From the NCBI GenBank assembly GCA_021323655.1, contig JAJPKO010000002.1, positions 1 to 35,210 of the forward strand: a DNA stretch of 35,210 nucleotides, written 5' to 3'. This document shows positions 1-35,210 of this stretch, piece by piece. The translations under genes were made by a program, and so were the position numbers. The stretch comes from Acidobacteriaceae bacterium (GTDB taxonomy: Bacteria; Acidobacteriota; Terriglobia; Terriglobales; Acidobacteriaceae). Each line of letters begins with the position of its first letter. Positions within the stretch are counted from its first letter, which is position 1. The notes under the pieces were generated by a model. That model was not told the origin of the DNA, ran no database searches, and saw only the letters and a program-made list of their open reading frames with translations.

Positions 1-15
1 CGGCCTTCTAAGCCG
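1..15. repeat. left attachment core (direct repeat copy 1)
   Basis: CGGCCTTCTAAGCCG is repeated exactly at 35196-35210. It covers the anticodon stem and loop of tRNA-Arg and is itself a short dyad, as expected of a tyrosine recombinase crossover region. The true identity block may extend beyond the window at the right end into a displaced tRNA 3' fragment. Confidence 0.85.
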
Positions 16-49
16 TAGGTTGCAGGTTCGATCCCTGCCTCGCCTACCA
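1..49 (+). tRNA. tRNA-Arg (anticodon TCT), 3' portion only
   Basis: The visible part runs from the anticodon stem to an encoded CCA at 47-49. The anticodon stem is CGGC (1-4) with GCCG (12-15), and the 7-nt loop CTTCTAA (5-11) places anticodon TCT at 7-9. A 5-nt variable loop follows, then a perfect T arm (GCAGG 22-26 with CCTGC 34-38, TTCGATC loop), the acceptor 3' strand (39-45) and discriminator A46. The 5' half must lie left of the window. By the usual logic of tRNA-targeting integrases, the phage supplies this 3' half and restores an intact tRNA gene on integration. No terminator is visible between the CCA and the first phage gene at 89. Confidence 0.9.
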
Positions 50-88
50 GACCATGGAACGCTCCTTGCAAACAAAGGAGATAATTCC

Positions 89-631
89 GTGGATACATCT
101 CGCAGTGTCCTTCAGCCAACGGCTGAACTGTCCAAAATCGGACAGTTTTCCCTTGACCAGCAACGAATCATCATTCACATCCTTTTCGCCGCGCGCAATC
201 TGGTTGATGTCCAGTTTGCGCGTTCGGCGGGCCGCGTGATTTGCACTGAATGTCTTACAGAGCAAATTTCAGATCGCAAGCTTGAGCACGCCGACTGGTG
301 CCGGACCGGACGCATGAAGAGGCTGCTCGCAGAACTCCTCGATGTACCAAATCCAACAGAAAGGAAAAACGCACAAGCAGAAAAATCCTGTGAACCTGTG
401 GACGCGGCTGTTGAGGAGCAGCCGCGCTCGCGGAATGTTCCTTTTTATGAGCCGTGGACGGTAGATGCGGGGCTGATCAAAGATGCGCAGGGCGCAATCA
501 TGGTAGATCCGCTTGGCAGCGACCTTTCTGTTGCCGATGAGTGGATGGTCATGCGCCGCATTGTAGCGTGTGTGAATGCATGCACCGGAATTTCGACTTA
601 TGAGTTGGAGCGCAAAGGCGGTGTGCAATGA
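89..631 (+). CDS. first early gene, Cys-containing phage protein of unknown function
   Basis: I do not recognise a family. The start is taken as GTG at 89 because AAGGAG (75-80) lies 8 nt upstream and translation from further left would run through the tRNA; this gives 180 residues. Residues about 45-75 hold CTEC, a His and a WC (C-x2-C...H-x2-WC), which could bind zinc; the remainder is mixed and soluble, with no membrane segment. It is the first gene after the left attachment core and overlaps the next gene by 4 bp (ATGA), so it heads the early operon. A hairpin pair lies in its first codons. An early regulatory role would fit its place but is not shown by sequence. Confidence 0.75.
   Translation: MDTSRSVLQPTAELSKIGQFSLDQQRIIIHILFAARNLVDVQFARSAGRVICTECLTEQISDRKLEHADWCRTGRMKRLLAELLDVPNPTERKNAQAEKSCEPVDAAVEEQPRSRNVPFYEPWTVDAGLIKDAQGAIMVDPLGSDLSVADEWMVMRRIVACVNACTGISTYELERKGGVQ
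111..150 (+). promoter_or_regulatory. two mutually exclusive hairpins; the second is terminator- or operator-like
   Basis: Hairpin 1 has arms TTCAGCC (111-117) and GGCTGAA (121-127) with loop AAC. Hairpin 2 has perfect arms AACTGTCC (126-133) and GGACAGTT (140-147), a 6-nt loop, and continues the T-run to TTTT (146-149). The two share bases 126-127, so they compete. They sit about 20-60 nt inside the first early gene, just downstream of the tRNA. Readings: an attenuator of tRNA read-through, or at DNA level a 22-bp repressor operator. The T-run is short, so termination is not certain. Confidence 0.45.
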
Positions 632-1155
632 ACACTCGCGCACTCGTAATCTTTATTGTGCTGGCAGCAGTAGCCGCCCATGCTGAAATTCCTGATGCTC
701 CACGACCTGCACAGAATCAAGATGCACTTCTCCGCGCTGTGGGCATGAAGCCGATTGTTAAGTCCTCTCCGCAGGATAGAGCGATAAATGGCGCGCTGTG
801 GTCCGGCGTTGCCATCACGCGTTTTCTTGATTGGACCTCGACAGAACAATGCCTGCGCCGTCCTTATGCGCAGTGCCATGAGGCACTCTTGCCTGGTGCA
901 TTGGTGCGAAGCAAAACCGGATTTGCATTTTTTGAAGTGGGCATGACTGCGGCAAGCATCGAAGGCCAGCGTTTACTGGAGCAGCACCATCATGCGCGAT
1001 TTGCCCGCATTGCGCAGATGGTGGATGTCGCTTCGATGTCCTATACCGTTATTCGCAATTACCAGCGTTGTGGTTCGACTCCAAAATCTGGTGCACAGAC
1101 GCAGTCGCAGACATTGAGTCCTCCGCTGCACATCACGTTCGGAGGTGGGAAATGA
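628..1155 (+). CDS. secreted protein with signal peptide, unknown function
   Basis: 175 residues. The N-terminus is a classical signal peptide: MNTR, a hydrophobic core (ALVIFIVLAAVAA) and an AHA|E cleavage site at about residue 19-20. The mature protein starts EIPDAPRP, a proline-rich opening I associate with many secreted acidobacterial proteins. A weakly hydrophobic segment around residues 50-65 and two Cys near 80-85 follow. The start overlaps the previous stop (ATGA) and its own stop overlaps the next start. An exported protein in the early operon could act in the envelope, for example in superinfection exclusion, but this is a guess. Its composition suggests a gene taken from the host. 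Confidence 0.75.
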   Translation: MNTRALVIFIVLAAVAAHAEIPDAPRPAQNQDALLRAVGMKPIVKSSPQDRAINGALWSGVAITRFLDWTSTEQCLRRPYAQCHEALLPGALVRSKTGFAFFEVGMTAASIEGQRLLEQHHHARFARIAQMVDVASMSYTVIRNYQRCGSTPKSGAQTQSQTLSPPLHITFGGGK

Positions 1156-1409
1156 ATTCCCCCACTCCGGGCACCTGCCGGTTCTGCGGCTGCAATGGTG
1201 ATTCGTGCAATCTTCCTTCGGGCGATAAGTGCATGTGGCTTGGTCCGTCGCGCACGGTCTGTACGAACCCGGCTTGCATGAGTGCGCATTTTGCTGAGGT
1301 AGCGCGCAAGAAGGCTGAAATAAGAAAGCTGACCAGGCGTCCAAATTCCGCGCAGATCCATGAATTGATCCGCAGGAAAAAGCGCGGCAAGAAAGGACGT
1401 GCGGCATGA
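1152..1409 (+). CDS. small zinc-ribbon protein
   Basis: 85 residues from ATG 1152, which overlaps the preceding TGA. Cysteines CRFCGC near residues 9-14 and further Cys at about 19, 27, 38 and 43 form at least two paired metal-binding sites (C-x2-C and C-x4-C spacings). The C-terminus is strongly basic (RRKKRGKKGR), which suits nucleic-acid binding. It is one link of a chain of 4-bp-overlapping early genes, so it is translationally coupled. No specific function can be assigned. Confidence 0.7.
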   Translation: MNSPTPGTCRFCGCNGDSCNLPSGDKCMWLGPSRTVCTNPACMSAHFAEVARKKAEIRKLTRRPNSAQIHELIRRKKRGKKGRAA

Positions 1410-1735
1410 TTGCAGAAATTCCTGATGGTCTGCGCATCTGTCCAGGCTGCAATGAACTTACATCGGGTGCCGATGAGTACTGCTTTTCCTGTGCGCGATA
1501 CGAGGAATTTTATGAGAGCCGGCAAGCCAGAGGGATACACGCAATCACCGACGTGCAACCGCGTGTTGTGGTTCCTGTTTCGCCTTTGTGCGAAGACGAT
1601 CATTTTGGCGGCTGCATTCCTGGCCTGATGCGCATGATGGTGGTCATGTCTGCGCTTGGTGCATTCATTGTGTTTTTGCCCATGTTGGTACGCATGGCTT
1701 TTTGGCTGGAAAGGATGGTGGGCTTATGGCCGTAG
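1406..1735 (+). CDS. zinc-ribbon protein with C-terminal membrane segments
   Basis: 109 residues, coupled to the preceding gene by ATGA. The N-terminal part has CPGC and CFSC motifs 15 residues apart, a standard zinc-ribbon layout. From about residue 72 there is a long hydrophobic stretch (LMRMMVVMSALGAFIVFLP then a second short one before WLERMVGLW), so the protein is probably an inner-membrane protein with a cytoplasmic zinc ribbon. The stop lies inside the start of the next gene (overlap 1726-1735). Function unknown. Confidence 0.65.
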   Translation: MIAEIPDGLRICPGCNELTSGADEYCFSCARYEEFYESRQARGIHAITDVQPRVVVPVSPLCEDDHFGGCIPGLMRMMVVMSALGAFIVFLPMLVRMAFWLERMVGLWP

Positions 1736-2106
1736 ATGTCGAACTGGTCCCGATCAATATCGGCAATATCAATGATGGCGCGATGATTGACGGATTTGAC
1801 ATTGAGTTGCGTCGCGCGTTGGCAAATATCGCTGACCCTAACACGCCGGCGACCGCCACGCGCGTCATCAAGTTGGAACTCATTCTTAAGCCGCACTCTG
1901 ATCGCGTGACGATTGAGACTGAATTCAAGTGCTCATCGAAGCTGGCTGCCATCGAAACGCACAAGTCGAAATGCTTCCTGGGCAAGGCTGAAGATGGTGC
2001 GCTGGTTGCCTTTGCGAATGACCCGCGTCAGATGCCGCTTTGGAGTGCGCCAAAGCCGAAGGAAGTTCCTGTCATCGCTTTCGATGGAAGCGGTGCGATG
2101 AAATAA
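1726..2106 (+). CDS. conserved early phage protein, unknown function
   Basis: 126 residues from ATG 1726. The protein is mixed alpha/beta without membrane segments; the centre (about residues 45-75) alternates hydrophobic and charged residues (RVIKLELILKPHSDRVTIETEF), suggesting a beta-sheet core. It sits directly upstream of the 2147 gene, with only a Shine-Dalgarno-containing 40-bp gap, and the two probably work as a pair. Neighbouring early phage genes of this size are often recombination or nucleotide-metabolism accessories, but I see no catalytic motif. Confidence 0.65.
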   Translation: MAVDVELVPINIGNINDGAMIDGFDIELRRALANIADPNTPATATRVIKLELILKPHSDRVTIETEFKCSSKLAAIETHKSKCFLGKAEDGALVAFANDPRQMPLWSAPKPKEVPVIAFDGSGAMK

Positions 2107-2146
2107 CGTTTCTGCGCACCGCGCAGAGCAAAAAAGGAGAGAGCAA

Positions 2147-2896
2147 ATGTGGGAAGACGTGAAAGATTTTACTGGTTTCCTTTTTGAGAAACTCCAGCGA
2201 CGCTCCGCCGTTGAAGTCGTCAACGGTCAGCCGTATGCACTCAGGGAAGATGGAACGCTCGGTGCGCCAGTGCGCGATCTGGCGCCGCAGTGGACCAAGC
2301 CAACGCTCGAAGTAAGCACTCTGGCAGGATTTGTCGCGGCATATCAGGCGAAGATGGATGACAGGCCGGACAAGGTTGCTATTCGCATTGTGGGCCATCG
2401 CGTCGTTGAGCTTGTGTCGCAGACTGCTGATGACTACGGACGCAGACATGTGTGGCTGCGTGCCAGGTATGTGGATGAAGTGCCGTTCAAGTTTGATTCT
2501 TACTATGAGCCGGAGAAGTTCTTGATTGATTTCCGCTCCAGTTTTTACTTTAACGACAACGCAGTCAAAGTCCAGCAACTCTGCTCGACACTCTCTGCGG
2601 AGAATTCCGTGGCGGTGGCCGATGATGGTATGAGTCAGGTTGTAACGGTCAAGACGGGCACGGTGGTGAAGAATACTGTCACTCTGCCTGCCGATGGCGT
2701 TCCGCTCATTCCCTGGCGTACATTCCGCGACGCTGCTCCGGTTGAGTCGAAATTTTTGCTGCGCATGAAGAGCGTCAAAGATTCGCTTCCGCTTGTGGCG
2801 CTCATTGACATTGACGCAAAGTGGGAGCTCGACACTATGGGATCTATTAAGAAGTATCTGAGCGATGCGCTGCCTGATGCAGTGATTATCGCTTAA
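2147..2896 (+). CDS. phage protein of unknown function, YfdQ/DUF2303-like layout
   Basis: 249 residues; ATG 2147 follows AAAGGAGAG with ideal spacing. The C-terminal half has PLIPWRTFRDAAPVESKFLLRMKS and later a DIDAKWELDTMGSIKKYL stretch, reminiscent of the RTF-E-QPxSxF and AW-x-EA...I-x-YL pattern I recall from phage proteins of the DUF2303/YfdQ type. That similarity is from memory and not tested. YfdQ-like proteins are encoded in early or accessory phage operons without a known biochemical role. It is the last gene before a long gene-free structured stretch. Confidence 0.7.
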   Translation: MWEDVKDFTGFLFEKLQRRSAVEVVNGQPYALREDGTLGAPVRDLAPQWTKPTLEVSTLAGFVAAYQAKMDDRPDKVAIRIVGHRVVELVSQTADDYGRRHVWLRARYVDEVPFKFDSYYEPEKFLIDFRSSFYFNDNAVKVQQLCSTLSAENSVAVADDGMSQVVTVKTGTVVKNTVTLPADGVPLIPWRTFRDAAPVESKFLLRMKSVKDSLPLVALIDIDAKWELDTMGSIKKYLSDALPDAVIIA

Positions 2897-2903
2897 CAAG
2901 CAG

Positions 2904-3300
2904 CGCCTGAGCATGGTGCTACGCGAGATGCGTAGACGGCCAGTTCGTGGCTCTTGAAACACTCAGGCGTGCAGATTTCGAGATTCGCACAAACAGAGAA
3001 AGCCGGTGGGCTGAGAGAGGCAGCGAGTGCCAGTCCGGGGAGCTACGGGGAATCCGGACCTTGTACCGAGCCAGCGGGTGCTGAAAGTAGTAGCGCAGGA
3101 TGGGCCAAGCGTAGCGCCTCCAACTCACATCGGAGTACATGCCGGCATGGAAGTAAAACGGGCAGAACTGGCATCTGCCCGCAGATATTGATGATGTTTC
3201 CTGCGTGAGCGAGACATGCAGGGACAACATGCAGCGGCTTCGAGCGTTGCTGCTTGCTATCCGCGAGTACGCGCGAACGCTTAATGCCGCTGCATGTTCC
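2904..3300 (+). ncRNA. candidate structured RNA of about 400 nt
   Basis: No convincing gene covers 2897-3337, yet hairpins are dense. From 5' to 3': outer stem 2904-2911 with 2962-2969 (8 bp) enclosing stem-loops 2919-2924/2930-2935 (6 bp, loop GAGAT) and 2940-2942 flanking GTTCG with TGGC (2939-2942/2948-2951), i.e. a three-way junction; then 3001-3004/3009-3012, 3019-3022/3028-3031, 3033-3038/3054-3059 (GTCCGG/CCGGAC), 3072-3075/3080-3083; an 8-bp perfect stem 3159-3166/3174-3181; and a terminal hairpin with 13 perfect base pairs 3226-3238/3286-3298 containing an inner 6-bp stem 3243-3248/3276-3281. A 10-bp long-range pairing 2915-2924 with 3109-3118 competes with the first arm. No known class (TPP, group I/II intron, tmRNA, RNase P) fits. 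The strand follows its neighbours. Confidence 0.5.
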
Positions 3301-3337
3301 ACGTTACACGTTTTGTTCCACGGTCTTTTTGTTTTCA

Positions 3338-3505
3338 ATGAAATGGCGTGAGAAAAAGACGAAATGCAACTGCGGCAGGCAATTGCGTCCTGGACAGCGT
3401 ACATGCCGAAAGTGCCATGCGCGATACATGCGTGAGTGGCGCGCGCAGCGTGTCTTTGTATTGAAGAAAGACGTAGAGACGAAGAAATGGTCGGGACGCG
3501 ATTGA
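3338..3505 (+). CDS. small zinc-ribbon protein upstream of the methyltransferase
   Basis: 55 residues from ATG 3338. The first half carries CNCG (residues 9-12) and CRKC (about 22-25), followed by HARYMREWRAQR, the same layout as many tiny phage zinc-ribbon proteins (CxCG...CxxCHAxYMREWR). The rest is lysine-rich. No clear Shine-Dalgarno is visible, and the structured RNA candidate ends only 37 nt upstream, so expression could depend on that RNA. The stop overlaps the methyltransferase start (ATGATG at 3505). Likely a nucleic-acid-binding protein; function unknown. Confidence 0.65.
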   Translation: MKWREKKTKCNCGRQLRPGQRTCRKCHARYMREWRAQRVFVLKKDVETKKWSGRD

Positions 3506-4545
3506 TGATGAAAGATTGGCGCATTTTGCAAGGCGATGTGCTGGAGCGATTACGGGAGCTTCCAGATGATTCCGTGCATTGTGTCGTTACGAGCCCACCA
3601 TATTGGAGACTGCGCAATTACGGAGTTGTTGGACAGATTGGCGTGGAAAATACTCCCCATGAGTATTTAGAAAAGATGCTTTCTGTTTTTCGTGAAATAC
3701 GTCGCGTGCTGCGCAAGGATGGAACTGCATGGGTAAACATAGGTGATTGTTATGCAGGATCAGGTTGCGGTGGTGGCGGAAGTTATGAATCAGAGCGTCG
3801 TGGCTGGCAGCAGTGCGTAACCAGGCGTGTGCCTCACTTAAAGCGCAAAGATTTAGTGGGAATGCCGTGGCGGTTAGCTTTTGCTTTGCAGGCTGATGGA
3901 TGGTGGTTGCGACAAGACATTGTTTGGTCCAAGCCGAATCCGATGCCTCTCTCTGTTACCGACCGCTGTACGACATCGCATGAGTATATTTTTCTATTGA
4001 CCAAGCGGCCGAAATATTACTTCGACGCTGCTGCTATACGGATTAGGGCCGCTCCTTCATCGGTCCAGCGGTGGCAACAGGATATTGACTCTCAAACTGG
4101 AAGTCTGAGAGCAAATGGTGGTGCAAAGGCCAATGGAACCATGAAGGCTGTTGGCGGACGTCCTACCACGGAATGCCGCGACAAACAGCGTGGACACTCA
4201 CGGCGTCATGCCGGATTCAATGAGCGTTGGGACCATATGACGCATGCAGAGCAGCGAGCATTTGGTGCGAATCGCCGGTCCGTGTGGGAAATTGCGACGC
4301 AAGGGTTTTCCGGAATGCACTTCGCCACGTTCCCGGAGGAAATTCCGCGACTGTGCATCATGGCCGGATGTCCCGAAGGAGGAACCGTGCTTGATCCATT
4401 CAGTGGAGCGGGCACTACTGGCGTAGTTGCTCTGCGTCTTGGCCGCAAATATGTAGGCATCGAAATAAATCCTGAATACGTTGAAATGTCAAAACGCAGG
4501 ATAGAGAATGATGCACCTTTGCTGAACAAAATATCGGGTGATTAA
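3505..4545 (+). CDS. orphan DNA methyltransferase, SPPY type (N4-cytosine or N6-adenine)
   Basis: 346 residues from ATG 3505 (3508 is an equally good alternative). The catalytic motif comes first, TSPPYW at residues 29-34, and the AdoMet-binding motif LDPFSGAGTTG is near the C-terminus (about 296-306), followed by GIEINPEY. This order is that of beta-class amino-methyltransferases. A middle VWSKPNPMP segment is also typical of the family, and the variable 200-260 region would be the target-recognition part. SPPY favours N4-cytosine but does not settle it. No restriction gene accompanies it, so it is probably a phage orphan enzyme protecting its DNA from host restriction or affecting regulation. 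Confidence 0.9.
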   Translation: MMKDWRILQGDVLERLRELPDDSVHCVVTSPPYWRLRNYGVVGQIGVENTPHEYLEKMLSVFREIRRVLRKDGTAWVNIGDCYAGSGCGGGGSYESERRGWQQCVTRRVPHLKRKDLVGMPWRLAFALQADGWWLRQDIVWSKPNPMPLSVTDRCTTSHEYIFLLTKRPKYYFDAAAIRIRAAPSSVQRWQQDIDSQTGSLRANGGAKANGTMKAVGGRPTTECRDKQRGHSRRHAGFNERWDHMTHAEQRAFGANRRSVWEIATQGFSGMHFATFPEEIPRLCIMAGCPEGGTVLDPFSGAGTTGVVALRLGRKYVGIEINPEYVEMSKRRIENDAPLLNKISGD

Positions 4546-4801
4546 CGTGGTTGATGTCACAAAAAATGTGAAGTGCATCTGCGGGCTGGAGCAGCCGCTG
4601 GCGCAGAAGTGCTGCGGGTGCGGCCGCTACTTTATCACTCCGCTCGAAGAAATGGAGCGCAAAGCGATTGTGCGCGCCATTGTGCTGGCTGGGAAAGTGG
4701 CACTTGCCGCGCGCTATCTCGGTGTGAGCAAGACGCTCGTGTATCGCAAGATTCATGCATATGGATTGACTGTCCAGGAGATTCAGAGAGGCAAGCGATG
4801 A
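4538..4801 (+). CDS. zinc-ribbon protein with Fis-type HTH, probable transcription regulator
   Basis: 87 residues from GTG 4538 (GTG 4547 is an alternative). The N-terminus has CICG and CCGCG cysteine pairs (residues about 13-30). Residues about 45-80 (VRAIVLAGKVALAARYLGVSKTLVYRKIHAYGL) match the HTH_8/Fis pattern found at the end of NtrC-type activators: A-x2-LA...AARxLGxSxxxxYRKIxxYGL. The NtrC ATPase and receiver parts are absent, so it is a bare DNA-binding unit. It overlaps both neighbours by a few bases. A role as a phage transcription regulator is likely; its targets are unknown. Confidence 0.75.
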   Translation: MINVVDVTKNVKCICGLEQPLAQKCCGCGRYFITPLEEMERKAIVRAIVLAGKVALAARYLGVSKTLVYRKIHAYGLTVQEIQRGKR

Positions 4802-5043
4802 CAGCATTATTGACGGCACTCATCGAAAGCGAGACCAAAGAGTCGCTGGCCGCGATGGTCTGCGAATTGCGTGAAGAGAGCAGCACGGCTTCAGGTCTGA
4901 GGAAAGCGCACGAAATCGTCGCAGAATTTCTTGGCGAGCTTGAGAAGGCAGAAACGTGCGCAGGCATGGATACTACAGCGGAACAGGCCGCTGTTCTTGC
5001 TGTGGACAAGCGCATTCTGGATGCGCTGGAGGCCGCGCGATGA
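4798..5043 (+). CDS. small acidic alpha-helical protein, unknown function
   Basis: 81 residues; ATG 4798 overlaps the preceding TGA, and its own stop overlaps the ATG of the next gene. The composition is rich in Glu, Ala and Leu with heptad-like spacing, so a helical bundle or coiled coil is expected. There are no Cys pairs of zinc-ribbon type and no membrane segment. I do not recognise a family; it is held in the operon by translational coupling with the HTH gene and the DUF5131 gene. Confidence 0.6.
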   Translation: MTALLTALIESETKESLAAMVCELREESSTASGLRKAHEIVAEFLGELEKAETCAGMDTTAEQAAVLAVDKRILDALEAAR

Positions 5044-6032
5044 ACAAGACAAGCATCGAATGGACGGACGCAACATGGAACCCGATACGGGGATGCTCGC
5101 GTGTGAGTGAAGGCTGCCGCAACTGCTATGCCGAGCGTGTTGCTCGTCGCTTCGGCGGCAAAGGTCAGCCCTATGAAGGACTCGTGCGCATCAATAACTC
5201 AGGCGAGCGAATGCCGCAATGGAATGGTGAAGTACGTCTCATCGAAGAACATCTGCTCGACCCGCTGAAGTGGAAGAAGTCACGGCGAATCTTTGTTAAT
5301 TCGATGTCCGACCTGTTCCACGAGAACATGCCGGATGAGTGGATTGACCGCATCTTCGCCGTGATGGCGCTGTGTCCGCAGCACACGTTCCAGGTGCTGA
5401 CCAAGCGTCCTGAGCGGATGTTGAAGTATTTTTACCTGAGTACAGACAATCGTGAAGAGGCCATTGGCTCTCAGGCGCTTGATATTTCCGCAGGTAAGCA
5501 TTCTGGGATTCTGGAGTTGCCCTTGCCGAATGTCTGGCCGGGCGTGAGCGTCGAGAACCAGAAGACAGCCGATGAGCGCATACCGCTGCTGCTACAGACG
5601 CCTGCTGCTGTATGGTTCATCAGCGCAGAGCCACTGCTGGAAATGATTGATATTTACCAATACCTTGGCGGAGCGAGAAATCCTATCCGTGGACTCAACT
5701 GGGTGATTGTCGGCGGTGAAAGCGGGCCAAAGGCACGGCCCATGCATCCGGACTGGGTGCGCAGCCTGCGCGATCAGTGTCAGGCTGCGGGAGTTTCGTT
5801 CTTCTTCAAGCAATGGGGCGAATGGGAACCGCGTCTCTGGATGAACCAGCACGGTGCGCCATGTCTAAAAATCAGCGTTCCGAATCAGACACACTTTAAG
5901 CCTCGTGACAAGGAAATAATCTTCACCTGCACCGATGATTCGAGTATCAACATGGTGCGCGTCGGAAAGAAAGCCGCAGGCGCTATGCTGGATGGCCGGG
6001 AATGGCGGGAATTTCCGGAGGTCCGCGCGTGA
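5040..6032 (+). CDS. DUF5131 (phage Gp37/Gp68) family protein
   Basis: 330 residues from ATG 5040. The N-terminal signature TSIEWTDATWNPIRGC and a three-cysteine cluster C19-x6-C26-x2-C29 (followed by YA) are hallmarks of this family, as is the end VGKKAAGAMLDGREW. The cluster resembles the CxxxCxxC-like iron-sulfur site of radical SAM enzymes, and a TIM-barrel radical-SAM-like fold has been proposed for the family; the reaction is not known. FFKQWGEWEPR near residue 270 is also family-typical. Members are common in phages of many phyla and often lie beside DUF4326 genes, as here. Length is normal, so the gene looks intact. Confidence 0.9.
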   Translation: MNKTSIEWTDATWNPIRGCSRVSEGCRNCYAERVARRFGGKGQPYEGLVRINNSGERMPQWNGEVRLIEEHLLDPLKWKKSRRIFVNSMSDLFHENMPDEWIDRIFAVMALCPQHTFQVLTKRPERMLKYFYLSTDNREEAIGSQALDISAGKHSGILELPLPNVWPGVSVENQKTADERIPLLLQTPAAVWFISAEPLLEMIDIYQYLGGARNPIRGLNWVIVGGESGPKARPMHPDWVRSLRDQCQAAGVSFFFKQWGEWEPRLWMNQHGAPCLKISVPNQTHFKPRDKEIIFTCTDDSSINMVRVGKKAAGAMLDGREWREFPEVRA

Positions 6033-6060
6033 AGCGAAAGAAGATACTCGCGAGAAGATT

Positions 6061-6234
6061 ATCGGACAAGGAGTAACAGTTGATCGTCAGCCGCTTGCGA
6101 TGTTGCGATATCTCATGATTCGCGGCGAATTGCGCAACCAAATTCATGAACTACGCGGCAAGAACCTTGCTTGCTGGTGTCCGCTAAATCAGCCGTGTCA
6201 CGCAGATGTATTGCTGGAACTGGCGAATCGCTGA
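6061..6234 (+). pseudogene. DUF4326 family, N-terminally truncated
   Basis: The C-terminal family core is clear: LRGKNLACWCPLNQPCHADVLLELAN. Family members normally also carry an upstream block (GRPxxWGNPF-like) of about 30-40 residues, and this is missing here; the in-frame sequence before 6061 is unrelated and belongs to the end of the DUF5131 gene. No good start codon with a Shine-Dalgarno lies in frame: ATG 6100 would give 45 residues. AAGGAG near 6066-6072 points to a TTG in another frame that stops after 12 codons. Either a decayed gene or a reduced domain expressed from 6100. The CWC...PCH residues are intact. Confidence 0.6.
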
Positions 6235-6256
6235 GTGGAGTTGTGCCTTGGGGAAC

Positions 6257-7177
6257 ATGGAAGACATTAAGCTGAGAGATAAGCGCAAGCCGGGGCATTG
6301 CTGGCAGGATAACGAGCTGTATGATGCTTTCCAGCCGATTGTGGGGCCACATGCCGTTTTGGTATACGTGCATCTCACGCGGGAATCCTATTCCGCGACG
6401 GTGAGCTATAGCTTGCGCAAGCTGGCCGATGCGACAGGAATCAGTCGCTCGGCAGTCTGGCGTAACCTTGCTGTCCTCGAATACGTCGGCATTTTGCGAT
6501 TGCAGCGCGGGGAAGGTTCTGCGCAGAGCACATGCGTGTTGCTTGACCTGAAGGAAGCCGCAGAGCGTCTTGGTGCGGTCTACAATCGCAAGCGATCCTC
6601 GTATGTATTCACTGACGTAGCAATAGCCAAACTGCGCGCGGAAGTTACTGCCCTTCGTAAGCGTCTGCATCAGTCAAAAGCGAACGAAATTTGTGTCTCC
6701 CTGGGGGACACAAAATCTGAGGAAAACTTTTGCGCGCCTGTTTCCCAAGGAGACGCTAGTGTCTCCCTGCGGGGGGATTTGTGTCTCCCTGAAGGGGGTC
6801 CGCATCAATATTGTGAACAAAACACAATACACAATACAAACCCACCCCCTACCCCCTCCCTACTGGAGGGGGGTGTGCTCGAAGACGCGCTTGAGTACGT
6901 GATGCGCGAGTGCGGCTTCACCAGTGAACGCATTAAGCGCGCGTTGCGTAAGCAACTGGCCCTCTGGAAAGCTCGCAACACCGGAAAAGCCTATGACGCT
7001 GCTGATGAATTTATCTCCTCGTGGCACGAGTACTGCAAAGTCACGCCATTTCTGCGCATTCAGTGGGGCCCGTGGAAGTTCATCGCGGAGGGACATTGGC
7101 TGAGGCCTGACAGTTGGCCTCTTGACCAGCAGGCACTGGCTCGTTGGCGTGAATCGAGAGTGGGAGTGAGGCAATGA
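6257..7177 (+). CDS. replication initiator, lambda O-like, with winged-helix domain
   Basis: 306 residues from ATG 6257 (GGGGA upstream). Residues about 45-85 form a winged helix-turn-helix (YSLRKLADATGISRSAVWRNLAVLEYVGILRL), the type used by lambda O-like and related phage initiators. Residues about 145-205 are a low-complexity linker whose DNA carries repeated sequences (see the origin entry). Residues about 207-306 (EDALEYVMRECGFTSERIKRALRKQL...) form a second helical domain that would contact helicase or loader. No helicase, primase, polymerase or P-like loader is encoded in the window, so host replication proteins must be recruited directly. Confidence 0.75.
   Translation: MEDIKLRDKRKPGHCWQDNELYDAFQPIVGPHAVLVYVHLTRESYSATVSYSLRKLADATGISRSAVWRNLAVLEYVGILRLQRGEGSAQSTCVLLDLKEAAERLGAVYNRKRSSYVFTDVAIAKLRAEVTALRKRLHQSKANEICVSLGDTKSEENFCAPVSQGDASVSLRGDLCLPEGGPHQYCEQNTIHNTNPPPTPSLLEGGVLEDALEYVMRECGFTSERIKRALRKQLALWKARNTGKAYDAADEFISSWHEYCKVTPFLRIQWGPWKFIAEGHWLRPDSWPLDQQALARWRESRVGVRQ
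6690..6872 (+). other. probable replication origin (iterons plus AT-rich segment) inside the initiator gene
   Basis: Copies of a GTGTCTCCCTG motif start at 6693, 6759 and 6781, and a related reversed-looking copy (TTTCCC...GGAGAC) lies at 6741-6754. The first is a nearly perfect 25-bp dyad: arms TTTGTGTC (6690-6697) and GACACAAA (6707-6714) with a CCC-T-GGG centre. An AT-rich tract without long GC runs follows at about 6803-6841, then a C-rich tract and a perfect 8-bp hairpin 6852-6859/6865-6872. Iterons followed by an AT-rich stretch in the middle of the initiator gene is exactly the lambda ori arrangement, though the repeats differ. Confidence 0.65.
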
Positions 7178-7569
7178 AACCGCGAAAATTTTTACTGCTG
7201 ATGTCGAAGAATGAAACGGTATGCGGGTGCAAGAAGTTCTTGCTGGAGACGCGCGGGCACTATCGCGTGCTGGAAGCGCGCGATCCGGATGCAATGCATA
7301 CGCTGCTCGCAACTCAAGATGTTTCTCTCGTGCTGATTGACCTGGATACGAATGCCAGCCACGTTGCGCAGAATGTGAAGGAATTCAGTGCATCTCTTCC
7401 GGTCGTTCTGTTCAGCAGCCTGCTCTCCAGCAATGAATATGACATCGGGAATGCAGATGCTTTGTTGACGCGGGATTCTACGACGGTGGAGCTTCTGGAG
7501 TGTGTCGCAATTCTGACTATGCGGTCCGAAAAAATGCAACAACGTTGCAGAATGCAACACAAACAGTAA
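7174..7569 (+). CDS. stand-alone receiver-like domain lacking key residues
   Basis: 131 residues, ATG overlapping the preceding TGA. The fold pattern is CheY-like: hydrophobic strand RKFLLLMS, helix, strand VSLVLIDLD around residues 48-56 with the Asp at the phosphorylation position, strand LPVVLFSS, and GNADALLTRDS where a receiver has GAxxYLxKP. The acidic pair after strand 1 is replaced by SKNE and the conserved Lys by Thr, so phosphorylation is doubtful. Such degenerate receivers are common in Acidobacteriota chromosomes. It probably works by protein contacts, and its coupling to the initiator gene hints at a link to replication or host signalling. Confidence 0.65.
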   Translation: MKPRKFLLLMSKNETVCGCKKFLLETRGHYRVLEARDPDAMHTLLATQDVSLVLIDLDTNASHVAQNVKEFSASLPVVLFSSLLSSNEYDIGNADALLTRDSTTVELLECVAILTMRSEKMQQRCRMQHKQ

Positions 7570-7792
7570 CGAAATAGGACTTTTGAAAAGAAATGTGTTG
7601 TCGGACGCCTGATTTGTTCTTATTCTGCATTTAGGATTTTTTTGGCAGACTCCTCAACTGCCGTAGAAAATAACGATCTACCGCGCCAGCATAGCTCTGG
7701 ATGGCACTGCGTAGTGGGCCTTATAGATTGCCTCGACTGAGGTGTCTCTTCCGTTCACATGACTTTTCTGCTGCGCTTTTGAAAATAAAGCC
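7570..7792 (+). promoter_or_regulatory. gene-free spacer between early and lysis regions, weak promoter candidate
   Basis: This 223-bp spacer has no open frame worth calling. The best promoter-like pair is TTGTCG (7598-7603), 17 nt, TATTCT (7621-7626), which would start transcription of the lysis and late genes. A T-run (7632-7644) is followed, not preceded, by a 5-bp hairpin, so it is not a terminator. Late phage promoters often need an activator, so weak sigma70 similarity is not surprising. Confidence 0.3.
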
Positions 7793-8245
7793 GTGGCAAA
7801 GTTCCGCAAGAGAGAAACCAATCAGGAATTCCTGGTCTTTTCGGACAATACATCGCTTGGCTGGCGTATTATTCGCCGCACCAGTTTCTCCGCGGGCGAG
7901 TCGAGAGTAGAGAAAGGCATCTGGCGCAGAGTGTATGACGATATGAGCAATCATATCGGCTATCAGCCATTTGGTGCTGGTCCCACTGACAAAGAGATTC
8001 CATCGCGATCCTCGAATCCTTCCATTTCACTAAGAGAGATGGAGGCATTTGCGGGTACTGCGTTCGCGCGTGGAAAATCGCGGACTGCACATCTGTCAGA
8101 GTCGAGACGAATGGAGAGGATAGCGCGCAAATTCGCGCCGGAAGATTTCATCGAGCGCACGGCAGAAAAAGTCCGGCTATGGAAGCGGCTTGCGCCGCGA
8201 CGTGAAGATCCGCTGTGCGTGAAGGTGTCACCATGTCAATCCTGA
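7793..8245 (+). CDS. basic phage protein, unknown; possible late regulator
   Basis: 150 residues from GTG 7793; no clear Shine-Dalgarno, and a later in-frame ATG at 7943 cannot be excluded. The protein is very rich in Arg and Lys (RIIRRTSF, ESRRMERIARKF, EKVRLWKRLAPRRED), which suits nucleic-acid binding. The segment MERIARKFAPEDFIERTAEKVRLWKRL is helical. It stands alone after a promoter-like spacer and immediately before the lysis genes, the place where many phages keep the late-gene regulator; this is positional inference only. Confidence 0.5.
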   Translation: MAKFRKRETNQEFLVFSDNTSLGWRIIRRTSFSAGESRVEKGIWRRVYDDMSNHIGYQPFGAGPTDKEIPSRSSNPSISLREMEAFAGTAFARGKSRTAHLSESRRMERIARKFAPEDFIERTAEKVRLWKRLAPRREDPLCVKVSPCQS

Positions 8246-8418
8246 ATGGACCTACGAACCAGACGCTGGACTTCAACCTGGTGGCAGCTACGCCGGGCAT
8301 TGGTAAAACTATGGAGCCTAAATTATGCGAGTTCTGTGGCCGTCAGTTTTTTCGTGAAGTTCCGGAGCGCACCGAAGAAGGAAGAAAATATTGCGGGCGC
8401 TGTAACTGCCAGCGTTGA
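8233..8418 (+). CDS. small zinc-ribbon protein
   Basis: 61 residues from ATG 8233, overlapping the previous gene by 13 bp (GTG 8215 would add six residues). The C-terminal half is a zinc ribbon: CEFCGRQF about 20 residues before YCGRCNC. Nothing else is diagnostic. It precedes the lysis cassette by 30 bp. Function unknown. Confidence 0.6.
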   Translation: MSILNGPTNQTLDFNLVAATPGIGKTMEPKLCEFCGRQFFREVPERTEEGRKYCGRCNCQR

Positions 8419-8448
8419 ATCTGCCAACAATAGTGCGGGAGAGAAGCT

Positions 8449-8832
8449 TTGGATGAAGCCGTGCTGGAAGAGAAGATTGATGCGCTTCGAGATGATCTGC
8501 GCCGCGAAGTAGGAGAAAAGTATGACATCCTGCGACGCGAATTAGACGATAAGCATACACAAAACCGCAAGGACATTCACGATCTGCGTAATGGTCAGCA
8601 GAACATGCAGGACCGCGTGCTGCTCAAAGTGGAAGCCATCAACACAATGCTTCAGGACATGCGGATCAAACAGGCAGAAAGTACCGGGCTGCGGGAAATG
8701 GTAAGCAGTCTGGCGCAAAAGGTTGATGCGCTTACATCGGGCCAATCGCGACAAGGCGGGGTTTGGGAATTTTTGAAAGTGATTGTGCCGTGGCTGATTG
8801 CCGCTGGCGCAATGTTATGGAAGCACTCATGA
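8449..8832 (+). CDS. XhlA-like coiled-coil protein with C-terminal membrane anchor, lysis cassette
   Basis: 127 residues from TTG 8449, chosen because GGAGAG lies at the right distance and residues from there form one long coiled coil (about 5-95; EKIDALRDDLRREVGEKYDILRREL...). Residues about 105-122 (VWEFLKVIVPWLIAAGAML) are a single membrane segment ending in WKHS. This order of coiled coil then C-terminal anchor is that of haemolysin XhlA-type proteins that work with holin and lysin. It overlaps the lysin gene by 4 bp. Confidence 0.7.
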   Translation: MDEAVLEEKIDALRDDLRREVGEKYDILRRELDDKHTQNRKDIHDLRNGQQNMQDRVLLKVEAINTMLQDMRIKQAESTGLREMVSSLAQKVDALTSGQSRQGGVWEFLKVIVPWLIAAGAMLWKHS

Positions 8833-9176
8833 TGAGTTTTATTCATGCGATTGCGCGGCAGGAAGGCTGGTCGGTCATTGGCGCACGTTGTCGGCGCAAT
8901 AACAATCCAGGCAATATTCGCTTTGGATCGTTTGCGTATCGGCTTGGAGCGCGTGAGCAAGACGATGCAGGCTTCGCCATTTTTCCGAGCGAAGCGCAAG
9001 GCTGGCAGGCCCTCCGCGAACTGCTGGAAGCCAATTACAAGGGCCTCACTATTGCGCAGGCAATTGGAAGATATGCTCCATCCGGCGAAAACAACACGCA
9101 AGCTTACATTGCTCATGTATGCGCGTGGACAGGTCTCAGCCCAGATCATGTGCTGGTAGATCTCGATTTCAATTAG
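8829..9176 (+). CDS. NNPGNI-type lysin (probable peptidoglycan hydrolase)
   Basis: 115 residues from ATG 8829 (ATG 8832 also possible; GGAAG 5-6 nt upstream). Features: AIARQEGW near residue 10, with a Glu placed like the catalytic acid of lytic transglycosylase folds; RRNNNPGNIRFG at about 22-33; FAIFPSEAQGWQAL; and YAPSGENNTQAYI. This set recurs in small phage proteins annotated as lysozyme-like or structural. Position between a membrane-anchored XhlA-like protein and a holin-like protein supports endolysin. It has no signal peptide, so it would need a holin. Confidence 0.65.
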   Translation: MMSFIHAIARQEGWSVIGARCRRNNNPGNIRFGSFAYRLGAREQDDAGFAIFPSEAQGWQALRELLEANYKGLTIAQAIGRYAPSGENNTQAYIAHVCAWTGLSPDHVLVDLDFN

Positions 9177-9186
9177 GAGTTGAGTA

Positions 9187-9360
9187 ATGGAAAAGCTGCG
9201 TGGGAATCGAACCACATGGATCGGGATTCTGACAATTGCCGGCGCGTTGATCCAGGCGGGCATAGCAGTGCTGCAACATCAGCATGTGGACTGGACGATG
9301 TTGTATAGCTCAGTGTCCACCGGGCTGGTTGCGATCCATGCGGCCGATGCAAAGCAATAG
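9187..9360 (+). CDS. small holin-like membrane protein
   Basis: 57 residues from ATG 9187, with AGGAG just upstream. MEKLRGNRTTWIG is followed by a hydrophobic segment (ILTIAGALIQAGIAVL), a polar turn (QHQHVDWT) and a second weaker one (LYSSVSTGLVAIHAADAKQ). The closing GLVAxxAADAK resembles the GLIxAKDxx end of many small class II-type phage holins. Position immediately after the lysin supports this. It would form the inner-membrane lesion that releases or activates the lysin. Confidence 0.65.
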   Translation: MEKLRGNRTTWIGILTIAGALIQAGIAVLQHQHVDWTMLYSSVSTGLVAIHAADAKQ

Positions 9361-9379
9361 GTGAATTTGGAGAGAATGA

Positions 9380-9658
9380 ATGGCTAACATACTTGTGAAC
9401 ATCGAAAAAGGTATCGAGGTGGCTGCTGAGGATATTTTGGGATTCTTCAGCAAAGCAGAAAAAGCTGCGCCTGGAGCGGTGGCAGCGCTGGCAGTGCTCT
9501 TAGGCGCAGCAAGCAAAGTCGTCAGCGATATTTCTATGGATGCGCATAATCCGGCGCAACTGCTCAGCGTATCGCTGACTCAGCAGCAGTGGGCCGACAT
9601 CAAAAGCGTGTGGCCTGATATTGTTCACTTCGCGGCCGAGCTGGGGATCAAACTTTAG
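9380..9658 (+). CDS. phage protein, unknown, amphipathic
   Basis: 92 residues; ATG 9380 after GGAGAG. Residues about 30-50 (KAAPGAVAALAVLLGAASKVV) are hydrophobic enough for membrane association but are short. The rest is soluble and slightly acidic, with SLTQQQWADIKSVWPDI near the C-terminus. It follows the holin-like gene by 19 bp and is probably cotranscribed with the lysis cassette. I do not recognise a family; an antiholin or accessory holin role is possible but unsupported. Confidence 0.6.
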   Translation: MANILVNIEKGIEVAAEDILGFFSKAEKAAPGAVAALAVLLGAASKVVSDISMDAHNPAQLLSVSLTQQQWADIKSVWPDIVHFAAELGIKL

Positions 9659-9668
9659 CGTGCCATCC

Positions 9669-9800
9669 ATGCGGAAGGAAGAGCGAATACAGTTGCGTCT
9701 GGTGCGCAAAGCAATTGCTGAAATTGAGCAGCGGCGCAAAACGCTCACGGCGCAACTGAAATTCCTTCGTGCAAAACAAAAAGTTCTGGTGCGGCAATGA
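9669..9800 (+). CDS. very small basic coiled-coil protein
   Basis: 43 residues from ATG 9669 (GTG 9660 in frame would add three). Sequence is almost entirely charged with regular leucine/isoleucine spacing (RIQLRLVRKAIAEIEQRRKTLTAQL), predicting one long helix. Support for a real gene: it fills the gap between two genes in the same direction and its TGA overlaps the next ATG (ATGA at 9797). Function unknown. Confidence 0.5.
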   Translation: MRKEERIQLRLVRKAIAEIEQRRKTLTAQLKFLRAKQKVLVRQ

Positions 9801-10069
9801 CAGAGATGCATGCCATTCAGCAATTCACTCCTTTTACTCCTGTGAATTGGGAAACATTGAAAGCGGCAGTAAAGGAAAAGACTGGCATTGATATTACGTC
9901 AGATGCTGGCCTCGCAAGTTCGCGCGGGATAACGCTGCGCTGGGCTTACGACGCACAGGCGCAAACGCTCGAAGTGCAATTGATGGATCGCAAATGGTAT
10001 GACCCAGATGAACCAGCGATTGATCAGATGATTCATGATCTCGCTGAATCCGTCATGAACAGTAAATAG
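9797..10069 (+). CDS. phage protein, unknown function
   Basis: 90 residues, coupled to the preceding small ORF by ATGA and separated from the HNH gene by one base. FTPVNWETLKAAVKEKTGIDITSDAGLASSRGITLRWAYDAQAQTLEVQLMDR suggests a small alpha/beta fold; no Cys, no membrane segment. Proteins of this shape are frequent just before HNH/terminase genes in siphophages without an assigned role. Confidence 0.6.
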   Translation: MTEMHAIQQFTPFTPVNWETLKAAVKEKTGIDITSDAGLASSRGITLRWAYDAQAQTLEVQLMDRKWYDPDEPAIDQMIHDLAESVMNSK

Positions 10070-10070
10070 A

Positions 10071-10475
10071 ATGCCAAGTGCCGCGAAGGTGCCATGCCGT
10101 ACACAAGGCTGCGCCAATCTTGTAGAGGTTGGATATTGCGACCGCTGTCGGGCAAGCGGAAAAGGGCGCGACCGCCGACAAACGGCTGCGCAGCGCGGAT
10201 ACGGCTATCGCTGGCAGCGTGCGAGCAAAGCATATTTGCTGGCGCATCCATTTTGTGCAGATCCATATGGGTTGCATGAAGGATTGCCGGTTCGCGCAAC
10301 GTGCGTGGATCATATCGTGCCACATAAAGGTGCATACTGGCTTTTCTGGGATGCAGCGAATTGGCAACCGCTCTGCGATAGCTGCCACTCGCGTAAGACT
10401 GCTTCGGAGGACGGTGGTTTTGGCCGAGGGGGTGGGGGTCTATATTCCACGAAGGCGACCGCCCATAGACCGTGA
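10071..10475 (+). CDS. HNH endonuclease, packaging-associated
   Basis: 134 residues. An N-terminal CxxxxC...CDRC zinc site (C9, C14, C23, C26) is followed by the HNH core: CVDHIVPH with H81, N97 in ANWQPLC, and CDSCHSRK with H106. C78 and the CxxC at 102/105 would hold the structural zinc. HNH proteins directly upstream of P27-type terminases are a feature of HK97-like cos phages and stimulate TerL cleavage at cos, as shown for HK97 gp74. A glycine-rich tail follows (GGFGRGGGG). No frameshift is seen. Confidence 0.9.
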   Translation: MPSAAKVPCRTQGCANLVEVGYCDRCRASGKGRDRRQTAAQRGYGYRWQRASKAYLLAHPFCADPYGLHEGLPVRATCVDHIVPHKGAYWLFWDAANWQPLCDSCHSRKTASEDGGFGRGGGGLYSTKATAHRP

Positions 10476-10634
10476 GCCAATCAAATTTTTGCATCTCCAA
10501 AATTGGAGAATTGGGGATGCTGACAACACTCGGACGATCGGATAGCGACATAGGAAATGGCTTATTGAGCGAGATGCAGCCATTGACGCATTAACTCAGA
10601 TGTAGGAGAGCGCCGCGATGGTGCAATTGCTTAT
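10476..10634 (+). other. gene-free gap before the terminase genes, possible cos region
   Basis: 159 bp without a gene. It holds a short dyad CTCCAA/TTGGAG around 10490-10503 and, at the end, AGGAG followed by ATG 10618, which opens a 20-codon frame (to 10680) overlapping the TerS start in another frame. Cohesive-end sites of HK97-like phages usually lie close to the HNH/terS genes, so this gap is the natural candidate, but no sequence proof is visible. Confidence 0.3.
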
Positions 10635-11090
10635 ATGGGCAAAGGAAGACCAAGAAAGCCAACCGCACTTCATGAGTTAAGCGGAACTTTCGATAGGCAT
10701 CCAGAGCGGAAAAAGGAGCGTGCGAATGAGCCAAAGCCGGACGGCCCGCTCGGTCCTCCGCCAGCTAGCTTCTTAAGTGAATATTCGCCTACGGCCAAGG
10801 CGCTGTTGCAGATATGGAATGAGTTAGTCGAGCAAGTTCCACCTGGAGTACTTACATCAGCCGACCGCTGGCATGTAGAGTTGGCTTGCCGCCTGATGTA
10901 TCGCGTTCGCAATGATCGAGCAAAAGCAGGTGATTATTCGCGACTGGATGTTTTGCTGGGAAAGATGGGAATGAATCCGGCAGACCGGTCAAAGGTGAAT
11001 GTAGTGCCTACTGCTCCGGTGCACGCACCTACGAATCCATTTATTGATCTGGTAAATGAAGAAAGCGAAGAAGTCGGCAAGCCAAATTAG
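10635..11090 (+). CDS. terminase small subunit, P27 family
   Basis: 151 residues from ATG 10635, which has no own Shine-Dalgarno. The opening GKGRPRKPTALHELSGTF is the P27-family signature (GRPxKPTxLKxLxGTxR), followed by EPKPDGPLGPPP and a helical body (TAKALLQIWNELVEQVPPGVLTSADRWHVELACRLMYRV). TerS recognises the packaging site on phage DNA and delivers it to TerL. The last 35 bp overlap the TerL start. A 20-codon frame with a good Shine-Dalgarno at 10618 ends just inside the gene and may pass ribosomes to it. Confidence 0.9.
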   Translation: MGKGRPRKPTALHELSGTFDRHPERKKERANEPKPDGPLGPPPASFLSEYSPTAKALLQIWNELVEQVPPGVLTSADRWHVELACRLMYRVRNDRAKAGDYSRLDVLLGKMGMNPADRSKVNVVPTAPVHAPTNPFIDLVNEESEEVGKPN

Positions 11091-12774
11091 CTATGCCGAG
11101 CGTGCCGAATCTTACGCGCGCGATGTTGTAGATGGAACAACAATCGCATGCAAATGGGTAAGGCTTGCTTGTAAGCGCCATCTGGATGACCTGAGGTTGA
11201 GCCGACTCGATACGTATCGCTGGCGCTTTGACGCTGCAAAGGCCAATCGTTTCTGCCGATTTTTCGAGGGCCTGCCGCATGTCAAAGATGATTTCCGCGG
11301 AAACGCGGCGCGTGGTCAGTTATTCAAACTGGAGGGATGGCAAATTTTTGGTTTGTGCAGTATCTTCGGCTGGGTTGACAAGAAGCACGGCTACCGAAGA
11401 TTTACGGAAGCATATTGGGAAGTGCCGCGCAAGAATGGAAAGACTCCGATTGCAGCCGGCATTGGGCTTTACATGCTATGCGCTGATGGGGAATATGGCG
11501 CAGAGATATTTGCCGGCGCAACATCAAAGGAGCAGGCTGGAGAAGTATTTGGTGCTGCTCGGAACATGGCTTTGGCATCGTCGCAGTTACGCGAGGCCTT
11601 CGGAATATGGTGCAATGCCGCCAGCATTGTAATTCCAACGAAGAACAGCGCGTTTAAGCCGCTCAAAGGTAATCCAGGTGACGGACCATCTCCTTCGTGC
11701 GTGCTCGTTGATGAGTATCACGAACACAAAACAAATTCCCTGGTAGATTGGGCGCGGACTGGAATGCAGGCACGGCGTCAGCCGCTGTTGTTTGAGATCA
11801 CTACAGCGGGCAGCGATATGAGTTCTCCGTGCTTCGACAAACATCTTGAGGTGCAGGAAGTCCTGGAAGGGCATCGCGAAAATGATCGGCTGTTTGGGAT
11901 CATCTTCACGGTAGATGAAGGAATCGGATGGACTACGAAAAAAGCCGTCCAGATGGCAAACCCAAATCTCGGTGTATCAGTCAATCCGGAACAGATATTT
12001 CACGATCAGAAGCAGGCAGCGCAAAGCGCACGGCAGCAGAACCAGTTTAAGACGAAGAACCTGAACATTTGGGTAAATGCAGATGTTGCCTGGATGAACA
12101 TGGAGAAGTGGAACCAGTGCGCCGCGCCTCTCAGGATTGAGGATTTCGCGGGTGATATGTGCATTGAGTCCTGCGATCTGGCATCACGAATTGACACGGT
12201 TTCCAGTGTGCGGCTTTTCAAGCGAGAACAGGATGATGGTGATCACTACTACTGCTTCAGCCGTCACTATCTGAATCAGGTTGCAGTCGAGGACGAGAAA
12301 AACACGCACTTCCGCGCATGGCGGGACCGTGGATATCTCATCCAGACGCCTGGAGATGTGACGCATTACAGCCGCGTGATTGAAGACCTGGCAGCGGATT
12401 CTCGGACCCTCAACTTACGCGAGATTGTTTTCGATCCATTCCATGCCGCGGGCCTGATACAGTTCCTTCGCGAGCGTGAAGATTGGAACCAAAGTGTAGA
12501 GTGTGTTGAGATCAAGCAGACCATTGAGAATATGTCGGCGCCAATGAAAGAACTGGAAGCCATTGTGTTGAGCGGACGTTTTCACTTTGATGGTAATCCG
12601 GTCCTTAGCTGGATGATATCGAACACTGTTTGTCACCGGGACCGGAAGGAGAACATCTTCCCGGTCCGCAATCGCGTGCAGAACAAAATTGACGGGACCG
12701 TTGCTCTGATTATGGCGCTTAGTCGCGCTATGGTGCTTTCACCTGCAACCGCAGGAACGATCGAGGTCTGGTAA
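11056..12774 (+). CDS. terminase large subunit (Terminase_1 family)
   Basis: 572 residues. ATPase: Walker A-like PRKNGKT at 124-130, Walker B CVLVDE at about 215-220 followed by YHEHK. Nuclease: DLASRID with Asp 374 and 380 (the D-x-A-x-x-x-D pattern of the RNase H-like terminase nuclease) and a later VFDPFHAAG. Length is standard for HK97/P27-type large terminases. It drives DNA into proheads and cuts concatemers. Start 11056 lies 35 bp inside terS; MKKAKKSASQISYAERAESYARDVVDG is a typical family N-terminus. Confidence 0.95.
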   Translation: MKKAKKSASQISYAERAESYARDVVDGTTIACKWVRLACKRHLDDLRLSRLDTYRWRFDAAKANRFCRFFEGLPHVKDDFRGNAARGQLFKLEGWQIFGLCSIFGWVDKKHGYRRFTEAYWEVPRKNGKTPIAAGIGLYMLCADGEYGAEIFAGATSKEQAGEVFGAARNMALASSQLREAFGIWCNAASIVIPTKNSAFKPLKGNPGDGPSPSCVLVDEYHEHKTNSLVDWARTGMQARRQPLLFEITTAGSDMSSPCFDKHLEVQEVLEGHRENDRLFGIIFTVDEGIGWTTKKAVQMANPNLGVSVNPEQIFHDQKQAAQSARQQNQFKTKNLNIWVNADVAWMNMEKWNQCAAPLRIEDFAGDMCIESCDLASRIDTVSSVRLFKREQDDGDHYYCFSRHYLNQVAVEDEKNTHFRAWRDRGYLIQTPGDVTHYSRVIEDLAADSRTLNLREIVFDPFHAAGLIQFLREREDWNQSVECVEIKQTIENMSAPMKELEAIVLSGRFHFDGNPVLSWMISNTVCHRDRKENIFPVRNRVQNKIDGTVALIMALSRAMVLSPATAGTIEVW

Positions 12775-12781
12775 AAACCGG

Positions 12782-14554
12782 ATGGAACTACAGACAGGCA
12801 TATTCAGCGAGCTGCTAACGGACCTCCGCGAAAAGCGAAGCAGCCTTGAGAATCCGCAGACTCCGCTTAGCTATCCGGCAGAGTGGCTGCTCGATATCTT
12901 TAACGGCGGCCGCACCGATTCCGGCATTCGAGTCAGCGAGCTGACGGCCTTCCAGGCGGTCATCTTCCTGGCTTGCGTTGATTTGATTGCAGGGACTATT
13001 GCTTCACTGCCATTGCATATTTATGAGCGAAGCATTGTGGGCAATGGCCGGGCTTCGCATCGTATTGCTTTTGAGCATGACCTGTATGACATCATCCATA
13101 TCGAGCCAAATCCAGAAATGTCGCGCCATACCTTTCTCAAGGCATACATGGCGCATTCGCTCGCATGGGGAAATGCATATGCAGAATTGCAGCGAGATGC
13201 TGGCAATCAAATCATTGGAATCTGGCCGCGCAATCCATACAAAACGCGGCCCCATCGCCTGAGTTCTCCTATGCGTCTGGAACCGGAGCCATGGCGGCCT
13301 TTTCCGGTAAACTTGCCCGCCGGATCGTTGGTGTATCGTACGACCGACGGGATTGACGATGCAGATCGCAGCGACGTGGATGCGGAGACTGCACGCGCTG
13401 GACGGTTCATTCCTGCTGAGGACATGCTTCATGTTCCGGGCCTGACGTTCGATGGGCGTATAGGACAATCTGTTGTCTGGCTTGCACGCCAGACGCTGGG
13501 TCTTGCCCTTGCAACAGATAAATTCGGCGCAAAGTACTTCGCCAACTTCGCGCGTCCAAGCGGAATACTTGAAATGCCGGCGGCCATGACGCCAGAAGCA
13601 AAAGAGCAGGCGCGGCGTTCATGGATGGAAGCGCAAGGGGGAGAAAACAGTCATCGCGTGGCGGTCCTTCCGCCTGGCTTCAATTTCAAGCCCATCAGCA
13701 ACAAGCCGGAGGAGTCGCAGATGGTCGAAACAAAAGACCGCCTGCGAAGTGAGATTTGTGCCGTATTCCATGTGCCTCCGCATATGGTCGGTGATGTAAA
13801 TAAGAGCACGCGGTCCAGCACCGAACAAATGGCACAGGAATTTTTCCAGTACACTCTTTCGCCATGGATGAATGCGATCAAGCTTGAGTGGAAGCGAAAA
13901 ATGTTCCCTTCAATCGGCATTGGACGCACGCCAAAGAGCCGTTTCTACATTGACTTCGATATTACTGACATGCTGCGTCCTGATGCTGCCAGCCGCGAAA
14001 AATTCTATGGAACTGGCCGCCAGTGGGGCTTTTTGAATACGAATGACATACGCGCGTTTGAAAAACTCAATCCTATTGATGAGAAGTGGGCGGAAGACTA
14101 CTGGATGCCTATCAACATGACGCTCACTGAGACGCCGCTGGATCCAAACCATCAGGATGGTGCTGGTGTTGGTGACAAGCCGGACGATCAGCGTATGCGT
14201 CCATTTTCACGAATATTTCGTGATGCGTTTGGGCGCATTATCACGCGACAGCAGCGGGATTTAAAAGCTATTCAAATGGCTTTTGGTCCTGTTCTTTTCA
14301 GTATTCGTGATGCATGGTTTGATGTGGCAGCACAATCACTGCAACTGGACGCACAGCCTGGATTGGAAAGCGGAAAATTTGTCGAGGAATATCTCGCAGC
14401 CATGCAAAAGCGTGCTGCCGAATGGACCGCCGAAAGTGCTGAAGAAACGGTCAGTCAGGAATTACAGCGCGCGGTCCGTGCATTGCGCATTGCCGCATAC
14501 AGAGAGGCGGCAAGCCTCAAGGCAAAGGAAGGAGAAACACATGCCGCAAATTGA
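12782..14554 (+). CDS. portal protein, HK97 gp3 family, with long C-terminal extension
   Basis: 590 residues, longer than the usual 400-450. Family landmarks: SELTAFQAVIFLACVDLIAGTIASLPLHIY near 50-85, HTFLKAYMAHSLAWGNAYAEL, and the APPHMVGD-like stretch FHVPPHMVGDVNKSTRSSTEQMAQEFF followed by SPWMNAIKLEWKRK. After about residue 450 there is an added helical region (FRDAFGRIITRQQRDLKAIQ... to EAASLKAKEGE) with coiled-coil character, perhaps an internal scaffold-like or DNA-facing part. The dodecameric portal is the DNA entry gate. The end overlaps the protease start by 14 bp. Confidence 0.93.
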   Translation: MELQTGIFSELLTDLREKRSSLENPQTPLSYPAEWLLDIFNGGRTDSGIRVSELTAFQAVIFLACVDLIAGTIASLPLHIYERSIVGNGRASHRIAFEHDLYDIIHIEPNPEMSRHTFLKAYMAHSLAWGNAYAELQRDAGNQIIGIWPRNPYKTRPHRLSSPMRLEPEPWRPFPVNLPAGSLVYRTTDGIDDADRSDVDAETARAGRFIPAEDMLHVPGLTFDGRIGQSVVWLARQTLGLALATDKFGAKYFANFARPSGILEMPAAMTPEAKEQARRSWMEAQGGENSHRVAVLPPGFNFKPISNKPEESQMVETKDRLRSEICAVFHVPPHMVGDVNKSTRSSTEQMAQEFFQYTLSPWMNAIKLEWKRKMFPSIGIGRTPKSRFYIDFDITDMLRPDAASREKFYGTGRQWGFLNTNDIRAFEKLNPIDEKWAEDYWMPINMTLTETPLDPNHQDGAGVGDKPDDQRMRPFSRIFRDAFGRIITRQQRDLKAIQMAFGPVLFSIRDAWFDVAAQSLQLDAQPGLESGKFVEEYLAAMQKRAAEWTAESAEETVSQELQRAVRALRIAAYREAASLKAKEGETHAAN

Positions 14555-15557
14555 ACGGCGGTTCATTCGTGGTGGTCAGCTTCGCGCGAAGAGTGGAGAT
14601 AAACCGGGCATTGAAGGCTATGCCGCAGTCTACAATCAGAAATTTGACAATGGCTGGTTTTTCGAGAGTATCAAGCCTGGGGCCTTCAGTCGCGCACTGA
14701 AAGAGAAGCAGGATGTGCGGTGTTTGTTCAATCACAATCCTGACAACCTTCTCGGCAGGACAAAGTCCAATACGCTGCGCATGACAGAAGATGATACTGG
14801 ACTGCATTACGAATGTGATACAGATCCTGAAATCCGCATCGCCGCGGATGTACAAGGCATGGTGGAGCGCGGCGATATTGATGGTTGCAGTTTTGCCTTT
14901 GTGGCAACAAAGCAAACTTGGCATGAAGAAACAGATGCGGATGGTCACATTATTCAGCATCGTGAGATCGAAGATGTGGACTTGTATGACGTTGGTCCAG
15001 TCACATATCCCGCCTATGAAGGCACAAGCGTAAACGCCCGGGCATTGTGGCCGCAGGGCATCCCTGCAGAGGTGCGCAGCCATGTTCCTTCACTTCGCAC
15101 TGAAGACAAAAAGACCAAGCGCGTGGATGGAGAAGATTTGACTGCCGACTGCTTCCTGATCGTCGGCAACCCGGATGACACCTCTACTTGGAAACTGCCG
15201 TGGAAATTCTCTACCGATGAGAAGACAAAGGGTCATCTGCGCAACGCCTTGGCCCGCTTCGATCAACTCAAGGGTGTAAGCGAAGAGGAAAAGAAAAAGG
15301 CATGGAAAAAGCTGCTCCGCTTGTGTGAAGAATACGGCATTGATGTCAGCGAAGAAGACAAGCAGAAGTTCAGCCGTCGCGATGTAGAAGATGGCGATGG
15401 TGATTGCACTTGTCCATGCGGTTCCTGCCAATCTGGCGAATGCGAAAACTGCGATTGCGATGGCTGTGGTTCGGAAACCTGTGGCAACAGCAATTGCAAC
15501 TGCGGCGAAGAGCGCATGCGACTGAAGAAGCGCGCCCATCTGGTGCAGATGAATTAA
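14541..15557 (+). CDS. HK97-family prohead protease (S78) with extra domain and Cys-rich tail
   Basis: 338 residues; ATG 14541 after GGAAGGAG. Residues 1-165 are the protease: EGYAAVYN, FNHNPDNLLGRT with His65, GCSFAF with Ser117, and DVGPVTYPAYEGTSV, all standard for family S78, which matures the prohead. Residues about 195-265 form a helical domain (RNALARFDQLKGVSEEEKKKAWKKLL) seen fused to such proteases. Residues 289-321 contain 11 cysteines in CxCxCxxC...CxxCxCxxC spacing, followed by a basic end. The tail could bind metal or act as a scaffold element cut away by the protease. Confidence 0.9.
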   Translation: MPQIERRFIRGGQLRAKSGDKPGIEGYAAVYNQKFDNGWFFESIKPGAFSRALKEKQDVRCLFNHNPDNLLGRTKSNTLRMTEDDTGLHYECDTDPEIRIAADVQGMVERGDIDGCSFAFVATKQTWHEETDADGHIIQHREIEDVDLYDVGPVTYPAYEGTSVNARALWPQGIPAEVRSHVPSLRTEDKKTKRVDGEDLTADCFLIVGNPDDTSTWKLPWKFSTDEKTKGHLRNALARFDQLKGVSEEEKKKAWKKLLRLCEEYGIDVSEEDKQKFSRRDVEDGDGDCTCPCGSCQSGECENCDCDGCGSETCGNSNCNCGEERMRLKKRAHLVQMN

Positions 15558-15685
15558 CAGCAAAAGTTTCGCTGGCTGGTTCGTGCGGGATGCCGCTGTC
15601 TTGGATGACGAGCGTTCTGGCCGGAATGTGAGCACATGCGCGGCGCGCATGGCGCGACACAAATTCAATTACGCGAGAAGAAACA
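15558..15685 (+). promoter_or_regulatory. gap and leader hairpin before the capsid gene
   Basis: 128 bp without a gene. Near its end is a compact hairpin, ATGCGC (15636-15641) with GCGCAT (15645-15650) and loop GGC, followed by a GAGAAG ribosome-binding site about 8 nt before ATG 15686. No convincing promoter hexamers are seen. The hairpin may stabilise a processed capsid mRNA, which ends at the terminator at 17011. Confidence 0.3.
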
Positions 15686-16990
15686 ATGCCAATACAGGGA
15701 AGTTACGCAAAGGCCCGCGAACTGCGTGAAAAGCGGTTCAAGCTTGCCAAGGATGCCAATGATATCCTTGACAACCAATCTCTCAACAAGGAAGAGCGCA
15801 ACGCCAAGGCGAGGCAGATGCTCGACGAATGCGATGCGCTTAAGGCCGAAATTGACGTTCTGGAGCGTGCGGCTGTTGCAGATGAGGAGACGCGCCAAAC
15901 CGGCGCACCTCCGGCAGGCAGGGTCGGTGTTGATGCTGGTGTTACAGACAAAGAGAAGCAGGAACGCTACCGCAAAGTATGGGCGCGCTCAATGAAGTAC
16001 GACGGTCCCCGGGAATATGGATTCCGCGGTGCCAACCTGACCGATGAAGAGCGCGCGTTGCTGCGTGAGTTCCGTGATATGGGCACTGGCGGTGGCAACG
16101 CTCTGCAGGGGACAGGGGGCGGATATTTCGTGCCCGTCGGTTTTGTGAACGAGGTAGAAAACGCCCTCAAATATTACGGCGACATGCTCAACACTTCAAC
16201 CATCATGGAGACTTCTACAGGTCAATCGTTACCTTATCCTACAAACAACGATACGGGGACCACTGGCGAGCTGATTGGCGAAGGTCAGCAGGTAAGTGAA
16301 GGTGATCTTAGTCTCGGAAACGTGGTGTTTGGGGCCTACAAATATTCAACCAAGATGGTGAAAGTGTCCATCGAGCTGCTACAGGATTCCGCTTTCGACC
16401 TGGAATCTTTCCTGAAGGACCAGTTTGCGATTCGGATAGGACGCATTCTCAACAATCATTTCACAGTTGGGACTGGCACCAATCAGCCCAAGGGAATTCT
16501 CGTTGCCGCGACCGCAGGCCCAGTTGCGGGCGGGTCCTCGGGTAACGATGGTGGTTCGGAAACCGGCGGGACCTCGATTGGATCGGATGACCTGATTGAG
16601 CTGGAACACTCGATTGATCCACTCTATCGCCGTGGTGCGAAATACATGATGCACGACTCCACGCTGAAGCAGATCAAGAAGCTCAAGGACAAATATGGGC
16701 GTCCTCTCTGGCTCCCTGGTCTGGCTGTGAATGATCCGGACACGATCAACGGCTATGGTTACAGCATCAACAATGATCTGCCTGCCATCGCTGTAAATGC
16801 GAAGACTGTGCTGTTCGGCAAGCTGGACAAATACATCATTCGTCGTGTGAAAGAACTGTCCGTATTGCGGCTGGTCGAGCGCTATGCAGACTATGGACAG
16901 GTTGCCTTCATCGGTTTTGCACGCTATGACGGTAACCTGCTCGATGCAGGCACGCATCCGGTGAAGTATCTGACACAGGCGGCCGCCTGA
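15686..16990 (+). CDS. major capsid protein, HK97 gp5 family
   Basis: 434 residues. Residues 1-75 are a charged coiled coil (AKARELREKRFKLAKDANDIL...), the scaffold-like delta domain removed by the protease, and the fold domain begins after about 100. Landmarks include GGGYFVPVGFVNEVENALKYY, PYPTNND, KVSIELLQDSAFDLESFL, a FTVGTGTNQPKGIL loop, and LFGKLDKYIIRRVKELSVLRLVERYADYGQVAFIGFARYDG at the end. It forms the icosahedral shell. A glycine-rich insertion (about 275-295) could be a surface loop. An intrinsic terminator follows directly, so it is transcriptionally separated from the connector genes. Confidence 0.95.
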   Translation: MPIQGSYAKARELREKRFKLAKDANDILDNQSLNKEERNAKARQMLDECDALKAEIDVLERAAVADEETRQTGAPPAGRVGVDAGVTDKEKQERYRKVWARSMKYDGPREYGFRGANLTDEERALLREFRDMGTGGGNALQGTGGGYFVPVGFVNEVENALKYYGDMLNTSTIMETSTGQSLPYPTNNDTGTTGELIGEGQQVSEGDLSLGNVVFGAYKYSTKMVKVSIELLQDSAFDLESFLKDQFAIRIGRILNNHFTVGTGTNQPKGILVAATAGPVAGGSSGNDGGSETGGTSIGSDDLIELEHSIDPLYRRGAKYMMHDSTLKQIKKLKDKYGRPLWLPGLAVNDPDTINGYGYSINNDLPAIAVNAKTVLFGKLDKYIIRRVKELSVLRLVERYADYGQVAFIGFARYDGNLLDAGTHPVKYLTQAAA

Positions 16991-17010
16991 TAACGATTCA
17001 ATTTGGGGAG

Positions 17011-17051
17011 TTGGGCCTTAGTAGGGAAATCCGAAAAGGCCCAATCTTTTT
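17011..17051 (+). terminator. intrinsic terminator after the major capsid gene
   Basis: Perfect 9-bp stem TTGGGCCTT (17011-17019) with AAGGCCCAA (17036-17044), a 16-nt loop, then TCTTTTT (17045-17051). It separates the capsid gene from the connector genes; partial read-through would give high capsid but low connector mRNA, as assembly needs. Confidence 0.8.
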
Positions 17052-17054
17052 AAG

Positions 17055-17285
17055 ATGTCTGATCAGCTATCATCCATTCCGCCTCGCCTGCGTGTAGAAG
17101 ACATATGCGACTATTGCCGCCGTCAATTTGTTCGCGCGCGCGGCATTGCTGCCATTTGTCCTAGCTGCGGGCTGGAAAACGAACGCATGCAACCTGAGTC
17201 ATCTATGCTGGTCCCGGCTGCTGAGAAAGCCATCAAGCCGCAGCCTGTTCCCAAACCACGCAAGCCCAGGAAGAGCACGAAATAA
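17055..17285 (+). CDS. small zinc-ribbon protein
   Basis: 76 residues; ATG 17055 lies 4 nt after the terminator T-run, with no clear Shine-Dalgarno. CDYCRRQF (from Cys18) and CPSCG (from about residue 35) form a zinc ribbon; the rest is a Pro/Lys-rich basic tail (KPQPVPKPRKPRKST). Its place between capsid and connector genes is unusual for a DNA-binding protein. Function unknown. Confidence 0.6.
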   Translation: MSDQLSSIPPRLRVEDICDYCRRQFVRARGIAAICPSCGLENERMQPESSMLVPAAEKAIKPQPVPKPRKPRKSTK

Positions 17286-17286
17286 C

Positions 17287-18021
17287 GTGGGATACGTCCG
17301 TCAAACTTCGCTGCCACAGGCAGAGCCGGTGACGCTTGCTGAAATGAAGAATTTTCTTCGGATTGGCAATACATTCACTGACGATGACCAGCTCATCGCT
17401 GGACTCATCCAGGCAGCACGCGAGCACGCGGAAAAAATAACAGGGCGGGCCATTGCGCAGCGCACCTTCCGTATGGTGCTCGACTCGCACCCTTATTACA
17501 CGGACACCATCCAGAGTCAGCTTGCTTATCCGCCAAGCTATTATTCGTTGCCGCGCTATTCAACTACACTGTGGAACTATTCGCAGATGATTAAGCTGCC
17601 GTTTCCGCCCGTCATCAGCGTCCAGCAGATGCGATACATAGACCCAACCGGCAATGCGCAAATCATGCGGCAAGACGTGGATTTTGTGCTGGACCGCATG
17701 ACGGAACCAGCGCGCATTTTTCCAGTGCCTGGGCAATATTGGCCTGCTGATCTTTATGTGGCAAACGCGGTCGAAATTGACTTCACGGCAGGCTATGATC
17801 CCAATCCTGCTGCCGCGCCTGATACGCACAACGTTGCGTTGAATCCACCGATGCAGCAACCCGATTCGACCATTGTGACTGCGGTCCCACAGTCGCTTCG
17901 GCGCACGATCATGTTGCTGGTTTCGAACTGGTACGACAATCGCTGGCAGGAAGTCCCGCCGGAAATTGACATGATGCTCTACAACGATGCGGTGATTGAC
18001 TTTGCTCCAACGCGTGGTTAA
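17287..18021 (+). CDS. head-tail connector, phiE125 gp8 / HK97 gp6-like
   Basis: 244 residues from GTG 17287, one base after the preceding stop. The N-terminal half is typical of the gp6-like adaptor: PVTLAEMKNFLRI, DDQLIAGLIQAAREHAEKITGRAIAQRTFRMVLD, then a beta region (LPFPPVISVQQMRYID) and a helical end (PQSLRRTIMLLVSNWYDNR). These proteins form the ring under the portal. A Pro/Tyr-rich insertion at about residues 75-105 (AYPPSYYSLPRYSTTLWNY) is longer than usual. An alternative upstream start would fuse it to shadow sequence and is rejected. Confidence 0.88.
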   Translation: MGYVRQTSLPQAEPVTLAEMKNFLRIGNTFTDDDQLIAGLIQAAREHAEKITGRAIAQRTFRMVLDSHPYYTDTIQSQLAYPPSYYSLPRYSTTLWNYSQMIKLPFPPVISVQQMRYIDPTGNAQIMRQDVDFVLDRMTEPARIFPVPGQYWPADLYVANAVEIDFTAGYDPNPAAAPDTHNVALNPPMQQPDSTIVTAVPQSLRRTIMLLVSNWYDNRWQEVPPEIDMMLYNDAVIDFAPTRG

Positions 18022-18023
18022 CC

Positions 18024-18046
18024 GGCCAAGGCCTTCGCCTTTGGCC
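18024..18046 (+). promoter_or_regulatory. hairpin covering the head-closure start codon
   Basis: GGCCAAGGC (18024-18032) pairs with GCC-T-T-T-GGCC (18037-18046), nine pairs with one bulged T and the loop CTTC. The likely TTG start (18041-18043) lies within the stem. Ribosomes ending the upstream gene at 18019-18021 would disturb it, so translation of the next gene may be coupled to the connector gene. Confidence 0.4.
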
Positions 18047-18388
18047 ATCAATTCTGGCGAACTGCGGCATCCGATCACGATTCAGGCGCCGGCAAATGCA
18101 GTCCAGTCTGGATCGTTCGGTGCGTCGGTAACGCCGTCGTCCTGGACCGTGGTGCGTTCAGATATGGCGTCAATCTATACCGCCGGAGGACGCGAGACAT
18201 CGCAGGCCTCGCAGCTTGTGTCTGAGGTATCGCACGTCGTCAAGATTCGCTGGACGTCAGATGTGCTGAAGGCCGGGTATCAGATCGTATTCGGTGCACG
18301 GATATTCACTGTGTTGTACATCGAGAACGTGCAGGAGCGCAATCTGGTGCTCCTGCTCTATTGCAAAGAAGTGGATGGCGCACAGTGA
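18041..18388 (+). CDS. head closure protein (phage head-tail adaptor, SPP1 gp16-like)
   Basis: 115 residues from TTG 18041, chosen because family members begin almost directly with a GxLRHxIxIQ strand, here INSGELRHPITIQ; GTG 18014 would add nine residues and overlap the connector stop. The body is beta-rich: SSWTVVRSDMASIYTAGGRE, VSHVVKIRWTSDVLKAGYQIVF, FTVLYIENVQERNLVLLLYCKEV, the last being the hallmark of the family. It closes the connector after DNA packaging. The stop overlaps the next start (GTGA at 18385). Confidence 0.82.
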   Translation: MAINSGELRHPITIQAPANAVQSGSFGASVTPSSWTVVRSDMASIYTAGGRETSQASQLVSEVSHVVKIRWTSDVLKAGYQIVFGARIFTVLYIENVQERNLVLLLYCKEVDGAQ

Positions 18389-18795
18389 TTGATCAGGGGC
18401 TGGTAAGCATTCTTGCCGCAGATGCTGGTGTTACGGCGTTGCTGGCTACCGGCGATGCGCGGTCTATATTCCAGATGGTGGTCCCGGAAGACGAATCTGC
18501 TTATCCGTGCATCGGCTACCAGTTTGTCGGTGGATCCAGCGCGCCAACGTTTGACACGTCGGGTCTCCAGCGGTCTCGGGTGCAGATTGACTGCTGGGCA
18601 GTAACGCCAGAAGGCGCGAAGAACCTAGCTGAAGCTGTGCGCAAGGCGCTCAATGGATTTCATGGCTACCTGAGCGACGGCACGGTACTGTCGAACGCAA
18701 TGATGCTGCATCCAGGCATTGACTTCTTCAGCGCTGATTCGCGGTTTTTCCGCCGGATGCTTGAGTTCTATTTGTTGTACACCTTCAATTCTTAG
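18385..18795 (+). CDS. tail terminator / completion protein (DUF3168-like)
   Basis: 136 residues from GTG 18385. GLVSILAADAGVTALLATG, then YPCIGYQFVGGSSAPTFDTSGLQRSRVQIDCWAVTPEGAKNLAEAVRKAL follows the DUF3168 pattern (RvQIdcwA...a..lA.avr.aL) of lambda gpU-like terminators. It would cap the growing tail tube and dock to the head. It sits just before the tube gene, as in HK97-like genomes. Confidence 0.8.
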   Translation: MIDQGLVSILAADAGVTALLATGDARSIFQMVVPEDESAYPCIGYQFVGGSSAPTFDTSGLQRSRVQIDCWAVTPEGAKNLAEAVRKALNGFHGYLSDGTVLSNAMMLHPGIDFFSADSRFFRRMLEFYLLYTFNS

Positions 18796-18804
18796 GAGAA
18801 AACA

Positions 18805-19269
18805 ATGGCATATACGGGCAGCAAAGCGCAGGCGGGACGCGGCAGTGTGCTCTCGATTGGCGGCGTCAAGGGGGCTGGCGGAACAGAAACGTTCACTCCG
18901 ATTGGCGAAGTAAAAACCAGTGGCATCAGCGGTGCCAAATGGAATACCGTTGACGTGACAAATTTCAATTCCGGAGCAGACCAGGAGTTCATCACCACGA
19001 TCCGCGACAACGGAAGTCTGAAGCTCTCCGGCAACCGGGTGTCCAGCGACGCAGGACAGCTTGTCGTCGAGCAGGCGTTCGCAAGCGGGGCAGTCTACGA
19101 TTTTAAACTCGTGCTTCCGCTGGCTGCCGGGCAGAATACAACAGGCGATACCTATTCATTCAGTGCGATTGTTGAATCGCGCGAATTTGATGTGGACGTA
19201 ACAAAGGAAATCTCCTGGACAGTCGGCCTCAAGATTTCTGGACCGGTGACGCTCACGGCTGGCAGTTAA
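18805..19269 (+). CDS. major tail tube protein
   Basis: 154 residues; ATG 18805 after AGGAGAA. The whole sequence is beta-rich with a FTPIGEVKTSGISGAKWNTVDVTNFNS block and SISWTVGLKISGPVTL-type ending, resembling lambda gpV-like and TP901-type tube proteins. It forms stacked hexameric rings of the non-contractile tail. Position between terminator and chaperone genes agrees. No sheath gene exists, so the tail is siphovirus-like. Confidence 0.85.
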   Translation: MAYTGSKAQAGRGSVLSIGGVKGAGGTETFTPIGEVKTSGISGAKWNTVDVTNFNSGADQEFITTIRDNGSLKLSGNRVSSDAGQLVVEQAFASGAVYDFKLVLPLAAGQNTTGDTYSFSAIVESREFDVDVTKEISWTVGLKISGPVTLTAGS

Positions 19270-19289
19270 AATCCACAAGGAACATAAAC

Positions 19290-19652
19290 ATGTCGAAAAA
19301 GAAAACTCCTGTTGATCCTGTAAATCCTCCCGTTGAGTTAAACCTCGACGGAAAAGTATATAAACTGTGCTTTGATTTTGCTGCGCTTGCTGAAGCAGAA
19401 TCGCATTTCATTCGAGCAGGGCACCATATTAATCTGTTGGCCGCGCTGCCGAAGCTTAACCTGTCATCCATCCAGATGATTTTCCCCTGCGCGCTGCATA
19501 GGCATCATCCGGAGATCGGTTTTGTGGAAGCGCAAGAGATGGTGAACATCTCTAATGTCTTTGGCATTGCCAGCGCCATCGCGGAAGCGTGGCAGAAGGC
19601 CATGCCAGAGGCAAAGCCAGACCCTACCGGGGCCGTGGACGCAGACGCTTAA
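19290..19652 (+). CDS. tail assembly chaperone, first frame (gpG-like)
   Basis: 120 residues. Begins with a basic, Pro-rich leader (MSKKKTPVDPVNPPVEL), then DGKVYKLCFDFAALAEAESHFIRAGHHINLLAALPKL and a helical region; LxFDFxALAxAE is the common opening of phage tail assembly chaperones. Such proteins bind the tape measure during tail assembly. The second chaperone frame overlaps its last 64 bp in the -1 frame, the G/GT arrangement known from lambda. Confidence 0.8.
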   Translation: MSKKKTPVDPVNPPVELNLDGKVYKLCFDFAALAEAESHFIRAGHHINLLAALPKLNLSSIQMIFPCALHRHHPEIGFVEAQEMVNISNVFGIASAIAEAWQKAMPEAKPDPTGAVDADA

Positions 19653-19999
19653 AAGCGCCCACGGAGCCGCCGGAGAAGCAGTGGCTCAGGATTTGGTCAA
19701 TTGCAAGATATGACCTCGGCCTTTCTGATGGCGAGTTCTACGCGCTTACGCCAAAGCAGTTTGATGCGCTGGTGAAGCGGCGTGAACATGAGACAGAACA
19801 CCATGAATTTATGCTGGCCCAGATCGCCTGTTACCTGGTTAATTTCAGTATGTGCCGCCCTGAGAAGTCGGTGGAAGTCAAGGACTTCATGCCTTCGGAG
19901 TGGATGAAAGCGAAAACGGAGCGGCAGCCGGTTCGTCGCCGCAGACGTCAGGCCATCGCTCAGGAAATAAGGCTGGTAATGCAGCATTTCATAAGATAA
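19589..19999 (+). CDS. tail assembly chaperone, second frame (gpT-like)
   Basis: 136 residues if read from GTG 19589; the meaningful part begins after the first gene's stop: RIWSIARYDLGLSDGEFYALTPKQFDALVKRREHETEHHEFMLAQIACYLVNF, a well-known T-domain pattern (LTPxEFxxL...RxE...). The frame is -1 relative to the first, as expected for a frameshift fusion. I see no canonical X-XXY-YYZ heptamer in the overlap, so either an unusual slip, or independent initiation at GTG 19589. The early residues (ARGKARPYRGRGRRR) look like shadow coding, which favours the frameshift. Confidence 0.75.
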   Translation: MAEGHARGKARPYRGRGRRRLKAPTEPPEKQWLRIWSIARYDLGLSDGEFYALTPKQFDALVKRREHETEHHEFMLAQIACYLVNFSMCRPEKSVEVKDFMPSEWMKAKTERQPVRRRRRQAIAQEIRLVMQHFIR

Positions 20000-20010
20000 A
20001 CTATGACGGC

Positions 20011-20364
20011 ATGAAAAAGGCCGCCATCGTGATTGCTGTTGTCATAGCCTTGAGCGGAGTAGGGCTGTATATTGCCTCCGTGGCTAAACACGCGGAAGCC
20101 GCTCCAGTTGCTATTCAGCAGGGATTTGACCAGGCCAATGCGCAGATTGAGGCTGAGAACCGTGACCTCCGCATCCGGAATACTGAAAAAGAGATGCAGA
20201 TTATTGATATCGAACGAAAAATAGGGATTTCATCTGATACGAAAAAAAATCTATCTCAGTACGTGTCAGATTTAGAGTGGGCGAAAACTCAGTTTTCTGA
20301 TGCAAATATTCAAGAGCAGCTCGATCGAGATATTGACTGGTGCAAAAGAAAGATGAACCGATGA
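20011..20364 (+). CDS. membrane-anchored periplasmic coiled-coil protein (moron gene 1)
   Basis: 117 residues from ATG 20011. The N-terminus is a signal anchor (MKKAAIVIAVVIALSGVGLYIASV) without a lipobox Cys; a periplasmic coiled coil follows (AIQQGFDQANAQIEAENRDLRIRNTEKEMQIIDIERKI). Its DNA is visibly richer in A and T than the tail genes around it (for example 20190-20260). It and the next gene overlap by 4 bp, interrupt the tail operon between chaperone and gp10-like genes, and end at a terminator: a classic lysogenic-conversion moron. A role in blocking superinfection at the inner membrane is plausible, not shown. Confidence 0.7.
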   Translation: MKKAAIVIAVVIALSGVGLYIASVAKHAEAAPVAIQQGFDQANAQIEAENRDLRIRNTEKEMQIIDIERKIGISSDTKKNLSQYVSDLEWAKTQFSDANIQEQLDRDIDWCKRKMNR

Positions 20365-21227
20365 AAATATGGGTACCTATATTATTATGCTTGACATGCT
20401 CTTTTGGTTTTGCCCAAACGAAAACCGTCTATGATGGTCCAGATTACAATGGCAGTGGTCGTCTGACGGTTACAAAGACGGACAACTCCGCCACTGCGGC
20501 TGCGGTTGGAAATGGTGTAGCAGTTGGAACAGGTGCGGGACTCACATATTTCCTGATCATCAGGCCTCGTCTTCAGGAGATGCACAACAACAAAATCAAT
20601 CGAATTGAAGGGCAATTCACTCCTGTTTATGGATTGCTGGATGAGTTGGTTGCGAGTCCGATACCTGTAAGAGCGCAGCAAGCTGCTTCTGATATTCCGA
20701 CGGTAGAAGGCCATCGTCTTGGCGAGTCCTGGAACGATTTTGTTGCGCGCGCTCCATATCTACAAAAGCGTATTGCGCAATGCGCATCGGAGAAACGCCC
20801 TGCTTCTGGAAAGCACATGAAGAAATATGTTTTCAATCCATGTGCTGATCTTTGGATGATGGCAGATAAACCTGATTCTGATCTGACGCTGGACTGTCTT
20901 CGACTCGGACTGGGTGCCAGCAAGGACATGGTTTGTCAGGACTTCAGCGGTGAAGTTAGCTTCCATGATAATAAGTTAGTATCTCTGAAGCTGATTCTTG
21001 AGGGCATGGATTGGAAGGGCGCATTTCCCGCACTAGTAGAAAAGTTTGGACAGCCTGATGGAAGGGACCAGGCGGCCACGCTCGGAGTATGGAGTACTGC
21101 TGAATATCATCTCGTGGCTGCGCAGGTGAACAATGATGTTGCCTTAGCATGGATGACTCCAGAGCGCTATCGCACCACGGTAGCAGCCGTTCGTTCAGCG
21201 CGGGAAGTTGGAGCAGATTCGTTCTGA
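20361..21227 (+). CDS. secreted moron protein, unknown function (moron gene 2)
   Basis: 288 residues from ATG 20361 (ATGA overlap). Signal peptide MKIWVPILLCLTCSFGFAQ|TK. A Gly/Ala-rich segment with possible membrane insertion follows (AAVGNGVAVGTGAGLTYFLII, about residues 47-67), then a soluble domain with Cys pairs (CASEK... NPCADLW, LDCLRLG, MVCQDF) that could form disulfides in the periplasm. The C-terminal ~100 residues (FSGEVSFHDNKLVSLKLILEGMDWKGAFPALVEKFGQPD...) look like a periplasmic domain in which a beta region carries a K-FGxPD motif, seen in many bacterial secreted proteins. Not a tail protein; a host-derived accessory gene is likely. Confidence 0.7.
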   Translation: MKIWVPILLCLTCSFGFAQTKTVYDGPDYNGSGRLTVTKTDNSATAAAVGNGVAVGTGAGLTYFLIIRPRLQEMHNNKINRIEGQFTPVYGLLDELVASPIPVRAQQAASDIPTVEGHRLGESWNDFVARAPYLQKRIAQCASEKRPASGKHMKKYVFNPCADLWMMADKPDSDLTLDCLRLGLGASKDMVCQDFSGEVSFHDNKLVSLKLILEGMDWKGAFPALVEKFGQPDGRDQAATLGVWSTAEYHLVAAQVNNDVALAWMTPERYRTTVAAVRSAREVGADSF

Positions 21228-21251
21228 TCGAATTTCAATAGGTTATAAACA

Positions 21252-21283
21252 AATGCCGCCTGAAACTGGGCGGCATTTTTATT
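21252..21283 (+). terminator. intrinsic terminator after the moron pair
   Basis: Perfect 9-bp stem AATGCCGCC (21252-21260) with GGCGGCATT (21269-21277), 8-nt loop, then TTTATT. It lies 24 bp after the secreted moron gene and 9 bp before the gp10-like tail gene, so tail transcription must read through it or be antiterminated. Confidence 0.8.
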
Positions 21284-21291
21284 GAACAAAA

Positions 21292-21831
21292 ATGGCAGAT
21301 CAATTTTCCATGGCACTCGATAGCAAGGCGCTGGAAGAGCGGTTGAACTCGCTCAAGGCAGAAAAGCAGCAGCAGATTCTTGCATCTGCTTTTCGCAAAG
21401 GTGCCGTGGTCTATCAGGCTGCTGTGATTTCGTCGGCTCCGGAGCGGCCTGAGCTTCCATCTGGTACTGCTTTGCCTCCGGGTGCGCTAAAGTCAGATGT
21501 CATCGTCCAGAAAGCAAAGAGTACGGGCGGACCTATCTACGTTGTGAAGTTTGGCAAGCTAACGAGCCATGTTGCTCGCTGGGTGGAATATGGACACCGT
21601 TTGGTGCGAGGTGGTTATTCGCGTGTCTTGAAAAATGGAAAAACACGCGGACCTGGCATGGTTGTCGGCAACGTGCCTGCGCATCCATTTTTTCGCAATG
21701 CATTTGAGTCCGCTACTCCGGAAGCCATCCAGCAAATATCCGACTCGCTGTTTAAGGGCGTGAACAGGGCATATAAAGGCCAGATGGCGGAAGAGTGGAT
21801 GGAAGAGCAAAGCTCTGTGGAGATGTATTAA
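21292..21831 (+). CDS. HK97 gp10-like tail component
   Basis: 179 residues. MALDSKALEERLNSLKAEKQQQILASAFRKGAVVYQAAVISSAPERP at the start and RWVEYGHRLVRGG...PAHPFFRNAFESATPEAIQQISDSL near the end match the HK97 gp10 family (WxExGxxxxxxxPFxRPAxd). In HK97-like phages this gene normally lies between head closure and tail terminator; here it sits after the chaperones and the moron, directly before the tape measure. The stop abuts the next ATG (TAAATG). Confidence 0.82.
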   Translation: MADQFSMALDSKALEERLNSLKAEKQQQILASAFRKGAVVYQAAVISSAPERPELPSGTALPPGALKSDVIVQKAKSTGGPIYVVKFGKLTSHVARWVEYGHRLVRGGYSRVLKNGKTRGPGMVVGNVPAHPFFRNAFESATPEAIQQISDSLFKGVNRAYKGQMAEEWMEEQSSVEMY

Positions 21832-24195
21832 ATGGCAGATGAAAATACACTGACAATTATCATCAAAGGTGATGCTGCGCAGTTCACTCGCACCATCGCG
21901 ATGGTAGAGGCAGGAATCAAGCGCGCCAACCAGGCAACGCGCGAATTCGGGCATACGGGAGTCACGAGCATGCAGGCGGCTTCCGCATCCATTCGTCTGC
22001 TTGAGGGCGACATCACACGCAATGTGCGCGCGGTAGAGCGGTTCCTGACAATGCTTCCAGGTGTTGGTACAGCTCTCAAGGCTGCCTTTCCAGTCGTCGG
22101 TGCGCTCGCGCTGGGCGGTGTGATCTATCGTCTCAGCGAGGAAGTATATAAATTCATTGATGGCGTCCTGAAGGTTCCAAAGGCCTTACAGGATGGTTTC
22201 CGCGACCTAAACCTCAGTGCGCAGCTTGCCAACGATCAGCTCGCCGTCACGAATGATCGGCTGGCCATGCAGATAGCTAAGTTGGAGCACCGGCCACAAA
22301 ATGGTTTGGCCCTTGCTTTGGATGAGGCTCGTGTTCGCGCTGATGAGCTTGCGAAAGCTCTACTTAACGATGTGAAGATCATCAATGATCTTCTTGAAAA
22401 GCAGAAGATAGGAATCGTTGGCGAATTTTTGGGCAAAGGCGGAACCGGAGATGTGTCGAGGTTTGCTCAGGATATTAACGACCAAATCACTCGGCTTGCG
22501 GACCGCATGACTGAGGCTTCGTTCCAGCATGACGAGCAAGGCATGAGTAAAGCGCGTCAGGAATTGGCATCTTTTATTCAAACCAGCATAGAGAAAACCA
22601 AATCCCAACTTGCATCTCTGCCAACCGCGCAGCCTGAACTGGATCAATTTGGTCGCCCAATTCCCGGTACGTCGCTACCGTTAGACAACACAGCCAATCA
22701 GACAATACTGCAAGGTCTAATCCGAAACCTGGAAAACCGAGCAATTTACTTGCAGGAGATGTCTCAAAACGAAGGCTTAGAGAAGCAGCTTGGTTCTGAC
22801 CAGGCGCGTCAGCAGAAACTTGAGGATGCGAGACGCGCGGCCGAGGAACTTCACAAAGTCCAGCAGCAGATCATCAAGAATGATGAGGATGCACTGGAAG
22901 CCCTGAAGGCATCCGAGGATGTAACAAAGCAACGGGAGATCCAGTTCTGGATGGACCGGGTGCTGATTGAGCGCTCTGGATCAGAGTCGTTTCTTCATGC
23001 CGTCAATGAGGCAAATAAGGTGTTGGCGTCCGTGCGTGCGGAAAACGTGCGTTCTCAGGCTGAATTCGAGAAAACGGCTTCTAGCCCGGTGAATCAGACT
23101 GATCTTGCAAAAACGGACCAGGCGTGGCTGCAACAGCAAGGAAAAGCGGCCGCGGACCTGATAAAAAACATCAACGAATACAATGCTATCCAGCGAGGCA
23201 ATGCAGATGCCATCGCACAGTTCACGCTGCAAATGGAAGTGGCAACTGGCAGGATGTCGCGCTTGGACGCAGCGCAGATGAAGGCGCGCCTTCACGCGCA
23301 GGAGTATGCAGAATCTGTCGCGCAACTTCACGCAGTTCTGCAACAGCTTTCATCGGACCCAACACTCTCGATCATTGAAAAATCCGCCAAGATTGCAGAA
23401 GTCAACAATCAGCTAGCGCAGTTAGAAGGCCAGCGGCAAATTCAAATCATGCAGGACAACGCATCCATCTACGCTACTGGATCGAGCGCGATGGTGGGTG
23501 TTAAAGATGCGCTGAATGACTTTATCGCTGCTACGAGGGATGCTGCTGGACAGATGCGGCAAATTGCGGAGAGTACGCTGCGAAACATAAACGACCAACT
23601 CCTGAATGCCATGACAGGCAAGCGTACGGGTTTTGCCGGAGTTGGCGAGCAGCTATTCCGCGCAGTCGCTGGATTCAGTCTCGAAAAAGCAGAAGGCTCT
23701 ATTCTCTCAGCCTTCGGTCTCGGGCCGAAGACAAAGCCGGACGGCACACAGTCCAATCCTTTCTGGGTGAAGAGCGCTGACCAACAGAGTGCGGCTGGTG
23801 GTATTTCATCCTTGCTTGGTGGAATGCTTGGTATCGGAGGCGGTGAGGCGGGAGGGGAAGCTGCCGGCGGCTTCTCTTTTGGAGATATCATTTCCTCTCT
23901 GCCGTTTTTTGCGGATGGTGGGCCCATACCTTCCAATCTGCCAGCCATTGTTGGTGAGCGTGGTCCGGAGCTTTTTATTCCGCGCTCGGCAGGCACGATA
24001 GTGCCGAATGACATGCTCGGCAATGGCGGCGGACACACATTTCACTTCAATGTGGATGCGCGCGGCGCAACAGATCCTGCGGGAGTACGCGCCCAGGTGA
24101 TGGCGGGCATCCGCGAAATGACGCCCCACATCATTGGGGCATCTGTAGCAGCACAGCAGGATATGAAGCGTCGCTATCCGACAACAAAGAAGTAG
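21832..24195 (+). CDS. tail tape measure protein
   Basis: 787 residues. The N-terminus (TLTIIIKGDAAQFTRTIAMVEAGIKRANQATREF) is the usual tape-measure start, the body is long alpha-helix with coiled coils, residues about 75-110 are hydrophobic (GVGTALKAAFPVVGALALGGVIYRL), and the C-terminal part has GGxIPSNLPAIVGERGPELFIPRSAGTIVPN, the standard motif. At about 0.15 nm per residue the tail would be near 120 nm. It is the largest helical protein of the tail genes and is flanked by the expected neighbours. Confidence 0.93.
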   Translation: MADENTLTIIIKGDAAQFTRTIAMVEAGIKRANQATREFGHTGVTSMQAASASIRLLEGDITRNVRAVERFLTMLPGVGTALKAAFPVVGALALGGVIYRLSEEVYKFIDGVLKVPKALQDGFRDLNLSAQLANDQLAVTNDRLAMQIAKLEHRPQNGLALALDEARVRADELAKALLNDVKIINDLLEKQKIGIVGEFLGKGGTGDVSRFAQDINDQITRLADRMTEASFQHDEQGMSKARQELASFIQTSIEKTKSQLASLPTAQPELDQFGRPIPGTSLPLDNTANQTILQGLIRNLENRAIYLQEMSQNEGLEKQLGSDQARQQKLEDARRAAEELHKVQQQIIKNDEDALEALKASEDVTKQREIQFWMDRVLIERSGSESFLHAVNEANKVLASVRAENVRSQAEFEKTASSPVNQTDLAKTDQAWLQQQGKAAADLIKNINEYNAIQRGNADAIAQFTLQMEVATGRMSRLDAAQMKARLHAQEYAESVAQLHAVLQQLSSDPTLSIIEKSAKIAEVNNQLAQLEGQRQIQIMQDNASIYATGSSAMVGVKDALNDFIAATRDAAGQMRQIAESTLRNINDQLLNAMTGKRTGFAGVGEQLFRAVAGFSLEKAEGSILSAFGLGPKTKPDGTQSNPFWVKSADQQSAAGGISSLLGGMLGIGGGEAGGEAAGGFSFGDIISSLPFFADGGPIPSNLPAIVGERGPELFIPRSAGTIVPNDMLGNGGGHTFHFNVDARGATDPAGVRAQVMAGIREMTPHIIGASVAAQQDMKRRYPTTKK

Positions 24196-24215
24196 CGACT
24201 AAACAATTTGATACG

Positions 24216-24238
24216 AGGCCGCCTTCGCGCGGCCTTTT
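24216..24238 (+). terminator. intrinsic terminator after the tape measure gene
   Basis: Stem AGGCCGC (24216-24222) with GCGGCCT (24229-24235), 6-nt loop CTTCGC, then TTTT. It lies 21 bp after the tape measure stop and just before the fibre gene, so the receptor-binding genes may be expressed as a separate unit or via read-through. Confidence 0.65.
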
Positions 24239-24253
24239 CATTTGGGAGAAACC

Positions 24254-26635
24254 ATGGGCTACACCACCGTCTCTGGCAGCAACCTCACCGACGCCAGCGG
24301 CAATAAGATCAGCAACGCGACGATCAGCTTTCAACCCTGCAATTCCAGCGGCACGCCGCTCTCTTTTCAGGTGGACGGAAGCGGGCAGGCGATTGATACT
24401 CCGGTCACAGCGCAAGTCAGCAACGGAGCATTCTCTGTCCAGCTTGCCGATACATCGCTCACCAATCCCGCAAATATCGCCTACAAAGTCACCGTCATAG
24501 ACAACAGCAGCGGCAATAATCTGCTGGGACCCGGCTATCTGATTCAGCCCACCGGTTCTGCGTGGAGCTTCGATAACTTCATTCCCAATCTGCCCGCTCT
24601 GCCTACGCTGATGGCAGTTCCGAGGCCTCAGAATCGCGGCAACTGGGCACCGAACACTCTCTACAACCAGCTCGATTATTTCTTCTACCAGGGCAGCAGT
24701 TATATCGTGAACCAGTCTTATCAGAGCGGAAGCACGTTCGGCTCTGTAGACACTGCGAACACAAGCGTGTGGGCCGCCGGCGGGACTCTTTCAGGAACGC
24801 TTTCTGCTCCGCTGGTAGCACCGCAGGGTGCGACGATCACCGGTGGTCTGACGACTGACACGCTCACAACATCGAGCCGGAAGCAGTACGCGATTGCCGG
24901 AAACACGCAGCGCATTGGTTGGGTAGCTACTGTTGTTGATTCAGCGAAAAAGATTCTTTCCGGAATTGACGGCGCTGGCATCCAGCATTTCTTCTCCAAG
25001 ATCACGCTTCATCGCTCCGCTACCTTTCAGCAGGGCGCGACGATCACGAGTGGTCTGACGACTGACGCGCTGACAACATCGAGCCGCAAGCAATACACAG
25101 TGCCGGGAGACGCGCGGCGCATTGGCTGGATCGCAGCCGTTCTCGATTCGGCAAAGAAGGTCCTTTCCGGAATGGATGGCGCTGGCATCCAGCACTTCTT
25201 CTCGAAGGTCACGTTTCATCGCGCTGCGACGTTTCAGCAAGGCGCAACTATCACCGGAGGACTCACCATCACGCAGGTCACCTATGGCGATCAGCCGGGG
25301 CAATATCTTTCCGGCTATGGACGCAGCGGTTGGCTCACTGCAATCGTAGACGCTTCGCGCAAGATCGTCTTTGGCATTAAAAAAGATGGCAGCGTCTGGC
25401 TGGGAAGCAAGCAGGTTGCCACGGTCAGCGGTCTGTCCGGCGTGCAGCAATCATTCGCTGACGCCGCAAATTATTCCGCGTTCACCATCACGGATACGAG
25501 CGGAAAATTTCAGGTCTGCTCGCGCGACAAAGCTGGCGCAGGCGGAACAAAGCAGGTAACATCTTCCGGCAGCAATAACTTCAACCCGCGTTTTACATCC
25601 GACGGCGCGAAGGTAATTTTCAACACAGATCGCAATCTCAATCCTCCGCTTGTGCGCGGACTGATGTATGTTCCTGCTTCCGGAGGGACCGAGTACCCGG
25701 TGTTTCCCATCAGTCCTGGCACGGCGGTTTGCTGGGGTGACAGCCTCACGCAAGGCGGCGAAGACGGCACGGGAGTAACCTACGAGACTGTGCTCGCAAC
25801 TCTGGCTCCTCTCACGCTGACCAACAACGGCATTGGCGGACAGACCAGCACCATGATTGCCGCTCGGCAGGGTGCATATGTTCCGCAGCTCACCGTAAGT
25901 GGGAATGCGATTCCTGCCGCGCCCGGCTCAGTGCAGGTCACAGCGATTGATGGCAACACGATTCATGGCTGGTCACAAGAATTTGCTCTGTTTCTTTCGA
26001 GCGGTGCCGAGAATTACACTCACACCGTAAAGGGGACGTTAGCGGGCATTCACGGCACTCTCACACGCACTGCAACAGGCGGCCCGCCATCCACAACCGA
26101 GACGTACACTTTCACTCCCGATGCTGGTACAACAGGCGCAGCTTGCCCGGCCAATACTCCGTGGATCGCAGACCCGCAAGGCACAGACCAGCAATGGCAA
26201 TTCATCTGGGTAGGCCGCAACGATATTCAAACGGGCAGCGCGGCAGAAATTCAGACGGTGCAGAACAACATCACCGCGATGATCAACTTTCTCAAGCCGC
26301 TGAACAAGAAAATCTGCCTGGTGTCTGTCACAAATAAGCGCGATGGAACAGAGAATTCAGGATCAACAAAATGGACTGCCATCACGAACCTCAATAACTG
26401 GATGCGCACAACCTACCCGCAATATTTTGTCGTGGACGCGCAGGGGCGCGATGTGCGCCAGCGCCTGGTGGCAAGCTACAACCCTAACAATTCGCAGGAT
26501 GTGACGGACTTCAACAATGATGTACCGCCGTCATCGCTGATGTTTGATGTGACCCATCCGAACCAATACGGATTCACAGTGGTCGCGCAGATTCTCAATG
26601 AATTCATCACCGCACGAAACTTGCTCATCTCTTAA
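24254..26635 (+). CDS. tail fibre/spike with tandem repeats and C-terminal SGNH hydrolase domain
   Basis: 793 residues from ATG 24254 (GGGAGAA upstream). Residues 1-190 are beta-rich and would attach to the tail. Residues about 193-400 contain three 69-residue repeats. The C-terminal half is an SGNH/GDSL hydrolase: GDSLT with Ser497, NNGIGG, GRND with Asn656, and DVTH with Asp765 and His768, so all four catalytic blocks are present. A beta insertion of about 90 residues between blocks II and III may be a carbohydrate-binding module. Likely role: de-acylation of host surface polysaccharide during adsorption. The exact substrate cannot be told from sequence. Confidence 0.88.
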   Translation: MGYTTVSGSNLTDASGNKISNATISFQPCNSSGTPLSFQVDGSGQAIDTPVTAQVSNGAFSVQLADTSLTNPANIAYKVTVIDNSSGNNLLGPGYLIQPTGSAWSFDNFIPNLPALPTLMAVPRPQNRGNWAPNTLYNQLDYFFYQGSSYIVNQSYQSGSTFGSVDTANTSVWAAGGTLSGTLSAPLVAPQGATITGGLTTDTLTTSSRKQYAIAGNTQRIGWVATVVDSAKKILSGIDGAGIQHFFSKITLHRSATFQQGATITSGLTTDALTTSSRKQYTVPGDARRIGWIAAVLDSAKKVLSGMDGAGIQHFFSKVTFHRAATFQQGATITGGLTITQVTYGDQPGQYLSGYGRSGWLTAIVDASRKIVFGIKKDGSVWLGSKQVATVSGLSGVQQSFADAANYSAFTITDTSGKFQVCSRDKAGAGGTKQVTSSGSNNFNPRFTSDGAKVIFNTDRNLNPPLVRGLMYVPASGGTEYPVFPISPGTAVCWGDSLTQGGEDGTGVTYETVLATLAPLTLTNNGIGGQTSTMIAARQGAYVPQLTVSGNAIPAAPGSVQVTAIDGNTIHGWSQEFALFLSSGAENYTHTVKGTLAGIHGTLTRTATGGPPSTTETYTFTPDAGTTGAACPANTPWIADPQGTDQQWQFIWVGRNDIQTGSAAEIQTVQNNITAMINFLKPLNKKICLVSVTNKRDGTENSGSTKWTAITNLNNWMRTTYPQYFVVDAQGRDVRQRLVASYNPNNSQDVTDFNNDVPPSSLMFDVTHPNQYGFTVVAQILNEFITARNLLIS
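24830..25450 (+). repeat. three 207-bp tandem repeats inside the fibre gene
   Basis: Units begin at 24830, 25037 and 25244, each at the codons for GATIT. Units 1 and 2 are strongly alike in protein (TSSRKQY, RIGW, DSAKK, GAGIQHFFSK, ATFQQ) and largely in DNA; unit 3 keeps the frame and the SGW...VDASRKI core but is more diverged. The period is exactly 69 codons. Likely a repeated beta-module of the fibre shaft, with length change by recombination possible. Confidence 0.8.
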
Positions 26636-26646
26636 AGGAGAACCAC

Positions 26647-27453
26647 ATGGCTGATATTTTGCAGTACACAAACTACACCAGCAGCGATGCCACGCTTCCG
26701 ACTTTGTACGCCGACGCCGCAGTTGACGGAGGCACAATTGTCTGCGCCGATTTTCTTGATCCTGCCGGATATCCCAACGGCTCATTGCCGGCGGCACCAA
26801 TCGCGGCAGGTCAGCAGTTCTTCAATTATGTGGACCAGTCATTCAGCGATCTGTCGCTGGCAGGCGCAGGCAGTTCCGCCGGAATAGGAACGACCGGGCT
26901 GACGTTCGACACTCTCGGCGAGCATGTTTCATTGCCTGCGTCCTGCAAATTAGCAGCATCAGCTACGCACTGGATGGTAGGCGGATGGGTGAAAGTCGGA
27001 GCAACGCAACCCGGCTCAGGAATCCCTTGCGGGGCCGCGTGCGCTGACACTTCGTATTATCAGTGGGTCTGGATGCAGTCGAACGGCGGAGGTCTGCAAT
27101 ACAACTTCCGTGCCGGAAATTCCACCGTGAGCTATACGTTCCCGGCAGCCGGATTGTATCAGGTGTTTGCTGAATACATTGTCAGTGGAGGAAACATCAC
27201 CACGAATGTGTACGTTGGCACGCCGACTGCTGCGCCGGTGCTCGTAGGCACAACCACCGCGGCGGTGCCAAGCGGAGGCCTGCCTGTCCCTACGTCAGCC
27301 CCGATTATCAATCCCAGTTCGCCATATGGGGGTTCATTCCAGGGCCAGCTCGGACGTTTCATCTTCGAGGACCTGAGCAAGCCGGGAGCCGCCAGCAGCG
27401 CCCTCGCATTTGTGCAGAACGACTATAACTTCAACAACGGACGGTTTAGTTAA
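26647..27453 (+). CDS. jelly-roll (LamG-like) tail protein
   Basis: 268 residues; ATG 26647 after AAAGGAGAA, 11 bp from the fibre stop. The central part reads as a concanavalin-type beta-sandwich: FDTLGEHVSLPASCKLAASATHWMVGGWVKVG (the 'sWvk' strand is typical), WMQSNGGGLQYNFRAGN, YTFPAAGLYQVFAEYIVSGGNITTNVYVG. It probably binds carbohydrate at the tail tip together with the SGNH fibre. No catalytic residues are evident. Assignment rests on pattern, not alignment. Confidence 0.65.
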   Translation: MADILQYTNYTSSDATLPTLYADAAVDGGTIVCADFLDPAGYPNGSLPAAPIAAGQQFFNYVDQSFSDLSLAGAGSSAGIGTTGLTFDTLGEHVSLPASCKLAASATHWMVGGWVKVGATQPGSGIPCGAACADTSYYQWVWMQSNGGGLQYNFRAGNSTVSYTFPAAGLYQVFAEYIVSGGNITTNVYVGTPTAAPVLVGTTTAAVPSGGLPVPTSAPIINPSSPYGGSFQGQLGRFIFEDLSKPGAASSALAFVQNDYNFNNGRFS

Positions 27454-27462
27454 TTATCCGCG

Positions 27463-28113
27463 ATGACGACAATCACAATCGGCAGCAACAGCTACAATCT
27501 CGTTGCGCTACCCGCTGCGCCTGGATTCGTTGAGGTGTCATTTTCGATGAATGACACCGTAGCGGAAGTGCTGTCGCCATTCTCGCGGCAGTCTCCGCAA
27601 GTCCAGGCGTGGCCCGGGGCGGACTGGTGGGAAGCGCAGGCTACGCTTCCGCCTATGCCGCGAGCACAGGCTGCTGCATGGCAGGCGTTTCTCGCGGAGA
27701 TGCGGGGAAAATCCAATGTCGTTCAACTCGGCGATCCACTCGGAGTGCATCCACAAGGAGCTCCTCTGGGTGTTCCTGTGGTGGATGGTTCAAATTCTGC
27801 GAACAATATGCCTGGAGCAACCACACTCTACACGAAAGGGTGGAAGACGAGCACATTCCGGCTGTTGCTGCCCGGGGACTACATCCAGATAGGCTACCGG
27901 TTGCACGTTGCTTGCGAGGCCGTAAACTCTGATGCAAATGGCAACGCGCAAGTCCAGATATGGCCTTCACTACGAGAGCAGCCTGCGGACTCCAGTCCAT
28001 TGGTGCTGAATGGCCCGAAGGGGATATTTCGGCTGGCTGATAACAAGCGTGGATGGCATAGTTCTGTAGCGCAGTTGACATCTTTGTCGTTTTCGCTTGT
28101 GGAGGCGCGATGA
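27463..28113 (+). CDS. tail tip protein, distal-tail-like
   Basis: 216 residues. The layout LPAAPGFVEVSFSMNDTVAEVLSPFSRQSPQVQAWPGADWWEAQATLPPMPRAQAAAWQAFLAEMRGKSNVVQLGDP is shared with a tail-protein family of alphaproteobacterial and other siphophages that lies upstream of DUF2163 and NlpC/P60 genes. LPPMxRxxAxxWxAFLxxLRG is the key block. It likely belongs to the baseplate hub, similar in role to distal tail proteins. The end overlaps the next gene by 4 bp. Confidence 0.65.
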   Translation: MTTITIGSNSYNLVALPAAPGFVEVSFSMNDTVAEVLSPFSRQSPQVQAWPGADWWEAQATLPPMPRAQAAAWQAFLAEMRGKSNVVQLGDPLGVHPQGAPLGVPVVDGSNSANNMPGATTLYTKGWKTSTFRLLLPGDYIQIGYRLHVACEAVNSDANGNAQVQIWPSLREQPADSSPLVLNGPKGIFRLADNKRGWHSSVAQLTSLSFSLVEAR

Positions 28114-28664
28114 GGAACCTGTCATCGCCAATGGTGCAGGCGATCCAGTCCGACTACATCCGCCCTGCATTTTTGGCCATGCTTAACTTTACGACGGGCA
28201 TCCAGTATGTATGGACCGGACCCGGGCCTTTGGTATGGAACGGGAATACATACACGGGCGTTGGCTCTTTGGGTCAGGTTGGGACCATCAGTGAGGCCAC
28301 GGAGGTGCGCGCCGACGGCACCACGGTCACGTTGTCAGGCATTGATCCAGCACTCATGGGGGATTGTCTCAACGACGTGAGGGTTGGCGCGCCAGCCGTC
28401 ATCTATTTCGCGCTTGTTGATCAGTCTGGTGCCCTGATTGGGACGCCGTATCCTTTGTTCTCCGGCACGGTGGACAAGCCTGTTGTAAGCGTGGGCCCGG
28501 ATTCGATCTCTATTTCGCTTGCGCTCGAAAGCCGCCTCACCAATCTTCAGCGCGCTACGCAGCGGCGCTACACTGCCGCGGACCAGCACATCAAATATCC
28601 CGATGACACTGGATTTAACTGGGTGGAAATTTTGAACGATATCGCACTCAGGTGGGGAAGCTGA
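28110..28664 (+). CDS. tail tip hub protein, DUF2163-like
   Basis: 184 residues. SDYIRPAFLAMLNFTTGIQYVWTGPGPLVWNGNTYTGVGSLGQVGTISEATEVRADGTTVTLSGIDP is the characteristic opening of tail-hub proteins found before NlpC/P60 peptidases (phage and gene-transfer agent). It ends with RLTNLQRATQRRYTAADQHIKYPDDTGFNWVEIL, also typical (RRYTxxDQxxxyPxDxgf). It probably forms the hub between tube and tip. ATG overlaps the preceding stop. Confidence 0.75.
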   Translation: MRNLSSPMVQAIQSDYIRPAFLAMLNFTTGIQYVWTGPGPLVWNGNTYTGVGSLGQVGTISEATEVRADGTTVTLSGIDPALMGDCLNDVRVGAPAVIYFALVDQSGALIGTPYPLFSGTVDKPVVSVGPDSISISLALESRLTNLQRATQRRYTAADQHIKYPDDTGFNWVEILNDIALRWGS

Positions 28665-28867
28665 TGGCATTTCCGAAGACGCTGGAAGAGATGAAGTCTT
28701 TCGGTTATCGCTTTGAAGGCCACGGCAATTGCAGCTCGTGTGGCGCGGAAATTGAGTGGTGGACCACGCCGCATGGGAAAAAACTTCCTGTAAATCTTAT
28801 GGACAAACCTTCTGATCTGGTTAAGCCGCACTGGGCAATCTCCTGCAATGAGTCACGTCTTTTCTAG
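28664..28867 (+). CDS. small zinc-ribbon-like protein in the tail module
   Basis: 67 residues from ATG 28664, overlapping the preceding stop. YRFEGHGNCSSCGAEIEWWTTPHGKKLPVNLMD is a recurring small domain (CxxCGxxIxWxxTPxGKxxPVN) in phage and bacterial genomes, with one CxxC and a late Cys. Why it is coupled to tail-hub and peptidase genes is unclear; it could guard the redox or metal state of a tail protein or be a passenger. Confidence 0.65.
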   Translation: MAFPKTLEEMKSFGYRFEGHGNCSSCGAEIEWWTTPHGKKLPVNLMDKPSDLVKPHWAISCNESRLF

Positions 28868-28869
28868 CT

Positions 28870-29307
28870 ATGCTCACGCGTAAAAAACACTGGGACACCC
28901 GCGCGTTTCACGACTTTCTGATGTCACGCGCCGCTACTCCATTCCAATGGGGAGTGCACGATTGCGCGCTGTTTGCTGCCGATGGCATCCAGGCGATCAC
29001 TGATGTAGATATTGCCGCAGATTTTCGAGGCAAGTACACAGATGAGGCCGGAGCATTTGCCGCAATTAAGAGCATCGCCGGCGGCGCTACTGTAGCAGAT
29101 GCAGCCGCGTATTGTATGCATAAACGCGGCATTCCAGAATTGCAGCATCCGCTCATGGCGCAGCGCGGGGACCTCGTTGTCGTCAATGAATCTGGGCGTC
29201 TCATCGCTGGCCTTGTCCACCTGAGTGGGCGGCACATCGTGGTGGCTGGAGAAGATGGACTCAAGCGGCTTCCAATCACTTCTATCGTGAGGGCGTGGCA
29301 TGTCTAA
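28870..29307 (+). CDS. tail-associated NlpC/P60-like peptidase (DUF6950-like)
   Basis: 145 residues, 2 bp after the previous gene. PFQWGVHDCALFAADGIQAITDVD carries the Cys (HDC, residue about 32) at the NlpC/P60 nucleophile position; AQRGDLVVV and GRHIVVA match the usual GDLVxF and His strands. Proteins of this size (DUF6950) in this position correspond to lambda gpK: a tail-tip peptidase that helps cut peptidoglycan during DNA entry. It overlaps the tip protein gene by 8 bp. Confidence 0.78.
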   Translation: MLTRKKHWDTRAFHDFLMSRAATPFQWGVHDCALFAADGIQAITDVDIAADFRGKYTDEAGAFAAIKSIAGGATVADAAAYCMHKRGIPELQHPLMAQRGDLVVVNESGRLIAGLVHLSGRHIVVAGEDGLKRLPITSIVRAWHV

Positions 29308-32083
29308 GGCGATTGAAGGCGCGGCGATGCTTGGCGGCGCTGTTGTGCTGGGTGCGGCCGCATTTCTTGATCCCGCGCTTGTAGCCACTGGCTGGTGGGA
29401 AAAAGCGATGGCGTCGCTCGTCATGGGCGGCATCTCCATGGAAGCTGGCGCGATTGCAGAGGCGCTCACGCAGAACCGCGGCATGAATATCACCACGCGC
29501 CAGCCTGCTTCCTTCCGGCAGATCGTCTATGGCGAGCAGCGCGTGGGCGGTGTTGTGGTCTATCGCAGCACCACTGGAAGCCATCATGACCAATACAACT
29601 ATGTCATCGTTCTTGCTGGGCACCAGATTGACAGCATAGTCAATTTATATCTCGATGGGCGACAAGTATTTTGGCAGCAAGGCAGTGTTGGCAATGTAAC
29701 GCGCAACGGTGTGAACTTCGGCGGAAGCGCCGATGGCAACGACCATATCGGTCCGAACGGACAGCACTACAATTTCGGCACTCTTGTCTACTGCGAAGCG
29801 CGATTTGGCGACCAGGCGTCCGGGGACGTGATCGGCGGACTCACTGCGAATGATCCGAACTGGGCTGCATCGTCGCAAGGTTCTCCGTATCTTGGTGGCT
29901 GCGCTTATGTATATCTCAAAGTTGAGCACGATAACACGATGTTCCCGGGTGAGCCGGAAATTCGCTTTACTATACGCGGGAAAAACAACATTTATGATCC
30001 GCGCACGGGCACAACAGGATACAGCAGTAATTGGGCACTATGTGTTGCCGATGTTCTTACTGATACGGAATTCGGGCTGGGCGATACGGGCAGCGTGAAC
30101 CAGGCACAATTGATCGCGGCTGCGAATGTGTGCGATGAGCAGGTGCAGCTTGCCAGCGGTCAGACCGAAGCGAGATACGCGCTGCACTACCACTACGACA
30201 CTTCGGTTGCTCCCGGAGATGTGTTGCAGCAGATGATGTCGGCGGCCGCCGGACGCCTGAGCCGTATTGGAGGCGAGTGGTACATCTGGCCAGCATATTG
30301 GCAGGGGCCATCCTTCGCATTTAATCAGGATGCACTGGTAGACAAAATCTCGTGGATGCCAAAGCGTGCGTTCTCTGAGCTTTTCAATCGCGTCACAGGC
30401 ACCTATATTGCGCCAAATTTCCCGTATAACATCGCTGGCAACTTATACGACAGCAATGGATGGTATGCAGGCCAGATACAGAACAATTTTCCCTTTGCTT
30501 TCCAGCCTACAAATTATCCGCAGTACGCGTGCGATACGCTGCACGGCTATGCCGCGGACCAATATCTCGCGGAAGATGGCGGCATTCCTCTGCCGAAAGA
30601 GATCACGCAGAGCTGCGTGCTGTCGGTATCTCAGGCGCAGCGTTGCGCAAAGATTTACCTGATGCGCAATCGGCAGCAGGGCCGGGGAACATTACCAATG
30701 TCGCTGCTTGGCTGGCAGGCCCAGCCTACGGATGTGATTGCTTTCAGCTTTCCCGTCATGGGTTGGAATAGCAAAGTGTTGGAGGTTGACGCTGTACGCT
30801 TCAAGGCTGATAAGCAAGGTGAGAATTCTTCGCCACGACTCTACGTTGAGTTGGACGTAATCGAGACGGATCCATCCGTCTATGAATGGTCCGCTGCGGA
30901 AGAGCTTACCGTCTACGACGTTCCTGCGTCGCCGCAGCAGGCCCCTTACACTCCAGCTCCGCCAACAAATATGACGCTTGATTCTGGCGCGGACACAGCG
31001 CTGGTGAGTGTGGATGGAATTGTTACGCCGCGTGTGTTGGTAAGCTGGACGGCACCGCTCGATGTGCTCGTTACGCAGATACAGATTCAGTACCGTCCAA
31101 GCGGAACAACCACCTGGGTTGATGCGGGGCAGGCTGACGTAGCCAATTTTCAGGCATACGTGTCTGGTGGACTGATAGCGAACCAGAATTACGATTTTCG
31201 TATTCGCTCTCTGCGCGCGAACGGAGCAGCGTCCGTTTGGGTTGAAATTGATGGCTACAAAGTAAGCACTATAGCTTCTGATATTGCGTCCTCTACGATG
31301 TTCAACGGGCTTGGCTGGACCGTCGTACAAGGCGTCATCATCAACTACACATTTACGAATAGCAGCGTGCAATTCACATGGGACGCACAAAGCCTGCTGC
31401 TGGCCGATGGAACGAGTATCAATCTACCAGCCGGCTCGCTTTCCTACACGGACCTTTCGCCATCCACGACTTACTACACTTACTGGTGTGAAGGTCTGAC
31501 CATGACGAGGCAGGGCCTCGTGACTCACGTATTCCCGAATCTTTTCGTCACGAATCCTGACCCGCCGCCAACGTCTCCGAACGCAACAATGGCAGCGCAG
31601 ATGGCCCTGGATGGCCGCGTACCCATCGGTGTAATTTCCTTCACTACGCTCGCTTCTTCAAATTCAGGAAGCGGCAGCGGGACCGGCGGAGGTGGAAACG
31701 TCTGCCCCGAGGCTGCTGAGCGCGTGGACGTGCGCGGGAAAGGCGCTACGCTCGCGGGGGATGTACTGCCCGGCGATTATTTGCGCGGCTATTCGTTCAG
31801 GACGGGCATGGATGTCTATCGCAGGGTCATTCAAGTCCGCAGGGTCTCCTGCTCAACCTGGCGCATCGTGGACGGGCATCGTGTCAGTCCGTGCGAGCCG
31901 GTCTATCAAAATGGAAAATGGATTCCGGCCTATCGGGCGGACGGTGCAAAGCTTGACACGATGGCTGGGATAAAGATTTTTATCTCCATCGAGTCAGACG
32001 AATATGATGAACAGAATTTCTGGCTCGTGGATGGTCCTCCGCTTCTGATTCACAACTACAACATCATGCCTAACCCCTGCTGA
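29300..32083 (+). CDS. tail tip / central fibre protein (gpJ-like) with C-terminal Hint-like domain
   Basis: 927 residues. The N-terminus contains hydrophobic helices (gpI-like segment, residues about 5-55), then the tip-attachment region of gpJ-like proteins (QPASFRQIVYGEQRVGGVVVY; YLGGCAYVYLKVEHDNTMFPGEPEIRFTIRG; NWALCVADVLTDTEFGLG), and an FN3-like module near 560-665. After a Gly/Ser linker the last 126 residues start with Cys802 (NVCPEAAERVDV), contain GDVLPGDYL and GHRVSPCEPVYQNGKW, and end with LLIHN (His918-Asn919): the block A, B and G pattern of Hint domains, here followed by only eight residues. It would bind the host receptor; the Hint part may self-cleave. Confidence 0.85.
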   Translation: MSKAIEGAAMLGGAVVLGAAAFLDPALVATGWWEKAMASLVMGGISMEAGAIAEALTQNRGMNITTRQPASFRQIVYGEQRVGGVVVYRSTTGSHHDQYNYVIVLAGHQIDSIVNLYLDGRQVFWQQGSVGNVTRNGVNFGGSADGNDHIGPNGQHYNFGTLVYCEARFGDQASGDVIGGLTANDPNWAASSQGSPYLGGCAYVYLKVEHDNTMFPGEPEIRFTIRGKNNIYDPRTGTTGYSSNWALCVADVLTDTEFGLGDTGSVNQAQLIAAANVCDEQVQLASGQTEARYALHYHYDTSVAPGDVLQQMMSAAAGRLSRIGGEWYIWPAYWQGPSFAFNQDALVDKISWMPKRAFSELFNRVTGTYIAPNFPYNIAGNLYDSNGWYAGQIQNNFPFAFQPTNYPQYACDTLHGYAADQYLAEDGGIPLPKEITQSCVLSVSQAQRCAKIYLMRNRQQGRGTLPMSLLGWQAQPTDVIAFSFPVMGWNSKVLEVDAVRFKADKQGENSSPRLYVELDVIETDPSVYEWSAAEELTVYDVPASPQQAPYTPAPPTNMTLDSGADTALVSVDGIVTPRVLVSWTAPLDVLVTQIQIQYRPSGTTTWVDAGQADVANFQAYVSGGLIANQNYDFRIRSLRANGAASVWVEIDGYKVSTIASDIASSTMFNGLGWTVVQGVIINYTFTNSSVQFTWDAQSLLLADGTSINLPAGSLSYTDLSPSTTYYTYWCEGLTMTRQGLVTHVFPNLFVTNPDPPPTSPNATMAAQMALDGRVPIGVISFTTLASSNSGSGSGTGGGGNVCPEAAERVDVRGKGATLAGDVLPGDYLRGYSFRTGMDVYRRVIQVRRVSCSTWRIVDGHRVSPCEPVYQNGKWIPAYRADGAKLDTMAGIKIFISIESDEYDEQNFWLVDGPPLLIHNYNIMPNPC

Positions 32084-32097
32084 GTGGAGCTAAAAAA

Positions 32098-32436
32098 ATG
32101 CAGCCCCGATGGATTTTGTCACAGTTCTATCGCGATTCAGCCAATCGCCTGGTGCCTGTCGTCGCGGATTATGGTGGGAACTATCTTGTCCCCACGAATC
32201 CTGCAGCCGACAGCGGGTCCGCTTTGGTTTTGATCAACATTGATTCACACCAGATTGACGCAGCAAAGCAGGACCCGCGTCTGGTTGTGTGTCCTTTGGT
32301 CTTCGATCCTTCGCCAGCGCCAGCCGCCGTCATCTCTGCCTATGCTTCTATGGGAGCCGTAAGTGGGATGAGCATGGGTGCGCTGCTTGCAACCCTTGCC
32401 GCTGCCGAGCCAGTGTTTGGCGTGCAATATCTGTAG
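32098..32436 (+). CDS. tail-module protein, unknown function
   Basis: 112 residues, 14 bp after the tip protein. WILSQFYRDSANRLVPVVADYGGNYLVPT begins a likely beta domain; the end is Ala/Met-rich and weakly hydrophobic (AVISAYASMGAVSGMSMGALLATLAAAEPVFG). As the last rightward gene before a strong terminator it closes the late operon. It might assist the tip protein, but I recognise no family. Confidence 0.6.
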   Translation: MQPRWILSQFYRDSANRLVPVVADYGGNYLVPTNPAADSGSALVLINIDSHQIDAAKQDPRLVVCPLVFDPSPAPAAVISAYASMGAVSGMSMGALLATLAAAEPVFGVQYL

Positions 32437-32456
32437 CAGTTCTGGGTTACACAAAA

Positions 32457-32491
32457 GGGCCGACGGATTCAATTCCGTCGGCCCCTTTTTT
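32457..32491. terminator. strong terminator ending the late operon, possibly bidirectional
   Basis: Perfect 11-bp stem GGGCCGACGGA (32457-32467) with TCCGTCGGCCC (32474-32484), 6-nt loop, then CTTTTTT. AAAA precedes the stem, so on the minus strand it can also end the convergent small-gene operon that stops at 32500. Confidence 0.9.
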
Positions 32492-32499
32492 CTGTTTGG

Positions 32500-32703
32500 C
32501 TAGTCTTTTCGCTTTGGACAAAGTGGTCTGTGCTTCACCATCTCGCGAACGCCAAATTCTTTTCCGCACCATTCGCATGGAGTCAGTTTGGCAGGACGTC
32601 CTCCCTTGTGCTCTTTGCGCCTGGCGACCATGCGGCGTCCATGTTCGCTCATCCATGCGTCATCAGGGATGGTCGTGAGGTCCCAATTTTTGTGGTATTT
32701 CAT
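32500..32703 (-). CDS. small zinc-finger protein, leftward
   Basis: 67 residues, start at 32703. The N-terminal NWDLTTIPDDAWMSEHGRRMVARRKEHKGGRPAKL and the CEWCGKEF...HRPLCPKR finger (C2HC-like, residues about 43-62) recall a recurrent small bacterial/phage protein (TIPD-x2-xSExxRR-xxARR...GGRPxKLxxCxxC). That memory supports the leftward frame. It is the last gene of a leftward cluster ending at the terminator. Its function is unknown; DNA or RNA binding is likely. Confidence 0.6.
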   Translation of the reverse strand: MKYHKNWDLTTIPDDAWMSEHGRRMVARRKEHKGGRPAKLTPCEWCGKEFGVREMVKHRPLCPKRKD

Positions 32704-32786
32704 GGCTGGTAAGTAGCGGGGTTACGTACCCGCCCCTGCTACCACGCAGGACGCTCTGCTTACGCTAGAGTGACGCACGGCAGAGG
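32704..32786 (-). promoter_or_regulatory. hairpins in the leader of the leftward zinc-finger gene
   Basis: Two dyads: GTAGC (32713-32717) with GCTAC (32738-32742) plus pairing G- and C-runs inside, and CTCTGC (32754-32759) with GCAGAG (32780-32785). They lie between two leftward genes, so on the minus-strand transcript they form leader hairpins. No T-run follows either, so termination is unlikely; mRNA stability or translation control is possible. Confidence 0.3.
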
Positions 32787-32987
32787 TTAAGAATGCGGAT
32801 ACGCAGCTAGTTCATCGAGTCCCAACTGTTTCGCTTGATGCGCTTTCGCTGCTGGCACGGGAATGGATGAATCAAAGGTTATCCGGAGATTTCCTTTTTC
32901 AGTTTCATCCCACTCGATCACGCGCGGGTTGACATTGCAGTGATATTCACGCAGTGATGTAGGTTTTACAAAGATTGTCTTTTTCAT
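32787..32987 (-). CDS. small leftward protein, unknown function
   Basis: 66 residues starting at 32987; AGGAAA lies just before the ATG on the minus strand. KKTIFVKPTSLREYHCNVNPRVIEWDETEKGNLRITFDSSIPVPAAKAHQAKQLGL suggests a short beta-rich domain. No motif I recognise. Good ribosome-binding site and the shared direction of the cluster are the reasons for calling it. Confidence 0.5.
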   Translation of the reverse strand: MKKTIFVKPTSLREYHCNVNPRVIEWDETEKGNLRITFDSSIPVPAAKAHQAKQLGLDELAAYPHS

Positions 32988-33053
32988 TTTCCTGTATTCT
33001 CCTGCCGCTGGTAGCGGCTGCCGGAGATTTCGCGCTCCGGCTCCGCGATGAAA

Positions 33054-33245
33054 CTACTTATTGTCTTCGAGATGGCTGATGCGATGTTCGTGGACCTCGG
33101 CAACACGTGCCAAGCGTGCGATGCTCACCATCATGTCATCCATCAGGATGCGCATTCTGTTGATGTCGTGAGTCAGCGACTCGACGCTCAATGTCAGCGA
33201 TTCGTGTCTTTCCGTCAAGCGCTCCAACCGCTCATCAATTGTCAT
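33054..33245 (-). CDS. small coiled-coil protein, leftward
   Basis: 63 residues starting at 33245, with GAGGAGAA before the ATG, the best ribosome-binding site of the cluster. The whole protein is one heptad pattern (IDERLERLTERHESLTLSVESLTHDINRM...), with a Met-rich middle, and no membrane segment. Similar tiny coiled coils are frequent in phage accessory clusters. Function unknown. Confidence 0.6.
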   Translation of the reverse strand: MTIDERLERLTERHESLTLSVESLTHDINRMRILMDDMMVSIARLARVAEVHEHRISHLEDNK

Positions 33246-33321
33246 TTTCTTCTCCTCTATGAGGCTGGTTGCCTCTGTTCTCTATATTCCCAAACATCTA
33301 GTTATTTGTCAATAGAAAAAT

Positions 33322-33513
33322 TCAGGAAATTTTTATGCCTTGCTCCAGCATCTGGGCAATCGCAAGCTGGATCAGGCTGTTTCGTGTGATTCCCTTCTTT
33401 TCCGCGAGCTGGTCCAGGGCCTCCATTTGTTTTAGCTGCAACCGAATGCTGAAGGCCCGGGACTCTGGCTTTTTTCGCTTCTTTTGGTGGGTAGCTTTTC
33501 TCATCCCTTGCAT
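33322..33513 (-). CDS. ribbon-helix-helix DNA-binding protein 1
   Basis: 63 residues from the start at 33513 (33546 and 33504 are alternatives). After a basic leader (HQKKRKKPESR), RAFSIRLQLKQMEALDQLAEKKGITRNSLIQLAIAQML is a textbook RHH unit: strand with alternating residues, helix A, a G-x-T/S-R-N turn, helix B. RHH proteins bind DNA as dimers through the strand. It is separated from the other RHH gene by a spacer with TTGTGTTAC-like repeats. Candidates: a repressor of its own operon or of the integrase. Confidence 0.7.
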   Translation of the reverse strand: MQGMRKATHQKKRKKPESRAFSIRLQLKQMEALDQLAEKKGITRNSLIQLAIAQMLEQGIKIS

Positions 33514-33537
33514 TTTCACGTCATAATGGACTGTTTT

Positions 33538-33600
33538 GCAACACAAAAATCATCTCTTTTCTTCAAATTAGGTTACAAATAATACCGATTGTGTTACAAA
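33538..33600. promoter_or_regulatory. repeated half-sites between the two RHH genes
   Basis: GCAACACAA (33538-33546) and TTGTGTTAC (33589-33597) are inverted with one mismatch; a further TTACAAA occurs at 33573-33579 and again at 33594-33600. The 60-bp interval is AT-rich and upstream of the leftward RHH gene 1, so it likely holds its promoter and an operator. No consensus -35/-10 pair stands out. Confidence 0.35.
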
Positions 33601-33605
33601 CATGG

Positions 33606-33764
33606 TTAGCCGCGTTTTTCCTGCGCTATGCCTTCCATGTCGGCAACGCGGGAAAGGCAATAACGCAAGGTGTTGGTGCGGTCAAGGCCGAGCTTCTCGG
33701 CCAGTTTGTCAAGCCGGCGCAGTTGTGCAGGAGTGAGATTGAGAGGCACGCGTTTCAGGGCCAT
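33606..33764 (-). CDS. ribbon-helix-helix DNA-binding protein 2
   Basis: 52 residues from the start at 33764, chosen because MALKRVPLNL is a natural RHH first strand; a start at 33818 would add 18 residues but fall inside the 33807-33844 inverted repeat. LKRVPLNLTPAQLRRLDKLAEKLGLDRTNTLRYCLSRVADMEG has the strand-helix-turn-helix order of CopG/Arc-like repressors. It is transcribed away from the integrase, and the shared divergent region carries a large dyad, so it is the best candidate for a regulator of integrase and of itself. Confidence 0.7.
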   Translation of the reverse strand: MALKRVPLNLTPAQLRRLDKLAEKLGLDRTNTLRYCLSRVADMEGIAQEKRG

Positions 33765-33806
33765 GGATTGGATGCTATAGCGTTTATCATGAACACTTTG
33801 GGCGCT

Positions 33807-33844
33807 TTTTATGTGCATAATAGGAACTCAATATGCACATAAAA
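33807..33844. promoter_or_regulatory. operator-like inverted repeat between RHH gene 2 and integrase
   Basis: Perfect 13-bp arms TTTTATGTGCATA (33807-33819) and TATGCACATAAAA (33832-33844) around a 12-nt spacer, giving arm centres 25 bp apart. It lies in the divergent interval 33765-33878, upstream of both the leftward RHH gene and the rightward integrase gene. Size and symmetry suit a pair of repressor dimers. Confidence 0.6.
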
Positions 33845-33878
33845 TCCACAACTTTGTCGCAGAAAAGAGCATGTCAAT

Positions 33879-35063
33879 ATGACGAAAGTTACTGACACAT
33901 TCCATTTTGGGAATGTAAGTTGTGCGAAGAACCACACGGCTGGACATCAAAACTGTTCAGCGTGTGCAGAGTCGAACAACATGCTGACCGTAGTGGATGC
34001 TGATTTTTCTGTTCTGACGTTTTCGGAAGTGGTGCCGCTGTGGAGACAGCTTCGTAAGCAGCGGCCAAGCCTTAAGCAATATACGCATGCAGCTACCGAT
34101 GGATATCTGCGTGGGCTGGAGCTTTTCTTTGGAAGCATTCGACTATCTGAGATTACGGCAGGTCATCTGCGCGAGTACCAGATCGCGCGCGGTAGCAATC
34201 GCATGATAGTGGATGGCGTCGAAACGCACCCCTGGAGCCGTGCGGCAAGCAACTCCTATATTAACCATGAGCTGAGTGTCCTGGGGCAGATATTGAAGCA
34301 CGCAAAACTATGGGCGAAGATTCGGCCTTACTACAATCCGTTGCCTGTGCCGAAGTGGTCTCCGCGCGAAGTGCTTTCGGAAGATGAAGAGGAATCACTG
34401 TTCCGTATCGCTGCCGGCGATCCGGAGATTGCGCTGGTTTACTGGGTTGCCTGCATCACGAACAACACAACTGCCGCAGGATGCGAGCTGCGCGGCCTGC
34501 GTCTCAGGCATATCTTTCTGCGTGAGCCTGTTTTCGATAAATGGGGCAATGATCTCAATCCATCCGAGATTTACATTCCTTCCGACGCGGTGAAGAATGA
34601 GAGTCGCCCACGAAAAATTGCATTGAACACCACGGCAAAATGGGCAATCGAGCAGTGCTATCAGCGTGCGCTTCGCCTGGGCGCATGCCAGCCCGATCAC
34701 TATCTCTTCCCTTTTCGGGTCAAGCGGAACCAATACGATCCAACACGGCGCGCCTCGAAATGGTGGCTACGCAATAGCTGGAACAAGCTGCGCGCGAAGA
34801 CCGGCTTCCGCAATCTGAATCCACATGATCTGAGGCATCTGTGCATTACGAGGATGCTGGAAAATGGAGTGGATCCAGAGACGGTGCGCGCGATTGCGGG
34901 ACATGTAACAGATGAGATGATGCATTACTATTCGCACATTCGTCGGCAGGCAAAATATGCCGCTGTGATGGCGATAGATCCACGCGCAAAAAAGCCAGTG
35001 CAATCTGTGCGGCCGCTATCGCTGCAACGCTTCGCAGTCATGCATGGGAATCAACAAAGTTAA
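33879..35063 (+). CDS. int: tyrosine recombinase (phage integrase)
   Basis: 394 residues. Catalytic set: Arg205 in ELRGLR, a Lys in the KNESRPRKIAL beta turn, His316-x-x-Arg319 (HDLR), His342 (AGHVTDE) and Tyr351 (HYYSH), with the normal spacing of nine between His342 and Tyr. Residues about 45-165 form the SAM-like core-binding domain (LTFSEVVPLWRQLRKQRPSLKQYTHAATDGYLRGLELFFG). The first 35 residues carry a C-x3-H-x3-H-x2-C-x2-C arrangement, possibly a small zinc-bound arm-binding part. It catalyses integration into tRNA-Arg and, probably with an excisionase not identified here, excision. It lies 132 bp from the right core. Confidence 0.93.
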   Translation: MTKVTDTFHFGNVSCAKNHTAGHQNCSACAESNNMLTVVDADFSVLTFSEVVPLWRQLRKQRPSLKQYTHAATDGYLRGLELFFGSIRLSEITAGHLREYQIARGSNRMIVDGVETHPWSRAASNSYINHELSVLGQILKHAKLWAKIRPYYNPLPVPKWSPREVLSEDEEESLFRIAAGDPEIALVYWVACITNNTTAAGCELRGLRLRHIFLREPVFDKWGNDLNPSEIYIPSDAVKNESRPRKIALNTTAKWAIEQCYQRALRLGACQPDHYLFPFRVKRNQYDPTRRASKWWLRNSWNKLRAKTGFRNLNPHDLRHLCITRMLENGVDPETVRAIAGHVTDEMMHYYSHIRRQAKYAAVMAIDPRAKKPVQSVRPLSLQRFAVMHGNQQS

Positions 35064-35081
35064 TCTGTTGAAAACTTTTTC

Positions 35082-35110
35082 TTGACATCGTTCATCCGGT
35101 GGTCTAACGT
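35082..35110 (+). promoter_or_regulatory. sigma70-type promoter pointing out of the prophage across the right core
   Basis: TTGACA (35082-35087), exactly 17 nt, TAACGT (35105-35110). The -35 box is a perfect consensus. It is downstream of the integrase stop and directed toward the right end, where no gene remains in the window. In the excised circle the next gene is the one at 89, about 170 nt from the expected start site. Confidence 0.65.
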
Positions 35111-35125
35111 CACAACAGTTTCAAT

Positions 35126-35152
35126 TTGCGACGAACGTTCTTTCGTCTGCAA
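35126..35152. promoter_or_regulatory. inverted repeat beside the right attachment core
   Basis: TTGC-GACGAA (35126-35135) pairs with TTCGTC-T-GCAA (35142-35152): ten pairs with one bulged base and a 6-nt loop. It lies just downstream of the outward promoter and 44 bp from the core. It could be an operator for that promoter, a leader hairpin, or a binding site for integrase or excisionase. Confidence 0.4.
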
Positions 35153-35195
35153 TGGATGAGACAGATTCGGCCAACCGCCGAAATTCTGTAACCCA

Positions 35196-35210
35196 CGGCC
35201 TTCTAAGCCG
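35196..35210. repeat. right attachment core (direct repeat copy 2)
   Basis: Exact copy of bases 1-15. The sequence to its left does not look like a tRNA D arm, so this is the phage side of the attachment site and the intact tRNA is at the left end. The match may continue past the window. Confidence 0.85.

Follow-up and report, generated by a model that had tools for sequence, protein, structure and literature searches.

The intergenic gap at 2897–3337 of the window, as we call the whole 35,210-nucleotide stretch of DNA analysed here, is a row of separable structured RNA modules, named D1, D2 and D3 (Table 1). Comparison of homologous sequences shows the first of them, D1, to be a freely varying three-helix scaffold built around strongly conserved unpaired letters (GCAUGGUG, GAGAU, AC and UGAAACAC). 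It is a member of a large and apparently unrecorded family of small phage RNAs, most of which lie wedged between genes and some within tRNA gene clusters.

Table 1. Features of the gap and its bounding genes (window coordinates)
Feature	Position	Strand	Basis or remark
Upstream gene, PHROG 1029 (function unknown)	2147–2896	+	PHROG match E 3e-35
D1, ~70-nt three-way-junction RNA	2900–2972	+	Fold alone, models R1/R2, covariation
D1 P1	2904–2911/2962–2969; outer extension 2900–2902/2970–2972	+	
D1 unpaired GCAUGGUG	2911–2918	+	
D1 P2	2919–2924/2930–2935; pentaloop GAGAU 2925–2929	+	
D1 AC	2936–2937	+	
D1 P3	2938–2942/2948–2952	+	
D1 unpaired UGAAACAC	2955–2962	+	
D2 core	3011–3125	+	Six distinct homologues, covariation, model R3
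D2 Pa	3017–3021/3116–3120	+	
D2 Pb	3029–3031/3103–3105	+	
D2 Pc	3033–3038/3054–3059	+	Conserved loop GGAGCUACGGGGAAU
D2 Pe	3078–3082/3092–3096	+	
D2 possible pseudoknot	3042–3046/3111–3115	+	
Pg, 8-bp hairpin after D2 core	3159–3181	+	In 6/6 D2 homologues
D3a, 8-bp hairpin, loop AGCGAGA	3200–3222	+	L003 stem different, fully paired
D3b, 13-bp perfect inverted repeat with inner stem	3226–3298	+	Shortly before next ORF
Downstream small ORF, 55 codons from ATG	3338–3505	+	Within listed ORF 3254–3505

The gap lies in a probable temperate phage and consists of separate modules

The window carries phage genes (terminase, portal, head and tail) and an integrase at 33879–35063; at its left end, positions 1–46, Rfam recognises a tRNA 3′ part. 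This combination commonly marks a temperate phage that integrates at a tRNA gene. We read the window in this way, and its contig ends are consistent with a circular phage whose attachment site is inside such a gene. This tRNA part was the only match of the Rfam tRNA model in the window, with none at D1, and ARAGORN called no tRNA in the window. IMG/VR record 3300005607_000032 is as long as the window and the same as it across the stretches compared. Two contigs carrying D2 belong to MAGs, one of Acidobacteriales and one of Bryobacterales (n = 2), which suggests an Acidobacteriota host. The gap is bounded by the PHROG 1029 gene, whose product matched no Pfam family, and by a small ORF with only a weak PHROG match (E 0.029). 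Its neighbours include a replication-terminator-like protein, a DNA methylase and a replication-initiation-like protein. These fit the early operon in which the original prediction had placed the structured stretch, an assignment that does not hold as a rule for D1, since there are copies that adjoin late genes (for example prohead protease).

The stretch had been predicted to be one structured RNA of about 400 nt. We found its main stems where they had been placed, but not a single RNA: the modules occur apart from one another. This conclusion follows from their separate distributions, as D1 is present in 20 and D2 in 3 of 398 genomes of the host family, and strong hairpins occur without either. 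Among the sequences seen, all three modules stand together only in the window and in one close homologue (L003), and a BLAST search of phage records with the whole gap gave no match.

The stems had also been expected to exceed chance. For the whole stretch (424 nt) this was the case to a modest degree, with a folding energy of −169.3 kcal/mol against −155.5 (sd 5.8) for shuffled sequences (z −2.4; none of 100 as good), and it was also so for D1 folded alone (2897–2976; z −2.89; 2 of 200 as good). The middle part (2978–3184) was at chance level when folded alone (z 0.19; 109 of 200 as good). Folding energy was therefore set aside as too weak a proof of structured RNA, and the case rests on the comparison of homologues. 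There, compensatory changes in a structured non-coding RNA were abundant in D1 and clear in D2. Of the three stems proposed for this check, 2904/2969 in D1 and 3159/3181 showed compensation, but 3226/3298 is identical in the one close homologue. A conserved protein frame through the region, which would have spoken against the prediction, was looked for without a sign of one.

D1 is a variable scaffold around conserved unpaired letters

Folded on its own, D1 gives exactly the three-way junction of Table 1, closed by P1, although this closing stem is absent from the fold of the whole 424 nt. The window scores 69.7 bits with model R1 (on 2903–2972) and 66.4 bits with model R2, both of whose alignments include the window itself. 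In a first set of 12 sequences, composed of the matches to a first search pattern and three loci from genomes (L003, L004 and L006), 11 of the 18 predicted pairs were changed on both sides. Near-identical repeats were left out of this set, as was L301, which was not counted as D1 (17 bits).

A larger set of 120 listed copies was selected by sequence anchors. Since the search pattern is silent on the stems, these copies test pairing freely. The six positions of P2 are paired in 95–100% of them and the first seven of P1 in 87–100%, with up to six pair types each. Over all pair cells, 1396 of 1560 are Watson–Crick, 88 are G-U and 10 are A-C, and the excess of G-U over A-C indicates that the given strand is the one that folds. 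In a model-fitted alignment of 106 matches (A3), 96.7% of cells were paired, 15 of 18 pairs were changed on both sides, and the covariation score was 0.905, compared with 0.198 after shuffling and 0.052–0.155 with slid partners; these statistics lean towards structure because the alignment follows the model, which is not true of the pairing counts from the anchor-picked copies. Core lengths in the 120 listed copies are spread evenly modulo 3 (40/40/40), which argues against coding. When the same copies were folded as single sequences, P1 formed in 103, P2 in 87 and both in 74. Junctions held by tertiary contacts commonly misfold in such predictions.

P3 varies in both sequence and length. As the pattern fixes GCATGGTG, GAGAT and GAAACAC, the invariance of these words among the 120 copies is by construction; matches found by the model, free of the pattern, include the variants CAUGAGUG, GAGAA, GAGAC and GAAACAA. 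A pairing of GUG with CAC across the junction was considered and dropped, since some copies have CAA there. The words of D1 may resemble 5S rRNA.

D1 is widespread among phages

A DNA search of the 398 family genomes (E ≤ 0.01) gave matches in 14, the window's own included. The one long match was L003 (80% over 4–285 of the 444-base query); L002 matched at 78% over 84–249. Short words at query positions 13–47 were a motif in their own right, and L006 and L004 had the first module only. The first pattern built for D1 matched 14 IMG/VR stretches, again including that of the window, and a second one, fixing only GCATGGTG, GAGAT and GAAACAC, matched at least 120. In total we count at least 120 copies, at least 112 of them distinct, in 119 loci (115 other IMG/VR contigs, the window and three genome loci), nearly all on phage contigs. 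Most come from one IMG/VR pattern scan, so the totals are lower bounds; before counting, we removed copies whose surroundings were identical, as well as five loci that were repeats of the window.

In the host family, the genomes with D1 fall into 15 of 79 genera, and six of them gave rows to the R2 alignment. Across the phylum, R1 matched 6 of 396 genomes, two of which were then rejected (G595 and G763, E 0.008): the former has no GAGAU or GAAACAC, the latter no GCAUGGUG. A second phylum, searched around a Saprospiraceae MAG (G772), gave none in 148 genomes, a result that shows little as it had no positive control. With R2 at E ≤ 0.1, a set of 200 control sources, fetched by other patterns rather than at random and containing the window and one Microcystis phage, returned the window and one weak match, in the Microcystis phage (20.2 bits).

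Being short and variable, D1 is poorly suited to BLAST, and six D1 pieces compared with 50,697 phage records gave short matches only. Just one of these pointed to a plausible, if divergent, relative, present in the records of two Microcystis phages (Mae-JY24 and Mwe-Yong1318-1). Among the hits whose records were read, those in S-CAM7, Caulobacter S2B, Vibrio GR28A and Salicola SCTP-2 fall within genes annotated as coding and were judged to be chance matches, by annotation rather than by model search. A hit in a fecal phage had no R1 match and one in a Variovorax plasmid no R2 match, and neither was accepted as D1. The D1-like element of the Microcystis phages (L544, 2986–3059, and L599; 20.2 bits in both records) occupies the gap before the terminase genes.

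D1 lies in unrelated genomic contexts

A tRNA lies within 300 nt of 12 of the 120 listed copies, in every case 2–15 nt away and on the same strand, where distances refer to the anchor match after its extension by 9 nt. Eight of these copies stand 5′ of the tRNA and four 3′ of it, and one copy is in a locus of 27 tRNAs; L296 and L303, which have an identical D1, are both counted among the 12. At the density of other phage loci (53 tRNAs per 2.27 Mb), even a single tRNA within 15 nt is already rare by chance. The other 108 listed copies have no tRNA within 300 nt, although contig ends may hide some, so that a role in tRNA arrays cannot be general.

In L296 (1734–2190) and L303 (4050–4506), a tRNA-Met, D1 and a permuted tmRNA follow one another on one strand.

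The proteins encoded beside D1 are of many kinds. Upstream, one protein cluster recurs in 11 loci (the one member tested is RusA) and another in 7 (the one tested is a peptidoglycan-binding protein); downstream, one recurs in 4 (the one tested is a helicase). A prohead protease adjoins D1 in L578 and L582, and the PHROG 1029 gene of the window has a relative beside D1 in L041. Of ten neighbour proteins tested, five had no Pfam family. Tandem copies of D1 were found in L426, L487, L521, L527 and L582, and sequences that by eye look like terminators follow it in L441, L458, L293 and L294. In the window, six bases separate the stop codon of the upstream gene from the R1 match, and no promoter-like site above chance was found near D1.

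These data bear on whether D1 is instead a cis-acting intercistronic element of its operon, such as a riboswitch, an RNase site or a translation control. Its spacing could be taken in this sense: by a crude ORF caller, many copies begin 5–11 nt past a stop codon and in several phages D1 ends about 15 nt ahead of the next ORF, while in L445, L482, L474 and L491 an ATG lies 22–24 nt past GAAACAC, a spacing at which D1 might act locally on translation. However, the one constant class of gene that would mark a riboswitch or cis-acting leader was not found beside D1, and neighbours as unrelated as those above, together with the tRNA-associated and tandem copies and the terminator-like sequences, make a cis-acting role unlikely overall.

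Orientation bears on a further alternative, namely that what functions here is DNA, either folded or as a site for origin function, packaging or recombination. Of the 98 listed copies with ORFs on both sides, 45 are co-directional with both and 7 with neither. Perfect inverted repeats such as 3226/3298 could serve as DNA sites, and the position of the Microcystis element right before terminase genes would agree with this. Yet the folding of one strand only, as the G-U and A-C counts indicate, and the direction of D1, shared with the adjacent tRNA in all 12 cases and mostly with the flanking ORFs, speak for RNA, even if both would be compatible with single-stranded DNA. We regard a DNA element as highly improbable.

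As a separate observation, the phages or prophage regions of L521, L527, L426 and L582 each contain two or three D1, often directly in tandem, with some of the motifs altered.

D1 matches no known RNA family

A scan with the 4227 models of Rfam 15 over the window and 26 other D1 loci gave no match on D1, and one over the six D2 sequences gave none on D2, in agreement with the original prediction, which had assigned the stretch to no RNA class. At sub-threshold level, a rimP match in L294 lies on the opposite strand and overlaps the edge of D1 by 5 bases, and in the gap of the window two matches at E ≤ 10, far under their gathering scores, fall on 3214–3371 (D3). A word search of open-licence PubMed Central returned no paper on such an RNA by title or abstract among the top matches, which is weak evidence of absence.

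In organisation, the closest systems are T4 rnaC/rnaD, GOLLD/ROOL and C4. T4 rnaC and rnaD, the species 1 and 2 stable RNAs, are small and lie next to phage tRNA genes by the annotation of the record; to our knowledge, no function has been assigned to them. Their annotated lengths are 139 and 119 nt, whereas D1 has about 70 nt and is usually apart from tRNAs, and R2 gave no match on T4 at E ≤ 10. GOLLD and ROOL are phage RNAs of unknown function that are often near tRNA islands, as described in PMC12286853. In contrast to D1, they form cages and are much longer (over 800 nt for GOLLD, about 660 nt in a ROOL example), and neither had an Rfam match in any D1 scan.

The likeness to C4 raised the question of whether D1 is an antisense immunity RNA of the C4/CI type, in which the scaffold would present the variable P3 loop to a phage mRNA. 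C4 of P1/P7 and CI of P4 (RF01695) have about 77 nt, and the P1 C4 fold has a long closing stem around a tetraloop hairpin and a larger hairpin, three-way like D1. According to PMC5320573, RNase P processes C4 out of a longer transcript. Despite this similar size class and fold, no motif common to C4 and D1 was seen. RF01695 scored above its cut-off in P1 and P4 (positive controls), but gave no match in the window gap (E ≤ 10), in 8 and 12 further D1 loci (E ≤ 5) or in 6 loci (E ≤ 1), and R2 found nothing in P1 or P4. Moreover, a search for antisense targets in the own phage (exact complement, first 6 kb per locus) was at chance level, with 3 of 87 loci reaching 5% or less, and the neighbours of D1 are of all kinds. 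An antisense role thus appears very unlikely.

Small ribozymes usually look like compact junctions with invariant unpaired letters, and D1 has this look. We therefore considered a self-cleaving ribozyme that frees neighbouring RNAs, in the manner of theta ribozymes. The latter are HDV-like and adjoin phage tRNAs at their 3′ ends, as reported in PMC10879173. The comparison does not favour this alternative, since no ribozyme family matched D1 in the Rfam scans, and theta ribozymes are set apart from it by position: they cleave at the tRNA 3′ end, while D1 occurs on either side of a tRNA and mostly away from tRNAs. The 6-bp P2 hairpin with its 5-nt loop also misfits the HDV double pseudoknot. A ribozyme seems to us distinctly doubtful, although less so than an antisense RNA.

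A proposed role for the modules

The reading that we favour, by a narrow measure, is that D1 is a small stable trans-acting RNA with a host partner, that D2 is probably a second such RNA, and that D3 more probably serves as a local signal between two genes, for stability or processing. The trans-acting role of D1 is proposed mainly because D1 is independent of gene context. D1 would be transcribed within whichever phage transcript contains it, fold on its own and then be released by processing, as tRNAs are. Its constant junction would bind one conserved partner, most likely a host RNA-processing or translation factor. Position would matter little to an RNA acting in trans, and the observed placement agrees with this. 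More tentatively, and with rather less confidence, D1 could represent a phage RNA class of its own, built on a minimal three-way junction, with a conserved core that targets in trans a single universal component of the host's RNA processing or translation. Phages would then keep it as they keep tRNAs, duplicated, shifted among operons and at times in tRNA clusters.

With at least 112 distinct covarying D1 sequences and no Rfam match, a sizeable piece has been missing from the catalogue of phage genes; by means of the family model, D1 can be looked for in the genome or transcriptome of any phage. Should its action be in trans and directed at a host component that is shared, D1 would mark a general step in the phage takeover of RNA processing or translation, and the two stable RNAs of T4 would gain a comparison.

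D2 is a rarer structured RNA, probably with a pseudoknot

Judged from its alignment, D2 is a structured RNA, rarer than D1, that probably contains a pseudoknot. As a whole, core and Pg, it spans about 3011–3181 and is known from six distinct sequences (the window, L003, L002, L102, L106 and L148). In an alignment made from sequence only, the 24 named pairs are formed in 91.7% of cases and 10 of the 24 are changed on both sides; this covariation was reached by none of 500 shuffles, and slid versions gave 0–3. None of the six differs in the loop GGAGCUACGGGGAA, whose GCUAC is able to pair with a GURGC located some 70 nt downstream. In this putative pseudoknot, one column changes from A to G and keeps the pair, with no two-sided change. 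The 8-bp stem with a 7-nt loop of the original prediction was located at 3159–3166/3174–3181 (Pg), and a stem of 7–10 pairs occupies this place in all six sequences, with a different stem sequence each time.

Folded as single sequences, L102 and L106 adopted the D2 scheme (z −3.69 and −1.77), and the window and L148 did not (z 0.19 and 0.90). A search of 100 sources gave D2 in two, namely the window and the G030 region already known; four further D2 loci are outside those 100.

A frame reading VPVRGATGNPDLVP (window 3015–3188, GTG at 3027) is mostly open across D2 in four of the six homologues.

We asked whether this stretch encodes a short conserved peptide starting at GTG 3027. The frame has 58 open codons in the window, 52 in L003 and at least 49, 91 and 119 in L102, L106 and L148, where it runs to the edge of the piece examined. 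However, it is down to 24 codons in L002 and loses its register in L102, and the differences between the window and L003 show no third-position bias (5, 2 and 5 at codon positions 1, 2 and 3). Another frame is at least as open in four of the six sequences, and none of the six differs at the degenerate sites of GGA GCT ACG GGG. On the codon-position pattern and the frame breaks, the peptide was rejected as extremely improbable, and the open frame looks like an accident of RNA conservation.

In L148, a long imperfect inverted repeat (CGCAGAGACGCGGAGACGC / GCGTCTCCGCGTCTCTGCG, about 7930–8250) encloses D2, as if it were a mobile unit.

D3 looks like a local feature of the gene junction

D3 is a pair of hairpins spanning 3200–3298. 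The final hairpin of the prediction, with 13 perfect pairs and an inner stem, was located at 3226–3238/3286–3298 (D3b). Its stem has the same sequence in L003 and therefore no covariation there, and less related phages have other perfect stems at this place. In L003, a gene separates D2 from D3, and the counterpart of D3a has the loop UGCGAGA, so that GCGAGA is common to both loops. The D3a stem (3200/3222) shows compensatory changes in this comparison.

Strong hairpins also follow the homologue of the PHROG 1029 gene in seven other phages (L040, L042, L043 and L045–L048), in which no D1 or D2 was found. These are seven of nine relatives; L041 was set aside because it has D1, and L044 because it repeats L043. 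In five of the seven, the hairpin includes a perfect inverted repeat of 10–12 bp, and L042 and L045 have none of at least 9 bp. As hairpins recur after the same gene, D3 looks like a local feature of the PHROG 1029 gene junction, into which D1 and D2 came. A parS-like site was sought downstream of D3 and not found; one match with three mismatches lies elsewhere and is near chance. The hairpins after the PHROG 1029 gene in the seven phages are divergent in sequence, and those of L042, L043 and L046 have the word GUGCGAGC in common in a loop.
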